Source: Calothrix sp. PCC 7716 (GTDB lineage: Bacteria; Cyanobacteriota; Cyanobacteriia; Cyanobacteriales; Nostocaceae). Taken from it: a DNA stretch of 64,000 bases. Positions 1 to 64,000 of this stretch are shown piece by piece. The stretch spans positions 8,312,580-8,376,579 of the forward strand of contig NZ_AP025018.1 of the NCBI RefSeq assembly GCF_019977735.1, written 5' to 3'. The notes beneath the pieces are model-generated. The model was not told the DNA's origin, ran no database searches, and saw only the letters and a program-made list of their open reading frames with translations. Numbering within the stretch: position 1 is the first letter of the stretch; each line of letters begins with the position of its first letter. The translations under genes were made by a program, and so were the position numbers.

Positions 1-180
1 GAGAACCAGTTACCTGAGCGTTTAAAAGATGAATTGAATTTAGCTAAGAAACTTGGTGTTAAACCACTTAAAATAGGAGAGTCTGGATTTGATAATGTAA
101 TCAACGAAGGAACTATCAAGTGGGCAGTGACGACAGATGGGGAGTTAGTGATAATTCTCTATATAGTAGGTAACAATTAA
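1..180 (+). CDS. C-terminal end of a protein entering from upstream; function not assigned
   Basis: Frame 1 is open from the first base to a TAA at 178-180 and encodes 59 residues beginning ENQLPERLKDELNLAKKLG. The start lies outside the window. The segment around EGTIKWAVTTDGELVII reminds me of the C-terminal parts of large polymorphic-toxin/Rhs-like proteins, but this is recollection and not a firm match. The end (LYIVGNN) looks like an early stop, because relatives as I remember them continue for several dozen residues. It could therefore be a decayed gene end. It lies upstream of a toxin-antitoxin cassette, consistent with an accessory region. Confidence 0.4.
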   Translation, partial: ENQLPERLKDELNLAKKLGVKPLKIGESGFDNVINEGTIKWAVTTDGELVIILYIVGNN

Positions 181-280
181 AAATCGCTTGAAGGTAATCT
201 CTGTGTTGCTTGAGAGCGGTGAAATTATTCCACGAGTTGAACTTGGCACTTGGCTTGCTTTACGAAATAAACTACCTTAA
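170..280 (+). pseudogene. Short open remnant, unrecognised
   Basis: A second frame is open from 170 to a TAA at 278-280 and reads ...LLESGEIIPRVELGTWLALR.... The composition is protein-like, but there is no start codon or ribosome-binding site. It overlaps the stop of the preceding reading frame, so it may be the frameshifted continuation of that gene or the tail of another lost gene. No family can be named with confidence. Confidence 0.2.
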
Positions 281-352
281 AGTTTGTTATTGCACCTGAT
301 AATCAAATCAATTATCAATTATCTGACTACGTGATTCAACAATGAGGCATTT

Positions 353-547
353 ATGAATAAAAATAGATTTCCAGCAGATTGGGATGGGCAAAGAGTCCGT
401 GGAGTTATTGCTCATTATGAGGAACAAACAGAAGAACAGGCAACCTTAGAAGATGAAGCAGCTTTGAAGAATCAAACTGAAACAGTTATGGAGGTCAAGA
501 GCGAGTTAATGCCTGTTATTAGTAAATTGAAAAAAGAGGAGATCTAG
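353..547 (+). CDS. Small hypothetical protein, antitoxin-like (64 aa)
   Basis: This 64-residue acidic protein begins MNKNRFPADWDGQRVRGV and continues with HYEEQTEEQATLEDEAAL. I recall a family of cyanobacterial and proteobacterial small proteins with the pattern FP..WD..RV..V..HYE.QTEE.A..ED. They are often found next to toxin genes, and I know of no demonstrated function. It sits 43 bp upstream of the DUF433 gene and on the same strand, so the three genes may form one transcript. There is no membrane segment or signal peptide. It could be an extra antitoxin or an accessory protein of the cassette that follows. Confidence 0.6.
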   Translation: MNKNRFPADWDGQRVRGVIAHYEEQTEEQATLEDEAALKNQTETVMEVKSELMPVISKLKKEEI

Positions 548-590
548 TAAAACCTGGATAATAGTAAATAAAGTATTGTAGGAAAAATTT

Positions 591-833
591 ATGTTGAGTT
601 TAGATAGAATTACATTTAACCCGCGCATTATGGGCGGACAAGCTTGTATTCGAGGAATGCGGATTCCTGTCTCGTTATTAGTAAATTTAGTTGCTAATGG
701 GAAACCACAAGAAGAAATTTTAGAAGAATATCCTGATTTGGAACAAGAAGATATTCGCCAGTCTCTGTTATACGCAGCGTGGTTGACTCAAGAACGGATT
801 TATGAATTTAAGATAGCTGAACAAGTTTTATGA
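591..833 (+). CDS. DUF433 family antitoxin-like protein (80 aa)
   Basis: The 80-residue sequence has the DUF433 pattern: an N-terminal DRITFNP motif, then IMGGQACIRGMRIPV, then NGKPQEEILEEYPDLEQEDI and an alanine-rich final helix. DUF433 proteins carry a winged-helix-like DNA-binding fold and are the usual antitoxin partner of DUF5615 PIN-like toxins. The reading frame overlaps the downstream toxin gene by 4 bp (ATGA), as expected for translational coupling. The expected role is to neutralise the toxin and repress the operon. No residue looks abnormal and the length is typical, so the gene appears intact. Confidence 0.85.
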   Translation: MLSLDRITFNPRIMGGQACIRGMRIPVSLLVNLVANGKPQEEILEEYPDLEQEDIRQSLLYAAWLTQERIYEFKIAEQVL

Positions 834-1192
834 AATTTTTGGCGGATATGGGAATTTCATTACGCACTGTAGCTTGGTTGCGTGATGCTGGCTATGATAC
901 TGTGCATTTACGTGATGAAGGTTTACAACAGTTGCCAGATGATGAGATTTTGATTAAAGCCCGTATTGAAGGAAGAATTTTGCTAACTGTAGATTTGGAC
1001 TTTGCTCAACTTTTGGCAGTCAGCGGGGAACTACTGCCTAGTGTTATTTTATTTAGGTTAGGAAATAAGAATTACAATGCAATTAATGAACGTTTGACAG
1101 AGGTTTTAAGGCAATGTCAGGAAGATTTAGAAGCTGGTTCAATTATTTCTGTAACTAATGAAACGTTTCGGGTTAGGAGATTACCTATATAG
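830..1192 (+). CDS. DUF5615 PIN-like toxin (120 aa)
   Basis: The protein begins MKFLADMGISLRTVAWLRDAGYD and contains LLTVDLDFAQLL, the two acidic clusters expected of DUF5615 proteins. These are members of the PIN-domain nuclease superfamily (VapC/Mut7-C-like). The first strand carries an Asp at residue 6 and a second acidic group lies in the VDLDF motif, consistent with metal-dependent RNase chemistry. The start codon overlaps the end of the DUF433 gene. The pair is a type II toxin-antitoxin module by domain content and arrangement. The RNA target cannot be inferred from the sequence. Confidence 0.85.
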   Translation: MKFLADMGISLRTVAWLRDAGYDTVHLRDEGLQQLPDDEILIKARIEGRILLTVDLDFAQLLAVSGELLPSVILFRLGNKNYNAINERLTEVLRQCQEDLEAGSIISVTNETFRVRRLPI

Positions 1193-1296
1193 AAGACTCA
1201 AATATAGGATAAAAATAGAATATCATAACAAGTAGTAGAATAGATCGAGCAAATGCTTGGGTTCCACCAGACTTGTTGTTGGCGCCAGCTTACTCA

Positions 1297-1614
1297 TCAG
1301 CATAAATAGCATTGCTTCATACTGTGTAACTTAATATTTGATATATCTTTCCCTAATAAGCGATGTAGTAAACCAATGGGTACAATTAAGGCGCCACCAA
1401 CTATAACTGGTGGTAATGGTGATAATTTACGCTCTTGTTCGAGTTCGCTTAAACGTTGCTGTAAGCGCATTTGAAGTTCATCCGCGCGTTGACGTGCCTT
1501 TTCTGAGTTTATTTTGGCGTTTGCTTTGCCTGCTGCTTCTTGGGTTTTGAGTTCACTCGCGCGAAAGTCCCAGTAATTTATTTCTTTTGTTAATCTATCT
1601 TTAACAGCTATCAT
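1297..1614 (-). pseudogene. Internal fragment of a large SNF2/HepA-type helicase
   Basis: The 105-residue frame contains LTKEINYWDFRASELKTQE, an Arg/Gln-rich coiled segment and LSPLPPVIVGGALIVPIGLL. From memory this run of motifs occurs deep inside very large SNF2-type helicases (RapA/HepA-like, including the DrmD type of DISARM loci), between the helicase core and the C-terminal DUF3883 part. Here it is isolated, with no helicase motifs before it and no continuation after residue 105. Its ATG overlaps the tnsB stop as ATGA, which imitates an operon but joins two unrelated gene fragments. I read it as a deletion junction. The family assignment is moderately sure, and non-functionality is likely. 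Confidence 0.55.
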
Positions 1615-2637
1615 TGTTCTATTGGTTCTTCTATTTCTACTTGAGCTTCTACAACCTGAATTTTTTGATTGTTATTTTTGTTTTCTTCATGTCTTGTCGG
1701 TGGTGTTTCAACACGCTCTTGTTCGGAACGACGACGTTCTGCTTTAGTTTTATTCTTTTTATTTTTCAAAAAATTCCTGCGCCTAATAGCTTCTTCAAGA
1801 ATTGAAACGTTATTAATTCCTTTACCACTAACCTCAGCTTTTTGACGCGCATACTTAACTTCTTCAATAGAAAGCCTTTCAGATTCCAATCCAATGGCAT
1901 AAGCACGCGCTAAAAATACTTCTTTGTTATTTTTACTACCGTATACCAAGACTAAAGTAATATCTCTGGGGTCATACCTTAAGATAACTTTTTCCCCTGC
2001 GTAAGCTCCTAAATTTTCTCCCCTATAACGAAGACCAGAAAAATTGAGATAGCCATTGTCATATACTACCCGCTCTGTTGCTTTCATCAAGCAAATGTCA
2101 AGTTCTCTTTCGTCTAATAACGCAGGAGGTGACTGTAGACCTTTTTGCCAGCGTTCAATTCGGCTTTGCTTTGAAGGGATTTGCTTGACTTTGAGAATCT
2201 AGTTTTTGATTATAGTTATCAACAATGTATCCTAAAATCAATTTTTCTAACTCTGGAAGTGTTATGCAAGCTTTTTCCTCGGCGCCCTCTGGACGCTCTT
2301 TTATATTTGCCCCTGTAAAACCAGGCATCTCCGAAAGCAACCCACTCATGGTTCTAAAAGGTCTTTCTACAATTCCTCCTTCCGAGGGGTGACTTCTCAG
2401 TATAGGTTCAAAGCCTAACTGGTCAGAAATCCATTCCACTAAATGTTTTGAACGAAAATCTTTACCTCCATCAGTGAAAACATATTTAGCTAAAAATCTT
2501 TCATCCAAAAACTCAACCTCTTTGTCTGACTCATCAAAGTCATAACCATCTTTTAAAACTGAGTCATCATCGTTGAATAACTCATCTTCGTCTAAATCAA
2601 ATGCTTCATCTATATTTGAGTTCCTCATAGATGCCAC
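1611..2637 (-). pseudogene. tnsB: Broken TnsB-like DDE transposase of a Tn7-like/CAST element
   Basis: The piece at 2155-2637 carries an acidic leader and then the catalytic core, with FTDGGKDFRS (second catalytic Asp) and PSEGGIVERPF (catalytic Glu). The piece at 1611-2090 carries the Mu-type C-terminal barrel, with YRGENLGAYAGEKV and LRYDPRDITLVLVY. These match my memory of TnsB from type V-K CRISPR-associated transposons. The two pieces are in different frames. A single-base shift near 2155-2176 separates them, and in-frame TnsB-like sequence (ERELDIC) bridges the gap. The N-terminal DNA-binding domains and the first catalytic Asp are missing, apparently by an in-frame deletion joining the leader directly to the core. 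The protein cannot be an active transposase. Confidence 0.85.
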
Positions 2638-2691
2638 AGATTTTTATTTTTAGTGAGTATATTGATTTTAGTACAAAAAGTCTTTAAAAAA

Positions 2692-2886
2692 TGACACTTA
2701 ATTTTTCGTAATTTTGATTATTGACATTTAATATGTCGCTTTAGGTAGAAACGGACACTCAGCTTGTCGCAATGCTTGACTTTAGGCTTTAAATGCTCTA
2801 AATGAATGAAAAGTATATACCATAAGCTTTTTAAGCTTTTACTACTTTGTGACAATTAATTTGTTTGGTAGACATATAATTTGTCG
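2692..2886. repeat. Five TnsB-box-like 17-bp repeats
   Basis: Units fitting the pattern NGACANNTAATNTGTCG lie at 2692-2708, 2722-2738, 2753-2769, 2850-2866 and 2870-2886. All are in the same orientation. The first three are 30-31 bp apart and the last two are 20 bp apart. Units 2 and 5 are the best preserved, and the others carry one to several changes. Such arrays are bound by TnsB in Tn7-like elements. Confidence 0.8.
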
Positions 2887-3055
2887 CTCTACAAGGGGAC
2901 CCCGCCGACCAACCTTACCGTTACTAAAAAAATTAAATCTCGTAGGTCTGTAGGTATTCTTTAAGCAGGTTTACTTCTTGAGCTTCATCTCTCACCAGAT
3001 AGAGATTTATTTAATACATTTGAATTTATACACAAAGTTTTTAGACTGAATGTAA

Positions 3056-3271
3056 TTAATCTTCCAAAGAATTCACTTTAGTTCGAGTACTGGAAGGTGA
3101 AATATAAATCACCTGCGTACTAGTATTTTTGAATTTCTTGGTTTGCTCACTGCTAAATCGCTGATTAAGAGCATTGGAGCGCTCTTGATATTGACTATCT
3201 GGAGTTTGTGATCGGTTTGAAAAATGCACGGTGTACTTAGATGTATCATAAGTATCTATAACTACTGGCAT
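3056..3271 (-). CDS. Possible small hypothetical protein (71 aa)
   Basis: The frame encodes 71 residues beginning MPVVIDTYDTSKYTVHFSNRS. The sequence is rich in Ser, Thr, Asn and Gln and I do not recognise it. A weak AAAGG element lies about 6 bp upstream of the ATG on the minus strand. It has no membrane segment or signal peptide. It lies just outside the transposon end, in a stretch without other genes. It may be a real small gene or a chance frame. Confidence 0.3.
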   Translation of the reverse strand: MPVVIDTYDTSKYTVHFSNRSQTPDSQYQERSNALNQRFSSEQTKKFKNTSTQVIYISPSSTRTKVNSLED

Positions 3272-3417
3272 GGCGCCTTTTCAATACCTGTAACTGCATC
3301 TCCTACACCTTGATTTGTGTGTTTCAGACTTTATTGGCATTAATTGTGACCAGTTTCTAGCAAAAATTTGTGACTAGTGGTCTGTGTGATTAAATTTGGT
3401 AATAAAAATACATCACT

Positions 3418-3439
3418 GCACAGGCTTTCCGGCCTGTGC
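3418..3439. terminator. Hairpin GCACAGGC/GCCTGTGC after the FG-GAP gene
   Basis: A perfect 8-bp stem with a 6-base loop lies 18 bp beyond the stop of the minus-strand FG-GAP gene. There is no T-run. The same stem recurs at 15674-15696, 62418-62438 and 63634-63657, so it is a dispersed repeat that may act as a transcription end. Confidence 0.5.
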
Positions 3440-3456
3440 TACGATTATCCAAAATT

Positions 3457-4701
3457 TTATGATATTTTTGTTTGGGTAGTCCATCCAGCAGGGACATTGG
3501 TTACTGTGCTTTCTGAAGCAGTTGTACCATTCATAAACCAAATCGAATTATCACCAGTAGTAGCGTTACGCCAGAAAATATCTGTTTTTCCATTACCATC
3601 ATAATCACCAATCATATATTGTAGTGATGGGTCAGTTTGCGGTAAAAATGCAGATGTTGCAATCGATGAACCGTCCATTAACCAAGCTGTATTCTCACCT
3701 GTTTTGGTATTGTGCCAGAATACATCTGTTTTGCCATCACCATTAAAATCACCAATACTATCTGTCCAGTCGGCGCCCATATTATTTAAACTACTACTAA
3801 ACAGAAAAGTTCCATTCATCATCCAAACAGATGTATCACCTGTAGTTTTGTTGTGCCACAATACATCACTCCTACCATCACCATTAAAATCACCAACTGT
3901 AGAATCCCAAGATGAGTCCATTTGTTGTAAGAATGAGCCAGAATAATTGGTACCATTCATCATCCATATCGCTGTGTCGGTTGTAACAGGATTCCGCCAA
4001 AAAATATCACTCTTACCATCCCCACTAAAGTCAACTATAGTAGGAGTCCAAGACAAATCTGTTTGATCTAGATATGCTGCGGTTATTACCGTAGTATTAT
4101 CCATTAACCAAGTAGCATTTTCACCAGTATTTGTATTGTGCCAAAAAACATCGCTTTTACCATCACCGTTAAAGTCAGCAATATCTAACTTCCAACCAGG
4201 GTCAATAGTTTGTAATTGAGTATTACTTACGACATTATTACCATCCATCATCCACAATACATTCTCACCTGTTGTACTATTGCGCCAAAAAATATCACTT
4301 TTTCCATCACGATTAAAATCACCCAGTTTATATTGCCAGTCTGCACTCATTTTCGGCAAAAACTTCGCATCCGTAATATTACTACCATCCATTAACCAAA
4401 TTGCAGTATCACCTGTTTTAGCATCGCGCCATAGTAAATCAGTTTTACCGTTACCGCTAAAATCTGCATGTGTAGCTGCGCTGCTAAAAATAGAGTTAGG
4501 ATTTGGATTAGTTATTGGTATATTATATGCCTGACTCGAAACACCATTAGAAAGAGACGGATGAAAACTTGAAGAACGTATAGAATTACTCGAATAATTA
4601 GATTGATTAATATCAAAATTATTATTTGTGAAAAGAGAATTATTTGTAGAGTAAGTATTCTCAGAAATAGGAGAAGCAACAGATAAACTAGAAGTATTCA
4701 T
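3457..4701 (-). CDS. FG-GAP/VCBS seven-repeat protein A
   Basis: The protein has a low-complexity Ser/Asn-rich leader of about 75 residues, then seven repeats of about 47 residues. Each begins with a calcium-loop motif such as DFNGDGKSD, followed by a V/IFWRN or FWHN strand, TGE/TGD, and WLMDG or WMMNG. Seven FG-GAP/VCBS-type repeats predict a seven-bladed, calcium-binding beta-propeller. No Sec signal peptide is visible. I chose the ATG at 4701 (MNTSSL) over the ORF's first ATG at 4737 because it resembles the start of the paralogue at 4998-6188. The role is unknown; such propellers are usually surface or extracellular adhesion or scaffold proteins. The two genes are clearly duplicates. Confidence 0.8.
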   Translation of the reverse strand: MNTSSLSVASPISENTYSTNNSLFTNNNFDINQSNYSSNSIRSSSFHPSLSNGVSSQAYNIPITNPNPNSIFSSAATHADFSGNGKTDLLWRDAKTGDTAIWLMDGSNITDAKFLPKMSADWQYKLGDFNRDGKSDIFWRNSTTGENVLWMMDGNNVVSNTQLQTIDPGWKLDIADFNGDGKSDVFWHNTNTGENATWLMDNTTVITAAYLDQTDLSWTPTIVDFSGDGKSDIFWRNPVTTDTAIWMMNGTNYSGSFLQQMDSSWDSTVGDFNGDGRSDVLWHNKTTGDTSVWMMNGTFLFSSSLNNMGADWTDSIGDFNGDGKTDVFWHNTKTGENTAWLMDGSSIATSAFLPQTDPSLQYMIGDYDGNGKTDIFWRNATTGDNSIWFMNGTTASESTVTNVPAGWTTQTKIS

Positions 4702-4751
4702 AGTTTGTGAGTAAAGGTAATAATGAAAGCATTCCAATTTAGAAAAATCAT

Positions 4752-4820
4752 GTCATGCTGAACGTAGTGAAGCATCTGGTTTATATATTAAGACCTTAGA
4801 TTCTTCGCTGCGCTCAGAAT
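4752..4820. repeat. Dispersed imperfect palindrome
   Basis: The sequence TCATGCTGAACGTAGTGAAG is mirrored by GATTCTTCGCTGCGCTCAGA about 40 bp later, giving an imperfect inverted repeat. This type is scattered through many cyanobacterial genomes. It lies immediately beside the minisatellite. Confidence 0.6.
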
Positions 4821-4965
4821 GACAATGGTACGCGACTAATGACAATAGGACGTGGCTAATAACAATGCGACACGATTAATAACAATGCGACACGATTAAT
4901 AACAATGCGACACGACTAATGACAATGCGACACGACTAATGACAATGCGACACGACTAATGACAA
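4821..4965. repeat. 20-bp tandem repeat (minisatellite), seven copies plus 5 bp
   Basis: Seven consecutive 20-bp units (consensus GACAATGCGACACGACTAAT) run in exact register from 4821 to 4960, followed by a partial unit. The first two copies are diverged and copies 3-7 differ by only one or two bases, so recent slippage has expanded the right-hand units. The array lies between the two FG-GAP genes, upstream of the first one. Confidence 0.95.
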
Positions 4966-4997
4966 TTTTTACTTGATTGGACTTTTAAAACATCGTC

Positions 4998-6188
4998 TTA
5001 CGCGGTGTACCAACCAACAGGAGTAGTATTAACTGCGGTGCTGGTGCCATCTCCAGACCAAATCATATTTTCGCCAGTCTGACTATTGCTCCAGAACAGT
5101 TCGGTTTTGCCGTCACCATTAAAGTCACCCAAGCTAGATGTCCACTCAGAACCCATTGATGGTAAAGCTGTTGCAGTTGCAGTGGCGCCAGTCATTGTCC
5201 AACCAACATTTTCGCCAGTAGCTTGATTACGCCATAATACGTCAATGTTTCCATCACCATTTACATCACCAAACGAGTACTTCCAATTAGAACCGGCGCC
5301 TTGTGTTGGTAAATCTGCGGCTGTAGCATTAGTACCACTCATTAACCAGGTTTTGTTTTCACCTGTTCTGCTATTGTGCCAGAAAATATCAGTTCTCATG
5401 TCACCGTTGAAGTCAGTTGCAGAAATTTGCCAATCAGAACCGGCGCCGAAATTTTCTAGTGCAGTGCCACTAGCTAGCTCGGTACCATTCATACTCCACA
5501 AAGAATTTTCACCTGTTGCTGAATTATGCCAAAGTAAATCAGTTTTGCCTGTACCATCAACACTTACAATTGTAGAAGTCCAGTTAGCATCAGTTGTTGG
5601 TAACATTGCAGCAGAAGCAACATTTGTACCATCCATTACCCATGCAGCATTTTCACCCGTACTCTTGTTGTGCCAAATTAAATCGCTCTTACGGTCTCCG
5701 TTTGTATCTCCAACGGTAAAATCCCAATTGCTATCTGTAGTGGGCAACATAGTATCAGCAACTATATTTCCGCCATCCATTACCCAAGCTTCGTTTGCTC
5801 CGGTATTCTTATTACGCCATATCAAGTCAGTTTTACCATCACCGTTGAGGTCCGCAATTTTGTAATCCCATTCAGCACCGCGCGATGGTAGAGCAGCTCC
5901 AGCAGGAGTGGCGCCATCCATCAACCAAATGGCAACTTCACCTGTTTGTGAGTTTCGCCAAATTTTATCAGTCTTACCATCACCGTTAAAATCAGTGTTA
6001 ACAGCTGCACTACTAAAAATTAAGTTGGGATTAGGGTTCAAACCTTGAGATTCAACTGACTGCGATGACCCCTTTAAGGTTGAAACATCATTTGAGTATA
6101 AACTTTGATCAAAACTGTTCGCATTACTTGTATATATCGAAGCACCAGTACCAGTAGAAAGCTCTGTGGATTTTGTTGAATTAAACAT
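4998..6188 (-). CDS. FG-GAP/VCBS seven-repeat protein B
   Basis: This 396-residue paralogue of the neighbouring gene has a Ser/Thr-rich leader of about 65 residues and seven repeats of the form D.NGDGKTD...W.N..TGEN..W.MDG. The segment NPNPNLIFSSAAVNTDFNGDGKTD before repeat 1 is nearly the same in both proteins, so the duplication includes the leader-propeller junction. Several calcium loops are degenerate: repeat 4 reads SVDGTGKTD and repeat 5 DFNGDMRTD. No signal peptide or anchor is visible, so the route to any extracellular place is unclear. The gene ends 32 bp beyond the minisatellite. Confidence 0.85.
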   Translation of the reverse strand: MFNSTKSTELSTGTGASIYTSNANSFDQSLYSNDVSTLKGSSQSVESQGLNPNPNLIFSSAAVNTDFNGDGKTDKIWRNSQTGEVAIWLMDGATPAGAALPSRGAEWDYKIADLNGDGKTDLIWRNKNTGANEAWVMDGGNIVADTMLPTTDSNWDFTVGDTNGDRKSDLIWHNKSTGENAAWVMDGTNVASAAMLPTTDANWTSTIVSVDGTGKTDLLWHNSATGENSLWSMNGTELASGTALENFGAGSDWQISATDFNGDMRTDIFWHNSRTGENKTWLMSGTNATAADLPTQGAGSNWKYSFGDVNGDGNIDVLWRNQATGENVGWTMTGATATATALPSMGSEWTSSLGDFNGDGKTELFWSNSQTGENMIWSGDGTSTAVNTTPVGWYTA

Positions 6189-6534
6189 AGATGAGGATTG
6201 TCAACAGTGTTCATCACCCTTTTTATTATCTATTTACAATTAAAAGTGTTACTTGAGAACTTCCAAACCCTTTTTCGGCTTTTTTGCTTAAATTATATTG
6301 TTTGTCAATAACAATGTTTTAGAAACCAGATTTCTTTATAGATTTTGCAATTAAAACAAAGATTTGTCTGCGACAATGAATGCGTAGAAACCTGGTTTCT
6401 GGTTTATTTTATTCAAATATGTTTACCGATACCAAAGCGTTATTGATAATTCGCTATAGTATTTACATATTTTCTCCGATGACGATTGATTGCAACCGAG
6501 TATAAGATGATTCGTTAAAATCTAAAAAATAATT
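6189..6534. other. Intergenic region with palindromes and one arm of an inverted repeat
   Basis: I see no gene. The region holds AGAAACCAG..TTTCT and AGAAACCTGGTTTCT palindromes near 6321 and 6386. It also holds the left arm (6361-6387) of a 27-bp inverted repeat whose partner is at 6976-7002, on the other side of the next gene. Promoters for the diverging genes at 6188 and 6535 probably lie here, but no clear consensus can be named. Confidence 0.5.
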
Positions 6535-7002
6535 ATGTGGCTTTTAATATTTGTCGTGGTGAATTTTTGTAGTATTTTCGCTGGATTAATAGCAGGTAAA
6601 CAAATTAAAGCTTTTCTTAAAAGACACAAAAGCATTGCCGATGAATATGTCTTAGAAGAATTTAAATCTTTAGTCAGGCGCCAAATGTATATGGTATACT
6701 TTCTATTATTTTTTATAATTATTGGGTTATTTCTGAATATTGTTGTTGTAATTCATCATGGGCTGTTTGGCTTTGCAGTTGCGCTACTTGTAAATGTATA
6801 TAGCTTTTTGCAATCACAATATTTCCGTAGATTAGAAAAAAAAGCAAGGTCTTTAAATGCTGCAAATGAACTTCTTGCACGCAAATATTACCTAGTCAGC
6901 AATACCTGGGCAAATAAACCATTACCAGATTTTTAAAGGACAATGGCTTAGAAATACCATAACCTTGGGCATAATCTACACATTCACTGTCGCAGACAAA
7001 TC
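6361..7002. repeat. 27-bp inverted repeat pair flanking the membrane-protein gene
   Basis: The arms are 6361-6387 (+), starting GATTTGTCTGCGACAATGAA, and 6976-7002, which reads the same way on the minus strand. They match at 25 of 27 positions. The arms enclose only the gene at 6535-6936. They could be the ends of a small mobile cassette, a substrate for inversion, or two copies of a dispersed repeat in opposite orientation. Confidence 0.75.
6535..6936 (+). CDS. Small membrane protein of unknown function (133 aa)
   Basis: The sequence starts with a hydrophobic segment (residues 1-21, MWLLIFVVVNFCSIFAGLIAG). A charged stretch of about 35 residues follows, then hydrophobic stretches at about 53-72 and 76-92, and a basic C-terminal part. 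This predicts an integral inner- or thylakoid-membrane protein with two to three spans. I do not recognise the family. No Shine-Dalgarno sequence is obvious before the ATG. The gene is bracketed by a 27-bp inverted repeat (6361-6387 and 6976-7002), which is unusual for a single gene and may mean it moved or was inverted as a unit. Confidence 0.65.
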   Translation: MWLLIFVVVNFCSIFAGLIAGKQIKAFLKRHKSIADEYVLEEFKSLVRRQMYMVYFLLFFIIIGLFLNIVVVIHHGLFGFAVALLVNVYSFLQSQYFRRLEKKARSLNAANELLARKYYLVSNTWANKPLPDF

Positions 7003-7194
7003 GTCATTTTATTACATGTTATCAACGTATATTCCAGGTTTCTAGGTTTTCATGCGTAAGTCCTGATATCTATGAATTATGCATAAATTATTAATCGAAA
7101 ACAATCTTAAATTAAGTACTTAGCAAAAACAACGTATAAATTATTGCATGTATATTTTGTTTGATAACTGCCACTAAGACATCTGTAAAACCCT
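7003..7194. other. Gene-free stretch
   Basis: AT-rich and non-coding, with a CCAGGTTTCTAGGTTT palindrome fragment near 7035. I see nothing else recognisable. Confidence 0.4.
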
Positions 7195-7198
7195 CTAC

Positions 7199-7322
7199 CT
7201 CACCGGAATGCAGCAGGCTTAGAAACCTGGCAACAGTCACAAAAATTTCGCTATAAACCCCTAATTTATCCTTCATATGCCCGGTTTGTTTTGGCTTGTT
7301 GATAATGCTGCATTCCGGTGAG
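7199..7322. mobile_element. MITE-like element, 124 bp, with 4-bp target duplication
   Basis: Perfect 17-bp terminal inverted repeats lie at 7199-7215 (CTCACCGGAATGCAGCA) and 7306-7322. They are directly flanked by CTAC on both sides (7195-7198 and 7323-7326). The interior of about 90 bp has no reading frame. Terminal repeats plus an exact target-site duplication are the signature of a non-autonomous DNA transposon. The ends differ in sequence from the complete IS at 16949-18362, although both start CTCA and both leave 4-bp duplications. Confidence 0.85.
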
Positions 7323-7326
7323 CTAC

Positions 7327-7673
7327 GAACTAGTACACGATGCCGGAAATAACCAAAATATAGGCGCCTTCACTAAATGTTGCATTTATATCATCATGTA
7401 AAGAAATGTAACAAGCTATTACGATGGCTTCGACAAATATGGTACAAAGTAAATGTAAAAATAAAGAAAATCTTAAGTTTTTCTACAAATCTAAAAAATA
7501 GATTTATCGAATAGCTCAAAGCAGGGTCGTCAATGATGGCTTAGTGCTGTATGTGCTGACATATAGTACAGATGCATTGAACAATTAGTTGTAAGTAATC
7601 ATAAATGAAATTCTGTTTAGTTCCCTGTTTGAGAACATCAAAATTAAGGACTCAGTGAAGAGTAAAGGTAGCT
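7327..7673. other. Gene-free region upstream of the LysR-type regulator
   Basis: There is no protein-like frame on either strand. It presumably contains the promoter of the regulator at 7674, but no convincing -35/-10 pair or LysR-type palindrome stood out. One GGCGCC lies at about 7363. Confidence 0.35.
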
Positions 7674-8660
7674 ATGCGACAAGAATTAATGCTAGACCAA
7701 GCAACGTTATATCAGCTAAAAATTTTTTATACAGTTGTCAAATTTGGAAGCTTTACTCGTGCAGGTCAAGAGCTTTTTCTCTCTCAACCCGCAGTTTGTA
7801 TGCAGGTGAAAAAATTAGCTCAAGTACTTGGTTTGTCGTTATTTGATAAGCTAGGTAAAAATATCAGTCCGAGTATAGCTGGACAGGAATTAATAGCAAC
7901 ATGCGATAAAATCTTCAATACGATGGATAAGTTTGAAGATAAGTTAGCTGATTTACAGACTTTGAAGCAAGGTACACTAAGACTCTCAGGACTAACTACA
8001 GCTAAGTATATTATTCCGTTGACTTTAGGAGAATTCAGTCAGCGTTATCCAGATATAGATGTTTCGCTAAAATTGGCAAATCATAGTGGGATTGCCGAAC
8101 GGATGATGAAAAATTTAGACGACTTATATATAGTTAGTGAAATTCCCAAGTTTATCGATGTTGAAAGTTTTCCATTTTTCCGAGATGAGTTGGTTGTTGT
8201 AGCTTGCTCTCGTCACCCATTAGCTAGAGAAAAGAAGATTTCGATTCATCAACTTGCGAACGAAGCTTTTATCATGCGTGAAATCGGCTCTTTAACTCGA
8301 AATCAGGTACAAAACATCCTCCTTAAGTATGATGTCAAAGTACGAGTTAAAATGGAATCGAACAATGATGAAATGATTAAGTCTTTTGTAGCTGATGGTT
8401 TAGGTATTTCGGTTCTGCCACGTCAGTGCATAATTTCAAATCCGGACAATGAATTAACAATTCTTAATGTCGAACATTTCCCAATCTGGCGCCAGTGGTA
8501 TATGGTATATCCAGCCAAAAAGCATTTGTCTGCGCTTGCGAAAACTTATTTACAGTATTTACTCGAAATATCAGTAGGTTGCTCAGAGGTTGAAATGAGT
8601 AACTGTCGATTAATCTCAAATTACACAGTACACAGCTACAACTACTGTATTGCAGCTTAA
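7674..8660 (+). CDS. LysR-family transcriptional regulator (CmpR/RbcR-like)
   Basis: The N-terminal winged helix reads LDQATLYQLKIFYTVVKFGS, then the recognition segment QELFLSQPAVCMQVKKLAQV and LGKNISPSIAGQEL, the LysR layout at residues 6-70. The rest (about 95-300) is the periplasmic-binding-like effector domain. In cyanobacteria the most similar proteins as I remember them are CmpR/RbcR/NdhR-type regulators of carbon uptake and fixation, but carbon genes are not next to it. AAAGG precedes the ATG by a short spacer. The divergent neighbour is a MITE-bearing region, so the target genes cannot be read from context. Length (328 aa) is normal. Confidence 0.9.
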   Translation: MRQELMLDQATLYQLKIFYTVVKFGSFTRAGQELFLSQPAVCMQVKKLAQVLGLSLFDKLGKNISPSIAGQELIATCDKIFNTMDKFEDKLADLQTLKQGTLRLSGLTTAKYIIPLTLGEFSQRYPDIDVSLKLANHSGIAERMMKNLDDLYIVSEIPKFIDVESFPFFRDELVVVACSRHPLAREKKISIHQLANEAFIMREIGSLTRNQVQNILLKYDVKVRVKMESNNDEMIKSFVADGLGISVLPRQCIISNPDNELTILNVEHFPIWRQWYMVYPAKKHLSALAKTYLQYLLEISVGCSEVEMSNCRLISNYTVHSYNYCIAA

Positions 8661-8834
8661 AATTCTAGAAACCCTAGAAACCAGGTTTCTTCTGGTTCTT
8701 TCTAAATAATACTCAGTATTTCAGTGCCATTCGTTGATTGGCATATTTTTTTTATAATTAAACACAAATAAAGCAACATTTTTATAACTACTAGCGTCTA
8801 ATGGGGGGTGTTACCCCTATTTGGCTAGAGTAAA
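8661..8834. promoter_or_regulatory. Leader with palindrome and G/C hairpin before the exported-protein gene
   Basis: An AGAAACCAGGTTTCT palindrome lies near 8678. A short GGGG/CCCC hairpin lies at 8805-8817, ending 17 bp before the ATG at 8835. The hairpin may influence translation initiation, and no function is shown. Confidence 0.3.
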
Positions 8835-9620
8835 ATGCGATTCAAAAAAGCATACGTATTTATAGCAGTAGCGACAATGCTACTGAGTTTTTGTTGTGGC
8901 ATAAAAACAGTACAAGCAACAGGTCCAATCAATTCAGTTACGACAATCATTAGCGATATGCAAGCACCACAAGACGCTTATCCACATGGAGTACCCAAAC
9001 ATTACAGTTGGGCAAATGGTGCAGAAATTGGTATGGGTAATGACCCCAAAAATTTTAAAGCCATGATGACATGGGGGCAGCTATACGAAGCAGAACAAGG
9101 TAATCCTGCCACTAACACGCGCGTTCAAATACGAAACATCAAAGCTTATTACCTAAGTAAACAAGATAACCAATGGCGCCTGCTGCAAAGTTCAAAAGGA
9201 GTAGAAGGAGCAGCATATCGTGAAGATTTTGCAGGAGATGCAAATAAACCGGCAGATGTTCGTAGTGAATCTGATGGTACTATTTCAGCAAAAGCCGGAG
9301 GAGGACATAACTATCATTTCTGGACTACTGGTGGTCGAGCTTCAATTAATCCGAATGATATCGGTGGTATTTTTACCACTGTAGAAGCAAGACTAATTCT
9401 TGATGACCCAAATAAACCCGATGACCGCGAGACTGCACGTTATCTATTAAATGTTGGTGGAGACTACTGGCTTGACTTGAGTGCTGGTTGGGATAACTTT
9501 AAAACGAATGGCGGAATCGCCACAGGCAGATTCAAATACGTCACAACCGACTGGCAAGCTTTCAACATGACAACCTTACCAGCAGCCCAAATTAGTACAA
9601 ATCCACCACCAGTTGAATAG
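8835..9620 (+). CDS. Exported protein of unknown family, paralogue 1 (261 aa)
   Basis: A typical Sec signal peptide is present: MRFKK, hydrophobic core AYVFIAVATMLLSFCCG, with cleavage likely after TVQA or VQAT near residue 29. The mature part contains conserved blocks also found in the next gene: SVTTIISDM, GVPKHYSWA, AMMTWGQLYEAEQGNP, NTRVQIRN, GAAYREDFAGD, INPNDIGGIFTT, GGDYWLDL, WDNFKTNGGI and WQAFNMTT. I do not recognise the family. Many aromatic and Gly-Gly-Asp motifs suggest a beta-rich extracytoplasmic protein. A terminator-like hairpin follows at 9629-9649. A duplicated exported protein next to a DUF4336 gene suggests a cell-envelope role, but that is inference. Confidence 0.75.
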   Translation: MRFKKAYVFIAVATMLLSFCCGIKTVQATGPINSVTTIISDMQAPQDAYPHGVPKHYSWANGAEIGMGNDPKNFKAMMTWGQLYEAEQGNPATNTRVQIRNIKAYYLSKQDNQWRLLQSSKGVEGAAYREDFAGDANKPADVRSESDGTISAKAGGGHNYHFWTTGGRASINPNDIGGIFTTVEARLILDDPNKPDDRETARYLLNVGGDYWLDLSAGWDNFKTNGGIATGRFKYVTTDWQAFNMTTLPAAQISTNPPPVE

Positions 9621-9628
9621 TTAATGTG

Positions 9629-9649
9629 GGTCAGGCATCTTGCCTGACC
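9629..9649. terminator. Hairpin between the two exported-protein genes
   Basis: GGTCAGGCA and TGCCTGACC form a perfect 9-bp stem with a TCT loop, 9 bp after the stop codon of the first gene. No U-run follows, so it may be an RNA-stability element instead of a strict terminator. Confidence 0.5.
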
Positions 9650-9716
9650 AGTTAAGTCAATTTGAATTGCAGAGTATATATTAAAAAAGTAAATTTGTAT
9701 AGGCATACACGTAATT

Positions 9717-10496
9717 ATGCGTATTAAGCCAATTCACTTATTTCTTGTAGTAGTCGCGATATTATTCAGTTTCTCTTCCAGTGTCAGCGCGCGACAGCCA
9801 AGAATAAATTCGGTAGCAACAATTATCAGTGATATGAAGCCACCACATGATGCAGCACCGCGTGGAGTGCCCAAACATTATAGTTGGGCAAAAGGGCCAG
9901 AATTAGGGATGGGTAACAACCCCAAGAATTTTAAAGCAATGATTGCATGGGGGCAACTATATGAAGCAGAACAAGGAAACCCCGCAAAAAATACGCGCGT
10001 TCAGATACGAAACGTCAAGTCTTATGTTCTCAGCAAAAGAGATAGAAAATGGCGCCTATTAAAAAGTTCAGTTGGAGTAGACGGTGCAGCATATCGCGAG
10101 GACTTTGCAGGAGATAAGAACAAATCACCAGACGTTCGTACTGAAAAAGATGGCAGCGTATCAACAAAAGCGGGAGGAGGATATAACTATCACTTCTGGT
10201 CAAAAAACGGTAGAAGCAATATAAACCCCAACGACATTGGTGGGATATTTACCACGTGTCAAGCCAGACTAGTAATAGACAATGCAAAAAAACCAGACGA
10301 TAGAAGCAAAGCCAAATACGTGCTTAACATGGGTGGAGATTACTGGCTAGACCTCGCGGCGCCGTGGGATAATTTTAAAACCAACGGTGGCATAGGAATG
10401 GGTAGATTCAAATACGTAAAAAGAAACTGGCAAGCATTCAACATGACAACAGTCCCAGAATCTGAACTTCGCCGCAACCCTCCACCAATCGAGTAA
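9717..10496 (+). CDS. Exported protein of unknown family, paralogue 2 (259 aa)
   Basis: This is the paralogue of the preceding gene along its whole length; by eye about two thirds of the residues are the same. It has a Sec signal peptide (MRIKPIHLFLVVVAILFSFS, cleavage probably after SVSA near residue 25). The mature domain keeps GVPKHYSWA, WGQLYEAEQGNP, GAAYREDFAGD, GGDYWLDL and WDNFKTNGGIGMG. It is richer in Lys and Arg than paralogue 1, so the copies differ in charge. That could mean different partners or surface locations. No Shine-Dalgarno sequence is clear before the ATG. The two genes and the DUF4336 gene 49 bp downstream lie on the same strand and may form one unit. Confidence 0.75.
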   Translation: MRIKPIHLFLVVVAILFSFSSSVSARQPRINSVATIISDMKPPHDAAPRGVPKHYSWAKGPELGMGNNPKNFKAMIAWGQLYEAEQGNPAKNTRVQIRNVKSYVLSKRDRKWRLLKSSVGVDGAAYREDFAGDKNKSPDVRTEKDGSVSTKAGGGYNYHFWSKNGRSNINPNDIGGIFTTCQARLVIDNAKKPDDRSKAKYVLNMGGDYWLDLAAPWDNFKTNGGIGMGRFKYVKRNWQAFNMTTVPESELRRNPPPIE

Positions 10497-10545
10497 CCGA
10501 ATATAATATTATTGGAAAATTAAAACTGCTTAAACCAACCTAAAC

Positions 10546-11736
10546 GTGCAGAGTAAACTCGCTAATCCGCAAGACTTTTCCTGGTCATTTTGGTACACCC
10601 TGCCGATATACCCATTTGGCAGGCGCCAAACCATTCGCAAAGAAGTTGTAAAAGATACAGTTTGGACGTTCGACCAAATCCAGGGAATTTTTTATGTCGT
10701 TGTTCCAGTTAGAATGACGGTAATTAAGCTTAGTGAGGGTGGTTTATTAGTTTATGCACCCGTGGCGCCAACACCGGAATGCATCCGATTAATTACTGAA
10801 TTAGTAGAAAAATATGGTGATGTAAAATACATTATATTACCAACAATATCAGGGTTAGAACATAAAGTATTCGTTGGTCCATTTGCGAGACGGTTTCCAT
10901 CGTCACAAGTATTTATCGCACCAGGTCAATGGAGTTTTCCGGTTAATTTACCGTTGAGTTGGCTAGGTTTACCAGCAAAGCGTACTCACGTTTTACCAAA
11001 AGATAGTAAACAGGCGCCGTTTGCCAGTGAGTTTGATTATGCCATACTTGGACCAATAGAACTTGGGCCCGGTCGATTTGCAGAAGTAGCATTTTTCCAT
11101 AAGCTTTCAAATACACTTTTAGTAACCGACTCTATTGTCTCAATACCATTAGAACCACCTGCCATAGTGCAGTTAGACTCATATCCCTTATTATTTCACG
11201 CACGAGATAAAGCATTTGATATAGTACCCGACACAGCAGAAAACCGTCGCAAAGGATGGCAACGCATATCACTATTTGCCTTTTACTTTAGTCCAAGTGT
11301 TTTAGAACTTCCCAAATGGGGTCAAGTATTTAAAGACGCATTCAAAACCACCAACCGTTCCAAAAAAGCATATTTTGGTTTATACCCTTTCGAGTGGAGA
11401 CCTGACTGGCAACGTTGCTTCGACGCTTTATATGCGAATGGTCGCATTTTTGTAGCACCCATTTTACAAGCTCTTATTCTAAATCGGGCGCCTGTAGAAA
11501 CACTCGAATGGGCAGATAAAGTTGCAAAATGGGACTTTAAAAGCATAATACCTTGTCACTTAGAGGCACCAGTCACCACTACACCCCAGCAATTTAGACA
11601 AGCATTTGCATTTCTAGAGAAACAACCAACCACAACTAGTGCCATATTACCCGAAGCAGACTTTGAAGTACTGCGTGTAATCGATAATAACTTAGAAAAA
11701 TTCGGAATAGTACCACCCGCAAAAGAAAAAGTGTAA
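10546..11736 (+). CDS. DUF4336 (metallo-beta-lactamase-like fold) protein
   Basis: The 396-residue protein starts at a GTG (10546), with no better ATG near the conserved N-terminus. It contains WSFWYTLPIYPFGRRQTIRK, then VRMTVIKLSEGGLLVYAPVAPT, a typical opening of the DUF4336 family. I understand this family to have a metallo-beta-lactamase-like fold. The HxHxDH zinc ligands of active enzymes are not obvious: the equivalent region reads LPTISGLEHKVFVGPF. It may therefore be catalytically divergent. There is no signal peptide. Such proteins are common in cyanobacteria and plants and their substrates are unknown. It ends just before the cobalamin riboswitch. Confidence 0.8.
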   Translation: MQSKLANPQDFSWSFWYTLPIYPFGRRQTIRKEVVKDTVWTFDQIQGIFYVVVPVRMTVIKLSEGGLLVYAPVAPTPECIRLITELVEKYGDVKYIILPTISGLEHKVFVGPFARRFPSSQVFIAPGQWSFPVNLPLSWLGLPAKRTHVLPKDSKQAPFASEFDYAILGPIELGPGRFAEVAFFHKLSNTLLVTDSIVSIPLEPPAIVQLDSYPLLFHARDKAFDIVPDTAENRRKGWQRISLFAFYFSPSVLELPKWGQVFKDAFKTTNRSKKAYFGLYPFEWRPDWQRCFDALYANGRIFVAPILQALILNRAPVETLEWADKVAKWDFKSIIPCHLEAPVTTTPQQFRQAFAFLEKQPTTTSAILPEADFEVLRVIDNNLEKFGIVPPAKEKV

Positions 11737-11769
11737 AGTCACGAAAATGTGTTAGATTAATCTAGCTTA

Positions 11770-11885
11770 TTCGGTTCAAAAAGGCAAAAGCCATCGAGGA
11801 AACGGGGAAAGCTCGGTGAAATTCCAGCACTGTCCCGCAACTGTAAGCTATAAAATATAGCAAGTCAGAATGCCCGCCGAAAGCA
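11770..11885 (+). ncRNA. Cobalamin riboswitch
   Basis: The conserved core is visible. AAAGCCATCGAGGAAACGGG is followed by CTCGGTGAAATTCCAGCACT, then GTCCCGCAACTGTAAGC, and ends with AGTCAGAATGCCCGCC. This is the order of conserved boxes in cobalamin (B12) riboswitches, with the B12 box close to GTCAGAATGCCCGCC. It lies in the 179-bp gap between the DUF4336 gene and the DUF1636 gene, ending about 30 bp before the latter's ATG. It should lower expression of the downstream gene when cobalamin is plentiful. Confidence 0.9.
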
Positions 11886-11915
11886 GTAAAAATAGCTACA
11901 ATCTACGAGGTATAG

Positions 11916-12314
11916 ATGACAGCACACACAATTTTTGTTTGTACAACATGTGCGAGTACATGGGAGAACGGTAAGCGTGTAGGAGAAAGCGGTGGTGAAA
12001 AACTGTTAAAGCGCTTACAACAAAACAACCAAAACTCTCAAAACCAAGAAATTAAAATTCAAGCAGTAGAATGCATGAGTGCTTGTAATCGCTCGTGTGT
12101 AATTTGCTTCGCTTCCAAAGACAAATATACATATTTATTCGGTGACATATCACCAGAATTATCCTCAACACAAGTAGCAGGAGTATTCGAGTGTGCCAAT
12201 AAATACTACGACCACCCACAAGGATTATTACCGTGGGCAGAACGTCCCGACCCCCTTAAAAAAGGAGTCCTAGCACGCATCCCAGCCATCCCCGCAGCTA
12301 TTCCCGTAGGTTGA
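11916..12314 (+). CDS. DUF1636 metal-binding protein under B12 control
   Basis: The 132-residue protein has CTTC at residues 9-12 and C53, C57, C61 and C64 (ECMSACNRSCVICF). This is the cysteine pattern of DUF1636/COG5469, a small thioredoxin-fold, ferredoxin-like metal-binding family. GDISPELSSTQVAGV and LLPWAERP are also typical of it. The family is frequently linked to cobalt and cobalamin genes. The cobalamin riboswitch immediately upstream supports a role in cobalt/cobalamin metabolism, possibly cobalt handling. GAGG lies about 5 bp upstream of the ATG. The cysteines suggest an Fe-S cluster or bound metal; the exact reaction is not known to me. Confidence 0.85.
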   Translation: MTAHTIFVCTTCASTWENGKRVGESGGEKLLKRLQQNNQNSQNQEIKIQAVECMSACNRSCVICFASKDKYTYLFGDISPELSSTQVAGVFECANKYYDHPQGLLPWAERPDPLKKGVLARIPAIPAAIPVG

Positions 12315-12341
12315 GTGTAGCGCAGCGGAACCCAACACACA
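12311..12341. repeat. Short dispersed repeat (GTTGAGT...AACCCAACAC)
   Basis: A GTTGRGT/ACCCAAC-type interrupted palindrome overlaps the end of the DUF1636 gene. A related copy lies at 31500-31528. Confidence 0.5.
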
Positions 12342-12364
12342 AAAACAGAATATGCGGCAAATAA

Positions 12365-13130
12365 TCAAATTACTGTGAGTTTATTTTGAGGAGAATAATT
12401 AGGTAAAATTAGATTTAGCTTATTATCATCTAAATTTAAATGTCTTTCTAACACTCTTGTTATCACATCTCTAAAGTCGGTTGTAATAGCTAAATCTCTC
12501 CCTTGATAAAGCTGACTAACATCTAACCCAGGAAACTCCCCATAAACTTTTCCACCATTGACTTTACCACCCAATACCCACATAACATTGCCATGACCGT
12601 GGTCAGTACCACCATTACCATTTTCTCGTACCGTTCGTCCAAACTCTGACATCATTAATATAGTAGTATCCTGATAAACCGAACCTAAATTTTTGATTAA
12701 AACAGGCAACCCCTTACCCAAAAAATCCAAATTTCTTGCCAAGTGTCCCTTACTACCACCTTGGTTTACATGGGTATCCCAACCACCCAAAGCCATAAAA
12801 CCAATTTCCACTCTAGGGTCTGAAGCCATAATTTTACCCAACCTCAAAGCATCACTAGGAAAACCATTAGGTAAGGGCGCCCCATTATTAGCCATTTGCA
12901 TCTCTGCATTTAAATCTTTCATAAAAGCTTGACGTGCCTCTATCCCCTCCTTATATGTTTGGCTCAATTTATCCTTACCACCATAAAGTTGATTAAATGC
13001 ACTACTAACTTGCGGCTTATCTAAAGGTAAATGATTAGTGGCGCCTCGACCAGATGCAATATTAGCTACAGGCATAATACCAGACAAAATCCGTGGAGTA
13101 GAAGCACCAACACTTACCAAATGAATTTTA
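12365..13130 (-). pseudogene. DUF1501 family protein, 5'-truncated
   Basis: From about residue 53 of the open frame the sequence is DUF1501-like. It has SVGASTPRILSG, ASGRGATNHLPLDKP, GAPLPNGFPSDALRLGKIM, LGGWDTHVNQGG, MMSEFGRTVRENGNGGTDHG, GGKVYGEFPGL and YQGRDLAITTDFRDVI. DUF1501 proteins are secreted alkaline-phosphatase-superfamily-like proteins of over 400 residues with an N-terminal signal. Here that first part is missing. The open frame instead runs into unrelated sequence (13131-13282) antisense to a transposase fragment. The metal-site segment (FGRT...GTDHGHGN) is intact. Without an export signal the product is unlikely to function. The long frame start at 13282 is therefore not a genuine start. 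Confidence 0.75.
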
Positions 13131-13187
13131 AGATGATTGACACTCTTTAAGGTAAGGTGCTTGTAGTGTTGTATTTTCAGGGTGCAA

Positions 13188-13319
13188 ATGAAACTACTAG
13201 AAGCAAACCCGTACAGTGACTGTGATTTTGGTGACAAACGCTTAACATCAAGAGGTGTGTTTATCTCGGAGGCTTTGCACACTTTTCATGACATAGACCT
13301 TCACTCGAACTATCTATAG
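13188..13319 (+). pseudogene. N-terminal scrap of an IS4-like transposase
   Basis: The 43-residue frame begins MKLLEANPYSDCDFGDKRLT and stops at 13317-13319. The CDFGDKRL motif is the characteristic start of an IS4/Tn5-type transposase N-terminal domain. Nothing of the catalytic part follows. It lies exactly where the DUF1501 gene loses its N-terminus, on the opposite strand, so an insertion followed by deletion probably truncated that gene. The assignment rests on one short motif. Confidence 0.5.
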
Positions 13320-13479
13320 GCACAACTACCACAGCTTGGAGTCCTCCCTATCCCGCTTCGTTGCTTTTAATGAGTTAGACTGGGCAGGCACCGGGAAGGT
13401 TCAAACAAATCCAAAACTATCCCAAAATATGCTATACTACAATATGATTACGCTTTGAAATTATTAAGGAGACTGAACT
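13320..13479. other. Unassigned stretch after the transposase scrap
   Basis: A more GC-rich patch (13335-13420, containing GGCAGGCACCGGGAAGGTTC) has no reading frame. It could be the remaining end of the mobile element or a small RNA. An AT-rich part follows and leads to a strong ribosome-binding site at 13466-13472. Confidence 0.25.
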
Positions 13480-13539
13480 ATGAGTGAATTAATCGCAACA
13501 CACCTTCACACAAGGCGCCTTAATTCTTGTTCAGTCTAG
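13480..13539 (+). CDS. Putative 19-residue leader peptide upstream of rsgA
   Basis: An ATG preceded by AAGGAG at an 8-bp spacing opens a frame encoding MSELIATHLHTRRLNSCSV and a TAG stop. The frame is bracketed by a perfect 9-bp inverted repeat, AGACTGAAC at 13470-13478 and GTTCAGTCT at 13529-13537. The left arm partly overlaps the ribosome-binding region, and translation would open or close this stem. The peptide ends 74 bp before the rsgA start. It may be a regulatory leader for rsgA or an independent small protein. The strong Shine-Dalgarno sequence is the best evidence that it is translated. Confidence 0.45.
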   Translation: MSELIATHLHTRRLNSCSV

Positions 13540-13613
13540 CTAATCTCGATTTTAGCTTAGTCCTCGAATAGGCATCTTGTGCAAAACAAGTAGCACATAT
13601 TGAGGAAAAATCA

Positions 13614-14669
13614 ATGCATTTGAATTCTTTAGGCTGGAGTGACTTTTTTAATTCCAGCTTTGAACCCTTTCGTCTACAAGGATTTACAGTAGGTAGGGTA
13701 GCAATTGAGCATACAAATACTTACATCGTTCTAACAGAACAGGGAGAAGTATTAGCACAAATAACAGGTAAACTGCGACATCAAGCTTTACAACGTCAAG
13801 ACTTTCCAGCAGTGGGAGATTGGGTAGTTATTCGTGTGCGAGACTCAGAACAAGCAACCATTCACGCAATATTGCCAAGATTTAGCAAATTTTCTCGTAA
13901 AACCGTTGGAGGCAAAACCGACGAACAAATAGTTGCAGCGAACGTTGATACTGTTTTTTTAGTATCTGGGTTGGATGGAGACTTTAATATTAGAAGAGTC
14001 GAACGTTATTTAATTCTTGCTTGGGAAAGTGGCGCCAACCCGGTTATAGTTTTAAACAAAACAGATTTGTGCAATAACCTTGAACAGCGTTTAGTAGAAA
14101 TAGAATCTGTTGCTCTGGGTGTGCCAATACTTGTTTTAAGTGCGGCACATAATCAAGGAATTGATGCTTTAAAACCCTATTTACAACCAGGTAAAACTGT
14201 TGCACTGCTTGGGTCTTCAGGTGTGGGTAAATCTACTATTAGCAATCAACTAATGGGTGAAACAGTTCAAGCTGTACAATCTGTACGTCAGGATGATAGT
14301 AGAGGAAGGCACACCACAACTCATCGAGAGTTAATATTACTACCAACAGGAGGCTTAATAATAGATACCCCAGGAATGCGGGAAATACAGTTGTGGACAG
14401 GTGATGAAGGTTTACAGTCTACATTTGCTGACATTGAAATTATCGCGCAACAGTGCCGCTTCCGTAATTGTCAACACGCTCATGAACCCGGTTGTGCTGT
14501 ACAGGAAGCTTTGCAGTCAGGTAAACTTGAGGCGCCGAGGTTTTTGAGTTATCAAAAGTTACAGAGGGAGCTTGGTTATTTGGAGCGAAAACAAGACCAA
14601 AGCTCGTATTTAGCAGAAAAAGAACGGTGGAAAAAAATTACTAAATCTATGCGAAAGCATAAAAAGTGA
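13614..14669 (+). CDS. rsgA: Ribosome small subunit-dependent GTPase A
   Basis: This is a circularly permuted GTPase. An N-terminal OB-fold part (about residues 30-95, ending GDWVVIRV) is followed by G4 NKTDL, then G1 GSSGVGKST, a switch region with [10 protein letters not shown], and G3 DTPGMRE. The C-terminal zinc-binding helix part has C, C-x-H and C ligands in [14 protein letters not shown]. RsgA assists late maturation of the 30S subunit and releases when GTP is hydrolysed. The 351-residue length is normal. GAGG precedes the ATG by about 9 bp. Upstream lies a possible leader peptide with an inverted repeat, which may regulate it. Confidence 0.95.
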
Positions 14670-14691
14670 TTTTTTGGCATGGGAAATAAAT

Positions 14692-14752
14692 GGTACGTAA
14701 CGCTACGGAGTTATTGGCTTCGTTTCAAAGTTGTTGATAGCGTTACGCACCC
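14692..14752. repeat. Imperfect inverted repeat after rsgA
   Basis: GGTACGTAACGCTA (14692-14705) is mirrored by TAGCGTTACGCACC (14738-14751). The pair lies downstream of rsgA and at the truncated 3' end of the PIN-toxin pseudogene. The repeat is probably a dispersed element that replaced the toxin C-terminus. Confidence 0.6.
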
Positions 14753-14762
14753 TACATTCTTT

Positions 14763-15007
14763 AAGGCGCCCAAGTTTCGCACTTGAGACATAAATTCCGT
14801 AGTTTCCCAGAGCTTGGTATAAAGTTGAGTAATTTTTTGTGCTTGGGCAGGGTTATTCAATCTTCCAACTCAACCGTTAAATAATTCTTGGACAGTAACT
14901 ACGGTAATTGCAACATTTTTAGAATATTTGTCAACTTGGGCAGTTATTGATTTGTTTCCTGCTAAAAACAGCGACGCATGGTCAGTATCAAGAATCCATA
15001 AACTCAT
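14763..15007 (-). pseudogene. VapC/PIN-domain toxin, inactivated
   Basis: The minus-strand frame starts at 15007 (MSLWILDTDHASLFLAGN), a PIN-domain opening with the first catalytic Asp. It continues through VAITVVTVQELFNG to a TGA at 14870-14872, in a place where relatives have Trp. Past the stop the same frame continues as VGRLNNPAQ...QLYTKLWETTEF before homology ends in a dispersed repeat. It therefore carries a nonsense mutation and also lacks its C-terminal third. Its start overlaps the antitoxin stop as ATGA, the usual arrangement of such pairs. Confidence 0.8.
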
Positions 15008-15321
15008 ATTTCGCTATCGTCTTCCCGTTCTGCTCTTATTTCTTTCATAATTTCCATGAAATCTGGGTCATCTTTAAAAATTCCAGCAAACTTCATTAAG
15101 GGATTTTCTGAGGTAACTGGTTGTATAGGCGCCGGAATTTTAATAATTTCGGCTTTTGCTAAACGTTTTTGTAATAGCACCTGAACTTTTTCAACTGCTC
15201 CTTGCTTTGTTTCATCTTGTATCTGACAATCTGGAACTTCTAAAACAGTTGCTGTAGTAAGACCATCAGTTGTACTCTCTATTAAAATATTCCAATCATC
15301 CATAAGAGTTAAGGGGTGCAA
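15004..15321 (-). CDS. Antitoxin-like partner of the dead PIN toxin (105 aa)
   Basis: The protein contains DDWNILIESTTDGLTTATVLEVP, then a helix AVEKVQVLLQKRLAKAEII, and MKFAGIFKDDPDFMEIMKEI near the C-terminus. The last block (KFAG.FKDDP.F...) is the toxin-binding tail that I recall in cyanobacterial antitoxins paired with PIN toxins. The first part looks like a HicB-like degenerate beta sheet. It appears intact while its toxin is broken, so it is an orphan antitoxin. Such orphans may protect against related toxins elsewhere or simply be decaying. Confidence 0.7.
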   Translation of the reverse strand: MHPLTLMDDWNILIESTTDGLTTATVLEVPDCQIQDETKQGAVEKVQVLLQKRLAKAEIIKIPAPIQPVTSENPLMKFAGIFKDDPDFMEIMKEIRAEREDDSEI

Positions 15322-15708
15322 AGTGAATATAGTATATTTTTATGCTAGCTTATAATTATATCTAGATTTTTGAAAAAATAACATTAATTTTTACGAACGA
15401 AATTACAAACATTGTATAGTTTATGCTTTACAAAGCTTGTATGCTTGATTCTTTGGATGACAAATCAATGCCATTGACTAGAGTGATATAGAAATAACTC
15501 TATAACAAAGCACAAGTTGTCTTAATTTGGCATCTTCACAAAAATTCAAGCATCAGCTATAATCAAGAATAGTTCTTATGCTATTAACGACGGTTTGAAT
15601 TTCTTGGTCATTAAAAGAAGTATAGCAAGCATTAAAGAGTAATTTATCTCCAGACTGTAATATTTATTACATTGCACAGGCTTTCTATGCCTGTGCTACA
15701 TAGGGAGG
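15322..15708. other. Gene-free region between cheA and the antitoxin gene
   Basis: AT-rich with no supported frame. It ends with a GCACAGGC/GCCTGTGC hairpin near the cheA stop. It probably contains the promoter of the minus-strand antitoxin gene next to 15322. Confidence 0.4.
15674..15696. terminator. Hairpin downstream of the cheA operon
   Basis: GCACAGGC and GCCTGTGC form a perfect 8-bp stem with a 7-base loop, 13 bp past the stop of the cheA 3' part on the minus strand. It is likely the end of the signalling operon, although no U-run follows. Confidence 0.55.
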
Positions 15709-16944
15709 CTAACCTTTAACGAATACGTGTGTTAGACCATTAGCTTGGTTATCCATTAAGCCATCAACTGTGGCGATGAATTCATGTTCTAAATATGGTT
15801 TAGTCATGTAAGCTGTGGCGCCTAATGCTTCGGCGAGTTTACGATGTTTTTCGGCACTACGCGAGGTTAAAATTATGACTGGCTTTTCAGATAAGCTAGT
15901 GTTTTGACGGACATTTGATAATAGTTCAAAGCCGTTCATGCGTGGCATTTCTAAGTCTGAGACAACTAACTGAATTTCTGGATGTCGCTGTAGTTGTTCG
16001 ACTGCTTCAATACCGTTTTGAGCTTGTATTACTTGATAACCTGATTTTTGTAAGGTTAAAGATATTGTTTGCCGTAAACTAATGGCATCATCGACTACTA
16101 ATACTACTTTTTCATTTTTGTTTTTTGTTGGTTTTGCTTGAGGTAAAATTTTGGCGCCTTGCGAATGATTATTATCGTTGGATGCTGCGAGCATTGGTGC
16201 TGGTGTTATGGTTGCTGACATCGACAAAGCTTTTTTATTAGCTCCGGAAAATGCAGGCAGTGACATAACCTCAAGAGATGCTTGCATTTCACTTGATTCT
16301 AAAAGTAGCGAACCATCGATTACTAAAACGAGGTTGCCGTTTGCAAGACTAGAACAACCATAGATAAACTTAGGAGGAGCTATTGTAGAACTTAAAGGAC
16401 GAATTACAAGCTCTTGTTCACCAATAATTTGGTCAACTTCTAAAGCTAATATGTCTTGGTTTCGGCGCAGTACTAATACTGGATTTACTACTTCTTCACG
16501 GTCTTGTATTATGGTGCTGTGATTCACATTGGCGCCGCTTCTAAATGAGCCACTGTAGTATAAAAAGTCGGAAAGGTTACGTAAACCTACCATGCGCTCG
16601 TCTTTGCCAGTGTTCCAATGTAGAACTTTTCTACCCTCAAATTCTTTAATTTGCTCAGAAGATGGCAACAAGATTTTTTCGATACTATCTAACAGCAAGG
16701 CATAAACGGCACCTCCTGCTTGAACAATCATTAACTGGTCGGTAGTCATAGAAAATGGTATTTTGAGTACGAATGTTGTTCCTTGGTTAGGGAGCGAATA
16801 AACTGATATCGAACCATCAAGAGCTTGTAACTGGGTTTTTACTATGTCTAACCCAATACCACGTCCAGAAATTTCACTAACTTGACCAGCTGTTGAAAAC
16901 CCAGGAGAAAATAATAGCTCTAACAGTTCTTCGTTGGTTGAATG
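15709..16944 (-). pseudogene. 3' part of cheA, separated by the IS (ATPase F/G2 boxes, CheW-like, receiver)
   Basis: The frame begins at the insertion point and reads HSTNEELLELLFSPGFSTAG, then SGRGIGLDIVKTQ. These are the F and G2 boxes of a CheA ATPase domain. A CheW-like regulatory domain follows (about 120 residues, from MTTDQLMIVQAGGAVYALLL). A C-terminal receiver domain comes last (VVLVVDDAISLRQ, phospho-acceptor in VVSDLEMPRMNG, Lys in MTKPY). Removing the IS and one 4-bp duplicate fuses it in frame with 18363-20882 to give a 1,251-residue CheA-receiver hybrid kinase. A GTG at 16960-16962 inside the IS end could in principle start a truncated product. Confidence 0.9.
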
Positions 16945-16948
16945 GTAT

Positions 16949-18362
16949 CTCATATCTTGCACCTGGAAATTTGGATGTCAATTCCTTGACTCAGTAGCAA
17001 GTCTCTCATCTGTTCGATATGTTGTAAAAGAAGTAACACTACTAAATGGGGAAATATAGTTTGGAATGCAATTTCTGCTGCTTCACCCCAGTCAGGTAAG
17101 TCGCCGTTGGCGCCCGATGTCGATAAATAAGCCCAATGTGCCAAAACATAAGATATCAGGGACAACACTAACCAGCGATAAACCCCTAGGAGGGTTCCTT
17201 GTCCAAAGCGATGTAATCCAAAACGGTGTTTTGCGGTTTTAAACCAACCCTCTATCTGCCATCTTCGTTTACCCCACCAAGAAATAGTGCTTGCTTTGAG
17301 GGCTTTGGTTGAAATAACAAATCGTTTCTCATACTTACCGTCATGACGCTTAAAATAATACCAGGATATATAGACAGGAAATTTTAAACCCTGAAGGTAA
17401 AGTTGCTGTCCTCGTTTGTGTAATTGGGCGACACTGCGCCCATCAACTAACTTACGGGTACAAGCTATGCCAGCAATTATGTGAAATTTTTTCTCTCGAA
17501 CACCGTGTATAAATTGGATACTGCCGAAGCCTGTATCTACTAAAACCATTACCTCTTTAAAGTGCTTGGTTAATTTTTTAGGTAAAGATTTAACCATTTT
17601 TAATCCTAATCTTGCTGGGGAAGTGGCGCCTTTCCCCCTCCAAACACGGAAGCTCCAGGGTATTCGCCACCGACCAACAACTAAGTACACCACAACCAAA
17701 TGCATACCTCGTTTTCCGTGGTAAACGCTGATTAAGCTTTCAAGCCCCTTAAATTTTCCGGCTTTCTCCAAAGTTGTTAGGTCAATAATAACTTGTAAAA
17801 ATGGTTGGCGCCCCAACGAACGCTCAGATAAAATCTCCTTAATAATACGGTTACGGGCAGTGCGAATCACACCTCTAGTTGACCAATTATAAACGTTGAG
17901 AAATCTGCTTAAGGCGCTAGCTGACTTACTTTTACTGTGTTGAGGTAGAGGATAACCTTGTGCCTCTAAAAACATCCCAAACATCGCTTCGAGATTTTCT
18001 TGTTGGTAGGTAGAAGGCATCAATGACAGCAAAGTGTAAACTAGATTTTGGGCGTGGGCAAGAATTGAAACCATATTTCTTGCTTATTCATATAAACTTC
18101 AACGCCCTTTTTCTCATGTTTTGGCGCCACAATGCAAATTAAATTCATTATCACTTACTGCTAACAGTATATTTGTATGTATTTTTCAATTCAATGGCGC
18201 CATTATCAAATGAAAATTCAGCTTTAAAATACGTATTAATATGGTGCCTCGTAGTCAAAAATATGTTCTTTCATACTTAGGTAATAAAATTATCTTTTGG
18301 TTATAGTTTTACCATCTCTAATTGGCTTTATACGGGTTTTTACGTTAGGTGCAAGATATGAG
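16949..18362 (-). mobile_element. Complete insertion sequence, 1,414 bp, inserted in cheA
   Basis: The ends are perfect 16-bp terminal inverted repeats: CTCATATCTTGCACCT at 16949-16964 and its complement at 18347-18362. A 4-bp direct duplication GTAT flanks the element (16945-16948 and 18363-18366). One full-length transposase gene fills it. Intact ends, identical duplications and an open transposase frame indicate a recent insertion. The DDE transposase resembles the IS4/IS701 superfamily, and a 4-bp duplication would suit the IS701 type. The exact family needs a comparison with known elements. Confidence 0.95.
16950..18074 (-). CDS. IS4/IS701-like DDE transposase
   Basis: The 374-residue protein has an RNase H-like core. 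A first acidic site lies in LQVIIDLTTLEKAG, a second in VMVLVDTGFGS, and a third in WWGKRRWQIEGWFKTAKHRFG. The Trp-Gln-Ile-Glu with downstream Lys is the Y(2)R(3)E(6)K-like signature of the IS4 superfamily. The N-terminal part (SKSKSASALSRFLN) is a helical DNA-binding region. The TGA stop lies inside the left terminal repeat, so the gene uses nearly the whole element. No frameshift is seen and it appears functional. Its transcription runs the same way as the interrupted cheA. Confidence 0.92.
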   Translation of the reverse strand: MVSILAHAQNLVYTLLSLMPSTYQQENLEAMFGMFLEAQGYPLPQHSKSKSASALSRFLNVYNWSTRGVIRTARNRIIKEILSERSLGRQPFLQVIIDLTTLEKAGKFKGLESLISVYHGKRGMHLVVVYLVVGRWRIPWSFRVWRGKGATSPARLGLKMVKSLPKKLTKHFKEVMVLVDTGFGSIQFIHGVREKKFHIIAGIACTRKLVDGRSVAQLHKRGQQLYLQGLKFPVYISWYYFKRHDGKYEKRFVISTKALKASTISWWGKRRWQIEGWFKTAKHRFGLHRFGQGTLLGVYRWLVLSLISYVLAHWAYLSTSGANGDLPDWGEAAEIAFQTIFPHLVVLLLLQHIEQMRDLLLSQGIDIQISRCKI

Positions 18363-20882
18363 GTATGAATCAGAAATCAAGCCAAGGTCAATACCTTTTT
18401 TACGAATTTTATCGAAGTTTAAACCCTGTCCATCGTCGCTAACTTCAATGATTGTTTGGCTACCTTGATGATATGCTCGAATCGTAATTACACCAGAAGA
18501 GGATTTACCTAGTTTTTGCCTTTCTTCTGGCGCCTCAATACCGTGGTCAAATGCGTTACGCACCAAATGTAACAAGGGGTCGTAGAGCTTTTCCGAAATC
18601 GCTTTATCTACTAGTACTTGAGTTCCAAATAGTTTGACATCAGCTTTTTTGTTGTAAACGTTTGCGAGGTTTCCAACTAGTTGGGGGAAGCGATTTAAAA
18701 TGTTCGCTAGCGGCGCCATGCGTGCTTCTACAATATTATCGATAATATTGAGGGTTAAATTTTGATTCTTTTCATGAACTTGTGTTGATTGACGTAAAAT
18801 TAAATCGAGTGACTCACCTATTTCTTGTAACTGTAAGGTTTCTTCTTGTGCTGAGTGCAACGCCATATAAAATTCGCTGTAGTCATCCATTTCTAAAGAA
18901 TCAAAAGCAACACTTGCAACCTTTGTTGTCGCTTGGTCTTTGTGTGACTGCATCTGAAGCGGTAAATCGCGTAGTATACCTATTGTTGCTTGATGTCTTT
19001 GAATATGTTGAGATAACTGCTCAATAACTTGTTGAAGTTGCTCATCTTGTAAGGTTCTACGTTTATGATAAATTAACAATTCTCCTGCGAGATAATTAAG
19101 ACGCTGTAATCCATCAACATCGACCCTTACAAACGAACGCTGGCGAAGATTTTTATTATTAGTTGCAGACTGTAATTTTTCCTTATTAATTGCTTCTGAA
19201 GGTATATTAACTGCGTTGGCTGTACTTGCGACACTTATAACTGTATCACCGAGTTCAGATTCGTCGGTGCCTTCATTAATGGTTGGTTCATCGTCTTGCA
19301 ACTTGGTGTTTGTGTTACCGATGCTAGGAAGCTGTACATTTTGATATAAACCAGAATTTTGAATGGCGGTTTCAGCTATATTTGCACTAAAGGTAGTGGT
19401 TATTTCTTCACCCCATATAGCCTCAATACCACTTTGAATTGGTTCTACAGGCGCCTGTGATACTTCTTTAATTTCAAGTAGTTGTTGTAATTTTAGATTA
19501 TCGCTCCAATTTTTTTCAGCAGCAGTAAGAGGAGGATAGCTTTTATACTCTTGTGCTAATTTATTAATTCGATTTTGCAGAAACTCTATAATGGGTGAAT
19601 CAATATCTACCTTGGCGTATCGGTATTTAGCAACGTTAAGTAACACATTCAAAATTACGCCCTGACGATATATTGACAAGCTAGGTGTATCGCCTTCGTC
19701 GTATAGGAATAACCAAAACTCACTCAACCAAGTTTCAACATAATCAACAACATTTTCTACTCCTGTTTTGGGAATGATTAGTGATAAGCTTAATTCTTTT
19801 TCAGGAATATTTAACTCATGATTAAACCAACCTAAAATATAACGAATTATTTTTAAATATAGTTTAGCGGTAGTAGGCTTTAAAGGCTCATCTTGAGTAG
19901 AATTTGGATTTGTGATAAAATTATATAGCTTTTCTACTTCGCTTCTAAGAGAATATGCTTCTTTTGATGAAGATGTAATTCGACTTGTTTCTTCGATTTT
20001 TGGTTCTGGTTGTATAGTGTCTTCTTGATATTCTCCAATATGATTATCAGAAAAATTAATAGTATACATATTATCGGGCATTGCATACGATGCAACTTGA
20101 GATAATGAAAGTAACGCTTCAGAAGGTTCTCCTCCACGTGTACGGTCACCTGCCAGTACATCAACGCGAGCTTTCTGTAAATTATCTGAGCTAGCTTGAG
20201 CAATTGCAAGCGCAGCATTAGGGTTTGCATCTAAAGCAGCTACCATAGATAAAGCAATTGCACCAAATCCAGGTAAATTTAAAGATTCTGCCAATCCTAA
20301 AAATACTTCAGCTTGAGAACGTAAAAACTCTGCCAACTCGTCATTTTCTGGTGGCGCCTGTTCTAATATTTGGGCAATACTATCAATACGCTGAGACACA
20401 CCCGTCTCAAATATCGACAAAACAATATCAAATCCCAACTCCTCTGAAGTTGGAATATAAACTTCGGCGCCAAAAGCATCACCGAGTTTTTCTTGTAACT
20501 GAGCAAACACCGAAGCTGCACGCTGAAGAATATCATCGTTGTCAACGGTAGTTTTAGTAATTTCAGCAGTTACAGGCAACTGTAAACACTCATACGCCTG
20601 AAATAAAAGTGTTTGTAGCTGTGAATCAATTACTACATCAGGACTATAAAGTGCCTTAAAAATATCTTCGAGTGAATGAGCAACCTTATTTATAACATCG
20701 AGTCCAACATTCGCGGCGCCACCCTTGAGTGTATGAGTCGCGCGCATTAAGTTATGAACTTTAGCAGTGCTGTAATCATCAGCCAAACCAAAAAGTTCTT
20801 CCTCAATAGTTTGTAATAACTCTGGAGCTTCAGTTAAAAAGTAAATATAACCCTGCTCTCTAATAGAGGCGTCTGTAATCAT
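18363..20882 (-). pseudogene. 5' part of cheA hybrid kinase (Hpt, dimerisation, start of ATPase)
   Basis: Residues 1-110 form an Hpt domain with the phospho-accepting His50 in ATHTLKGGAANVGL. A long weakly conserved, acidic linker follows, then a dimerisation helix pair (VDVDGLQRLNYLAGELLIYH) and the start of the CheA ATPase domain, with N box LVRNAFDHGIEAPEER and G1 box SDDGQG. The frame then runs into the IS after codon 840 (Tyr) and stops five codons later. The insertion falls between the G1 and F boxes, so this product lacks a complete ATP site and cannot phosphorylate. It is the last gene of the MCP-CheW-CheY operon and the key kinase of that pathway. Confidence 0.93.
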
Positions 20883-20927
20883 AATAAAAGTTAAAAATTA
20901 TAAGTTAGGGCAGCACCTGTTTTATTC

Positions 20928-20998
20928 CTCTGTGTCCTCCCTGTCTCTGTGGTAAGAAAAATAATTTTTACCACAGAGGCACAGAGAAACAGAGAGGG
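20928..20998. repeat. Inverted repeat between the MCP and cheA genes
   Basis: CTCTGTGGTAA (20945-20955) is mirrored at 20968-20978, inside a longer imperfect palindrome of the CCTCTGTG...CACAGAGG type common in filamentous cyanobacteria. Being inside an operon, it may reduce or process the distal transcript. Confidence 0.7.
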
Positions 20999-21002
20999 AG
21001 GA

Positions 21003-24000
21003 TTAGTGTACTTTGAATTTGCTTGCGCTGGACAGCAACTCTTGCGCCATTTCAGAGAGTTGGTTGAAGACGGTGGTAATGTTGCTTGCTTCGGCGGAAG
21101 TTTTGTTAGCAATTTTTGCTACGTCTTTCATTGAAGCTGTTACCGATACTGATTGCAACATTTGCCCTTGTGTTGCGTCGGTAATTTGTTGTAATAGCTG
21201 ACTAATTTCGGCAGTTGCTACCACAATTGCATTCAAGCTCAACCGGGTTTGGTTAACTAGGTTTGTACCTTCTACTACCTGTTGAATACCAGTTTCCATT
21301 GCTACAGCAACTTCGCCTGTTTCTTCTTGAATTTCTTGCACGAGTTTCTCAATTTCAATGGTTGCTGCTGCTGACTGACGTGATAGCGAGCGTACTTCGT
21401 CTGCAACTACCGCAAATCCTTTACCGTATTCTCCTGCACGGGTTGCTTCAATTGCCGCGTTAAGCGCAAGTACGTTAGTTTGAGTCGCGAAGTTACTAAT
21501 TAGGTTTACAACTTTGGAAATTTTCTGCGAAGATTCTGAGAGACGCTTAATTTTTTTACTCGTTTGAGAAACAGTCTCGCGAATTCCTTGAATTGCCTCT
21601 ACCGTCAGGTTCATGGCTTCATCGCCAGATTCTACAGTTTGGTTAGCTTGTTGTACTGCTAATTGTACTAACTCAGCGTTACCTACAACTGCTTGCGTCG
21701 AATCTACCATTTGCTGAATTTCGCCCAAAGCTTCGTTTAGTTCTTTCGATTGCTGCTGCGCTAAGTGTGTTAGTCCCGATAGCGATGCACTACTTTGGCT
21801 CGAAGTTGATGCTACTTGTTGCGCTGCTCCTTGTACTTGAACGACGATTTGACGCAATGCTTGTAGGGTGTTGTTGTATGCATCTGCTATTGTGCCCAGT
21901 TCATCTTCGCTTATTGGCGCCCGTACTGTTAAGTCACCGTTTAGCGCTGGACGCACGGCAGAAAGTAACTGCATGGCGCCTTTTTGTAGATATTCTTTAG
22001 CTTCTTTTTCACGTTCTACAGCTTGAGCAACTCGTGTTGATTGCGATTGAAGTTGCTCTAAGTACTCGGTTTGTTGCAGTGCAATTCCTAATTGGTCACC
22101 AATACGCGACAGCAAACTAATTTCAGATTCTTCCCACTCACGTGTACCAGAGTTTTCAAATGCTGCCAACATACCCCAAAGTTTGGAACCTTGGAAAATT
22201 GGCACAATCGCATAAGATTTAACTTGGTATTCATCTAATACTTCTGTGTAACAAGACGGGAAACCTGCATTGTGAATATCTGGTCTAACATATGCTCGAC
22301 GGTTACGTAATTCACCACCTTCTGTAGCTCTTAAGTAAGTATCTACACTAGCTTCACTAGTAGCGAACAAAGTCCGTATATTATAACAACTGCTGATGCT
22401 TTCTTGGAGACGAGGAATTTTATTTTGCTTCTCTAATAGCGATACCCAACCATCACCAACCGATTCCGCAACAAATAAACCACTCCAATCAGGATTAAAA
22501 CGATACACTGTTACACGGTCGGTTTTGAGAAGCGCACGTACTTCTTTTGTCGCAATATTAAAAATGGACTGCATATCCATCGACTGACGAATTTTGTCAA
22601 TGACATTTGCTGCATCCCGGTCACGTTTTGCCGCTTTTTCAATTTCTTGATTTTTCTGTTGCAACTGGTGCAAGTACTCAACTTGTTGTAATGCTACACC
22701 TAACTGGTCGCTAACACGCACTAACAAATTAACTTCGGTTTCTTCCCACTCGCGTGTTCCACTATTTTGATATGCTGCTAGTAATCCCCACAGAGTATCT
22801 CCTTGAAAAATTGGTACAATTACATAAGCGCGAGCTTGATACTGTTCTAATATTTGAATATGGCAGTCAGCATGACCCATTGCGTACATGTCATTGGCAA
22901 CAAAATACTCGCGGTTACGATATCTTCCACCTTGAGTTTCTTGCAAATAAGTATCTGCCCAAATTTGTCCACCGTTTGGTCCAACCAAACGCACCCAGTT
23001 ACCGCTAACTGACTCAGCAACAAACTCTCCACTCCAGTCAGGTTTGAATTGGTATACAACAACCCGGTCAGCATTTAGCAATGAACGAATTTCTTTAGTA
23101 ACTGTGCTAAAGATAAAGTCAACATCAAGCGACTGACGAATTTTATCAATAATGCTGGTAGCGGAAGAGTCTAACGCAGCTAGTTTTTGCGCTTTTTGTG
23201 ATTGTCGTTGCAATTTCTCGAATGTTTCAGCTTGTTGCATTGCCGCTCCTAAAAGTGCAGCAACTTGCTCCATCATCGTAACTTCAAACGCTTCCCATTT
23301 ACGAGGCGCCGAGTGTTGATAGGTTGCTAAAAATGCCCAAAGTTTATTTTCTTTGAAAATGGGAACAGTAAGATAAGCTTTTGCTTCAAATTGTTCTAAC
23401 AGTTCCATATAGCAGGGAGGGAAACCCGCTTCTTTAACATCATCAACAACAAAAGTAGTTTTTTGCTGGTAACGACCACCTTTACTATCTTGCAAGTAAG
23501 TGTCTTTATTTTTATAAACATCGGCAAGATTGCGGATTGAGTCGCAATGACCGTTTTCTTTTAGCAACGCTTGGTTAATTTCTTCCTTATTTTTAAAAGG
23601 AATCCAACCTTTAGCTATTGACTCAGCAATAAATTCACCGCTCCAATCTGGGTTAAAACGATAAACGACTGTACGGTCTGCTTCTAACAAACGACGGACT
23701 TCTGCGACTGTTGTTTGAAGAATGCTGTCAAAAAGAGATGTATCAGTGACAGTTGCGGTAAGAGCTTCACCGATTTTACGAGTTAAAGCAATTAAGCTTT
23801 GCTGACGTTCAGCAGTGCGAGCTAGTTGTTTAGACTGTTCTTGGGTTTGTTGTAGTGTCTCAACTTGCAGTACCGCAACACCAAAATTGGCTGCAAATTG
23901 ATTTAATAATTTGACTTCCCACTCTTGCCATTCACGAGTATTAGAGTTTTGGTAAGCTGCTAATAGACCCCATAATTTGTTACCTGCGAATACGGGAACT

Positions 24001-25034
24001 GTAGCATATGCTTTAATTTCAAATTGTTCAAGAATCTCAACGTGGCAAGGTGAGTGACCCATCTTATAGATGTCGTTTGCTATCAAGTTTTCATGACGTT
24101 TGTAACGTCCACCTTGAGTTTCTTGGAGATGGGTATCTTCCCAAACGGTTTTAATATCATTACCAACTAAACGCATCCAACCACCAGCAACTGATTCAGC
24201 GACAAACTCACCACTCCAGTCAGGGTTAAAGCGATAAACAGCAACTCTATCGCATTGCAACATCTGGCGAATTTCTTGGGTAGTAGCTTGAAAAATTCGG
24301 TCGAGACTCGATGCACGTTGAATTTTGTCGATAACTTTGACGAAAGACTGATGCTCTTCTTCTTGACGCTGAAGTTGCTTTTGGTATTCAAAGCTAACTA
24401 TTTTGCTCTTACACTCAGCACAAAGCTGCGAGAGTAAAGTAATTTCAGATTCTTGCCAAGTGCGCGCTATTCCACAACTGTGAACTACCAGTAAACCCCA
24501 AACATTGCCTTCGAGGATAATAGGTAAACTCAAACTCGATTTAACTTGGTATTTATCGAGTAACTGTGTTTGATAAGCGCTTAGTTCGACTAAATTATTT
24601 TGAACTTGAATGATTACAGGTTCTAAATATTCTGTGTTTGTTTCCAAACCAAACAAAACAGCAGGTAAAGTTTCATTACGAGCAGGTGTCCACTTATTGC
24701 TTCTAGATTCAGCAATTACAACTCCAGAATCTTCGTTAGTAAAGCGATAAACAAAAACACGGTCAGTTTCAAGTTTTTCCCGGATTTCTTGTGCAAGCGT
24801 TGAAGTAAGAGTATTAATATCCCCTGCTTTATGTATTGATGACGCTATGCGTGCGAACATCTGGCGCCATACTTTAAACTGTTGTTCAGGACTGTCAGTA
24901 TTAGAATTATTTTTGGAATTAGCTAATTCCATTACATCTTGACTCGAAGCTACAGGTGCCATATTTTCTAAATTATTATTTTCAGTTTTTTCCTCAGTCG
25001 AATAATGTCCGTTTTCTTGATACACACTACTCAT
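21003..25034 (-). CDS. Methyl-accepting chemoreceptor with five GAF domains (cyanobacteriochrome photoreceptor, PixJ/PtxD-like)
   Basis: The 1,343-residue soluble protein has GAF domains at about 60-210, 232-392, 412-602, 625-785 and 808-990. A HAMP-like segment follows ([11 protein letters not shown], about 1030-1060), then an MCP signalling domain with the conserved hairpin ([20 protein letters not shown]). GAF2 and GAF4 have the bilin-binding Cys-His motif (C330-H331, C724-H725). GAF3 and GAF5 have Cys-Tyr (C541-Y542, C928-Y929) plus a second Cys in an insertion (C497, C883), as in insert-Cys cyanobacteriochromes that sense violet/blue light. GAF1 lacks a chromophore Cys. Four light-sensing modules of two classes on one receptor predict multicolour phototaxis control through CheW and CheA. 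The locus matches the Pix/Ptx type, but CheA is broken. Confidence 0.93.
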
Positions 25035-25065
25035 AATATAAGCACCTTAAAATTGTTAATTACGT

Positions 25066-25554
25066 CTAATTATGGATATTCCACATTGAAGAATCAATGA
25101 TAGCTTTTGCGTCGATACTGATAATCATTTGCTCATTACTATCAATAAAATACCCTTCTAAATAAGAAGCGATATCACGTGAAAACAAATCTATATTTGC
25201 AGGTTTTAATGAATCCATGTCAAGCGACTCTATATCCATTAATTGACGTACCAGCAAACCTAAATACTTACCATCTTTTCTAATTACGACTGCCATCATT
25301 TTAGTGGCAAGATTATGACTTCTAGATAATGTTTCGTAACCTAACATATTCTCTATATCTATAAGCCATAACATTTCACCGCGCCAGTTGTAAATTCCAG
25401 CAACACAGCTAGGCATTTGTGGTACACCACATATTTCTAATGGCGATACTTGTAATACTTCTGTAATATGAGATAAACAAATTACAGCAGTATCTTTATC
25501 ACCCAAGTGAAAAGTTAAGAATTTTTCTTCTTGTTGTTGCGTTTCTAACACCAC
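25066..25554 (-). CDS. CheW-like adaptor (PixI/PtxC-like)
   Basis: The 162-residue single-domain CheW protein contains FLTFHLGDKDTAVICLSHITEVLQV, then CVAGIYNWRGEMLWLIDIENMLG and IRKDGKYLGLLVRQLMDIESLD. This is the five-stranded barrel pattern of CheW, which links the chemoreceptor to CheA. The gene lies 31 bp upstream of the MCP gene on the same strand. Its length and motifs are normal. A hairpin of the AAACC..GGTTT repeat family sits between it and the CheY gene. Confidence 0.9.
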   Translation of the reverse strand: MVLETQQQEEKFLTFHLGDKDTAVICLSHITEVLQVSPLEICGVPQMPSCVAGIYNWRGEMLWLIDIENMLGYETLSRSHNLATKMMAVVIRKDGKYLGLLVRQLMDIESLDMDSLKPANIDLFSRDIASYLEGYFIDSNEQMIISIDAKAIIDSSMWNIHN

Positions 25555-25592
25555 TAACCCTTCGATATATTATTTACTTTACTAAAGACAAA

Positions 25593-25654
25593 GAAACCTG
25601 GTTTATACACATAATTTTAATTTATATTATAGGATATCAAATAAACCAGGTTTC
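25593..25654. repeat. AAACC(T/A)GGTTT hairpin between CheY and CheW genes
   Basis: GAAACCTGGTTTAT (25593-25606) is mirrored exactly by ATAAACCAGGTTTC (25641-25654), a 14-bp stem. It belongs to the dispersed palindrome family of this genome. Confidence 0.8.
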
Positions 25655-25671
25655 TACAAGTTTCTAGGTAC

Positions 25672-26043
25672 TTAACGCTTAATAAGTTGTTTAATAGCTC
25701 CTTCTAGTTCTTGTTTGTCAATTGGTTTAGAAATATAAGCATCGGCGCCTAGCATTGTACCCCACATTTTATCAACATCTGTATTTTTTGTTGAACAGAA
25801 AATAACAGGAATTTCGCTAGTTGTGGGGTTATTCTTTAGTTCTCTACAAATTTCGTAACCACTTTTACCAGGTAGTATAACGTCAAGAAAAATTAAATCG
25901 GGTTTGCTACTACTCAATTTTTCTTGCGCTTCCTCGCTACTCTTAGCACTAATTACAGAAAAACCTGCCTGTTGTAAGTAACGGCTAATAATTTCCATGT
26001 CAGTTAAGCCGTCTTCAACAACCAAAATAGTACTCATTGACAA
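25672..26043 (-). CDS. CheY-like response regulator (PixH/PtxB-like)
   Basis: This 123-residue single receiver domain has the acidic pair in ILVVEDGLTDME, the phospho-acceptor Asp in LIFLDVILPGKSGYE, Ser/Thr in PVIFCSTKNTD and Lys in AYISKPIDKQE. It has no output domain, so it acts by protein contacts, probably on the type IV pilus motor as PixH/PtxB proteins do. The first two possible ATGs are two codons apart. It is the third gene before cheA in the operon. The 317-bp gap upstream is unusually long for an operon and may hold an internal promoter. Confidence 0.92.
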   Translation of the reverse strand: MSMSTILVVEDGLTDMEIISRYLQQAGFSVISAKSSEEAQEKLSSSKPDLIFLDVILPGKSGYEICRELKNNPTTSEIPVIFCSTKNTDVDKMWGTMLGADAYISKPIDKQELEGAIKQLIKR

Positions 26044-26361
26044 TCACCTGTTGTTTTCAAAAAGAAACAAAAACTTTATTACTGTACTAATCGCTAGCTT
26101 TGTGTAAAATAAACACAGCTATTTATCAAAAATGAATTTATATAAGCGTGCAACAGCATTCAAATCAAGATAAGTATGAAAAATATCTTGAAGTACTACT
26201 TTGTACTTGGCACTTACAAATTGGTGCCTTATAAAAAGTCACCTTTACAGTTACCTTTATCTAATTGTGATGCATTGCTTTATAAATTGGCTCAGTAAAA
26301 CCACGTATAAAAAGCCGATAAAAAGCGCAAAATCATATATATTAAAGTAAAGAAATGTAGC
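26044..26361. promoter_or_regulatory. Long gap inside the signalling locus
   Basis: This is 318 bp without a gene. An AGCT..GTGT/ACAC..AGCT hairpin lies near 26096-26120. The length suggests an internal promoter for the cheY-cheW-MCP-cheA part, but I cannot point to a firm consensus. Confidence 0.35.
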
Positions 26362-27558
26362 TTACTTTTGTGTTGACGCAGCTTGTAAAGCGCCGTTAGT
26401 AGAAGCGGCAGCGTGTACATACTTACGTACAACAGTCATAACTTTATCTGCTGCCACTGGTTTGCTAATAAAGTCGGTTGAACCAACGACCTTTGCCCGC
26501 ACTCTGTCTAAAAGACCATCGCTACCAGTTAGAATGATTATAGGTGTGTGAGCAAAAACCGAGACTCTACGTAATTGCGCGCAAATTTCATAACCGCTAG
26601 CTACAGGCATAACTAAATCTAAAAAAATTAAGTCAGGCTTATGTTCAATTAAAATTGGTAAAGCTTGTAAAGGGTCTTGAATTTTAACAAATCTAAACCC
26701 GTTGGGCATAAGAATCTGTTCCAGCATTTGACATACTTGAGGACTATCGTCAACACAAGCAATCAATGGGCTAGAAGATGCTGCTTTTGCGGCTGTTGAG
26801 TTTGGTTTTGCTTCACTAATTTTTAGTGGTAAGTCGGGTACTTCTATAAGCTCGACAATTCCTTTGAGTATGTAAGGAAGCAACGAGCGAGTCACAGGCA
26901 TTAAAGTTTGTTTCATTTTGAACGATAAATCCCGGAGGGTATATTTACCATTCATAAACGTTACAAAATTCTTGTAAACCGCTGGGCTAACAGAAGATTC
27001 AAGTTGCTCAGGTCTTCGTAAAATAGGAGCATGGTCTGGGCAAAAATTAGCCAAACCAGCATCCGACCAAGTTTTCCATGAGTCTTGCATGAACTTTAAC
27101 GACATGTCTGCACTCGTGAAACTCATTGGTGTTTCCAAGATGACATCTTGGTTACGATCGCTACTGATAGGTGTGAAGTTAGCTTGTTGTGCTAGGTCAA
27201 ACAACAATTCCGCAATTGTACTTTCGACTATGGAGTTGATTTGTTCGCGTTTGATTTTTTGCTTTTCGTGCAAAATTTCCAAAAGGCGATAATCCCAATA
27301 ATCTATTTGAGTATCTTCCGCGCGTAATTGTATTTTATCGATTTCCACCTCCGGACAATACTGTGCCATGTGGCGGCGCCAGCGTCGAAACGGATGTATT
27401 CCTCCTGTAGCCCAGACAATTCTGCCTAGACGATAGTAGAAAGTCCATCGATGCCCCTTAGCAGTTTTGATGTCTAACTTGCCGCTATACTGCAATAAAG
27501 TACAAGTTTTAAATTCATCAAGTAAGTTACTCGACACCATCATTTCTGGATGGATCAT
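26362..27558 (-). CDS. PatA-like response regulator, PATAN/DUF4388 plus receiver (PixG/PtxA-like)
   Basis: The first about 270 residues are a PATAN domain (FKTCTLLQYSGKLDIKTAKG, GRIVWATGGIHPFRRWRRHM). The C-terminal 120 residues are a receiver with DD in IACVDDSPQ, phospho-acceptor in LIFLDLVMPVASGYE, Thr in IIILTGSD and Lys in FISKPVAADK. This order defines PatA/PixG/PtxA regulators that act with CheY-like partners on pilus-driven motility. It is first in the five-gene block matching ptxA-E order (PatA, CheY, CheW, MCP, CheA). Length (398 aa) is normal. Confidence 0.9.
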   Translation of the reverse strand: MIHPEMMVSSNLLDEFKTCTLLQYSGKLDIKTAKGHRWTFYYRLGRIVWATGGIHPFRRWRRHMAQYCPEVEIDKIQLRAEDTQIDYWDYRLLEILHEKQKIKREQINSIVESTIAELLFDLAQQANFTPISSDRNQDVILETPMSFTSADMSLKFMQDSWKTWSDAGLANFCPDHAPILRRPEQLESSVSPAVYKNFVTFMNGKYTLRDLSFKMKQTLMPVTRSLLPYILKGIVELIEVPDLPLKISEAKPNSTAAKAASSSPLIACVDDSPQVCQMLEQILMPNGFRFVKIQDPLQALPILIEHKPDLIFLDLVMPVASGYEICAQLRRVSVFAHTPIIILTGSDGLLDRVRAKVVGSTDFISKPVAADKVMTVVRKYVHAAASTNGALQAASTQK

Positions 27559-27777
27559 CTTTTATTTCCTTCCGATTCAATCAGTCAATCCTTCCAATCT
27601 TAATGTGAAGCTATCTTAAGACAGCTACGTTAAAAAAATTAGATACACCTATTATTTATAGCCTATGGTAACGTTTTGTTACGTCAATCAAATCAGTGTA
27701 AATCCTGATTTTAATTTTAAAGATATCTTGTAGATAGAAACCGGGTTTATTCATTGCAGTAACCCGGTTTGTGTAAC
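27559..27777. repeat. Gap with AAACCGGGTTT/AACCCGGTTT palindrome
   Basis: The inverted copies lie at about 27737-27748 and 27761-27770, just downstream of the DUF4388 gene on the minus strand. They may mark a transcript boundary between the upstream GTPase block and the ptx-like block. Confidence 0.55.
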
Positions 27778-28761
27778 CTAACTTGCTGCTTTACTTTGTA
27801 AGAACCCAACTAAGTTATGCAAAAAAGATTTACTTACCGCCGCTTTAGGCGAAGAATCTAAGGCTGGTTCTAATAACTTACTCGTTCCTGATAGAGAATG
27901 AGAATTATTATTGCTTAACTGTGAACTAGCTTTTGTAGTTAAAGGTGTTGGTTGTGTTTGAGGAATTCTTTTTTGACCAAAAGCATTTGTAGAATTTAAA
28001 TCGGCAAAAGGAGAAGTTTCTTCTTTGTGAGGCGCCGTAGTAATTAAACATTCTTCAACCAAATTTGTAACAATTAGCCTAAAAGCTATTTGAGCTACTT
28101 TCTCGTTCGATAGTTCAATTGTACGCGCAATGTCTCGTAACGACATTTTGCCAGTTGCATACTCTAAAACTTGAGATTCTGAGTACTCTAATCTAACTTC
28201 TGATTTTGCGAATATTTTTTTTGTAAGACCTGAAGTTAAATCTGGTAATTTGTTTTGCAAAGCGCTCCAATCTCGCAACATCCGCAATCCTGTAATAGTT
28301 GCTTCAGTTGCTGGTATGCTAATACCCGTCATTTCTGCATATGGTAATGAGGTTTGAGGCGTTAATTCAAACTGACCGTCACGAAGTTGAAACAGTGGAC
28401 AAACTTGTGATGTTATTTGTGCGCGAAACAATAAGGTAAGTTGTTCTGCTTGTAGTAAACCTTGAGATTTCAGGCACAAACCCATTGCCATATTAGCAGG
28501 AGACATTTGAAATACTTTAGATGCTTTGTCTTGTGACATCCAGCCTCGCTGAGTAATCAAGGTAAGTAAACCCTGATTTTCGTTTGTTTCAGCAGCTGCA
28601 ACAATACGTCCTTGCTGTAGCCAAATATAAGAAGTTTTATCTGTGACTGTTTTATCAGCATTGAGAGTACGAATTGTGAGTAGTCCAGATTTATAACCTT
28701 CTTGTATAAATTGAAAAAGTTCTGGTAAAGAAAATTTTGATAAGTAACCGACAAATGCCAT
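27778..28761 (-). CDS. DUF4388 (PATAN-like) protein without receiver
   Basis: The 327-residue protein starts MAFVGYLSKFSLPELFQFIQ and continues GYKSGLLTIRTLN...YIWLQQGRIVAAAE, the DUF4388 pattern. The region 60-230 is helical, and the last about 90 residues are Ser/Pro/Gln-rich and probably disordered. Unlike the neighbouring PatA-like protein it has no receiver domain, so it may be a scaffold. DUF4388 proteins often occur with small GTPases and roadblock proteins, and here it lies 84 bp from such a GTPase gene. No enzymatic motif is seen. Confidence 0.8.
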   Translation of the reverse strand: MAFVGYLSKFSLPELFQFIQEGYKSGLLTIRTLNADKTVTDKTSYIWLQQGRIVAAAETNENQGLLTLITQRGWMSQDKASKVFQMSPANMAMGLCLKSQGLLQAEQLTLLFRAQITSQVCPLFQLRDGQFELTPQTSLPYAEMTGISIPATEATITGLRMLRDWSALQNKLPDLTSGLTKKIFAKSEVRLEYSESQVLEYATGKMSLRDIARTIELSNEKVAQIAFRLIVTNLVEECLITTAPHKEETSPFADLNSTNAFGQKRIPQTQPTPLTTKASSQLSNNNSHSLSGTSKLLEPALDSSPKAAVSKSFLHNLVGFLQSKAAS

Positions 28762-28845
28762 ATCTATCCTTTAGTGATTTAATACTCTACGCTCCAAGAG
28801 TGAATACACTGTCTCGTTTCATAGCTTGCTGTGGCGTGAAAAAAG

Positions 28846-29400
28846 CTATGCTGAAACTTTATCATTAACAGAGAATTCCATATAGTGTTGTACTAAAGTA
28901 ATTAATGCTTGGGCAACAGAAGAAGCATGATTAGGATTTAGGGAAACAATAGGAGGACGAGTTGCGTCGTCAACATAACCAAGAGCAATAGCAATATTTT
29001 CAAGAGACCAGGCGCCGGCACAATCGGTATGAGTCAAACCAACAATCATAGGTATTTGTGCAAGTTGGTTCATATGCGTAGCAACACGACGCGCATATCT
29101 AAATTCATTAGGACGATTTGCGCTCACAAGCAAAATATAAGCATGTGCCTTGCGAATTAACATATCCCAAATAAAGTCAAATCGTTCTTGACCAGGTGTT
29201 CCATAGATATGTAACACCATATCTGAACCGAATGTTAGGCGCCCAAAATCGAATGCGACTGTTGTTTTGTTTTTGAGTTCAGCAGTAGAATCTGTAGCAG
29301 TACGGTCAGTATCAACGACATCAATTTCACTAATCGACCGAATAAGAGTAGATTTACCTGAGCCAACAGGACCAGTTACAACCAAACGCATTATTTCCAT
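28846..29400 (-). CDS. Small Ras-like GTPase (MglA-like group)
   Basis: The 184-residue G domain has P-loop GPVGSGKST, G3 GTPGQERF and G4 THTD in place of the usual NKxD. It belongs to the prokaryotic small GTPases related to MglA and Srp102/COG2229. Such proteins act as polarity or activity switches with a roadblock-domain partner, and the gene upstream encodes one. THTD instead of NKXD may change guanine specificity, though some bacterial family members share it. Its place in front of a phototaxis-type operon suggests a role in directional motility. Confidence 0.9.
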   Translation of the reverse strand: MEIMRLVVTGPVGSGKSTLIRSISEIDVVDTDRTATDSTAELKNKTTVAFDFGRLTFGSDMVLHIYGTPGQERFDFIWDMLIRKAHAYILLVSANRPNEFRYARRVATHMNQLAQIPMIVGLTHTDCAGAWSLENIAIALGYVDDATRPPIVSLNPNHASSVAQALITLVQHYMEFSVNDKVSA

Positions 29401-29443
29401 AGTAATTAGGTGGGTAGATGAGTAAATAACAAAAAAGAGTAAT

Positions 29444-29510
29444 GAGTGCTGAGTTCTGAGTTCTGAGTGCTGAGTACAAATTCACTACTCAGCACTCAGC
29501 ACTCAGCACT
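29444..29510. repeat. GAGTGCTGAGT repeat forming a 14-bp hairpin
   Basis: Direct copies of about 9 bp (CTGAGTGCTGAGTTCTG type) on one side face inverted copies on the other. The best stem is 29463-29476 with 29486-29499 and a 9-base loop. It lies between the roadblock and GTPase genes. Such tandem GAGTGCTGA repeats are common in filamentous cyanobacteria. Confidence 0.85.
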
Positions 29511-29515
29511 TTTTA

Positions 29516-29887
29516 CTACATAAGTACTAATTTGAGTTCTGAAACCAAACGCTTAATTTCGAGCATCAGCATCCCTTGCTTGGCTGATTCAGTTGCTAAA
29601 ACCAGAAGCACTGCATCTTCTCCACAGCTCGTTAAAATTCCAAAACCTTTATTACCTTCTACATAAATACGGTCAACAGTACCTCTTGCAAGCTCACTAC
29701 CAATTCGTTCACCGAGTGATAGCATTGACGCAGACATCGCTGATACCCGTTCGTCGTCCATTCCACCAGGTAAAACAGAAGCTAGCGATAAACCATCTGG
29801 AGATACGAGCGTTGCACCCTGAATGTCGCTTGTACCGCTTACAAAGTTTTGTAAGATACTTTCAATTTTTTTTACATTGATAGGCAT
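29516..29887 (-). CDS. Roadblock/LC7-domain protein (MglB-like)
   Basis: This 123-residue single roadblock/LC7 domain opens VKKIESILQNFVSGTSDIQGATLVSPDGLSLAS. It continues SASMLSLGERIGSELARG and FGILTSCGEDAVLLVLA. In bacteria these dimeric proteins bind small Ras-like GTPases, and MglB stimulates GTP hydrolysis by MglA. The partner GTPase gene is next in the same direction, separated by a repeat hairpin. The arrangement supports a GTPase/regulator pair; whether it is a true GAP cannot be read from the sequence. Confidence 0.88.
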   Translation of the reverse strand: MPINVKKIESILQNFVSGTSDIQGATLVSPDGLSLASVLPGGMDDERVSAMSASMLSLGERIGSELARGTVDRIYVEGNKGFGILTSCGEDAVLLVLATESAKQGMLMLEIKRLVSELKLVLM

Positions 29888-29956
29888 TTGTAGATGTCCT
29901 TATTAGTTTAAATGTATAAATTTTTTGTATATCCCCATTCATGTCACACGCGCGAC

Positions 29957-30418
29957 TTATCCTAAAACTGTGAATTCAAATACATCATGGCTTCCACCTT
30001 GAAGTACTGATTCAACATGCTTACCTTGGAAACGCTTACCTAACACAGCTTCCAATGCTCCCCAAACGGCGCCTAATGTAAAAGTGCATCTGCGTGATGA
30101 ACCTTGAGCTTCACCAGATGAACATAAAGTTTCTGATGTATAAGCTCTGATAGCATCGCCCTCTTCAACAATTTTTTCGATAATGCAAAGGCGAGTACCA
30201 TCTTTACCTAACGCATATGCAAGTTTTGAAGCGAGTACATCTAACGGTAATCCCTTACCTACTAGTTCTAAGTCTGCTGCTAACTGTTTACCACGCGCAC
30301 GACCTGCGGTAGTTAACGCAATTGCTGTTGCTTTCTCTCCCAATGCTTCTTCCATGCCACTAATTGCTGCTTTGAAACAAATGACACTAAAGAAATCTCC
30401 TAATTCTTGGCGTTGCAT
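29957..30418 (-). CDS. V4R-like small-ligand domain protein (153 aa)
   Basis: The protein opens LGDFFSVICFKAAISGMEEALGEKATAIALTTAGRARGK. It contains a central RLCIIEKIVEEGDAIRAYTSETLCSS and ends with CTFTLGAVWGALEAVLGKRFQGKHVES. This layout resembles V4R domains (4-vinyl reductase-like), which bind small hydrophobic ligands and sometimes metal. The usual Cys-rich motif is only partly kept (C at SSGEAQGSSRRC). It is the first gene of the minus-strand locus and may bring a sensory input to the GTPase/roadblock pair. Family assignment is moderate. Confidence 0.65.
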   Translation of the reverse strand: MQRQELGDFFSVICFKAAISGMEEALGEKATAIALTTAGRARGKQLAADLELVGKGLPLDVLASKLAYALGKDGTRLCIIEKIVEEGDAIRAYTSETLCSSGEAQGSSRRCTFTLGAVWGALEAVLGKRFQGKHVESVLQGGSHDVFEFTVLG

Positions 30419-30600
30419 AATCCCTGCTGGTTTTACCCTGAATGTGTAATTCTGATTATGCTTGTACCTATCTATAACGCCAACAGAGTTTCTACGTATC
30501 AGATGTCATTTATTTTTTGCTAAAAATAATTTAAATCCGTGTATTTTCTATATTCACAAAATTTCATGTATTATTGTAATTATTAGTTACATTTATTTAC
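30419..30600. promoter_or_regulatory. Probable promoter region of the signalling locus
   Basis: 182 bp of very AT-rich DNA upstream of the first gene (V4R-like) of the minus-strand locus. I expect its main promoter here, but no definite motif can be assigned. Confidence 0.35.
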
Positions 30601-30820
30601 TTAACAACCCTTAAGAGATAGGATGTACGGCGCCCAAAAGTAGGGGTTTTGGTATTCTGGTTGTACTAGTAATGCTTTTTGGGCGCGATGTAGTGCTTCG
30701 GCTTTAGTTACTCCGCTTTTTTTAATTCAGTATAAAATCGCACCATTAATTGTGATGTGGAGTTATCATTGACTTGCCATAGTGTTGAGAGGGTTTTAGA
30801 TTTAGACGCTTCATGTACTT
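30601..30820 (-). pseudogene. C-terminal relic of a CHAT-domain protein
   Basis: Minus-strand frames read ASKSKTLSTLWQVNDNSTSQ followed by LMVRFYTELKKA. After a one-base frameshift they read GVTKAEALHRAQKALLVQPE, then YQNPYFWAPYIL. This is the C-terminal part of the caspase-like CHAT domain typical of large cyanobacterial TPR-CHAT proteins. The catalytic region and everything upstream are missing. The frameshift lies in an A-rich run near 30725. It is a relic, not a gene. Confidence 0.75.
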
Positions 30821-30868
30821 GAAATCTCAAAGTGATAAAATAATAAAGGCAATAATTTATTGATTAAC

Positions 30869-31471
30869 ATGCCTTATAACAAATTTACTCTAAAAAGTCT
30901 TATTAGTGAATTTAATTTAACCTTAGTAGAAAATGTTCGATTATTTCCTAATATACAACCAGTAAGTCCAAGTGATTTACTACAAGCATTATTAGAATAT
31001 AACGTCCCTTTGGCAACAGCTATTGACACAGAAAAAGCACGTGGAGAATTAATCATTTTCCCAATTTTATTAGAACTAAAACGTAACATAAATTCTCAAA
31101 TATCTGTTTTTTCTGGAAAGGAATTTTCAGTTGAGCCAGAACGTGGATTAAATGGCAATCCTGATTTTTTAATTAGTAAAAGCAGTGAACAATTTTTTAT
31201 TGCCGCTCCAGTAATGACTCTAGTCGAAGCAAAAAACCAGGACATTAACAGTGGTTTAGGGCAGTGCGGCGCCGAAATGGTTGCAGCACAAATATATAAC
31301 GCAACAAATAATCAATCGATAAACAGTATTTACGGTTGTGTTACTACTGGCAGTTTATGGAGGTTTATGCGACTAGAAAATCAAACTTTATACATAGATA
31401 AAGTAGAAATTTCGCTCGAACCGGTAGAACGATTACTTGGTATTTTATCGGAGATTGTGCAAAACAGTTAG
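30869..31471 (+). CDS. Hypothetical protein, PD-(D/E)XK-nuclease-like (about 200 aa)
   Basis: The protein has GLNGNPDFLISKSSE followed by MTLVEAKNQDINSGLGQCGAEM. The Asp in NPDFLI and the Glu-x-Lys in VEAKNQD have the spacing of a PD-(D/E)XK site (D...E-x-K), suggesting a restriction-endonuclease-like fold. I know similar cyanobacterial proteins only as hypothetical. I preferred the ATG at 30869 (MPYNKFTL), though a TTG at 30860 lies at better distance from an AAAGG element. It is convergent with murQ. The role could be DNA processing or simply a domesticated nuclease fold. Confidence 0.6.
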   Translation: MPYNKFTLKSLISEFNLTLVENVRLFPNIQPVSPSDLLQALLEYNVPLATAIDTEKARGELIIFPILLELKRNINSQISVFSGKEFSVEPERGLNGNPDFLISKSSEQFFIAAPVMTLVEAKNQDINSGLGQCGAEMVAAQIYNATNNQSINSIYGCVTTGSLWRFMRLENQTLYIDKVEISLEPVERLLGILSEIVQNS

Positions 31472-31499
31472 ATGATTTAGAAAATAGTGTGGTGTTTAT

Positions 31500-31528
31500 G
31501 TTGGGTTGCGCGCTCCGCTCCACCCAAC
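31500..31528. terminator. GTTGGGT/ACCCAAC hairpin between convergent genes
   Basis: A 7-bp interrupted palindrome lies 29 bp after one stop codon and 32 bp before the murQ stop. It is probably a bidirectional transcription end and also a member of a dispersed repeat. Confidence 0.45.
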
Positions 31529-31559
31529 CTACAAATATCTTATGCGTTACATCCTAGAG

Positions 31560-32477
31560 TCATCCGTTGCCATTTTCTATCGCTGCTCTAAGATTACCTT
31601 GATGTTTTGATAATAGTTCTTCTGCGGCTTGTTTGTCTAAGTTAGTGGAGTGCATTAATAGCGCAAGTTTTACCCATTTGCCGCTATTTTCGAGGAGTGA
31701 GTTTGCTGCATCGCGGCCTAAACCTGTAAGGTCTTGAAGTATGCGTAATGCACGGTCACGCAGTTTGTTATTTGTAACTGCGACATCTACCATGCGGTTG
31801 CCGTAAACTTTACCTAGACGCACCATTGTACCTGTTGACAGAATGTTTAAGGCTAGTTTTGTGACTGTGCCTGCTTTTAAACGAGTTGACCCTGCTAGTA
31901 TTTCGGGCCCAGTTAATAAGCGAATATCGATATCAACGTCTGCTTTTACTTGCTCTGCTGGTACACAAGCTATAAATATTGTTGTGGCGCCGCGCGTTTT
32001 TGCTGCTTTCAATGCTCCATGAACATACGGTGTTGTACCACCTGCGGTGATACCAACTACTGCGTCGTTGTTACTTACATTGCGTTCAACCATTGCAGTT
32101 TCTCCATCTTCTGCTCGGTCTTCTAAATCTTCTGAACTACGAACTAAGGCGCCATTCCCACCTGCTATTATCCCTTGTACTAGTTCTGGAGGTGTACAAA
32201 AAGTTGGTGGACATTCTGCTGCGTCTAATACCCCTAACCTTCCTGAAGTTCCTGCACCAATGTAAAATAGGCGCCCACCTAAACTTAAACAAAAAGCAAT
32301 ACGTTCAATTGCTTCTGCTAGTTCGTGTTTAGCTGCTGCAACTGCGTCAATTGCACGTTGGTCTTCTGCATTAAATAACTCTACCAACTCAAGCGAACTT
32401 AGCTGGTCTAAGTTTAAACTGTTGGGGTTGACTTGCTCCGTCAAAAGATGCCCACGTTCTTGTATAAAATTTGTCAT
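31560..32477 (-). CDS. murQ: N-acetylmuramic acid 6-phosphate etherase
   Basis: The protein shows the MurQ signature GGRLFYIGAGTSGRLGVLDAAECPPTF. It also has GGNGALVRSSEDLEDR, GITAGGTTPYV and LLTGPEILAGSTRLKAGT. MurQ removes the lactyl ether from MurNAc-6-phosphate to give GlcNAc-6-phosphate in cell-wall recycling. I start it at 32477 (MTNFIQERGHLLTEQ), because the 22 residues upstream in the longer frame (from 32543) do not match the family and overlap the end of the DUF3110 gene. It follows DUF3110 on the same strand by 62 bp. The 305-residue length is as expected. Confidence 0.95.
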   Translation of the reverse strand: MTNFIQERGHLLTEQVNPNSLNLDQLSSLELVELFNAEDQRAIDAVAAAKHELAEAIERIAFCLSLGGRLFYIGAGTSGRLGVLDAAECPPTFCTPPELVQGIIAGGNGALVRSSEDLEDRAEDGETAMVERNVSNNDAVVGITAGGTTPYVHGALKAAKTRGATTIFIACVPAEQVKADVDIDIRLLTGPEILAGSTRLKAGTVTKLALNILSTGTMVRLGKVYGNRMVDVAVTNNKLRDRALRILQDLTGLGRDAANSLLENSGKWVKLALLMHSTNLDKQAAEELLSKHQGNLRAAIENGNG

Positions 32478-32539
32478 GTATTTATTGTTAGTAGTTTGGT
32501 ATGGTAGGGAAGTGAGAAATACACACTTCCCTTTTACAT

Positions 32540-32947
32540 TCAAATCAATCCTTCCAGTCGGCGCCTAATGCTATCTAGTTCGCTATCGGCAATATCAGTT
32601 GCATTCGATTGTTGTTGATTGGAAGCATCAGTATTTTTACTTGAGTTATCTGCATTGGGATCCCAGTCGGTTTCTTCCACATTTAGCTCAGGAGGAATTG
32701 CTAAAGCGCCATTTAAGGGCACAATTTCATAATCGTAATCCATCTCCGAGCAAAATCCTTCCACTTCTTGAGAATCAATAGGCTCAACGGTGGGTACAGG
32801 AAAATCCTGAGCCTCAAGCAGCATCGCAAAACGTTCGGCATCGTCGCTTGACTCGAACATTAGCACCTTGTTACGGTCGCCAACTCGAATCGTGTGGATA
32901 CCCTCGTCATCAGTCCGAGCATTAAAAAGTAACACGAAGACACGCAT
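32540..32947 (-). CDS. DUF3110 protein (cyanobacteria/plastid family)
   Basis: The 135-residue protein opens MRVFVLLFNARTDDEGIHTI and continues NKVLMFESSDDAERFAMLLEAQDFPVPTVEPID, the DUF3110 pattern. This small family is restricted to oxygenic phototrophs and has no established function. The C-terminal third is acidic and Asn/Ser/Gln-rich, likely disordered, ending in a helix DSELDSIRRRLEGLI. It precedes murQ on the same strand, probably co-transcribed. Its presence is one of the cyanobacterial markers in the window. Confidence 0.9.
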   Translation of the reverse strand: MRVFVLLFNARTDDEGIHTIRVGDRNKVLMFESSDDAERFAMLLEAQDFPVPTVEPIDSQEVEGFCSEMDYDYEIVPLNGALAIPPELNVEETDWDPNADNSSKNTDASNQQQSNATDIADSELDSIRRRLEGLI

Positions 32948-33362
32948 TTTCTGTAGTCACCAGTCCTTTCTAAATTCACCTCATCAATATTAAAGTTTAA
33001 AGAGCCTAATCGCTTATAGCTATGTGAAACAATTACCACTTTTTTTGTATTTTTCCCGACGATAATATTTTATGGCGCATACTAAAGAAACCGGGTTTCT
33101 TCGATAAACCCGGTTTCTAGGTACTGAAGCACAATGTTACACTACCAACCTGAAACTGGACTTTATGCTAACCTGTAGGTCGTAATAAATCTTTATTTTA
33201 TTTTACAGACAAGTAATGCAAGTTCTCCCAAAATCCCAAATAGGTTTGTATTCTGGTAGATGGCATTATTCTCTCATAACATGGGTATAGCAGGCTCTTG
33301 AGCATGTTTTTTGATGCAGTTTGTGTTCCGGCAGTAAAAAGGCGATTAAATAGTAAACTCAT
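32948..33362. other. Divergent promoter region between DUF3110 and tamB
   Basis: 415 bp with no supported gene. A 13-bp inverted pair of AGAAACCGGGTTT lies at 33086-33098 and 33106-33118. It should hold promoters for the DUF3110-murQ unit and tamB. Confidence 0.45.
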
Positions 33363-36300
33363 ATGACTAATCCCAATCGCGATTGCAAATCTAAGCCTGT
33401 AAAAGCTCAACGGTTCTGGTTCATTTTGTTAACCCGCAGTGGTATCGCTGCTGCTATTTCGCTGCTTGGACTTGCGGGGTTTGGGTCGTGGCGGTTGTGG
33501 AAATTTGTTAAGGAAGATTTAACGCCTATAGCTTCACAAAGCGTTACTACCGCACTCAACCGTCCCGTCAAGTTAGGCGCCGTTCAAAGTTTTTCGTTTG
33601 GCACAGTTAAATTTGGCGCCTCCAGAATTCCTGCTACACCCAATGACCCGGACAACGGAACTGTTGAATCTGTCGATGTTACTTTTGACCTGCTGCAACT
33701 GCTTTTAACGCGGCGCCTTAAACTTGATGTAACCCTTGTTAATCCTATTCTCTATATTGAACAAGACGACCAAGGACGTTGGATAACTACAAAAATTCAG
33801 CCTCCTGGTAAAAACGCCCCCTTTAAGACTGACCTTGATAAAATACGCTTTCGTAACGGTAATTTAGTACTGGCGCCATCACATACAAAAAAGCAACTCT
33901 CATTAGCTGATCTTAACGGTGTTGCCGACTTATTAGAAAATAATGAACTCGTTAAGTATGAAGTAGGTGGTAAAGCTGTTAATGGTGGTAGTATATTTGT
34001 TCGTGGCGAAACACGTCCACAAACAATACAACATAAATTAAACCTACAGGTCGAAGATTTACTGGCAGAAGATGTTACAACTTTGGTTAAGCTGCCAATA
34101 GATTTACAGTCAGGAAAAGTAAAAAAAGCTGACTTAGATATTGAAGCACAACCACAACAGCCCACTTTATTGCATGGCAATGCGACTGTAGAGGGGGTTA
34201 AAGCTGCTGTCGCACGCTTGCCACGACCTTTTGTAAATGCGCGTGGGTCACTTAGTTTCGATAAAACAGAAGTCAAGTTAGAAAATGTTATTGCGTCCTA
34301 CGGAAAAGTACCGCTGTTGGCAAATGGAACTATTGACAGAAAAACTGGTTATAATTTAGCTGCGCGTATAAACGAAGTCAGTGCTGCCAATGTTCAAGAA
34401 ACTCTAAAATTAAAACTACCTGTTCCTGTTATTGCTTCGTTGAATGCAGATCTACTGGTGACAGGAGAAATTGATAGTCCAGTACTTTCTGGTCAAGGCA
34501 ATACAACCAAAACCGCTAAAATAGATAAAGTTGACTTTGATAACGTCGGCGCCAAGTTTGAATTTTTACCGCGTTTACAACAAATCACTTTTAAGGATAT
34601 TCAAGGTCAAGCTACTCTCGGTGGTGTTTTGACAGGTACAGGTGTAGTCACAATCGGTCAAAATCCCCAAGTCAATTTTAATGTTACTGCTAAAAATGTA
34701 TCCGGAGATGCAATTGCTCAGATATATAATATTAATCCTGACTTTCAAATTGGTGCTGTTGCCGCGACTGCACAACTAAGCGGGGCGCCTGGTAATGTTC
34801 AAACAGTAGTACAATGGCAATCTCCTAATGGTACATATCCGGGTACTGGAGAAACTACCGTTTATTCCGACCGCTCCTTTACATTTCGTAATGTTAATTT
34901 AAATGTCGCAGGTGGTAAAGTTCAAGCTGCGGGAAGGTGGGCTTGGGAGCAGTGGCAAGTTACCGCTGATACTTCGGGTATACCTGTTGAACGCTTTGTA
35001 AATAAGGAACAGTTAGAAAACGTTAATATAGAAGGTGTAAAATTTAACGGTAGGTTATTAGCTTCAGGCTCAACGGCGCCGTTTAAAATTGCTAATGTCC
35101 AATCAGAAAATGCTGGTATTGAACTCGGTGGTGGAAGAGTTGCGATTAAAAATGTTAAGTTTGATGACCAAAACTTTGCCGCTCAGTTTGTTGCCAATAA
35201 CGTTAGATTATCGCGCGTTCTCAAACAATCGGCGCCTGTTTTGCAAAATCCTTTAGCAGGTACGTTTCAAATCGCTGGTAATCGCGATAATATTACCCTG
35301 AAAACAATTCAAGGTACGGGCAATGCGGTTTTGAACGTTGGTGGAGGTACGGTTGGTGTTAATAATATTCAACTAGCTAATGGCGCCTATCAAGCTCAAC
35401 TACAAATTAATGACTCTAACGTTCAAGAGTTAGCACAAGTACCAAATATAATTCAGGGAAGAGTTACAGGTAACTTACAAGTTGCAGGAACCGTTGACTC
35501 GTTCCAACTACCTGCTATACAAGCAAAAGGCACCGGACGTTTAAATGTAGACGGTGGTTCTTTCAATGCAAGTGATATTGTACTTGATAAAGGGCGTTAT
35601 ACTGCAAAAGTAGAAGCTAATAATGTCCGGTTGCAGCGTTATGCAAAAGTACCAGCTTTAGTTGAGTCTGGTTTAGATGGTTTATTTGACGTTGCGGGTA
35701 CGGTTGACTCTTTCAAACTAGAGGACATTCAACTTAGTGGTACAGGAAAAGTTAAATACGCTGGTGGTAACGTAACTGCATCGAATATTCGACTAGATAA
35801 AGGTCGCTATCAAGCTGCTGTCAATGCATCTGCTGTACAACTAAAACGTATTAACCCACAGCTAGAGGGACTACTTGTTGGTAATTTACAAGTTGCGGGT
35901 GCAGTTAATAATATTAGTCTTGCGAATATAGCAGCAGTTGGTAAAGTTGGACTTTCTCAAGGGTTAGCAGGTATTGAGCAACCTTTAGCAGCAGATATTG
36001 GTTGGAATGGTACAAAGTTAACTGTTCAACGTGCGACTTCACGAGATGTGACGGCAACTGGGTATGTTATGGTTAATGCCAAAAATCCCAATACCCCAGA
36101 AATTACTGATTTAAATTTGGATGTAATCGCTAAAAATTATAACCTTTTAAATTTACCCGCGAAGTTACCGAATGCAATTGCGTTAGCTGGTTTAGCCGAT
36201 TTTAATGGTAAAATTACCGGGCGCCTGCCTGCACCAAATTTAAACGGGCAAGTAGCATTGCGTGATTTGAATGTAAATAAATTTGCTTTTGATACTTTAA

Positions 36301-39002
36301 CGGGTAGTTTAGTAAGCGAGCGTGGAAGCGGTTTAAAATTAGACGTAGTTGGAACACAAGACCGCATTGCCTTAAATTTAGATGCTAATGACCGTCCTAA
36401 AGAATTTAATATACGTTGGAAACAAGCGACAGCAACAGGAATTGCTAGGGGTGATAATTTAGATGTCAAAGTTGATAATTTTCCACTTTTAGCTTTAAAT
36501 ATTTCTCCTCCTGAAAATGGATTAATTGGTAAGGGTAGTGTTACTGGGACATTAAATGGAAATTTTCTAGTTAACCCTAACACTTTAACCGGAAATGGAA
36601 GTATTGCAGTTGCTAATCCTCAAATTGGAACTATTAGAGGTAATAGTTTAAGTGCAAATTTTGCTTATAATAACGGCGCCTTAACGCTTGAAAATAGTAT
36701 ATTTAAGAAAAATAATAGTACTTATAGCTTTGCTGGTACTGTAGCACCTAGTACTCCAATTCCCAAGATTCAAGGTAAACTGGCGGTTGCTCAAGGTAAC
36801 ATTCAAGACGTTTTAACAACATTACAAATCTTTGAACTGCAAGATTTCCAACGTGGTTTAACAGAACCATCATATGGTAATGCAGCAAATCTGAGTGGTA
36901 CAAGCGCTGTGGGAGTGCAAAACCAACCAGCACTTACTCAAATAAAACGTTTCTCCGAAATTCAAGCTTTACTCGATAAACAACAATCTGATAAACGTGC
37001 ATCTTCACCTTTGCCCGAATTAGCAGATTTAGTCGGAACTTTTAACGGTGAAGTCACATTAGATACTGCTTCTAGTAATGGCTTAAAGGCAGACTTTAAA
37101 ATTAATGGTCAAGACTTTGCTTGGGGGCACCCGGATGACGAAGACCGTTATTTTGGCGCCCAGCAAATAATTGCTCAAGGCAGTTTTGATGATGGAATAT
37201 TACGACTGCAACCGCTGCGAGTCGAGTCAAAAAATCGTCTCCTCGCTTTTGTGGGTAGTATTGGCGGCAAAGAACAGTCAGGACAATTACAAGTAACCAA
37301 TTTTCCGGTAAAATTTCTGAATAATTTCGTTAAGCTGCCTGTAGGGTTAACAGGAAATCTGAGCGGACGAGCAGCCATTGCTGGTAATATTCTTAACCCA
37401 CAAGCTAAAGGAGATTTTTCAGTTAGCGAAGGCGCCTTAAATTCTAAAGGCGTTCAGTCTGCTTCGGCCAGTTTTAGCTATAGTAATGGACGTTTAAATT
37501 TTAATAGCGAAGTTAATGTAGACAACGCAGACCCTGTTACTATTAAAGGTGGCATTCCCTACCAATTTCCAACTGCGGTTGTCCCACCAGAAAATAATAA
37601 AATTGACCTTGATGTCAAAGTTAAAAATAAAGGTTTGGCGGTGATAAACTTGTTAACCAACCAAGTAAAATATGAAGATGGGCAGGGAGAAGTTGATTTA
37701 AAAGTACAAGGAACTCGTGACCAACTTATTCTGAGTGGAAATGCAAACCTTAATAAAGCTACATTTAGCTCACCAACAATACCCGGTAATATTACTGATG
37801 TTGCAGGTCAAATAAAATTTGATTTCGACCGTATTATTGTTGATAACTTGCAAGGAACATTTAGTCGAGGTAGCGTTAAAGCAATTGGTGAAATTCCGAT
37901 ATCTGACACAACGCTTCAAATCAGTAATCCCTTAACACTTACCCTTGACCGTATCGCGTTAAATTTAAAAAGCTTATATCAAGGTAACGTTAGTGGAGGT
38001 TTACAGCTAACTGGCTCTGCTCTCAACCCATTAATTGGTGGTAATATCGAGCTTAAAAATGGTAAAGTGCTACTTGCTGAGTCAACGAACCTAAACCCGC
38101 AGCCAAACGATACCTTGCAGGAATTAACAACACTGCTCAAATCTCAAACACCTGAGCCAGCAGAAACTTCGGAAACCGTTACACGTTTTAATAATTTACA
38201 AATCAAGCTTGGTAACAACGTTAGAATTACACGGGTGCCTATTCTCGATTTTATAGCAACTGGCGACCTTAACGTCACAGGCACACTCAACGACCCAGTG
38301 CCACAAGGAGTTATTAAACTCAAGGATGGAGGAGTTAATTTATTTACCACTCGCTTTAATTTAGCACGTGGATATGAGCATACAGCAACTTTTAAAACAA
38401 CCCAACCGCGCGACCCCGAACTAGATATTCAACTATTTGCAAAAGTACTCGATGTCGTTCAAAGTAGCGATTTTAGCCGTAACATTACTGGACTAGCTGC
38501 ATTAGAAAGCGTTCGTGTAGAAGCTAAAATTCAAGGACTCGCAAGTCAGCTCAACGAAAATCTCGAACTAACAAGTTCACCAACACGTGGTCAGAACGAA
38601 CTTGTCGCATTGCTTGGAGGTGGGTTTGTGGAAACTCAAGGTCGAGGTAGCGATAGTACATTAGGATTAATTAATATTGCCGGTTCTGCTGTACTTAATA
38701 ACTTTCAAAGTGCGTTTAGCGAAATTGGTACAGCATTTGGTTTGAGTGAGTTTCGCTTATTCCCAACTATTATTACCCAAGACCCAGAAGCTGGTAAAAA
38801 CTACACAAGCTTAGAACTTGCCGCAGAAGCAGGTGTAGACATTTCGCCAAAAGTTTCAGCATCCGCACTCAAAATATTAACAACTAATGACCCAATTCAA
38901 TGGGGTTTAAACTATCGTATCAACAAAGAAATCCGCTTCCGTACCTCTACAAACTTATTCAACGACAACCGTGCAGTATTAGAATTTGAACGTAGATTCT
39001 AA
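33363..39002 (+). CDS. tamB: TamB-like translocation/assembly module protein
   Basis: The 1,879-residue protein has an N-terminal membrane anchor (about residues 22-45, FILLTRSGIAAAISLLGLAG). An AsmA-like start follows (ESVDVTFDLLQLLLTRRLKLDVTLVNP), then a very long beta-helical body and a DUF490/TamB C-terminus (NELVALLGGGFVETQ..., final FERRF). Between about residues 610 and 860 three near-identical blocks of about 75 residues (LQVAGTVDSF.LP.I.A.GTG) repeat. TamB bridges inner and outer membranes, with a partner of the Omp85 family in insertion of proteins or in lipid transport. Cyanobacterial and plastid (SUB1/TIC236) relatives share this size. It is a single gene with ten or more GGCGCC sites. 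Confidence 0.93.
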   Translation: MTNPNRDCKSKPVKAQRFWFILLTRSGIAAAISLLGLAGFGSWRLWKFVKEDLTPIASQSVTTALNRPVKLGAVQSFSFGTVKFGASRIPATPNDPDNGTVESVDVTFDLLQLLLTRRLKLDVTLVNPILYIEQDDQGRWITTKIQPPGKNAPFKTDLDKIRFRNGNLVLAPSHTKKQLSLADLNGVADLLENNELVKYEVGGKAVNGGSIFVRGETRPQTIQHKLNLQVEDLLAEDVTTLVKLPIDLQSGKVKKADLDIEAQPQQPTLLHGNATVEGVKAAVARLPRPFVNARGSLSFDKTEVKLENVIASYGKVPLLANGTIDRKTGYNLAARINEVSAANVQETLKLKLPVPVIASLNADLLVTGEIDSPVLSGQGNTTKTAKIDKVDFDNVGAKFEFLPRLQQITFKDIQGQATLGGVLTGTGVVTIGQNPQVNFNVTAKNVSGDAIAQIYNINPDFQIGAVAATAQLSGAPGNVQTVVQWQSPNGTYPGTGETTVYSDRSFTFRNVNLNVAGGKVQAAGRWAWEQWQVTADTSGIPVERFVNKEQLENVNIEGVKFNGRLLASGSTAPFKIANVQSENAGIELGGGRVAIKNVKFDDQNFAAQFVANNVRLSRVLKQSAPVLQNPLAGTFQIAGNRDNITLKTIQGTGNAVLNVGGGTVGVNNIQLANGAYQAQLQINDSNVQELAQVPNIIQGRVTGNLQVAGTVDSFQLPAIQAKGTGRLNVDGGSFNASDIVLDKGRYTAKVEANNVRLQRYAKVPALVESGLDGLFDVAGTVDSFKLEDIQLSGTGKVKYAGGNVTASNIRLDKGRYQAAVNASAVQLKRINPQLEGLLVGNLQVAGAVNNISLANIAAVGKVGLSQGLAGIEQPLAADIGWNGTKLTVQRATSRDVTATGYVMVNAKNPNTPEITDLNLDVIAKNYNLLNLPAKLPNAIALAGLADFNGKITGRLPAPNLNGQVALRDLNVNKFAFDTLTGSLVSERGSGLKLDVVGTQDRIALNLDANDRPKEFNIRWKQATATGIARGDNLDVKVDNFPLLALNISPPENGLIGKGSVTGTLNGNFLVNPNTLTGNGSIAVANPQIGTIRGNSLSANFAYNNGALTLENSIFKKNNSTYSFAGTVAPSTPIPKIQGKLAVAQGNIQDVLTTLQIFELQDFQRGLTEPSYGNAANLSGTSAVGVQNQPALTQIKRFSEIQALLDKQQSDKRASSPLPELADLVGTFNGEVTLDTASSNGLKADFKINGQDFAWGHPDDEDRYFGAQQIIAQGSFDDGILRLQPLRVESKNRLLAFVGSIGGKEQSGQLQVTNFPVKFLNNFVKLPVGLTGNLSGRAAIAGNILNPQAKGDFSVSEGALNSKGVQSASASFSYSNGRLNFNSEVNVDNADPVTIKGGIPYQFPTAVVPPENNKIDLDVKVKNKGLAVINLLTNQVKYEDGQGEVDLKVQGTRDQLILSGNANLNKATFSSPTIPGNITDVAGQIKFDFDRIIVDNLQGTFSRGSVKAIGEIPISDTTLQISNPLTLTLDRIALNLKSLYQGNVSGGLQLTGSALNPLIGGNIELKNGKVLLAESTNLNPQPNDTLQELTTLLKSQTPEPAETSETVTRFNNLQIKLGNNVRITRVPILDFIATGDLNVTGTLNDPVPQGVIKLKDGGVNLFTTRFNLARGYEHTATFKTTQPRDPELDIQLFAKVLDVVQSSDFSRNITGLAALESVRVEAKIQGLASQLNENLELTSSPTRGQNELVALLGGGFVETQGRGSDSTLGLINIAGSAVLNNFQSAFSEIGTAFGLSEFRLFPTIITQDPEAGKNYTSLELAAEAGVDISPKVSASALKILTTNDPIQWGLNYRINKEIRFRTSTNLFNDNRAVLEFERRF

Positions 39003-39070
39003 ATTAAGTACAAAAAATGCAAAATTTAATAAAATGCATTCATTTTTTTTTAATTTCGCATTTTAAATTT

Positions 39071-41557
39071 TTAATTTAAGCAAAGTTGCCGCATCGGTAT
39101 CTGAATTATAAATTCAGTTCCCACTTCAGGTGTGGAGAAACATACCAATTTGCCATGATGTTTTTCGGTGATAATCTGGTAGCTAATCGACATTCCCATG
39201 CCCGTGCCTTTACCTACAGGTTTAGTTGTGAAAAAGGGGTCGAAGATACGTTGCTGTACGTGGCTAGGGATACCAAGACCGTTGTCGGCAATTGCAATCT
39301 CCACATACTGATTTTCAATCGCTGAGGTACGGATGGTTATCTGGTTAGGATTTTCCTTAATTTCCTGATATGTACGTTTAGTATTCATTTCATCTAAAGC
39401 ATCTAGAGCATTTACTAAAATATTCATGATCACTTGGTTGAGTTGTCCCGGAAAACATTCAACTTTGGGTAATCTGGCATAGTCTTTTTTAACGACAACA
39501 GCTGGTCGTTCCGATTTATCTTTCAGACGGTGTTGCAAAATTAGTAAAGTACTTTCAATGCCTTCATGAATATCTACCTCTTTAACATCTGCCTCATCCA
39601 TGCGGGAAAAATTTCGCAACGATATAACAATTTCACGAATACGATCCGTGCCCAATTTCATGGATGAAACCATCTTTTGCATATCTTCCATAAGAAATTC
39701 TAGATCAATTTCCTCAGCGAGTTGCTGCACTTCCGAATCATTGCTAGGGTGACGTTGCTGATAAAGTTCGATCATCCGTAGCAAGTCCTCGGTGTATTGA
39801 TTCAAGTGGGTGAGGTTGCCGTGGATGAAGTTGACAGGATTATTAATTTCATGGGCAACACCTGCTACCAACTGCCCTAAACTCGACATCTTCTCACTCT
39901 GGACAATTTGCACCTGGGCTTTTTTGAGTTCGTTTAAGGTGGTTTCTAATTGTTTTGCCTGTGCAGTGGAAGAGGTTGCTAATTCTTCAATAGCAGCAAC
40001 TTGAGGTAAGGTAGTCCAGCAGGCGATCGCCACACCGATGAATGCCAGTGTCATCAACACAATAATCAGCACATAGGGGTTGCTACTACCAATGTCAACA
40101 CGTAGCCAGGAACGGATAAACCAACTGATTGTTGTAGCACCACAGATGAGTCCGATTAAAATACTTACTTGGAGTACTACAAAGTCTTCGTTTTCGGGGC
40201 GCCTTGCAGGTTTTGAATGCAGGCGATCCCACCACTCTAGCTGCAAAGGCACCCAGCGAATACGCCTGATTGCTGCATCAATCATTAACACTATCAGAGG
40301 CAATAATAAGCCCATCCCAAAATCAAACCAACCCCAAGCAACACCCCCTACTACTAGCGCAATAAATTCCACTATTAAAAATGCTAGGGAAAGCTTCCCC
40401 CACAGTACTGTAGGGTTTTTGCGTTGCATCCACAAACCTAGGTGTAGACCCAGGAGCGAAATGAACCAACAGACCCCAGACACCATAAAAATTCTAGTTG
40501 TATCACCCCATGCTAAAAATACGCCACTACTAATAAAGGTTAGTATTAAAGCTGGTTCCATAGCACCACGACGGGAGACCGCACCAAACACAGGAGACAG
40601 CAGTCCATCCTGTGCCAACTGGTAGAGTACGCGGGGCGTATTGCAAACTGTGGTAGCAGTACCTAATAAACAACTCGCGGCAATTAGCAACGTTACTAAA
40701 AAGGGCGCGGCATTACCCCAAAAGGGTGTGGAGGCTGCTAGGTAGTTAGCATACAAATCAGTTCCTAGGTTGGGATTGGTCGCCAGTTGCAACAGCACCA
40801 GTGTGCCGCCAATAAACACTAGTGGCATACACCAAGCAACCCAAGTAAGCGATTTGAGGGTGTTATTGGGATTGCGGCTATCTGCGACAAAGGATGAGGC
40901 GGTTTCGCAGGCGTAGTAAGTATAGGCAGAATAAAAGTACCACTTTAGCCAATCGTGAATGCTAATGCTTTTGATGCTGCTGGGCAATAGTCCAGGACTT
41001 TGAGGGGCGAAGGCAAGCCAACCCAACCCCTGAACGCAGAAGAGAAGGAGAAATCCTATCGAGGGAAAGACAAAAAATAGATGCAGAATTGCTACCGCGC
41101 GGGTGCCACTAAAGGCAACAAAGTAGGCAATTGCGGTAAAGCTAATTTCAAATAACTTCTCTGGTACACTTAACCCCATTGGTTTTAAATGGAGTTGAAT
41201 TAAATCTGTAAGAACAATCGCGTTGATTGGCGGAAATGATACCCAACCCAAATAATATGCAACACCCAGGTAACGCGAGAGCAAAGGGTAACGATGTAAT
41301 AAGCGCGTAGTATAGTTAGGAGTACCGCCGGACACATCTGGGTATTGTTCTCCTAACTTTCGCACTTGTAGGTTAATTAACATTCCGACAATAACACCAG
41401 GAATCCATATCCATAGAGAAGCAGTACCAAGAGGTGCTTGTACAGAAGGCACTAATGTTAACCAGGTAAGAAATCCAACGACGCTAAACCCCCACGCTTC
41501 AGGAGGAGACATGGTACGCTGGAGACGATTCAGAAATTGTGAATGATGCTGTTGCAT
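39071..41557 (-). CDS. APC-type permease fused to a histidine kinase
   Basis: Residues up to about 510 form a membrane transporter of about 12-14 spans, resembling the amino acid/polyamine (APC) superfamily. It has TMSPPEAWGFSVVGFLTWLT, GGTPNYTTRLLHRYPLLSRY and YACETASSFVADSRNPNNTL. A coiled linker (AKQLETTLNELKKAQVQIVQ) leads to HisKA with His in GVAHEINNP, then HATPase boxes (LNQVIMNILVNALDALDE, DNGLGIPS, GTGMGMSIS). Transporter-kinase fusions such as CbrA sense a transported solute. I begin at M22 (41557), where the sequence becomes family-like; the frame is open to 41620. The gene is more GC-rich than neighbours, holds the only GCGATCGC seen, and has only one GGCGCC in 2.5 kb, all suggesting acquisition from another cyanobacterium. 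Confidence 0.85.
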   Translation of the reverse strand: MQQHHSQFLNRLQRTMSPPEAWGFSVVGFLTWLTLVPSVQAPLGTASLWIWIPGVIVGMLINLQVRKLGEQYPDVSGGTPNYTTRLLHRYPLLSRYLGVAYYLGWVSFPPINAIVLTDLIQLHLKPMGLSVPEKLFEISFTAIAYFVAFSGTRAVAILHLFFVFPSIGFLLLFCVQGLGWLAFAPQSPGLLPSSIKSISIHDWLKWYFYSAYTYYACETASSFVADSRNPNNTLKSLTWVAWCMPLVFIGGTLVLLQLATNPNLGTDLYANYLAASTPFWGNAAPFLVTLLIAASCLLGTATTVCNTPRVLYQLAQDGLLSPVFGAVSRRGAMEPALILTFISSGVFLAWGDTTRIFMVSGVCWFISLLGLHLGLWMQRKNPTVLWGKLSLAFLIVEFIALVVGGVAWGWFDFGMGLLLPLIVLMIDAAIRRIRWVPLQLEWWDRLHSKPARRPENEDFVVLQVSILIGLICGATTISWFIRSWLRVDIGSSNPYVLIIVLMTLAFIGVAIACWTTLPQVAAIEELATSSTAQAKQLETTLNELKKAQVQIVQSEKMSSLGQLVAGVAHEINNPVNFIHGNLTHLNQYTEDLLRMIELYQQRHPSNDSEVQQLAEEIDLEFLMEDMQKMVSSMKLGTDRIREIVISLRNFSRMDEADVKEVDIHEGIESTLLILQHRLKDKSERPAVVVKKDYARLPKVECFPGQLNQVIMNILVNALDALDEMNTKRTYQEIKENPNQITIRTSAIENQYVEIAIADNGLGIPSHVQQRIFDPFFTTKPVGKGTGMGMSISYQIITEKHHGKLVCFSTPEVGTEFIIQIPMRQLCLN

Positions 41558-41696
41558 AGATTCAAGTTTGAAAAAGGAATCAAGTCTAAATAAACAGACA
41601 CTATTTATAGTTCCCATCAACAGTAGATATTTACCAAAGTGCGGCGTTAAAATAACAAGGCACTACTGCGGCTTTAGTTTCTAAGGATATTTACCT

Positions 41697-42187
41697 GTGC
41701 TTTGTATAAACGATTTATTAAAGCTGGAATTATTTCAACACCTACCTCAACGTCGTCTCGATTGGGTATGTGAGCGTGCGTCTCTTTTAGAACTAGCAGC
41801 AGGTGAAATTTTAGTTAGGGGAGGGGAGAGAGGTAACTATAATTGTAAAGTTCCAAAAATTATGGCTTACGGTAGCGAACTTAATCAAGTTTGGACAAAT
41901 TTAATTGATAACGCCATCTATGTAATTACTGATAAATGTGTAATATAAATAACTTTAAACTGCACTAATAAAAAATCAAAATAGAAATAACAGACTCAGG
42001 TTCAGGCATTCCCCAAGAAATACAATCACGTATACTCGAACCATTTTTTACAACAAAATCTATAGGTAAAGGTTCTGGGCTAGGATTAGAAATGATAAGA
42101 CGTATTATCGAAAACCGTCATCGTGGTAGCATCACCTTTACCTTAAAGCCTGGAGAAACATGTTTCATCGTTTGTTTGCCCATCTAG
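41697..42187 (+). pseudogene. Relic of a cNMP-binding-domain histidine kinase
   Basis: The first frame (41697-41948) starts MLCINDLLKLELFQHLPQRRLDWV, a typical cyclic-nucleotide-binding-domain opening. It then jumps directly into LNQVWTNLIDNAIYVI, an ATPase N box. A second frame from 41975 gives ITDSGSGIPQEIQSRI, FFTTKSIGKGSGLGLEM and ITFTLKPGETCFIV, the rest of an ATPase domain, ending at 42187. The dimerisation/His domain and most of the sensor domain are deleted, and there is a frameshift. It is divergent from the permease-kinase gene, perhaps once its partner. Confidence 0.8.
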
Positions 42188-42252
42188 AAACCGGGTTTCT
42201 TCATTGGTATATAGTAATACAAACAAAATTTTACATAGAAACCCGGTTTCTG
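42186..42252. repeat. AGAAACC(G/C)GGTTTCT palindromes
   Basis: AGAAACCGGGTTTCT at about 42186-42200 and AGAAACCCGGTTTCT at about 42237-42252 form an inverted pair of the dispersed family, between the kinase relic and the next gene. Confidence 0.75.
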
Positions 42253-42328
42253 TTAATTCTACGTAGCAAAGTGGGAATAATAGGCAGACAAGAGACGAAC
42301 AATAGTTTATTCAGGGATATCAGGGACG

Positions 42329-45300
42329 ATGATACTATCTGGTTATCAAATTGGGGAGCAAATCTACGCAGGTACTAGAACCCTCGTTTATCGTGGGGTG
42401 AGACAACAAGACCAAAAGCCTGTTGTTATCAAGCTACTACGGCGTGATTATCCTTCCGTTAGCGAATTAGTGCAATTTCGCAACCAATACACCATCACCA
42501 AAAATCTTGATAATGAAGGCATTGTTAGAACTTACAGCTTAGAGAATTACCAAAATAGCTATGCATTGGTAATGGAAGACTTTGGTGGTATTTCTCTTAA
42601 AGAGTATACGAGCGCAACACCTATAAACTTGGCTGATTTTTTCCCCATTGCTTTACAAATCGTTACCATACTAAATAATCTATACCACTATAAAATCATC
42701 CACAAGGATATTAAACCTGCCAATATCCTAATAAATCCAGCTACAAAACAAGTAAAGCTAATTGACTTTAGCATAGCTTCTTTACTTTCAAGAGAAACAC
42801 AAACTCCTAGTTGTCCTAACGTTTTAGAAGGAACCCTTGCATATATATCCCCCGAACAAACGGGAAGAATGAATAGGTTAGTAGATTGGCGTAGTGATTT
42901 TTACTCATTAGGCGCCAGTTTCTACGAGCTATTAACTGGGCAATTACCGTTCACAACTAACGACCTAATGGAGTTAGTTTATTGTCATTTAGCAAAGCAA
43001 CCTCCACAAGCTACTACAATTAATACAGAGATTCCTATTGTTATCTCTAACATTGTAGCCAAACTTATGGCGAAAAATGCAGAAGACCGCTATCAAAGCG
43101 CCTTGGGGTTAAAGCATGATTTAGAGAAAGCGTATTTAATATATAAAGAGACGGGAGAATTTAAAAATTTTGATCCAAATTTTTATACAAATTTTGAGTT
43201 AGGAAAGCGAGATATTCCTGACCGCTTTACCATTCCAGAAAAACTGTATGGTCGTGAATCTGAAATAAAAACGTTGCTAACTGCCTTTGACCGTATTGCA
43301 AAGCCATTTACTGAAGTCAATCGGTCGGAAATGATATTAGTAGCGGGTTATTCTGGAGTTGGAAAAACGGCTATAATTAATGAAATTCACAGACCAATTG
43401 TACAGAAAAAAGGTTATTTTATTAAAGGGAAATATGACCAGTTCCAACGCAATATTCCTCTTTCTGGATTTGTACAAGCATTTCGTGATTTAATGCAGCA
43501 AATATTGAGTGAAAAAGATGCTCAATTGCACTCATGGAAAAACAAAATTTTGGCAGAGCTAGGTGAGCAGAGCCAAGTAATTATAGAGGTAATTCCAGAA
43601 CTTGAAGAAATTGTTGGTAAACAACCTCCTGTTACAGAGCTTTTTGGAAGTGCAGCGGCAAATCGTTTTAATTTACTATTCCAAAAGTTTTTGCAAGTAT
43701 TTACATCAAAAGAACACCCGTTAGTAATTTTTATTGATGACTTACAGTGGGCTGACTCTGCATCGTTAAAATTAATCGAATTAGTGATGCAAAGTAATAC
43801 ACAGTATTTATTATTGATTGGCGCCTATCGAGATAATGAAGTGGCGCCTGCACATCCATTGATGTTAACACTTGATAAAATACAGAAAGATAAAGGTGTA
43901 ATCAATACAATTGAACTGAAGCCACTTTCGTTAACTGATTTAAATTGCTTAATTGCAGATGCTTTAAATTGCTCGTCAGATGCAGCAATTTCATTAACTG
44001 AATTAATTCATCAAAAAACTAAAGGTAATCCTTTCTTTAGCAATCAACTACTCAAGTCATTATACGAAGATGGATTAATATATTTTAATTATGAAAAGCT
44101 GTATTGGGAATGTAGACTGTCACAAATCAAACAATTAGTGCTTAACGATGATGTAGTTGATTTTATGGTTTTGCAGTTACAAAAGTTACCATTAACTACT
44201 CAAGAAATTTTGAAATCGGCAGCTTGTATTGGGAATCAGTTTGACTTAAAAACTCTAGCAATAATCAATGATAAGTCTCCAGGCGAAATAGGCGCCGAAT
44301 TATGGAAAGCATTGCAAGAAGGATTTGTAATTCCGACAAATGAAGTATATAAGTTTTATCAAAACGATGTTAATGATATTCATGATAATACATTAGGCGC
44401 CTTAAACGGGCATTATAAATTTCTTCACGACCGTGTACAACAAGCAGCTTACTTGCTCATTCCTGAAGAACAAAAAAAATCAACGCACTTAAATATTGGT
44501 CAACTTTTACTGAATAACACACCCAGAGAAAAGCACGAAGAGAGAATTTTTGATATTGTTAACCAGTTGAATTATGGTGTTGATTTAATCAAAAGTCAAG
44601 AGCAGCTTAATCAACTAGCACATTTAAACTTAATTGCCGGACGTAAAGCCAAAATTTCTACTGCTTATAATGCAGCAAGTCAGTATTTAAATTCCGCGCT
44701 AGAGATAATATCCACAGATAGTTGGCAAAGTCAATATAATCTCACACTAGCTTTATACGAAAATGCTTGCGATGCAGCTTACCTGTGTGGTGACTATGAA
44801 AAAATGGAGCAGTTAGCGCAAAAAGTTATTGATAACGGCGCCAGTCTTCTAGATAAAATTGGAACTTACGAAATACAAATTCAAGGTAACATTGTCCAGA
44901 ATAAACTTACCAATGCATTAACAATTGCTATTGACATTCTCAAACTCATAGGTATTAAGTTTCCCGATACCCCATCTCAATTAGATATTCAACAAGCATT
45001 TCAAAGAACAGCAGAAAAGTTAGCAGATAAAGAAATCCCTGATTTAATTTACTTGCCAGAAATGACTGACCCTAATATTTTAGCAGCCATGCGTATTTTA
45101 TTAAGCATGTTTCCTGCTGCTTATGTAGGGTGCCCAGAATTTGTACCCTTAGTTAGCTTAAAAATGGTTGACTTATCAATGCAATATGGTAATACGGGAA
45201 TTTCAGCATTTGGCTATTGTACATATGGCTTTCTTCTATGTGGTGTGATTGGTGACATTGAAGCTGGCTATGAATTTGGGCAACTATGTTTAAATGTATT

Positions 45301-47770
45301 ATCTAAAACAGATACGACTTCACTGCAAGCGAAAATTTTACTTCCCTACAATAGTTTTATTGGACATTGGAAAAATCATGCACAGCAATATTTAATACCA
45401 TTACAAGAAGTTTATAAAATCGGGATAGAAAATGGTGACTTAGAATTTGCTTGTTATGGACTACAGAATTACTCATTTAGTTCATATTTAACAGGTCAAG
45501 AGTTAACAAATATTGAGCAAGAAATGGCTTTATATTGTAAAACTATTCAAAAGTTACAGCAAACTAGCAGCCTTTATTCCACACAAATTTGGCGACAAAC
45601 TGTTTTAAATTTGATGGGTAGAAGTGAAGATAGATGTTGCTTAGTTGGCGAAGCTTACAATGAAAACACAATGTTGCCGATTCATTATGAGATGAATTAT
45701 TTAATGGCAATTGAAATAGTTTATTTTAATAAATTAGTTTTAAATTATTTATTTAATAATTTAAAACTTGCATTATTACATTCAGCAGAAGCAGAAAAGT
45801 TTTTGCCAAGTGTAACAAGTTCGATAATTGTACCTATATTTTATTTTTACGACTCATTAGTCAGGCTAGCAGCATATAAAGAAGTCGCACCTCTAGAAAA
45901 AAATCAATTTTTAGAAAAAGTCGATTCTAACCAAAATAAAATGAAGCATTGGGCAAACTATGCTCCAATGAACTTCTTGCATAAATATTATCTTGTGGAA
46001 GCCGAAAGATATCGGGTATTGAATGACAAGATGACCGCAATGGAATATTATGATAAAGCTATTTCACTTGCCAAAGAAAATAATTATATACAAGAAGAAG
46101 CTCTTGCCAATGAACTTGCAGCAAAATTTTACCTTGACTGGGATAAACAAACTATTGCTCAAGCTTATATAGTTAATGCTTATTATTGCTACGCGCGATG
46201 GGGAGCGTTAGCAAAAGTAAGCGATTTAGAAGCACGTTATCCTGAGCTACTTGTTTCAACAAGGCAGCAAGAGATAATTAATATTAATTTTAATCCCACA
46301 GAAACAATATCTGTAAATAGTAGTGACAGAACTGTTACTGGCAGCACGAAAATTTTAGGAGCATTAGATTTATCAAGCTTTGTCAAAGCTTCACAAGCAA
46401 TTAGCAGCGAGATAGAGCTTGATAAGTTGCTTGTTAAATTAATGCAAATTTTGCTTGAAAATGCTGGTGCCACAAAAGCTGTTCTAATTCTATCTAAATC
46501 TGGTAAGTTAGTAATCGAGGCTACAAGTGTATCTACATCAACCACAACAGTATTACAATCCATACCATTAGATGAAAGCCAAGAAATCCCTATTAGTTTA
46601 ATTAACTATGTATCACGTACACGAAAAAGTTTAATTTTAAATGATGCTGTCACAGAAATGGGAAGCTTCAAATATGATTTAAAACAAATAGACCCATACA
46701 TATTTGAATCTAAACCCAAAAGTTTGTTGTGCAATCCAATTCTAAATCAAGGTAAATTAATTGGTATCCTTTATCTAGAAAATAACCTTAATATTGGAAC
46801 ATTTACTAAAGATAGATTAGATAGCATAAGTCTACTTTGCTCTCAAGCAGCTATTTCTTTAGAAAATGCCAGTCTGTATCAGCAATCTCAAGACTATGCT
46901 CAACAGTTAAAGCAATCTTTTGACAGCCTCAAACAGGCACAGCTACAGCTAATACAAAGCGAAAAAATGTCTGCACTTGGTAACTTAGTTTCAGGTATAG
47001 GACACGAAATTAATAACCCTGTTGGTTTTCTTGCTGGTAATATACAGCCAACGCACGAGTATGTTCAAGATTTATTAGCACTCATAGACTTATATCAAGA
47101 ACATTACCCCAACCCAGTTGCAAAAATTGCAAAAGAAATTAAAACTAGAGACATAGAATTTATTAAACAAGACTTGCCAAAAGTAATATCTTCAATGGGG
47201 CAAGCTGTTGATAGAATTTATGATATAAGTATTAGTCTGCGTACTTTTTCGAGGGCAGATACAGACAAAAAAATTCTTTTTAACATCCACGAGGGTATAG
47301 ATAGCACCCTCATGATTCTCAAACACCGTTTGAAAGCATCAAATACTCGTCCTGAAATCGCAGTTGTAACAAACTATGACGATTTGCCGCAAATTAAGTG
47401 TTTTCCTGGACAACTTAACCAAGTGTTTATGAATTTGCTTGCTAATGCTATTGATGCTTTAGACGAATCTAATGTTGGGCGTAGCTATAATGAAATAATA
47501 CTTAACCCTAACCTTATTACAATCACTACAAAATTAAGTGATACTAAAGAAGATGTGATTATAAGTATTCAAGATAATGGATTAGGAATGGCACCAGAAG
47601 TTAAGGCTCAAATATTTGACCATTTATTTACAACTAAACCTGTTGGGCAAGGAACAGGGTTAGGATTAGCAATTGCTTATCAAATTATTGTGGAAAAACA
47701 TTGTGGAAAAATAGAGGTAACTTCGGCGCCGGGTCAAGGTGCTTGTTTTCAAATAATGATTCCTGTTTAA
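42329..47770 (+). CDS. Multidomain Ser/Thr kinase, AAA-type ATPase, GAF, histidine kinase (1,813 aa)
   Basis: Residues 1-265 are a Ser/Thr kinase with VIKLL, HKDIKPANIL and IDFS (DFG variant), then GTLAYISPEQTGRMNR. At about 300-640 is an AAA-like predicted ATPase with P loop AGYSGVGKT and Walker B VIFIDDLQWAD. A long helical, TPR-like section follows to about 1340. A GAF domain lies at about 1350-1510. HisKA/HATPase end the protein, with His in GIGHEINNPVGF and boxes DNGLGMAP and GTGLGLAIA. This architecture (Hstk-type) is frequent in filamentous cyanobacteria. Some such proteins are tied to heterocyst and stress responses, but the signal for this one is unknown. Only one gene is needed for both phosphorylation chemistries. 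Confidence 0.93.
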   Translation: MILSGYQIGEQIYAGTRTLVYRGVRQQDQKPVVIKLLRRDYPSVSELVQFRNQYTITKNLDNEGIVRTYSLENYQNSYALVMEDFGGISLKEYTSATPINLADFFPIALQIVTILNNLYHYKIIHKDIKPANILINPATKQVKLIDFSIASLLSRETQTPSCPNVLEGTLAYISPEQTGRMNRLVDWRSDFYSLGASFYELLTGQLPFTTNDLMELVYCHLAKQPPQATTINTEIPIVISNIVAKLMAKNAEDRYQSALGLKHDLEKAYLIYKETGEFKNFDPNFYTNFELGKRDIPDRFTIPEKLYGRESEIKTLLTAFDRIAKPFTEVNRSEMILVAGYSGVGKTAIINEIHRPIVQKKGYFIKGKYDQFQRNIPLSGFVQAFRDLMQQILSEKDAQLHSWKNKILAELGEQSQVIIEVIPELEEIVGKQPPVTELFGSAAANRFNLLFQKFLQVFTSKEHPLVIFIDDLQWADSASLKLIELVMQSNTQYLLLIGAYRDNEVAPAHPLMLTLDKIQKDKGVINTIELKPLSLTDLNCLIADALNCSSDAAISLTELIHQKTKGNPFFSNQLLKSLYEDGLIYFNYEKLYWECRLSQIKQLVLNDDVVDFMVLQLQKLPLTTQEILKSAACIGNQFDLKTLAIINDKSPGEIGAELWKALQEGFVIPTNEVYKFYQNDVNDIHDNTLGALNGHYKFLHDRVQQAAYLLIPEEQKKSTHLNIGQLLLNNTPREKHEERIFDIVNQLNYGVDLIKSQEQLNQLAHLNLIAGRKAKISTAYNAASQYLNSALEIISTDSWQSQYNLTLALYENACDAAYLCGDYEKMEQLAQKVIDNGASLLDKIGTYEIQIQGNIVQNKLTNALTIAIDILKLIGIKFPDTPSQLDIQQAFQRTAEKLADKEIPDLIYLPEMTDPNILAAMRILLSMFPAAYVGCPEFVPLVSLKMVDLSMQYGNTGISAFGYCTYGFLLCGVIGDIEAGYEFGQLCLNVLSKTDTTSLQAKILLPYNSFIGHWKNHAQQYLIPLQEVYKIGIENGDLEFACYGLQNYSFSSYLTGQELTNIEQEMALYCKTIQKLQQTSSLYSTQIWRQTVLNLMGRSEDRCCLVGEAYNENTMLPIHYEMNYLMAIEIVYFNKLVLNYLFNNLKLALLHSAEAEKFLPSVTSSIIVPIFYFYDSLVRLAAYKEVAPLEKNQFLEKVDSNQNKMKHWANYAPMNFLHKYYLVEAERYRVLNDKMTAMEYYDKAISLAKENNYIQEEALANELAAKFYLDWDKQTIAQAYIVNAYYCYARWGALAKVSDLEARYPELLVSTRQQEIININFNPTETISVNSSDRTVTGSTKILGALDLSSFVKASQAISSEIELDKLLVKLMQILLENAGATKAVLILSKSGKLVIEATSVSTSTTTVLQSIPLDESQEIPISLINYVSRTRKSLILNDAVTEMGSFKYDLKQIDPYIFESKPKSLLCNPILNQGKLIGILYLENNLNIGTFTKDRLDSISLLCSQAAISLENASLYQQSQDYAQQLKQSFDSLKQAQLQLIQSEKMSALGNLVSGIGHEINNPVGFLAGNIQPTHEYVQDLLALIDLYQEHYPNPVAKIAKEIKTRDIEFIKQDLPKVISSMGQAVDRIYDISISLRTFSRADTDKKILFNIHEGIDSTLMILKHRLKASNTRPEIAVVTNYDDLPQIKCFPGQLNQVFMNLLANAIDALDESNVGRSYNEIILNPNLITITTKLSDTKEDVIISIQDNGLGMAPEVKAQIFDHLFTTKPVGQGTGLGLAIAYQIIVEKHCGKIEVTSAPGQGACFQIMIPV

Positions 47771-48169
47771 AGGTTTCCAAGTGAAACTTCTTTCTTGTGG
47801 GGTGGGCATCCTTGCCCGCCCTATTATAATGGAACGGGCAAGGATGCCCATTCCACAAGATTGTTAATACAAGATAGCTGATCTATTTTTTGGAAGTGCT
47901 TTTGGTTATGTAAGTAAATTTACTATTAAGTTTTGGAAAAAAGTTTGTAAAATTTTTTGCTGACTTCATATATGGCGATGAAAGCTTTAAAAAAAGTTAA
48001 TACATTTTGTTTATTTAATTTATACGATTGAAAAATACCATTTACGCTTAAAATACTTCTAAGTTCGCTAAAAATTACTTGATATCGCTTTATCACTCAC
48101 AAACATTCCAATTGAATTGAAAACAGTCGAAATGTTGTTAATAAAAATATAAAAATAAAACTTAACCAT
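47771..48169. other. Gap with a long hairpin
   Basis: 399 bp without a gene. A strong imperfect hairpin lies at 47794-47859 and an AT-rich leader precedes the ThDP enzyme gene, whose promoter should be here. No clear Shine-Dalgarno sequence lies before the ATG at 48170. Confidence 0.45.
47794..47859. terminator. Long hairpin containing GGGCAAGGATGCCC
   Basis: CTTGTGGGGTGGGCATCCTT is mirrored by AAGGATGCCCATTCCACAAG on the other side, giving about 23 paired bases with a central AT-rich loop. It begins 23 bp after the multi-kinase stop. A related GGGCAAGGATGCCC element lies at 51405-51420, so it is a dispersed element that may end transcription. Confidence 0.7.
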
Positions 48170-49939
48170 ATGTTACTTACAAAAAAAGCCCTTCAAGACC
48201 AGAAATCCAAGCAATCTAACAATGTTTTGCAATGTACAGCCCCAAAATTAACTCAAACAGAAACAGTAGCTGATTCAATTGTACAAGTACTGGGGGCGCT
48301 AGGAGTGCATCATGCCTTTGGCATAGGAGGTGGCGCCATTGCTCCAATATGGGAAGCTTTAGAAAAAAGTGCAATTGAAGTGCTGCACTTTCGTCATGAG
48401 GCAGGAGCAGCTTTTGCCGCAATGGAAGCATATTTCGCTAATAATCGTCCTGTTGTTGTATTTACTACTACTGGGCCAGGTATTACTAATGCTTTAACAG
48501 GAATAGCTGCCGCACGTTCTGAGGGTGCAAAGGTAATTTTAATATCGAGCTGTACCCCAACAATATACTGGGGTAAGTGGGCGTTTCAGGAAACAAGCCC
48601 TCACACATTACCTCAAGAAGTTTTTACTGCTGGCTCTTTATTTCATTTCGCACGCTGTGTTGAGTCAAGTTCAGAACTGCCAGAAATTACCGAACAGCTT
48701 GCAGATGGTCTTTCAAAACCTGGTGGCTTTGTTGCTCATCTTAGTATTCCTGCTGATATCCAAACAAGCCCTAGCCCCAATTTTAATATTCAACTGCAAA
48801 ATACCAAATTACGAATGCTTATTCCAAATAACAAAGTAATTGAGAAAGTTGCTAAATTATTAGCTTCCGAATCTTTTGCTATTTGGCTGGGTTTTGGTGC
48901 CCGTGATGCAGCTTCCGAAGTACTTGAGCTTGTGGAAAGAACAGGAGCATTAGTCATGTGTTCACCTCGTGGCAAAGGCATTCTGAGCGAAAATCATCCT
49001 CAATTTCTTGGTGTGACTGGATTTGCTGGACACACATCTGTTTTGGACTATATGAAATCCTCCCATCCCCAACGCATTCTCGTTTTGGGAACTCGTTTAG
49101 GAGAATTTACCTCGTTTTGGAACTCAGCGATGATACCACCTAAAGGTATTATTCATGTGGATATTGACCCATGTGTTCCGGGAAGTGCTTACCCAACAGT
49201 CAATACACTTCCTGTAATTGCTGATATTCAAATTTTTCTAAAGGTGTTATTGCAAAAATTACCACCTATGCTAAATTGGTCTCCCGCAGTATCGGTGCCT
49301 CCTACTCCTTACTATCGAACCCAACAACAAGAGGATATTATTCTTGAAAAAGCTTTAATTAGACCAAGCGCATTGATGAAAAAAGTTCAAAAAGTAATTG
49401 TAGAAGGTAGTGATGCAATTGTTATGGCTGACGCAGGTAATTGTCTTGCTTGGACAATTCATCATCTCAAATTTAATACTGCAAAGCGCTGGCGAGGAAG
49501 TACTGGTTTTGCTTCGATGGGATACGCCACCACAGGGGTAGTTGGTACCACCCTTGTAAGTAACTCAAAAGCAGTAGTGATAGTTGGCGATGGCGCAATG
49601 TTAATGAACAATGAAATTAATACAGCAGTTCACTATAATATTCCTGCTGTTTGGATTGTTCTTAACGACGCTTGTTACAATATATGTGCCCAAGGCATCA
49701 AACAGCTAGGATACTCCAACGCTAAAACACAAATTGCACCAACTGATTTTGTTATGCTCGCACGTAGTATGGGCGCCGATGGTATTTGTGTTGAAAATGA
49801 ATTTCAAATAGAAGCAGCGCTTTCACAAGCAATGAGTGCAAAAGTTCCATTTATTGTAGATGTTAGAATTGATCCTACCGAAATAGCACCAATTGGTACA
49901 AGAATTAATAGTCTAATCGCACAAGCAGCCAAATCATAA
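48170..49939 (+). CDS. Thiamine diphosphate-dependent enzyme (acetolactate-synthase-like)
   Basis: The 589-residue protein has the three-domain ThDP fold. The PYR domain has the catalytic Glu77 in FRHEAGAAFAAME, a central domain follows, and the PP domain has the ThDP motif VGDGAMLMNNEINTA...VLNDACYN. It resembles the acetolactate synthase/benzoylformate decarboxylase group, which decarboxylates a 2-oxo acid and can ligate the product (acyloin formation). It is not a housekeeping IlvB by context. The next gene, convergent, is a KAS III-like enzyme. ScyA-like cyanobacterial ThDP enzymes used in natural-product synthesis are one possibility. The substrates cannot be told from sequence. Confidence 0.85.
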   Translation: MLLTKKALQDQKSKQSNNVLQCTAPKLTQTETVADSIVQVLGALGVHHAFGIGGGAIAPIWEALEKSAIEVLHFRHEAGAAFAAMEAYFANNRPVVVFTTTGPGITNALTGIAAARSEGAKVILISSCTPTIYWGKWAFQETSPHTLPQEVFTAGSLFHFARCVESSSELPEITEQLADGLSKPGGFVAHLSIPADIQTSPSPNFNIQLQNTKLRMLIPNNKVIEKVAKLLASESFAIWLGFGARDAASEVLELVERTGALVMCSPRGKGILSENHPQFLGVTGFAGHTSVLDYMKSSHPQRILVLGTRLGEFTSFWNSAMIPPKGIIHVDIDPCVPGSAYPTVNTLPVIADIQIFLKVLLQKLPPMLNWSPAVSVPPTPYYRTQQQEDIILEKALIRPSALMKKVQKVIVEGSDAIVMADAGNCLAWTIHHLKFNTAKRWRGSTGFASMGYATTGVVGTTLVSNSKAVVIVGDGAMLMNNEINTAVHYNIPAVWIVLNDACYNICAQGIKQLGYSNAKTQIAPTDFVMLARSMGADGICVENEFQIEAALSQAMSAKVPFIVDVRIDPTEIAPIGTRINSLIAQAAKS

Positions 49940-49963
49940 AACGTCTGATTAATTGCCCATCCA

Positions 49964-49991
49964 GTAGAGACGTTACATGTAACGTCTCTAC
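49964..49991. terminator. Perfect 28-bp palindrome between convergent genes
   Basis: GTAGAGACGTTACA and its exact reverse complement are directly joined (49964-49991), 24 bp past the ThDP gene stop and 10 bp before the stop of the opposing ketosynthase gene. It would form a 12- to 14-bp hairpin in either transcript and is a probable bidirectional terminator and dispersed repeat. Confidence 0.75.
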
Positions 49992-50001
49992 AATAATTTT
50001 A

Positions 50002-51084
50002 TTACTGTGGTAACGTACCTAGTGCCACATCACCCCAGCGCATTACAGTGGCAGCAGCGCTACTAGCTGCACCATAACTGTACATTAACACCAAGTCATT
50101 TTCACGAATTTTACCTAACTGTGCAGCATGGTAAAGATTAATCAAAGTTAGCACCGCTCCAACATTGGCATATTGGGGGTAATAGTTAATTGTCCGCTCT
50201 GGGTCAATGTTTAACACACGAATATAAAAGTCCATAAACCAGGCAGATGCTGTATAAAAAACAAAAAAGTCAATGTCATCTAAAGTTACACCAGCAGCAG
50301 CAGCAGCACCTTCACAACAAGTACGAATCATTTCCGGAAAAGTTGCACCAACAATTTTTGTCATACCTTGAGCAACTTGTATACGAAATTGTTGATTACC
50401 CTGCTCGTTCTCTGTAACTTTTAAACGTAGTTGGTCACAAAACACACTAGTATTAATTGCTTTTGTTCCTAAAATACCCTGGTTAATAGATAGTGGACTA
50501 ACTACAAAAGCTCCAGCACCATCGCCAAAAAACCATGAAAGAGTATCATTCTCATCTGCGAGGCGAGAGTAGGTACATGAAACTACTACCAATACATTTT
50601 TGTATGTACCAGCTTGTACTAAGGCAGAAGCTGTTTGTAAGGCGACTGGAGCGCTGCAACAACTTGCATCAAGGTTCCAGGCGCCACATTTTAACCCCAG
50701 TTCACGAGCCAAGAAAGCAGCATTACCAAATCCCAGCTGGTCAGGTAAGAATGAAGAAACAATTATTAGGTCTACATCATTCGCAGAAAGTTTGGCGCCA
50801 TCAATTGCCTCTTTTGCTGCACGATATTCTAAAGTTAATGCAGTTTCACCTTTACCAAGTACTCGTCGCTGAACAGTACCGCGAAATGGGTCATTTAAAT
50901 ATGGCATCATCTCTAACTCAAAGTCGTTACTTGGAGTTGATTCAGTCAACGACATCAATCTACACAAGGCTTTGGTTTCAGCTTCAGTAACTAGCTCTGG
51001 ATATTTATCTTGATAATACTTATTAGTACGAACTACGCTTGGTAAACTCACTGCAAGCGAACGAATGCCTACTGGAATATGCAT
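50002..51084 (-). CDS. Ketosynthase III-like protein with catalytic His replaced
   Basis: The 360-residue protein has a thiolase fold of the KAS III group. A nucleophile Cys (C143, or C142, in LDASCCSAPVALQTA) is followed by SWFFGDGAGAFVV and a C-terminal YANVGAV segment with the active-site Asn. The second catalytic residue, His in the usual PHQAN motif, corresponds here to FYTAS (VFYTASAWF), so Tyr replaces His. That argues against ordinary malonyl decarboxylative condensation and suggests acyl transfer or a different condensation. It lies convergent with the ThDP enzyme, and the two may share a pathway. No ACP or other biosynthetic gene adjoins it. Confidence 0.85.
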   Translation of the reverse strand: MHIPVGIRSLAVSLPSVVRTNKYYQDKYPELVTEAETKALCRLMSLTESTPSNDFELEMMPYLNDPFRGTVQRRVLGKGETALTLEYRAAKEAIDGAKLSANDVDLIIVSSFLPDQLGFGNAAFLARELGLKCGAWNLDASCCSAPVALQTASALVQAGTYKNVLVVVSCTYSRLADENDTLSWFFGDGAGAFVVSPLSINQGILGTKAINTSVFCDQLRLKVTENEQGNQQFRIQVAQGMTKIVGATFPEMIRTCCEGAAAAAGVTLDDIDFFVFYTASAWFMDFYIRVLNIDPERTINYYPQYANVGAVLTLINLYHAAQLGKIRENDLVLMYSYGAASSAAATVMRWGDVALGTLPQ

Positions 51085-51473
51085 TTTTATCTCCTCGTTT
51101 AAATTTTGGTTTTCGCGGGAGATGCTTTATTATTTAATAATTTAAAACCCTGAATATAAGAAAATACTCCTACTGCCTATTCAAAAAATAAATTCTATTT
51201 ACATTAAACTCTACTTTTATTCTTTAAACCTTACGGTATTTGCGGAAAATTACTAAGTTTTTCCTAAGTATTTACTCTTAATTTATTAAATCAATTATGT
51301 ATTTATACTGTTAAACTAAACGTAGAGATTTTACGAATAATTTTAGGGCAAAATCATTTAAACAGTAAGAAATTATTACTCAATAGTATTATATTTTTAA
51401 AAGGCGGGCAAGGATGCCCGCTCCACAAGAGAGTTATAAAAAGTTTCTTGATACGCCAGAAGAATATGAGCAA
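51085..51473. other. Gap with a GGGCAAGGATGCCC-type hairpin
   Basis: 389 bp, no supported gene. The 16-bp CGGGCA/TGCCCG hairpin lies at 51405-51420, beyond the stop of the hybrid kinase. The promoter of the KAS III-like gene should lie in 51085-51300. Confidence 0.45.
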
Positions 51474-53462
51474 TTAAATATCTAAGGAATTATTAGTAAT
51501 AAAATTAATTATATCAACCAGTTCGTCAGGTTCAATAGGCTTTGATATACTGGCTTGAAAACCTGCTTGCATGATTTTATCATTTGATTCATTAGCATAG
51601 CCACTTATTGCTACTGATTTTAATGGTTCAGTCCATTGTAAACCAAGTGTTTTTGCTTCTTCGAGTAACATATAACCATCTTTATCAGGCATTATTAAGT
51701 CGCTAATCAAAATATCTGGTTTATTTGTTTGCAAAATTTGTAAAGCTTGTGTTGCAGAATTAACTGCGGTAACTGTGGCACCTTCGTTTTCTAAAAGCAT
51801 TACTAGTAAGTCTAATGTATCTGTTTCATCGTCAACTACTAAAATTTTTAATCCTTTTAGTAAAGAATTTTTTAATGTACTAGAATTTTTGCTGGCGCCT
51901 TGTATAGTTGTATTATATTGGCTTGTGACTTTATTTAACAATGGCAGTTGAATTGTAAAAGTTGCTCCTTGGTTTACACCTTGACTTTCTGCTTCAATAG
52001 TGCCACCATGCATTTCAATTAACTTTCTTGCTATCGTCAATCCTAACCCTGCTCCTTGATGAGTACGAGTCCGAGAACCATCTTCTTGACGAAATTGTTC
52101 AAATACATAAGGAAGAAATTTATCGCTAATTCCTTGCCCTGTGTCACTAATACTAATTTTAACACTATTCTCACTATTTCTATTTACATCAATACAAACT
52201 TTTACAGTCCCTTTTTCAGGGGTAAATTTGATGGCATTAGATAGTAAATTCAAAATTACTTGATATAATTTGCTTTTGTCACCTAATACTTCTACTGTTG
52301 AATCATTACATACATACTCTAAACTTATCGATTTTGCTCTAACTGGTAAATGGGTACTGTCAATGGCGCCTTCGATGACAGATTTTAAATCAACAACTTT
52401 ACGTTCAAACTGCATCTGTCCAGATTTTAAACGCGAAATATCTAAAATTTGTTCAACTACACCTTGTTGTCGCTTTAAGTTACGTTCGATAACTTCTAAA
52501 CGCTGGTTTCGAGTTTTTTCATCAAAAGGATATTTACGTAGTAGCTGCGTCCATCCTAATATGGCATTTAATGGTGTACGTAGTTCATGAGAAGCTATCG
52601 ATAAGAACTCATCTTGAACACTATATGCTTGTACTAACTCTTCTGTATATCTTTGCTGTGCAACTTCACGCTCTTTTCGGTCGGTAATATCTAAAATAAT
52701 ACCGCTAGCTCTTATGGCTTTACTCGAATCATCGTAGAAAAAATGTCCTTTACTCGCTATCCAATGAATACTATTATCTGACCATACAACACGAAACTCT
52801 TGATAAAAGTCACTATTATTTTCTAAAGCAAATTCTAATGCTTGGCTAATTAAATCTCTGTCTTCATTATATACACAATTAATAAAAGTTTCATATGTCC
52901 CATCGAAACTTCCTATTTCCAGACCAAATAATCGTTCGTGATTATCATTCCAGGTAATAGTATTTGTTATTAAGTCCCAGTCCCAAATACCTAAATTTGC
53001 GGCGTCTTGTGCTACTCTAAATCTCTCTTGGTGTTCGTAGAGAAGTTTTTGATTAGCTGCATACTCTTCTTTAATTCTTTTTTGTTCTAAGCACTTTTCA
53101 ATGGCAACAACAAGACGACGATAGTGTTGCTTTTTTAGAACATAATCGTCTAAACCTGCTTTCATTGCTTCTACTGCTATTTCCTCAGTACCACTGTCTG
53201 TAAACATTATAACAGGGCAATTAGGATATTTATCTTTTATTTTTCTTACTACTGTTAGTCCATCAATCCAAAGTAGCTTGTTATCGGTTACTGCTAAATC
53301 GAAATTACCTGTTAATAGTGCTTGCTCTAAATCTTCTTCGTTTGTAATTTCGTCAAATGTTATACCATGAGCAAATTTTAGCTTCAATTCGCGAGCAGCG
53401 AGGAAGCGGTCGTTGGGGTTATCATCAATAAGGAGAATGTGTATTGACATTTTGCTTCGCAC
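51474..53462 (-). CDS. Hybrid histidine kinase, REC-PAS-HisKA-HATPase-REC (662 aa)
   Basis: The N-terminal receiver (residues 5-125) begins HILLIDDNPNDRFLAA, with acceptor Asp in LAVTDNKLLWIDG. A PAS domain follows (about 150-270, NLGIWDWDLITNTITWND). The kinase has phospho-His in SIASHELRTPLN and ATPase boxes LLSNAIKFTPEKG, DTGQGIS and GAGLGLTIA. It ends with a second receiver (KILVVDDETDTLDLL, Asp in LISDLIMPDKDGY). It can run a phosphorelay within one chain. It is the last of four genes on the minus strand encoding receiver-linked kinases, 76 bp after the preceding gene. No transmembrane segment is present, so it is soluble. Confidence 0.92.
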   Translation of the reverse strand: MRSKMSIHILLIDDNPNDRFLAARELKLKFAHGITFDEITNEEDLEQALLTGNFDLAVTDNKLLWIDGLTVVRKIKDKYPNCPVIMFTDSGTEEIAVEAMKAGLDDYVLKKQHYRRLVVAIEKCLEQKRIKEEYAANQKLLYEHQERFRVAQDAANLGIWDWDLITNTITWNDNHERLFGLEIGSFDGTYETFINCVYNEDRDLISQALEFALENNSDFYQEFRVVWSDNSIHWIASKGHFFYDDSSKAIRASGIILDITDRKEREVAQQRYTEELVQAYSVQDEFLSIASHELRTPLNAILGWTQLLRKYPFDEKTRNQRLEVIERNLKRQQGVVEQILDISRLKSGQMQFERKVVDLKSVIEGAIDSTHLPVRAKSISLEYVCNDSTVEVLGDKSKLYQVILNLLSNAIKFTPEKGTVKVCIDVNRNSENSVKISISDTGQGISDKFLPYVFEQFRQEDGSRTRTHQGAGLGLTIARKLIEMHGGTIEAESQGVNQGATFTIQLPLLNKVTSQYNTTIQGASKNSSTLKNSLLKGLKILVVDDETDTLDLLVMLLENEGATVTAVNSATQALQILQTNKPDILISDLIMPDKDGYMLLEEAKTLGLQWTEPLKSVAISGYANESNDKIMQAGFQASISKPIEPDELVDIINFITNNSLDI

Positions 53463-53538
53463 ATGAATGGATTTTAGTATGGGGCGGGTTTATAAATATA
53501 TTAAAAGAAAGTGTACAATTTTGGTTAACCCGCTCTTA

Positions 53539-55014
53539 CTAGACAGATTGTAGTTGTATCCAAAATTTGCTACCTTTTCCTAATTCGGAATCAACTCCGC
53601 ATCGTCCGTTCATCCTTTCAACTCCTTTACGTACCATAGCCAAGCCTATTCCAGTTCCTGGGTAAGATTCAACGCCGTGTAAACGTTCAAATACACCAAA
53701 TATTTTGTCATGATATTCTGGCTTGATTCCAATACCGTTGTCTTCTATCCACAGAATGAAATTATTTTGATTAGTTTCTGCACGAATTATAACTTTTGGT
53801 TGAACGTTAGGAGGAACAAATTTAATTGCATTAGAGACTAAATTAGTAAATATTTGTATGCATGTAGTGTAATGCCCTAAAGCGGTAGGTAAAGAATTAA
53901 TTACATCTACTTCTGCTTGTTTTTGTTGTAGTTCTTCTTCCATTTGTGCTAAGACTTGAGAAAGTATAACATTAATATCGATAGGTTCTAATTGTAACTC
54001 TATACGGCTGAGTTTACTATAATCTAACAGGTTATCAATTAAAGTGTTAGTTAGGTCAGCAGCACTGGCTAATCGCTGAAGATAATTTTGGGCTTTTGGG
54101 TCTAATGAGGAAATATAATCTTCTAATAATGCTTCGGCAAAACCTTGAATGCTTCGCAACGGCGCCCGTAAATCGTGAGATACTGAGTCAACAAACATTT
54201 TCAACTGCTCAATCACATCTTCTAAATCAGCGGTACGTTCTTGTACTCTTACCTCTAACTGTTCGTTAAGTTTTTGTAAAGCTGTTTCCGCTTCTTTTTG
54301 CTCGGTGACATCTTCAATTAGTCCCTCAATAAAAGGTTCATCTTCTGTGGTAATTAAAGTTTGTGATAACTTAATCCATTTGACTTTCCCATTTTTTTGA
54401 TGCAAAGCAATTTCTTTTGATTGTTGTAATTGCTGTTCAATAAGGTTTTCTTGTTGCCAAAAAAGCTGCCGTAAATCAAGCATTTGCGTTTCGGAAACGG
54501 TTTCTAAATTCAACAAACGTAAAAATGCGTTATTACCTTCTAATATGCGACCTTCAATAGTACAACGAAACACACCTACGTTTAATTTATTTAGAAGTGA
54601 CTGCAAACGATTTTCGAGACGTGATACTTGATGTTCTGCTTTTGCACGCGCTAAACTAGACCGTGCAGCTAGTGCTAAACGTAAATAATGCTTTTGAGAC
54701 TTAATAATATAGTCATCAAGCCCGCTTTTCATTGCTTCTACTGCTATTTCTTCGTTCCCGGTGCTGGTAAACATGATGACTGGGCAACTTGGATAATGAG
54801 ACTTGATACTCAAAAGTACGTGCAATCCATTATTCCAACAAAGTTGGTAATCGGTGATAACCAAGTCAAAGTTATTTATCGCTAAAGCTTGTTCTAGCTG
54901 TGATTCGTCTCCAATTTCAGTAACTTGTAAGCTAGAAGAAAATTCTCGCTCTAGTTCTCGATGTACAAGTAAACGGTCATCTGGGTTATCGTCAATTATA
55001 AGGATATGAGGCAT
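53539..55014 (-). CDS. Histidine kinase, REC-PAS-HisKA-HATPase (491 aa)
   Basis: An N-terminal receiver (HILIIDDNPDDRLLVHREL, Asp in LVITDYQLCWNNG) is followed by a short PAS domain (SLLNKLNVGVFRCTIEG) and a coiled linker (EQLEVRVQERTADLEDVIEQ). The kinase has His in DSVSHDLRAPLRSIQ and HATPase (NLVSNAIKFV, DNGIGIKPEYHD, GTGIGLAMV). The SHDLRAP kinase core with its Cph1-like C-terminus is the type used by cyanobacterial phytochromes, but no GAF or PHY domain is present. It is soluble and flanked by an Rcp1-like regulator gene upstream in the operon. Confidence 0.92.
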   Translation of the reverse strand: MPHILIIDDNPDDRLLVHRELEREFSSSLQVTEIGDESQLEQALAINNFDLVITDYQLCWNNGLHVLLSIKSHYPSCPVIMFTSTGNEEIAVEAMKSGLDDYIIKSQKHYLRLALAARSSLARAKAEHQVSRLENRLQSLLNKLNVGVFRCTIEGRILEGNNAFLRLLNLETVSETQMLDLRQLFWQQENLIEQQLQQSKEIALHQKNGKVKWIKLSQTLITTEDEPFIEGLIEDVTEQKEAETALQKLNEQLEVRVQERTADLEDVIEQLKMFVDSVSHDLRAPLRSIQGFAEALLEDYISSLDPKAQNYLQRLASAADLTNTLIDNLLDYSKLSRIELQLEPIDINVILSQVLAQMEEELQQKQAEVDVINSLPTALGHYTTCIQIFTNLVSNAIKFVPPNVQPKVIIRAETNQNNFILWIEDNGIGIKPEYHDKIFGVFERLHGVESYPGTGIGLAMVRKGVERMNGRCGVDSELGKGSKFWIQLQSV

Positions 55015-55077
55015 TTACGATGAGGGCGCGTTTAGGAATATCTTAAAATAGAATGTAGATTGTTGGTTAACCCGCCC

Positions 55078-55536
55078 TTATTCGGCGCCGACGACTTGCA
55101 CTTCTGGGGGTTCGTTGTCTACTAGCCAGTATAAGGTTAAAGTTTCTACGACTCTTTTTAGTGCTTTTATACCGTTGGGTTTGACGAGGTATGAGTTGGC
55201 GCCTAATTCATAAGCTAAGTTTACATCGGCAGGTTCGCGCGAGGAAGTAAAAATAACCACAGGTAAGAGATTAAGGCAAGGGTGCTGTCTAAGCCAAGCG
55301 AGGATTTCGTGTCCTGAACGGCAGGGTAATTTCAAGTCTAGTAAAATCAATTTGGGTATGGGAAAGCGTTGACGGTCTGCGTATTCTCCCGTACCATTGA
55401 GGTAAGCAATTGCACTATCACCGTCATCAATAATTTGCAGCGAAACATTTATATTTGCCTTTTGAAACGCGCGTTGAGTCAAATAGATTTCGTTTGGGTC
55501 ATCTTCTACCAGTAAAATGGTATGTATTGTTGTCAT
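55078..55536 (-). CDS. Rcp1-like single-domain response regulator (152 aa)
   Basis: The protein has the acidic pair in ILLVEDDPNEIYL, the phospho-acceptor in LILLDLKLPCRSGHE, Thr/Ser in VVIFTSSREP and Lys in SYLVKPN. The extra loop GDSAIAYLNGTGEYADRQRF is typical of Rcp1-type regulators that pair with phytochrome-like kinases. There is no output domain. Its start is only 2 bp from the stop of the upstream kinase gene, so translation is probably coupled. It is a natural phosphoryl partner for the SHDLRAP kinases on either side. Confidence 0.93.
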   Translation of the reverse strand: MTTIHTILLVEDDPNEIYLTQRAFQKANINVSLQIIDDGDSAIAYLNGTGEYADRQRFPIPKLILLDLKLPCRSGHEILAWLRQHPCLNLLPVVIFTSSREPADVNLAYELGANSYLVKPNGIKALKRVVETLTLYWLVDNEPPEVQVVGAE

Positions 55537-55538
55537 AC

Positions 55539-57101
55539 TTACCTGCTATCGTCTTTAAGTTCAATCCAGAAACTACTGCCTTGTCCCTTTATAGACTCGA
55601 GACCAACATGACCCCCCATTCTTTCGACTCCTTTACGAACAATTGCTAACCCAATACCTGTACCTGGGTAACGCTCTATTCCATGTAGACGTTCAAAAAC
55701 GCGAAAGATGCGTTTATGGTGTTCAGCTTTTATACCAATACCATTATCCTTTACCCATAACCTGACCCATCCTGGAGTTTTTATTTCTGCCCATATTAGT
55801 ACCTGTGGTTGTTCACCAACTCTTACAAATTTAATTGCATTAGTTAATAAATTAGCAATCACTTGTGCGACGGTACTAGGATGCGCTAAAACTGTAGGCA
55901 GTGGCGCCGAAATTATCACTTGAGCGTCTTTTGCTTTTAAATCACTATCTAATTGAGTCATTACCTCAAACATTACGTTATTTAAATTTACTGGTTGCAA
56001 GTATAAATCTGCACGACTAAGACGACTGTAAGCGAGTAAATCTTGAATCAGATTTTCTAAACGCTGGGCAGAGTTGACAATTCGACTAATATATTCGTTT
56101 CCCACTTCGTCAAGTAGCTTACCATAGTCTTCTGCTAATGCCTCCGCAAAACCCTGCATTGCCCGCAACGGCGCCCGCAAATCATGGGATACTGTATAAG
56201 CAAATGCCTCTAACTCGTTATTAGCGGCTTGCAACTGAGATGTACGCTCCATAACTTGTTGTTCCAAAGTTTCTGTTAAATGACGAATTTGTTCATGTGC
56301 AAGTTTTTGTTCAGTAATATCTTCGGCAATACCAACATAATAATTGAGCGCTCCTGTTTCGTCACGAATAGGAAAACCCCTATCCCATATCCAGCGAACC
56401 GAACCATCAGGACGTATAATTCTGAACTCTATATTAGTAAGTTGCCCATTTCTTTGTTGTTCTAGCTTGCTTAGAACTCGCTCATAATCTTCTTTCTGTA
56501 CCGCATCGAGCCAAGAAAGTGGCTGACTAATAAGACTATCACACTCACGATGCCAAATTTTTTCATAAGCCTTATTTGCATAAAAATGCTGGCTAGAATC
56601 TGGACTAGCAATCCAAATGATGGCATCAAGATTATCAGCAAACAAACGAAACCGCTTCTCACTTTCATTTAAAGCGGTCTTAATAAACTGTTTTGATATC
56701 TCAAGTTCCAACTCCAAGCGAGTTTGCTCAATTAGCTTGTGAACCGCAAAGCGTAAACAAACCGCATCAATTTTTTCTTTTATCAAATAATCATAACTTT
56801 TTCCATTTAGAACCAATGCTTCGTCTTGCTGGGGTGTCAAAATGATTACAGGCAACTTTTGATTATTAAATTCTGCTTGTAATTGTTCGACAAATGCGCG
56901 CGCGTTCATGTCGGGCAACATAAAATCGAGCAAAATCACATCAGGTTTACCTTGCTTACATAACTCTAATCCAAGAATCGCTGACTCTGCCTGCAAAATC
57001 CTATAGATATACTGTTTATCTTGCTGCAGGTAACGACGATAAGTTTGTCGGTCTTCATAATTGTCGTCCACAATCAGAACCGTCTTTTGATTCTGTATCA
57101 T
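55539..57101 (-). CDS. Histidine kinase, REC-PAS-HisKA-HATPase (520 aa)
   Basis: The N-terminal receiver (VLIVDDNYEDRQTYRRYL, Asp in VILLDFMLPDMN) is followed by PAS-PAC (IIWIASPDSSQHFYANKAYE ... YVGIAEDITEQ) and a coiled linker (EQVMERTSQLQAANNEL). The kinase has His in YTVSHDLRAPLRAMQ and an ATPase domain (NLLTNAIKFV, DNGIGIKAEHHK, GTGIGLAIV). It is the first gene of the four-gene operon and is closely related to the kinase two genes downstream, so one probably arose by duplication. It is soluble, as no membrane segment occurs. Confidence 0.92.
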   Translation of the reverse strand: MIQNQKTVLIVDDNYEDRQTYRRYLQQDKQYIYRILQAESAILGLELCKQGKPDVILLDFMLPDMNARAFVEQLQAEFNNQKLPVIILTPQQDEALVLNGKSYDYLIKEKIDAVCLRFAVHKLIEQTRLELELEISKQFIKTALNESEKRFRLFADNLDAIIWIASPDSSQHFYANKAYEKIWHRECDSLISQPLSWLDAVQKEDYERVLSKLEQQRNGQLTNIEFRIIRPDGSVRWIWDRGFPIRDETGALNYYVGIAEDITEQKLAHEQIRHLTETLEQQVMERTSQLQAANNELEAFAYTVSHDLRAPLRAMQGFAEALAEDYGKLLDEVGNEYISRIVNSAQRLENLIQDLLAYSRLSRADLYLQPVNLNNVMFEVMTQLDSDLKAKDAQVIISAPLPTVLAHPSTVAQVIANLLTNAIKFVRVGEQPQVLIWAEIKTPGWVRLWVKDNGIGIKAEHHKRIFRVFERLHGIERYPGTGIGLAIVRKGVERMGGHVGLESIKGQGSSFWIELKDDSR

Positions 57102-57487
57102 TGCTACCTGTGTAATCTATCTATAACATTGGTGGTATATCCAAACCGACGAAATTGGTTTAGATAAGTAACTTATTATTTGATGATAGTAACAACTCTC
57201 AACAAATCTTAAATCTTTCTAATTGAAGGTAGATATCAAATTTAAATACTCCATTATTCATAAATCTTAGTTCATATTACGTATAAAATCAGTCTTTAGA
57301 TAGATTATATGATTTTAACATTTTTGTATTAACGCGATAATTAAGAGCGGGACACTACGTGAATGCGTTTCTACATTTTGATTCGCATTACAATTTCGCT
57401 ACAACTAAAATAACTATCTGTGGATAGGGGAATTATCCGTAGGTTTATGGTTAAATTAGGTAACAGTAGTCATATTAAGATATACCT
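57102..57487. promoter_or_regulatory. Divergent promoter region
   Basis: 386 bp between the kinase operon (leftward) and the pentapeptide gene (rightward). It is AT-rich and contains no gene. Promoters for both units must lie here. I do not see a defined operator. Confidence 0.4.
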
Positions 57488-58027
57488 ATGCTCGGCTCAG
57501 AAATTTTAGAACAATATGCCACAGGTAAAAGAGATTTTACTGGTGCCGATTTAAGTGAAGCAGAACTCGAAAATGCCAATTTATCTGGTATAATATTAGA
57601 CAATGCGTTATTAGACGGTGCCAATTTGAACAGAGCGAACTTAAGTCAGGCAAGTTTACAAAATGCTGACTTGAATGGAGCGAACTTATCTAATGCTGAC
57701 TTAACTTTTGCCAATTTGACAGGAGCAGTTTTAGAAGGGGCAATTTTGGAGGGTGCAATTTTAGATAGTGCGAACCTTAGTCAGTCAGAACTAACGGTAG
57801 CTAAAATGATAGAAGCTGACCTAAGTAGCGCTGATTTAAGCGAAGCTAATTTAAATGCAGCCAACCTTGATAAAGCTAATTTAACAGGAGTTGACGCACA
57901 TCAAGCTGATTTAAGTAGTGCCAACTTGGCAAGTGCTGATTTACATGAGGCAAATCTAAGTGGAGCTAAATTAGAAGGCGCCAATTTAGAAGGAACGATT
58001 TTAGAAGAAAATACAGATATAGATTAA
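57488..58027 (+). CDS. Pentapeptide-repeat protein (179 aa)
   Basis: From residue 14 onward the sequence is a run of A(N/D)LXX pentapeptides, such as ADLSE AELEN ANLSG and ANLNR ANLSQ. The run covers nearly the whole protein and predicts a right-handed quadrilateral beta helix. Such proteins are abundant in cyanobacteria and few have known functions. There is no signal peptide. Its stop is 3 bp before the glycoside-hydrolase-like gene start, so the two are co-translated or at least co-transcribed. A structural or targeting role for that enzyme is possible but unproven. Confidence 0.9.
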   Translation: MLGSEILEQYATGKRDFTGADLSEAELENANLSGIILDNALLDGANLNRANLSQASLQNADLNGANLSNADLTFANLTGAVLEGAILEGAILDSANLSQSELTVAKMIEADLSSADLSEANLNAANLDKANLTGVDAHQADLSSANLASADLHEANLSGAKLEGANLEGTILEENTDID

Positions 58028-58030
58028 TCT

Positions 58031-60175
58031 ATGAACATGCGAGTTACCGTTGGTCCTCCATCATTAACAATCAACCACGGCAGCACTTTTATGGTGACTG
58101 ACTTAGATGGGCAGATTAATCAAGATAAATTTTTGGGTATTTTTACAGATGATACTCGTTTTTTAAGTTACTATGCTTTTTATGCCGATGCTTTACCTTG
58201 GATTCGGTTGCGGTCTACAACACCAAGATATTACGCTGCACAAGTATATCTGACAAATCCAGAATTGACAACTGAAGATGGAATTATTCCTAAAGGTGCC
58301 TTATCACTAACTGTGGGTAGAACAGTAGAAGGAGGTATTCACGAAGATATAGATATAACAAACTATAGTACAAAAAAAGTCAGTTTTAGTTTTGAAATTG
58401 CCTTACGTTCAGACTTTGCCGATATTTTGGAAGTGCAGCAAGGTAAAATTATACGTCGAGGATGCATCGAGACAAGATGGGATAAAGAGCATAACGAATT
58501 ACATACGACTTATCAAAATAAAGATTTTTCTCGCAGCATCATTTACCAACTTCGTAACTACACATCTCAACCTCATTATGCCAACGGTCGCGTTACGTTT
58601 GAAATTGTACTAGAACCAGGCGCCAGTTGGCATACCTGTGGTAATTTTATTCTAGTACTGGATAAACTAACGCGCGAGCCTTTAAATATATGTTATGACT
58701 CTGCTGTAGATACAGAAGTTAACTCGAAATTAGAACATTTGAATCAAAAATGGGTTGAGTCAGTCACCGAACTAACAACAGTAAACGAAGAAGTTTATCG
58801 AGTGTACAAACAATCTGTCAGAGATTTAGCGGCACTGCGACTATATGATTATGATTTGGGTGATGATATTTGGCTACCTGCTGCTGGTGTTCCCAAGTTT
58901 GTAACAATTTTTGGACGTGACAGTTTAATTGCTAGCTTACAGACTACAACAGTTCATGCTGGCTTTGCACGCGGCGCCTTAAAAAAGCTATCACAACTAC
59001 AAGCGACAACATGGGATGATTGGCGTGATGCAGAACCAGGTAAAATATTACATGAAATACGTCATGGTGAATTAGCGCATTTCCAAAAGATACCTCATAC
59101 ACCTTATTATGGAACCGCCGATGCAACTGTATTATATTTAATAGTGTTGCATGAAACGTGGAAATGGTTAGGGGATAATTCGTTATTAAACTCGTATAGA
59201 GATACAGCATTACGCTGTTTAGAATGGATTGATAATTATGGAGATTTAGACGGTGATGGTTTTCAAGAGTATAAAACTCGTTCGAGTAACGGTATAGAGA
59301 ACCAAGGTTGGAAAGATTCGGGAGATGCAATAGTATATCCTGATGGTAGTCAAGTAGAGGCGCCGAAAGCCTTGTGTGAACTTCAAGGATATGTATATGA
59401 TGCCTGGATACGCATGGCTGAAGTATTCGATGCTTTAGATGAACATTCGTTTGCCAACTCACTACGCACCAAAGCATCACAACTTCAAGCAAGGTTTGAA
59501 AAACACTTTTGGTGCGATGATATAGGTTATTATGCGTTTGCACTCGATAAAGATAAACAGCCAGTAAAAACTATTGCTTCAAATCCAGGTCACTGTCTCT
59601 GGAGTGGTATTGTAAGTAAAGAGCGTGCGAGTCGTGTAGTTGAAAAACTTATGGCGCCTGATATGTTTACAGGTTGGGGCATAAGAACATTATCAGCAGA
59701 AAATCCTGCATTTAACCCATTTTCTTATCATCTTGGTTCAATTTGGCCTCATGATAATGGTATCATTGCACTAGGTTTGAAGAAATATGGTTTTAATGAA
59801 GAAGTTGCTCGTGTTGCGCGCTCTGTATTTGAAGCTGCCAGTTATTTTGCATCTTATCGTATACCAGAAGTATATGCAGGTATTGAAGAAAAACCAGGTG
59901 CCTTTCCGGTTCCTTATATAGAGGCAAATGTACCTCAAGCATGGGCAGCAGGTTCAATATTCCAACTTTTACAGGCAATACTCGGTATAAGTGCTGATGC
60001 ACCAAACAACAAACTTTACATCAACCCATGTTTACCAGAGTGGTTGCCAGAAATTACACTACGTCGTTTAGAAGTTGGTAAGAGTAAAGTTGATTTGAAA
60101 TTTTGGCGCCAAGATGAATGTACTTATTGGGATGCTTCAATTATATCAGGTGATATTGAAATCGATCCTCCCTAG
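58031..60175 (+). CDS. Glycogen-debranching-type (amylo-alpha-1,6-glucosidase-like) enzyme
   Basis: An N-terminal beta-sandwich (about residues 10-245, SLTINHGSTFMVTDLDGQIN and FLGIFTDDTRFLSYY) is characteristic of the bacterial/archaeal GDE N-terminal domain family. It is followed by an alpha/alpha barrel catalytic domain with FVTIFGRDSLIASLQT, NGIENQGWKDSGDAI and SIWPHDNGIIALGLKK. These motifs match trehalose/debranching-like glycosidases that act on alpha-glucans. There is no signal peptide, so glycogen or a cytosolic oligosaccharide is a plausible substrate. A C-rich/G-rich hairpin directly follows the stop. Substrate specificity is not certain. Confidence 0.88.
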   Translation: MNMRVTVGPPSLTINHGSTFMVTDLDGQINQDKFLGIFTDDTRFLSYYAFYADALPWIRLRSTTPRYYAAQVYLTNPELTTEDGIIPKGALSLTVGRTVEGGIHEDIDITNYSTKKVSFSFEIALRSDFADILEVQQGKIIRRGCIETRWDKEHNELHTTYQNKDFSRSIIYQLRNYTSQPHYANGRVTFEIVLEPGASWHTCGNFILVLDKLTREPLNICYDSAVDTEVNSKLEHLNQKWVESVTELTTVNEEVYRVYKQSVRDLAALRLYDYDLGDDIWLPAAGVPKFVTIFGRDSLIASLQTTTVHAGFARGALKKLSQLQATTWDDWRDAEPGKILHEIRHGELAHFQKIPHTPYYGTADATVLYLIVLHETWKWLGDNSLLNSYRDTALRCLEWIDNYGDLDGDGFQEYKTRSSNGIENQGWKDSGDAIVYPDGSQVEAPKALCELQGYVYDAWIRMAEVFDALDEHSFANSLRTKASQLQARFEKHFWCDDIGYYAFALDKDKQPVKTIASNPGHCLWSGIVSKERASRVVEKLMAPDMFTGWGIRTLSAENPAFNPFSYHLGSIWPHDNGIIALGLKKYGFNEEVARVARSVFEAASYFASYRIPEVYAGIEEKPGAFPVPYIEANVPQAWAAGSIFQLLQAILGISADAPNNKLYINPCLPEWLPEITLRRLEVGKSKVDLKFWRQDECTYWDASIISGDIEIDPP

Positions 60176-60194
60176 CCCCCCTTAATAAGGGGGG
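60176..60194. terminator. C6/G6 hairpin after the debranching-like gene
   Basis: CCCCCCTTAATAAGGGGGG starts immediately after the stop codon. It forms a 9-bp stem (six C-G pairs plus three A-T pairs) with a single-base loop. It is a common cyanobacterial 3'-end element. Confidence 0.65.
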
Positions 60195-60699
60195 AATAAG
60201 AAGGGTGTATAAAATAATAAATAGTAAGCTTATAAACGGAAGCAGACGAAAAGAGATAAACTGATGTTCCTGATAAATAAATAAAACACAATAATCATTC
60301 CAGAGACGGAGAAAAACGAAGCTAGAGTGTCCTGGCTAGAGATAGATGTACTTTGACGGCAATAAAAGTTATTCAATATATATAACGAAAGTTGTTTCTT
60401 TATCGAAGAGGTAAATATTCTTATCAACTCGATAGACAAATATCTAGCCAACATCAGAAAAATGGGTTATTTGACGAATGATTTAATAATTTAATCTGAA
60501 ATTTTAAAAGAAAGTGACGCTCGAACATACTAAGATGAAAGAAGCTGTGCTACTTAATCGATAAGCACTTATCCTTCTTCCTCACTACTTTGTTCTTAGT
60601 TTAAGAAACCAGGTTTCTAAGGTTTCTCATTATTCGTACTCACACAAATAGAAAATAGCACAACGTGTCAATTTAGCCATTTCACAGGAGTGAATTTGA
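60195..60699. other. Gap before the SLH-fasciclin gene
   Basis: 505 bp. A minus-strand frame at 60230-60454 has no family resemblance or ribosome-binding site, so I do not call it. An AAGAAACCAGGTTTCT palindrome lies at about 60602. The promoter of the 60700 gene should be in the last 150 bp, and CAGGAG lies 12-17 bp upstream of its ATG. Confidence 0.4.
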
Positions 60700-62403
60700 A
60701 TGTTTAGTCATTTGCATCGGTTATTAGCAAGTACTGTAATGGTAATGGGAGTCTCGATAGGCGCAGTTAGCCCTGTCCTCATTTCCACCTCAGCCCAAGC
60801 CCAGGAAACAGTTGGTGGTAATGCATCAGATTTAAGAACTGCATCTCAAAAAATATCACAAACACCGGCGCCAACACAGGGAACCGTTAATTTTCCTGAT
60901 GTCAGTCAAGATTACTGGGCACGTCCTTTTATTCAAGCGCTTGCAGAAAGAAACATAATTGTAGGTTTCCCTGATGGTACTTACAAACCAGAACAACCTG
61001 TAACCCGCGCAGAATTTGCGGCGATTATTCAAAAAGCTTTCAATCAAAACCGGGTCAGACAGCTACCAACAGGTGGTTTTAGAGATATACGTTCCAACTT
61101 TTGGGCAGCACAAGCAATTACAACAGCTTTTGAAACAGGATTTTTATCTGGCTACCCAGATAATACCTTCCGACCAAACCAGCAAATTACCAAAGTACAA
61201 GCAGTCGTTTCATTAGCTAGCGGTTTAGGATTAACTGGTGGTGACACAGCAATTCTTGCAAGCTCCTTCACAGATGCAAACGCCATTCCTACTTATGCTG
61301 TATCTCAAGTTGCTGGCGCCACACAAGCAAGTGTTGTTGTTAATTATCCAGATATTAGAGTATTTAATCCAGAAGTACCACTAACACGCGCGGATGCTGC
61401 TGCACATGTTTACCAAGCATTAGTAAGACAAGGAAGATTGCAACCCATTGCAAGCAACTTACCTGCTGCTCAGTATATTGTAGGGTTTGCTCAAACTACT
61501 ACACCACCAACTGGTACTACAGGTAGTGACATAGTAACCACAGCATCAGCAAGTAATTCTTTTACAGTTTTAGCCTCGTTGTTAAAAACAGCAGGTTTAG
61601 CAGAAAGCTTGCAACAGGGTGGACCATTCACAGTATTTGCTCCTACAGACGAAGCATTTGCAAGACTACCAAAAGAAACTTTAGACCGCTTACAACAGCC
61701 AGAAAACCGAGAAACTTTAATTAGAATATTAACTTATCACGTTGTACCCGGACAGCTAACGGCTAGCCAATTAAGAACTGGTGAAATAAACACTGCTGAA
61801 GGTAAACCAGTTAATGTAAATGTTAATACATCTGAAAATCGAGTTACAGTTAATAACGCTCAAGTTACTCAGGCAGATATTTCAGCTAGTAACGGTGTTA
61901 TCCACGCCATCAACAGAGTTTTAGTTCCATCCGATGTTAGCTTAAACTTAGGTTCAGAACAAGCAGGTGTTGAGGCAGGTCGTGCAACCCGTGGTGGTAG
62001 AAGCTATATCGGCGCCGCAGGTAATATTGGTATAACTGGTGGTGGTGGCTCATCACTTGGTGAAGGTAATTTCGCGGTCATCAGTAAAATCGGCTTAACA
62101 AACTTTTTGTCTGTTCGTCCGAGCGCTGTATTTGGAGACAATACAACTGTGTTAGTACCTTTAACATTTGACTTGGCGCCACGTGCAGCCAACCCAACAG
62201 GAAACCAAGCATTCCCAATATCACCTTACATTGGTGCGGGTGTTGCGATTGAAACCGATAACGATGCCGAAGTTGGACTGCTATTAACTGGTGGTTTAGA
62301 CATCCCACTAGGTTCTCGTTTCACACTTAACGGTGGTGTAAATGCAGCATTTCTTGATGAAACCGATGTTGGCATACAAGTAGGTGTAGGCTTCAACTTC
62401 TAA
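60700..62403 (+). CDS. SLH domain, fasciclin (FAS1) domain, small outer-membrane barrel protein
   Basis: A Sec signal peptide (cleavage after AQA near residue 35) precedes three SLH motifs (about 63-112, 127-176, 187-245; FPDVSQDYWARPFIQALAER, GFPDGTYKPEQPVTRAEFAA). A FAS1 domain follows (about 275-405; FTVFAPTDEAFARLP, LTYHVVPGQL, ASNGVIHAINRVLVP). The C-terminal about 150 residues look like an outer-membrane beta barrel ending in Phe (VGVGFNF). SLH binds the peptidoglycan layer in cyanobacterial porins; FAS1 mediates adhesion. The combination may tether or roof the outer membrane. A small barrel lacking porin features suggests an adhesin/structural role. The start follows a CAGGAG element. 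Confidence 0.88.
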   Translation: MFSHLHRLLASTVMVMGVSIGAVSPVLISTSAQAQETVGGNASDLRTASQKISQTPAPTQGTVNFPDVSQDYWARPFIQALAERNIIVGFPDGTYKPEQPVTRAEFAAIIQKAFNQNRVRQLPTGGFRDIRSNFWAAQAITTAFETGFLSGYPDNTFRPNQQITKVQAVVSLASGLGLTGGDTAILASSFTDANAIPTYAVSQVAGATQASVVVNYPDIRVFNPEVPLTRADAAAHVYQALVRQGRLQPIASNLPAAQYIVGFAQTTTPPTGTTGSDIVTTASASNSFTVLASLLKTAGLAESLQQGGPFTVFAPTDEAFARLPKETLDRLQQPENRETLIRILTYHVVPGQLTASQLRTGEINTAEGKPVNVNVNTSENRVTVNNAQVTQADISASNGVIHAINRVLVPSDVSLNLGSEQAGVEAGRATRGGRSYIGAAGNIGITGGGGSSLGEGNFAVISKIGLTNFLSVRPSAVFGDNTTVLVPLTFDLAPRAANPTGNQAFPISPYIGAGVAIETDNDAEVGLLLTGGLDIPLGSRFTLNGGVNAAFLDETDVGIQVGVGFNF

Positions 62404-62417
62404 TCTTGTGTTTTGTG

Positions 62418-62438
62418 GCACAGGCATCCTGCCTGTGC
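62418..62438. terminator. GCACAGGCA/TGCCTGTGC hairpin after the SLH gene
   Basis: A perfect 9-bp stem with a TCC loop lies 15 bp beyond the stop codon. A near-identical copy is at 63634-63657. It can also serve the convergent gene ending at 62456. Confidence 0.6.
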
Positions 62439-62455
62439 ATTCAAAGTAATTATAT

Positions 62456-63304
62456 TTAGCTATATCTTATTTGTAGAATTAATCTACTACTTGTGGTAGG
62501 GGGCTTTACACGATGAATACAAGTAGGATTTTCAATAAATCCAAACCCTGCATTGCCAAGAAGCGTTATTTTATTGCTTGAACCGAAATATTTTTCAATT
62601 TTGTCGGCAGTAATAATATTATTCGAGAATAACAGTGTTTGTGGCGTATAGTTCCCGTGACTTTTTTCGATATATTCATGCGGACCTGAATCGTTATCTT
62701 TAACATCAGTAATATAAAAATTGAGTGTCAACGATTCACAACCAACGACATCATAGTGCCAGTTAGTAGGTGCATAATCACGATTTATGTTAGTATCACT
62801 CGGTGATGTAGGAAAGCTCCACGTTAGATGTGATGTGATTTTAGTTGGTTTATAACCAAGAAATTTAGTTGCTAGTTGAAGCGAAATTCTATTGTATGCA
62901 ATTGCGGATATTGAATCGCACTTGTGAGTATTCGTAACAAGTCCACGATATATTTGTTTTTTACAGACTGTTTTATATTGGTGCGAGTAAAATGCAATTC
63001 CATCCAACTTTGGGTCAACACATAGAGTTGATTTTGCGTGCAATAGAATCGACGATACCAAGTGTGGTTGTAAATTTAACCCGCACCACACTGCTTGACT
63101 ATTAACGGTAGAAATTGCCTTGGGAATATCAACACTTGAAGCAAACACATTCATGTCATTCGCTTCCAAGTCAAATATTTTATTTATTTGCGCTTGTTTT
63201 TTATAATAACCAACAAGATTTCGATACCAACCAAATCGACCTAGCTTTTCAAATTTATTTATATTGATGCGTGAATTGAAATCAGTTGGGTTACACGTAA
63301 ACAT
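62456..63304 (-). CDS. PhyH-like (phytanoyl-CoA dioxygenase superfamily) protein
   Basis: The 282-residue protein contains the facial-triad motif H-x-D in NWHYDVVGCESL (His183, Asp185). The distal His264 lies in ENPTCIHRVKPP, and an Arg274 ten residues later would bind 2-oxoglutarate. The segment LNFYITDVKDNDSGPHEYIEKSHG is typical of non-haem iron, 2-oxoglutarate-dependent PhyH-like oxygenases. The overall sequence is diverged, so the substrate is unknown. There is no signal peptide. It lies alone, convergent with the SLH gene, and could be a small tailoring or lipid-hydroxylating enzyme. Iron and 2-oxoglutarate dependence is inferred from the motif. Confidence 0.65.
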   Translation of the reverse strand: MFTCNPTDFNSRININKFEKLGRFGWYRNLVGYYKKQAQINKIFDLEANDMNVFASSVDIPKAISTVNSQAVWCGLNLQPHLVSSILLHAKSTLCVDPKLDGIAFYSHQYKTVCKKQIYRGLVTNTHKCDSISAIAYNRISLQLATKFLGYKPTKITSHLTWSFPTSPSDTNINRDYAPTNWHYDVVGCESLTLNFYITDVKDNDSGPHEYIEKSHGNYTPQTLLFSNNIITADKIEKYFGSSNKITLLGNAGFGFIENPTCIHRVKPPTTSSRLILQIRYS

Positions 63305-64000
63305 TTATGTATGTATTCTTGCTGAACTAAACACTATCATGCAGTCAGCAATGCTTCGTTGCCTACTGGTACAAACACGTTGAAGAATATTAAGCTTTAC
63401 CATAATTATATAAACTATTGGTAACGTGACCGAAATTATAATTAAGTTTGAGTGGCGCCATATTACCATTCACAGTTATTTTACTTGCTTAGATGTATAA
63501 AATATATACTAAAATACTGAATATAAAAAGCGAATAATTTAAAATATGCACCTGGCAACGGATTATTAACGGATGTAACGGATAGGTTGTTTTAAGTAAC
63601 TATTGGTCTGTGTCATTTATTTTGGTTAGTTGTGGCACAGGCATCCCTGCCTGTGTGGTGATGTATTTTTTACCTTATTAGGCACAGAGTACACTGAGAG
63701 AAGATAATTCAACCACATAAGGAGCGAGACACGCTCGTACACAAAGTAAAGAAGAAAGGTGGTACGGTTATGACGCCTTGAAGGATTCGATTGTAGTAAA
63801 TTGTTACCGTTGTTGAAAGGTAAAAATCACTGTTACTCATTGTGACAGGGGAAGCGCGAAAATACACAAGTGATGCAACATCATTACACCCAATTTGTTA
63901 AATGTAATTGAGTGTCGCTATTGTAATAGAGTTTGTCTGCGTGAGCTACAGTACTTAAAAGAAATCCCCCTCTCTCTTCGGGGGACTTCATAAGTAAAAA
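63305..64000. other. Gene-free region at the right edge
   Basis: About 700 bp without a supported frame. It holds a GGCGCC site (63455), a GCACAGGCA/TGCCTGTGT hairpin at 63634-63657, and a CCCCC/GGGGG hairpin with flanking T-rich sequence near 63963-63990 that could end transcription of a gene to the right. The stretch 63740-63940 has no recognisable feature. Confidence 0.4.

Follow-up and report, generated by a model that had tools for sequence, protein, structure and literature searches.

Type V-K CRISPR-associated transposons (CASTs) have a conserved layout in which tnsB, tnsC and tniQ adjoin the right end and a tRNA and the CRISPR array lie at the left end, as described in the available text of PMC9938897, which also already mentions cas12k genes "or a degenerated version". 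For the reference type V-K CAST, ShCAST (Tn7747), the available part of PMC9527255 gives five TnsB sites at the right end; at the left end three were expected and four bands were seen. Here, we describe a locus in a 64-kb window (the whole stretch of DNA analyzed) of Calothrix sp. PCC 7716, which we consider, with a probability of about 0.92, to be what is left of a now inactive type V-K CAST: its right end with five TnsB sites, and two pieces of tnsB. The relic shares with ShCAST the homology of TnsB, the five right-end TnsB sites, and a tnsB facing away from the end, but only parts of TnsB are matched and every other component is missing. When whole, the element would have had its boxes bound by TnsB, which, together with TnsC, TniQ, and a Cas12k-guide RNA complex, would have joined the end to host DNA. 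Positions to the left of the window start are given as negative numbers.

The right end occupies positions 2693 to 2893 (minus strand); read inward along that strand, the sequence at its 2893 terminus is TGTAGAGCGACAAATTA. Among three relatives compared, TGTAGAGCGACAAATTA was letter-identical in L034 and L036 (Nostoc T09) and showed one mismatch in L035 (Nostoc WHI). Five 17-bp units start at plus-strand positions 2693, 2723, 2754, 2851, and 2871, and they were scored with a 16-position matrix trained on 15 boxes from the tnsB-side ends of L034, L035, and L036, with the window excluded from training. The scores were 21.7, 21.1, 11.0, 13.0, and 24.2, respectively, and the highest background scores were 13.5 (rest of the 64-kb window) and 16.5 (60 kb upstream); three boxes are far above background, while two (11.0 and 13.0) are recognizable by place and spacing alone. 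The spacing between box starts was 20, 97, 31, and 30, compared with 21, 96, 31, and 30 in the Nostoc WHI element (L035's element, L144). Chance occurrence of the boxes was ruled out by the scores of this relatives-only matrix and by the spacing. Judged by sequence, the five units are TnsB boxes and 2893 is the terminus, as in the relatives. Two features of V-K membership were thus found at this end: an array of TnsB sites with a TGT...ACA terminus, and an adjoining TnsB of the V-K kind transcribed away from it. A sequence-only reading of this DNA had proposed five 17-bp units running to 2893 beside a decayed tnsB of the type V-K CAST family; the units and the decayed gene were borne out by the sequence, the relatives' matrix, and the terminus, and the family by the TnsB matches, the tree, the boxes, and the terminus. 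The same reading had called this the left end, which was wrong: it is the right end, because the published naming places tnsB on the right side (PMC9938897) and because five TnsB sites fit the count at the ShCAST right end (PMC9527255), as far as the available portions of both sources describe it.

Two tnsB open reading frames (ORFs) lie in different frames of the minus strand (2637–2155 and 2090–1611). The first remnant (2155–2637, minus strand) consists of N-terminal codons fused in frame to a later part of the catalytic domain; the fusion point is at approximately 2490–2492, with native N-terminal codons before it and the motifs TDGGKDFRS and GGIVERP after it. Alignment to L036 of Nostoc T09 showed that the in-frame loss inside tnsB amounts to approximately 0.87 kb and ends near 2490. 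A small frameshifting deletion near 2174 puts the second remnant (1611–2174, minus strand), the C-terminal part with Mu-transpos_C, into another frame, and the 3' end of the gene is cut at 1611–1614 with its last residues gone. In ShTnsB, the catalytic residues are D205, D287, and E321 and the ends are recognized by NTD1/2, according to the part of PMC9527255 available; by position, the 0.87-kb loss would have taken the DNA-binding domains and the first catalytic Asp. The relic is almost certainly immobile now, because its TnsB would lack these domains and one catalytic Asp and because no left end was found.

Among solved structures, the best match of both TnsB pieces was ShCAST TnsB, with residues 282–380 matched by the first piece (E = 6.6e-31) and 410–554 by the second (E = 2.2e-30). 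Membership in the type I-F CASTs was ruled out, since Tn6677 TnsB reached an E-value of 0.049 with the first piece, as against 6.6e-31 for ShCAST TnsB; it was absent among the matches listed for the second piece. Searches of the first remnant against Pfam and NCBIfam gave sub-threshold matches only. Intact copies of tnsB are present in the relatives Nostoc WHI, N. foliaceum FACHB-393, and Nostoc T09. That the remnant is still useful, as a non-autonomous end or as a short regulatory TnsB fragment under selection, would agree with the three of five boxes that score above 21 and with the open frame of 160 codons in the first remnant. However, two boxes have decayed (11.0 and 13.0), the DNA-binding domains are gone by position, and neither a convincing partner end nor a V-K transposase was found in the genome, so that we regard continued use as extremely improbable.

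TnsB comparison with the closest relatives revealed 84% identity to Calothrix NIES-4105 plasmid1, 79% to Nostoc T09, 78% each to N. foliaceum FACHB-393 and Nostoc WHI, and 68% each to Nodosilinea WJT8-NPBG4 and Leptolyngbya FACHB-60. Phylogenetic analysis placed the relic in a seven-row TnsB clade (SH-aLRT 100) containing a nested five-row group (support 95), in a quick tree with a single, very long outgroup branch and with ShCAST itself left out; because their alignments were short, nine of the 82 loci were excluded, of which one (L033) was put back. Of the other six rows in the clade, three are accompanied by Cas12k on the same contig (one copy whole, two broken), the Cas12k labels having been gathered unevenly (from flanks of up to 10 kb, plus a genome-wide Cas12k search for three loci). 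Cas12k was present in five of the eight genomes searched, which may be seven, as two of them (G381 and G391) have equal coordinates and seem to be one genome. It shares a contig with a tnsC of this kind in Nostoc WHI (two pieces), NIES-4105 (a fragment), and FACHB-60 (whole), and lies on contigs other than that of tnsC in FACHB-393.

Among the top 50 TnsB relatives in the taxonomic order (the first 50 TnsB rows below the relic's own, compared with part of the Cas12k rows), at least 33 showed a same-strand Cas12k less than 45 kb downstream; this is a lower bound, at most three Cas12k candidates having been scored for most genomes, and some of the pairings may join neighboring elements (e.g., two rows of G169). 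Forty-nine of the 50 rows sit in genomes with some Cas12k row, and the exception is Nostoc T09 (G381), the nearest relative in the sample. In Nostoc T09 (G391/G381), tnsB, tnsC, and tniQ are whole (L036, 8957–12272) and no Cas12k match was found in the genome; its contig stops approximately 2 kb after tniQ. Nostoc T09 may accordingly represent either a contig gap or a guide-less element. Because this close relative has no Cas12k found, the ancestor of the relic could already have lost its guide system. A Tn7-like ancestor of this TnsB clade that had a TniQ of its own but neither Cas12k nor a guide RNA system is the reading that Nostoc T09 favors; we consider it very unlikely, given that half of the other clade rows carry Cas12k on the same contig and that the T09 contig ends where a Cas12k gene might have been missed. 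The type V-K relic is the reading we retain, and its V-K identity is one of kinship, since the genome searches yielded no Cas12k, CRISPR array, V-K tniQ, or tnsC.

The element with the closest TnsB, the V-K CAST of NIES-4105 plasmid1 (AP018291.1, approximately 228–249 kb), is also decayed. It showed 84% identity over the catalytic part of TnsB and 86% DNA identity over window positions 1614–2489, and it has tnsC downstream of tnsB and, at its far end, a C-terminal fragment of Cas12k together with CRISPR repeats and a tracrRNA-like region, both read by eye. Unlike the relic, it lies on a plasmid and lacks the tnsB start and a recognizable right end; arsenic-related genes lie in between, whereas the relic keeps its right end and has lost the rest. 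The elements of Nostoc WHI, N. foliaceum FACHB-393, and Nostoc T09 resemble the relic in terminus, box layout, N-terminal extension of tnsB, and reading direction, but they encode a 653–655-aa TnsB, a 268-aa TnsC, and a 169-aa TniQ, and among the three only WHI has Cas12k, in pieces, on the same contig. Two observations were made by eye in these relatives. In the NIES-4105 plasmid (L145, approximately 14250–15000), a spacer from the array of the decayed V-K element seems to match sequence just outside that element's own left end. In Nostoc WHI (L143, approximately 680–740, and L144, approximately 3365–3410), some 40 bp within the left end resemble, in reverse complement, the host DNA that borders the right end of the same element.

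The sequence-only reading had also hoped for a sister copy elsewhere in the genome, and none was found. Searches of the 12.4-Mb genome revealed no second close tnsB of the V-K kind, and neither tnsC nor Cas12k (NF038191) had a match in the whole genome. With the left-end, CRISPR, and tracrRNA region of Nostoc WHI as query, no tracrRNA or CRISPR array was matched genome-wide, the two hits obtained both falling in tRNA-side letters. No convincing second end was found genome-wide, where one match with three mismatches compares with one control match. An active sister copy was ruled out by these searches. As no cas12k, tracrRNA, or array was matched, the locus is therefore the relic of a V-K element and not a working member. 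The tnsC and tniQ genes were probably lost by deletion, because tnsB is cut at 1611–1614. When the TniQ of L034 was compared with the 124 kb surrounding the relic, nothing matched. The four TniQ matches in the genome are at other places, in frames of 524–840 aa, and three of these neighbor the three distant TnsB-like genes (32% identity), which we take for parts of other Tn7-like elements. These TniQ and TnsB-like genes are located at C1:6477652-6480952, C1:6919808-6923108, and C3:109189-110535, and the first two look like copies of each other, with equal scores and frames.

Comparison of the host side of the junction with seven same-genus genomes, including that of PCC 7716, showed that the DNA match to the window begins exactly at 2894 in at least three of the six others, namely G353 (Calothrix FI2-JRJ7), G394, and G395, and spans 2894 to 2946 at 96%. 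The host flank (2894–2927, plus strand) holds the final GDPADQPYRY-stop codons of a 194-codon gene. The gene is intact in G353, G394, and G395, where the bases before the match continue it, giving the empty site. In G380, homology restarts only at 2945 and the 194-codon gene is not there. Because the sister matches start at 2894, the terminus at 2893 is base-exact by comparison and not by motif alone.

If the insertion was simple, the AGGGG that opens the flank would represent the 5-bp target duplication. A single copy of AGGGGTGT is present in the 62.9 kb searched to the left, at a distance of 54.9 kb, and no box was detected there with the matrix; neither a partner left end nor a left duplication was found in the 60 kb upstream. 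The terminus proposed earlier at 2893 stands; for the AGGGG duplication that was to be looked for, no partner copy or partner end was found. In one route to the V-K relic, which we hold to be quite possible, if short of an even chance, the element entered the 194-codon gene directly at its 3' end and duplicated 5 bp, and separate later deletions removed the left end, the upstream part of the gene, and the host genes back to a tRNA-Lys. In favor of this route, the junction of right end and gene is exact to the base, as it would be after any insertion. Under this route, however, the deletions must have stopped close to the old 3' end of the tRNA, and the Hma remnants found there must have been imported or spared. 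In addition, the distance range given for the GTN PAM in the available text of PMC9938897 is 46–82 nt, with one case at 147 nt, and in none of the three sister genomes does the left-end side of the junction have a GTN at 46–82 nt, the nearest being at 28 and 94 nt. As far as the sequence allows, the missing GTN speaks against an ordinary guided insertion at the exact junction point, although it does not prove the alternative discussed below.

On the left side, the cut tnsB is joined directly to a fragment of an HmaA-type SNF2 helicase (1297–1614, minus strand) from the Hma defense system. A 105-aa ORF that starts at the tnsB/HmaA junction is probably not a gene; its candidacy as a transposon gene following tnsB was ruled out, as it is an internal piece of the HmaA helicase. 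Two ORFs between -1756 and -261 match HmaC, and the HmaA and HmaC pieces lie on the minus strand like tnsB. A locus on the NIES-4105 chromosome matches parts of 349–1624 and preserves their order. A tRNA scan of the 64-kb window found none; further left, a copy of the 3' part of a tRNA-Lys lies at -1933 to -1886 and the whole tRNA-Lys at -21296 to -21224. The interval between the whole tRNA-Lys and its partial 3' copy (-21296 to -1886) is a tRNA-integrated island next to the CAST relic, and it encodes a probable tyrosine integrase (Arm-DNA-bind_2 match, catalytic motif read by eye). The right end of the relic faces away from the tRNA-Lys on its left, which is the canonical orientation. The element may once have adjoined the tRNA-Lys to its left, with the Hma defense system as cargo.

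The sister genomes bear on this arrangement. In G353, G394, and G395, the interval from the tRNA-Lys to the 194-codon gene is filled with largely shared host genes, part of which are also shared by G380; in G394, they include ORFs of 212, 546, 149, 266, and 183 aa. G395 additionally carries a decayed V-K element of approximately 4.3 kb directly after the 3' end of the tRNA-Lys (L180, approximately 4966–9240), with an 86-aa C-terminal piece of Cas12k (64%) and CRISPR repeats read by eye. Box-like repeats near both of its ends scored 12.8–13.4, no better than background elsewhere, so its identification rests on the Cas12k piece and the repeats read by eye. No anchor spacer was found in it with exact tRNA words of 12, 14, and 17 nt. 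Because this element sits directly after it, the tRNA-Lys is probably a V-K site in Calothrix.

A second route to the V-K relic is adjacent deletion, in which an element at the tRNA-Lys used its right end to attack the 194-codon gene, at a distance of a few kb, by intramolecular, replicative transposition; the intervening host genes would have been deleted, and the rest of the element would then have decayed. The side on which the relic lies, its exact junction, its canonical orientation relative to the tRNA-Lys, and the G395 element after the same tRNA, with GTN at 54 and 69 nt from its left end, are consistent with such an event, as is the finding that the host genes between the tRNA-Lys and the junction, largely common to the sisters, had no match in the 124 kb of the PCC 7716 genome examined. 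V-K elements are also without TnsA, and ShCAST cointegrates have been shown in E. coli (PMC11406308, available part). Against this, the DNA following the old tRNA 3' end at -1886 retains no left end (highest matrix score, 9.4), the G395 boxes score no higher than background, and ordinary deletions would yield the same picture, the host-gene search having covered 124 kb of the genome. We regard adjacent deletion as a possibility that falls short of an even chance, slightly below direct insertion.

In kind, the relic is ordinary, being one more dead V-K element of a well-described cyanobacterial group, and it is valuable chiefly as a scar marking where a V-K element once joined the chromosome. 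The V-K CAST right end is genuine and dead, and its junction is modestly interesting. What is notable is that within one genus and near one tRNA-Lys, G395 has a decayed V-K element directly at the tRNA, and here a lone right end is joined to a gene a few kb away. If adjacent deletion did occur, the cost of lacking TnsA would be written in the chromosome of a natural cyanobacterial host. The word "intramolecular" does not occur in the available text of PMC11406308, and, among the papers listed, no report of adjacent deletions by V-K elements was recognized from titles or the opening lines of abstracts, which is not proof of absence. Further right-end-only junctions with missing host DNA would let genomes alone test the question. 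To the right of the junction, positions 4750–4826 of the window contain an interspersed repeat (approximately 77 bp) that recurs dozens of times across this and same-genus genomes.
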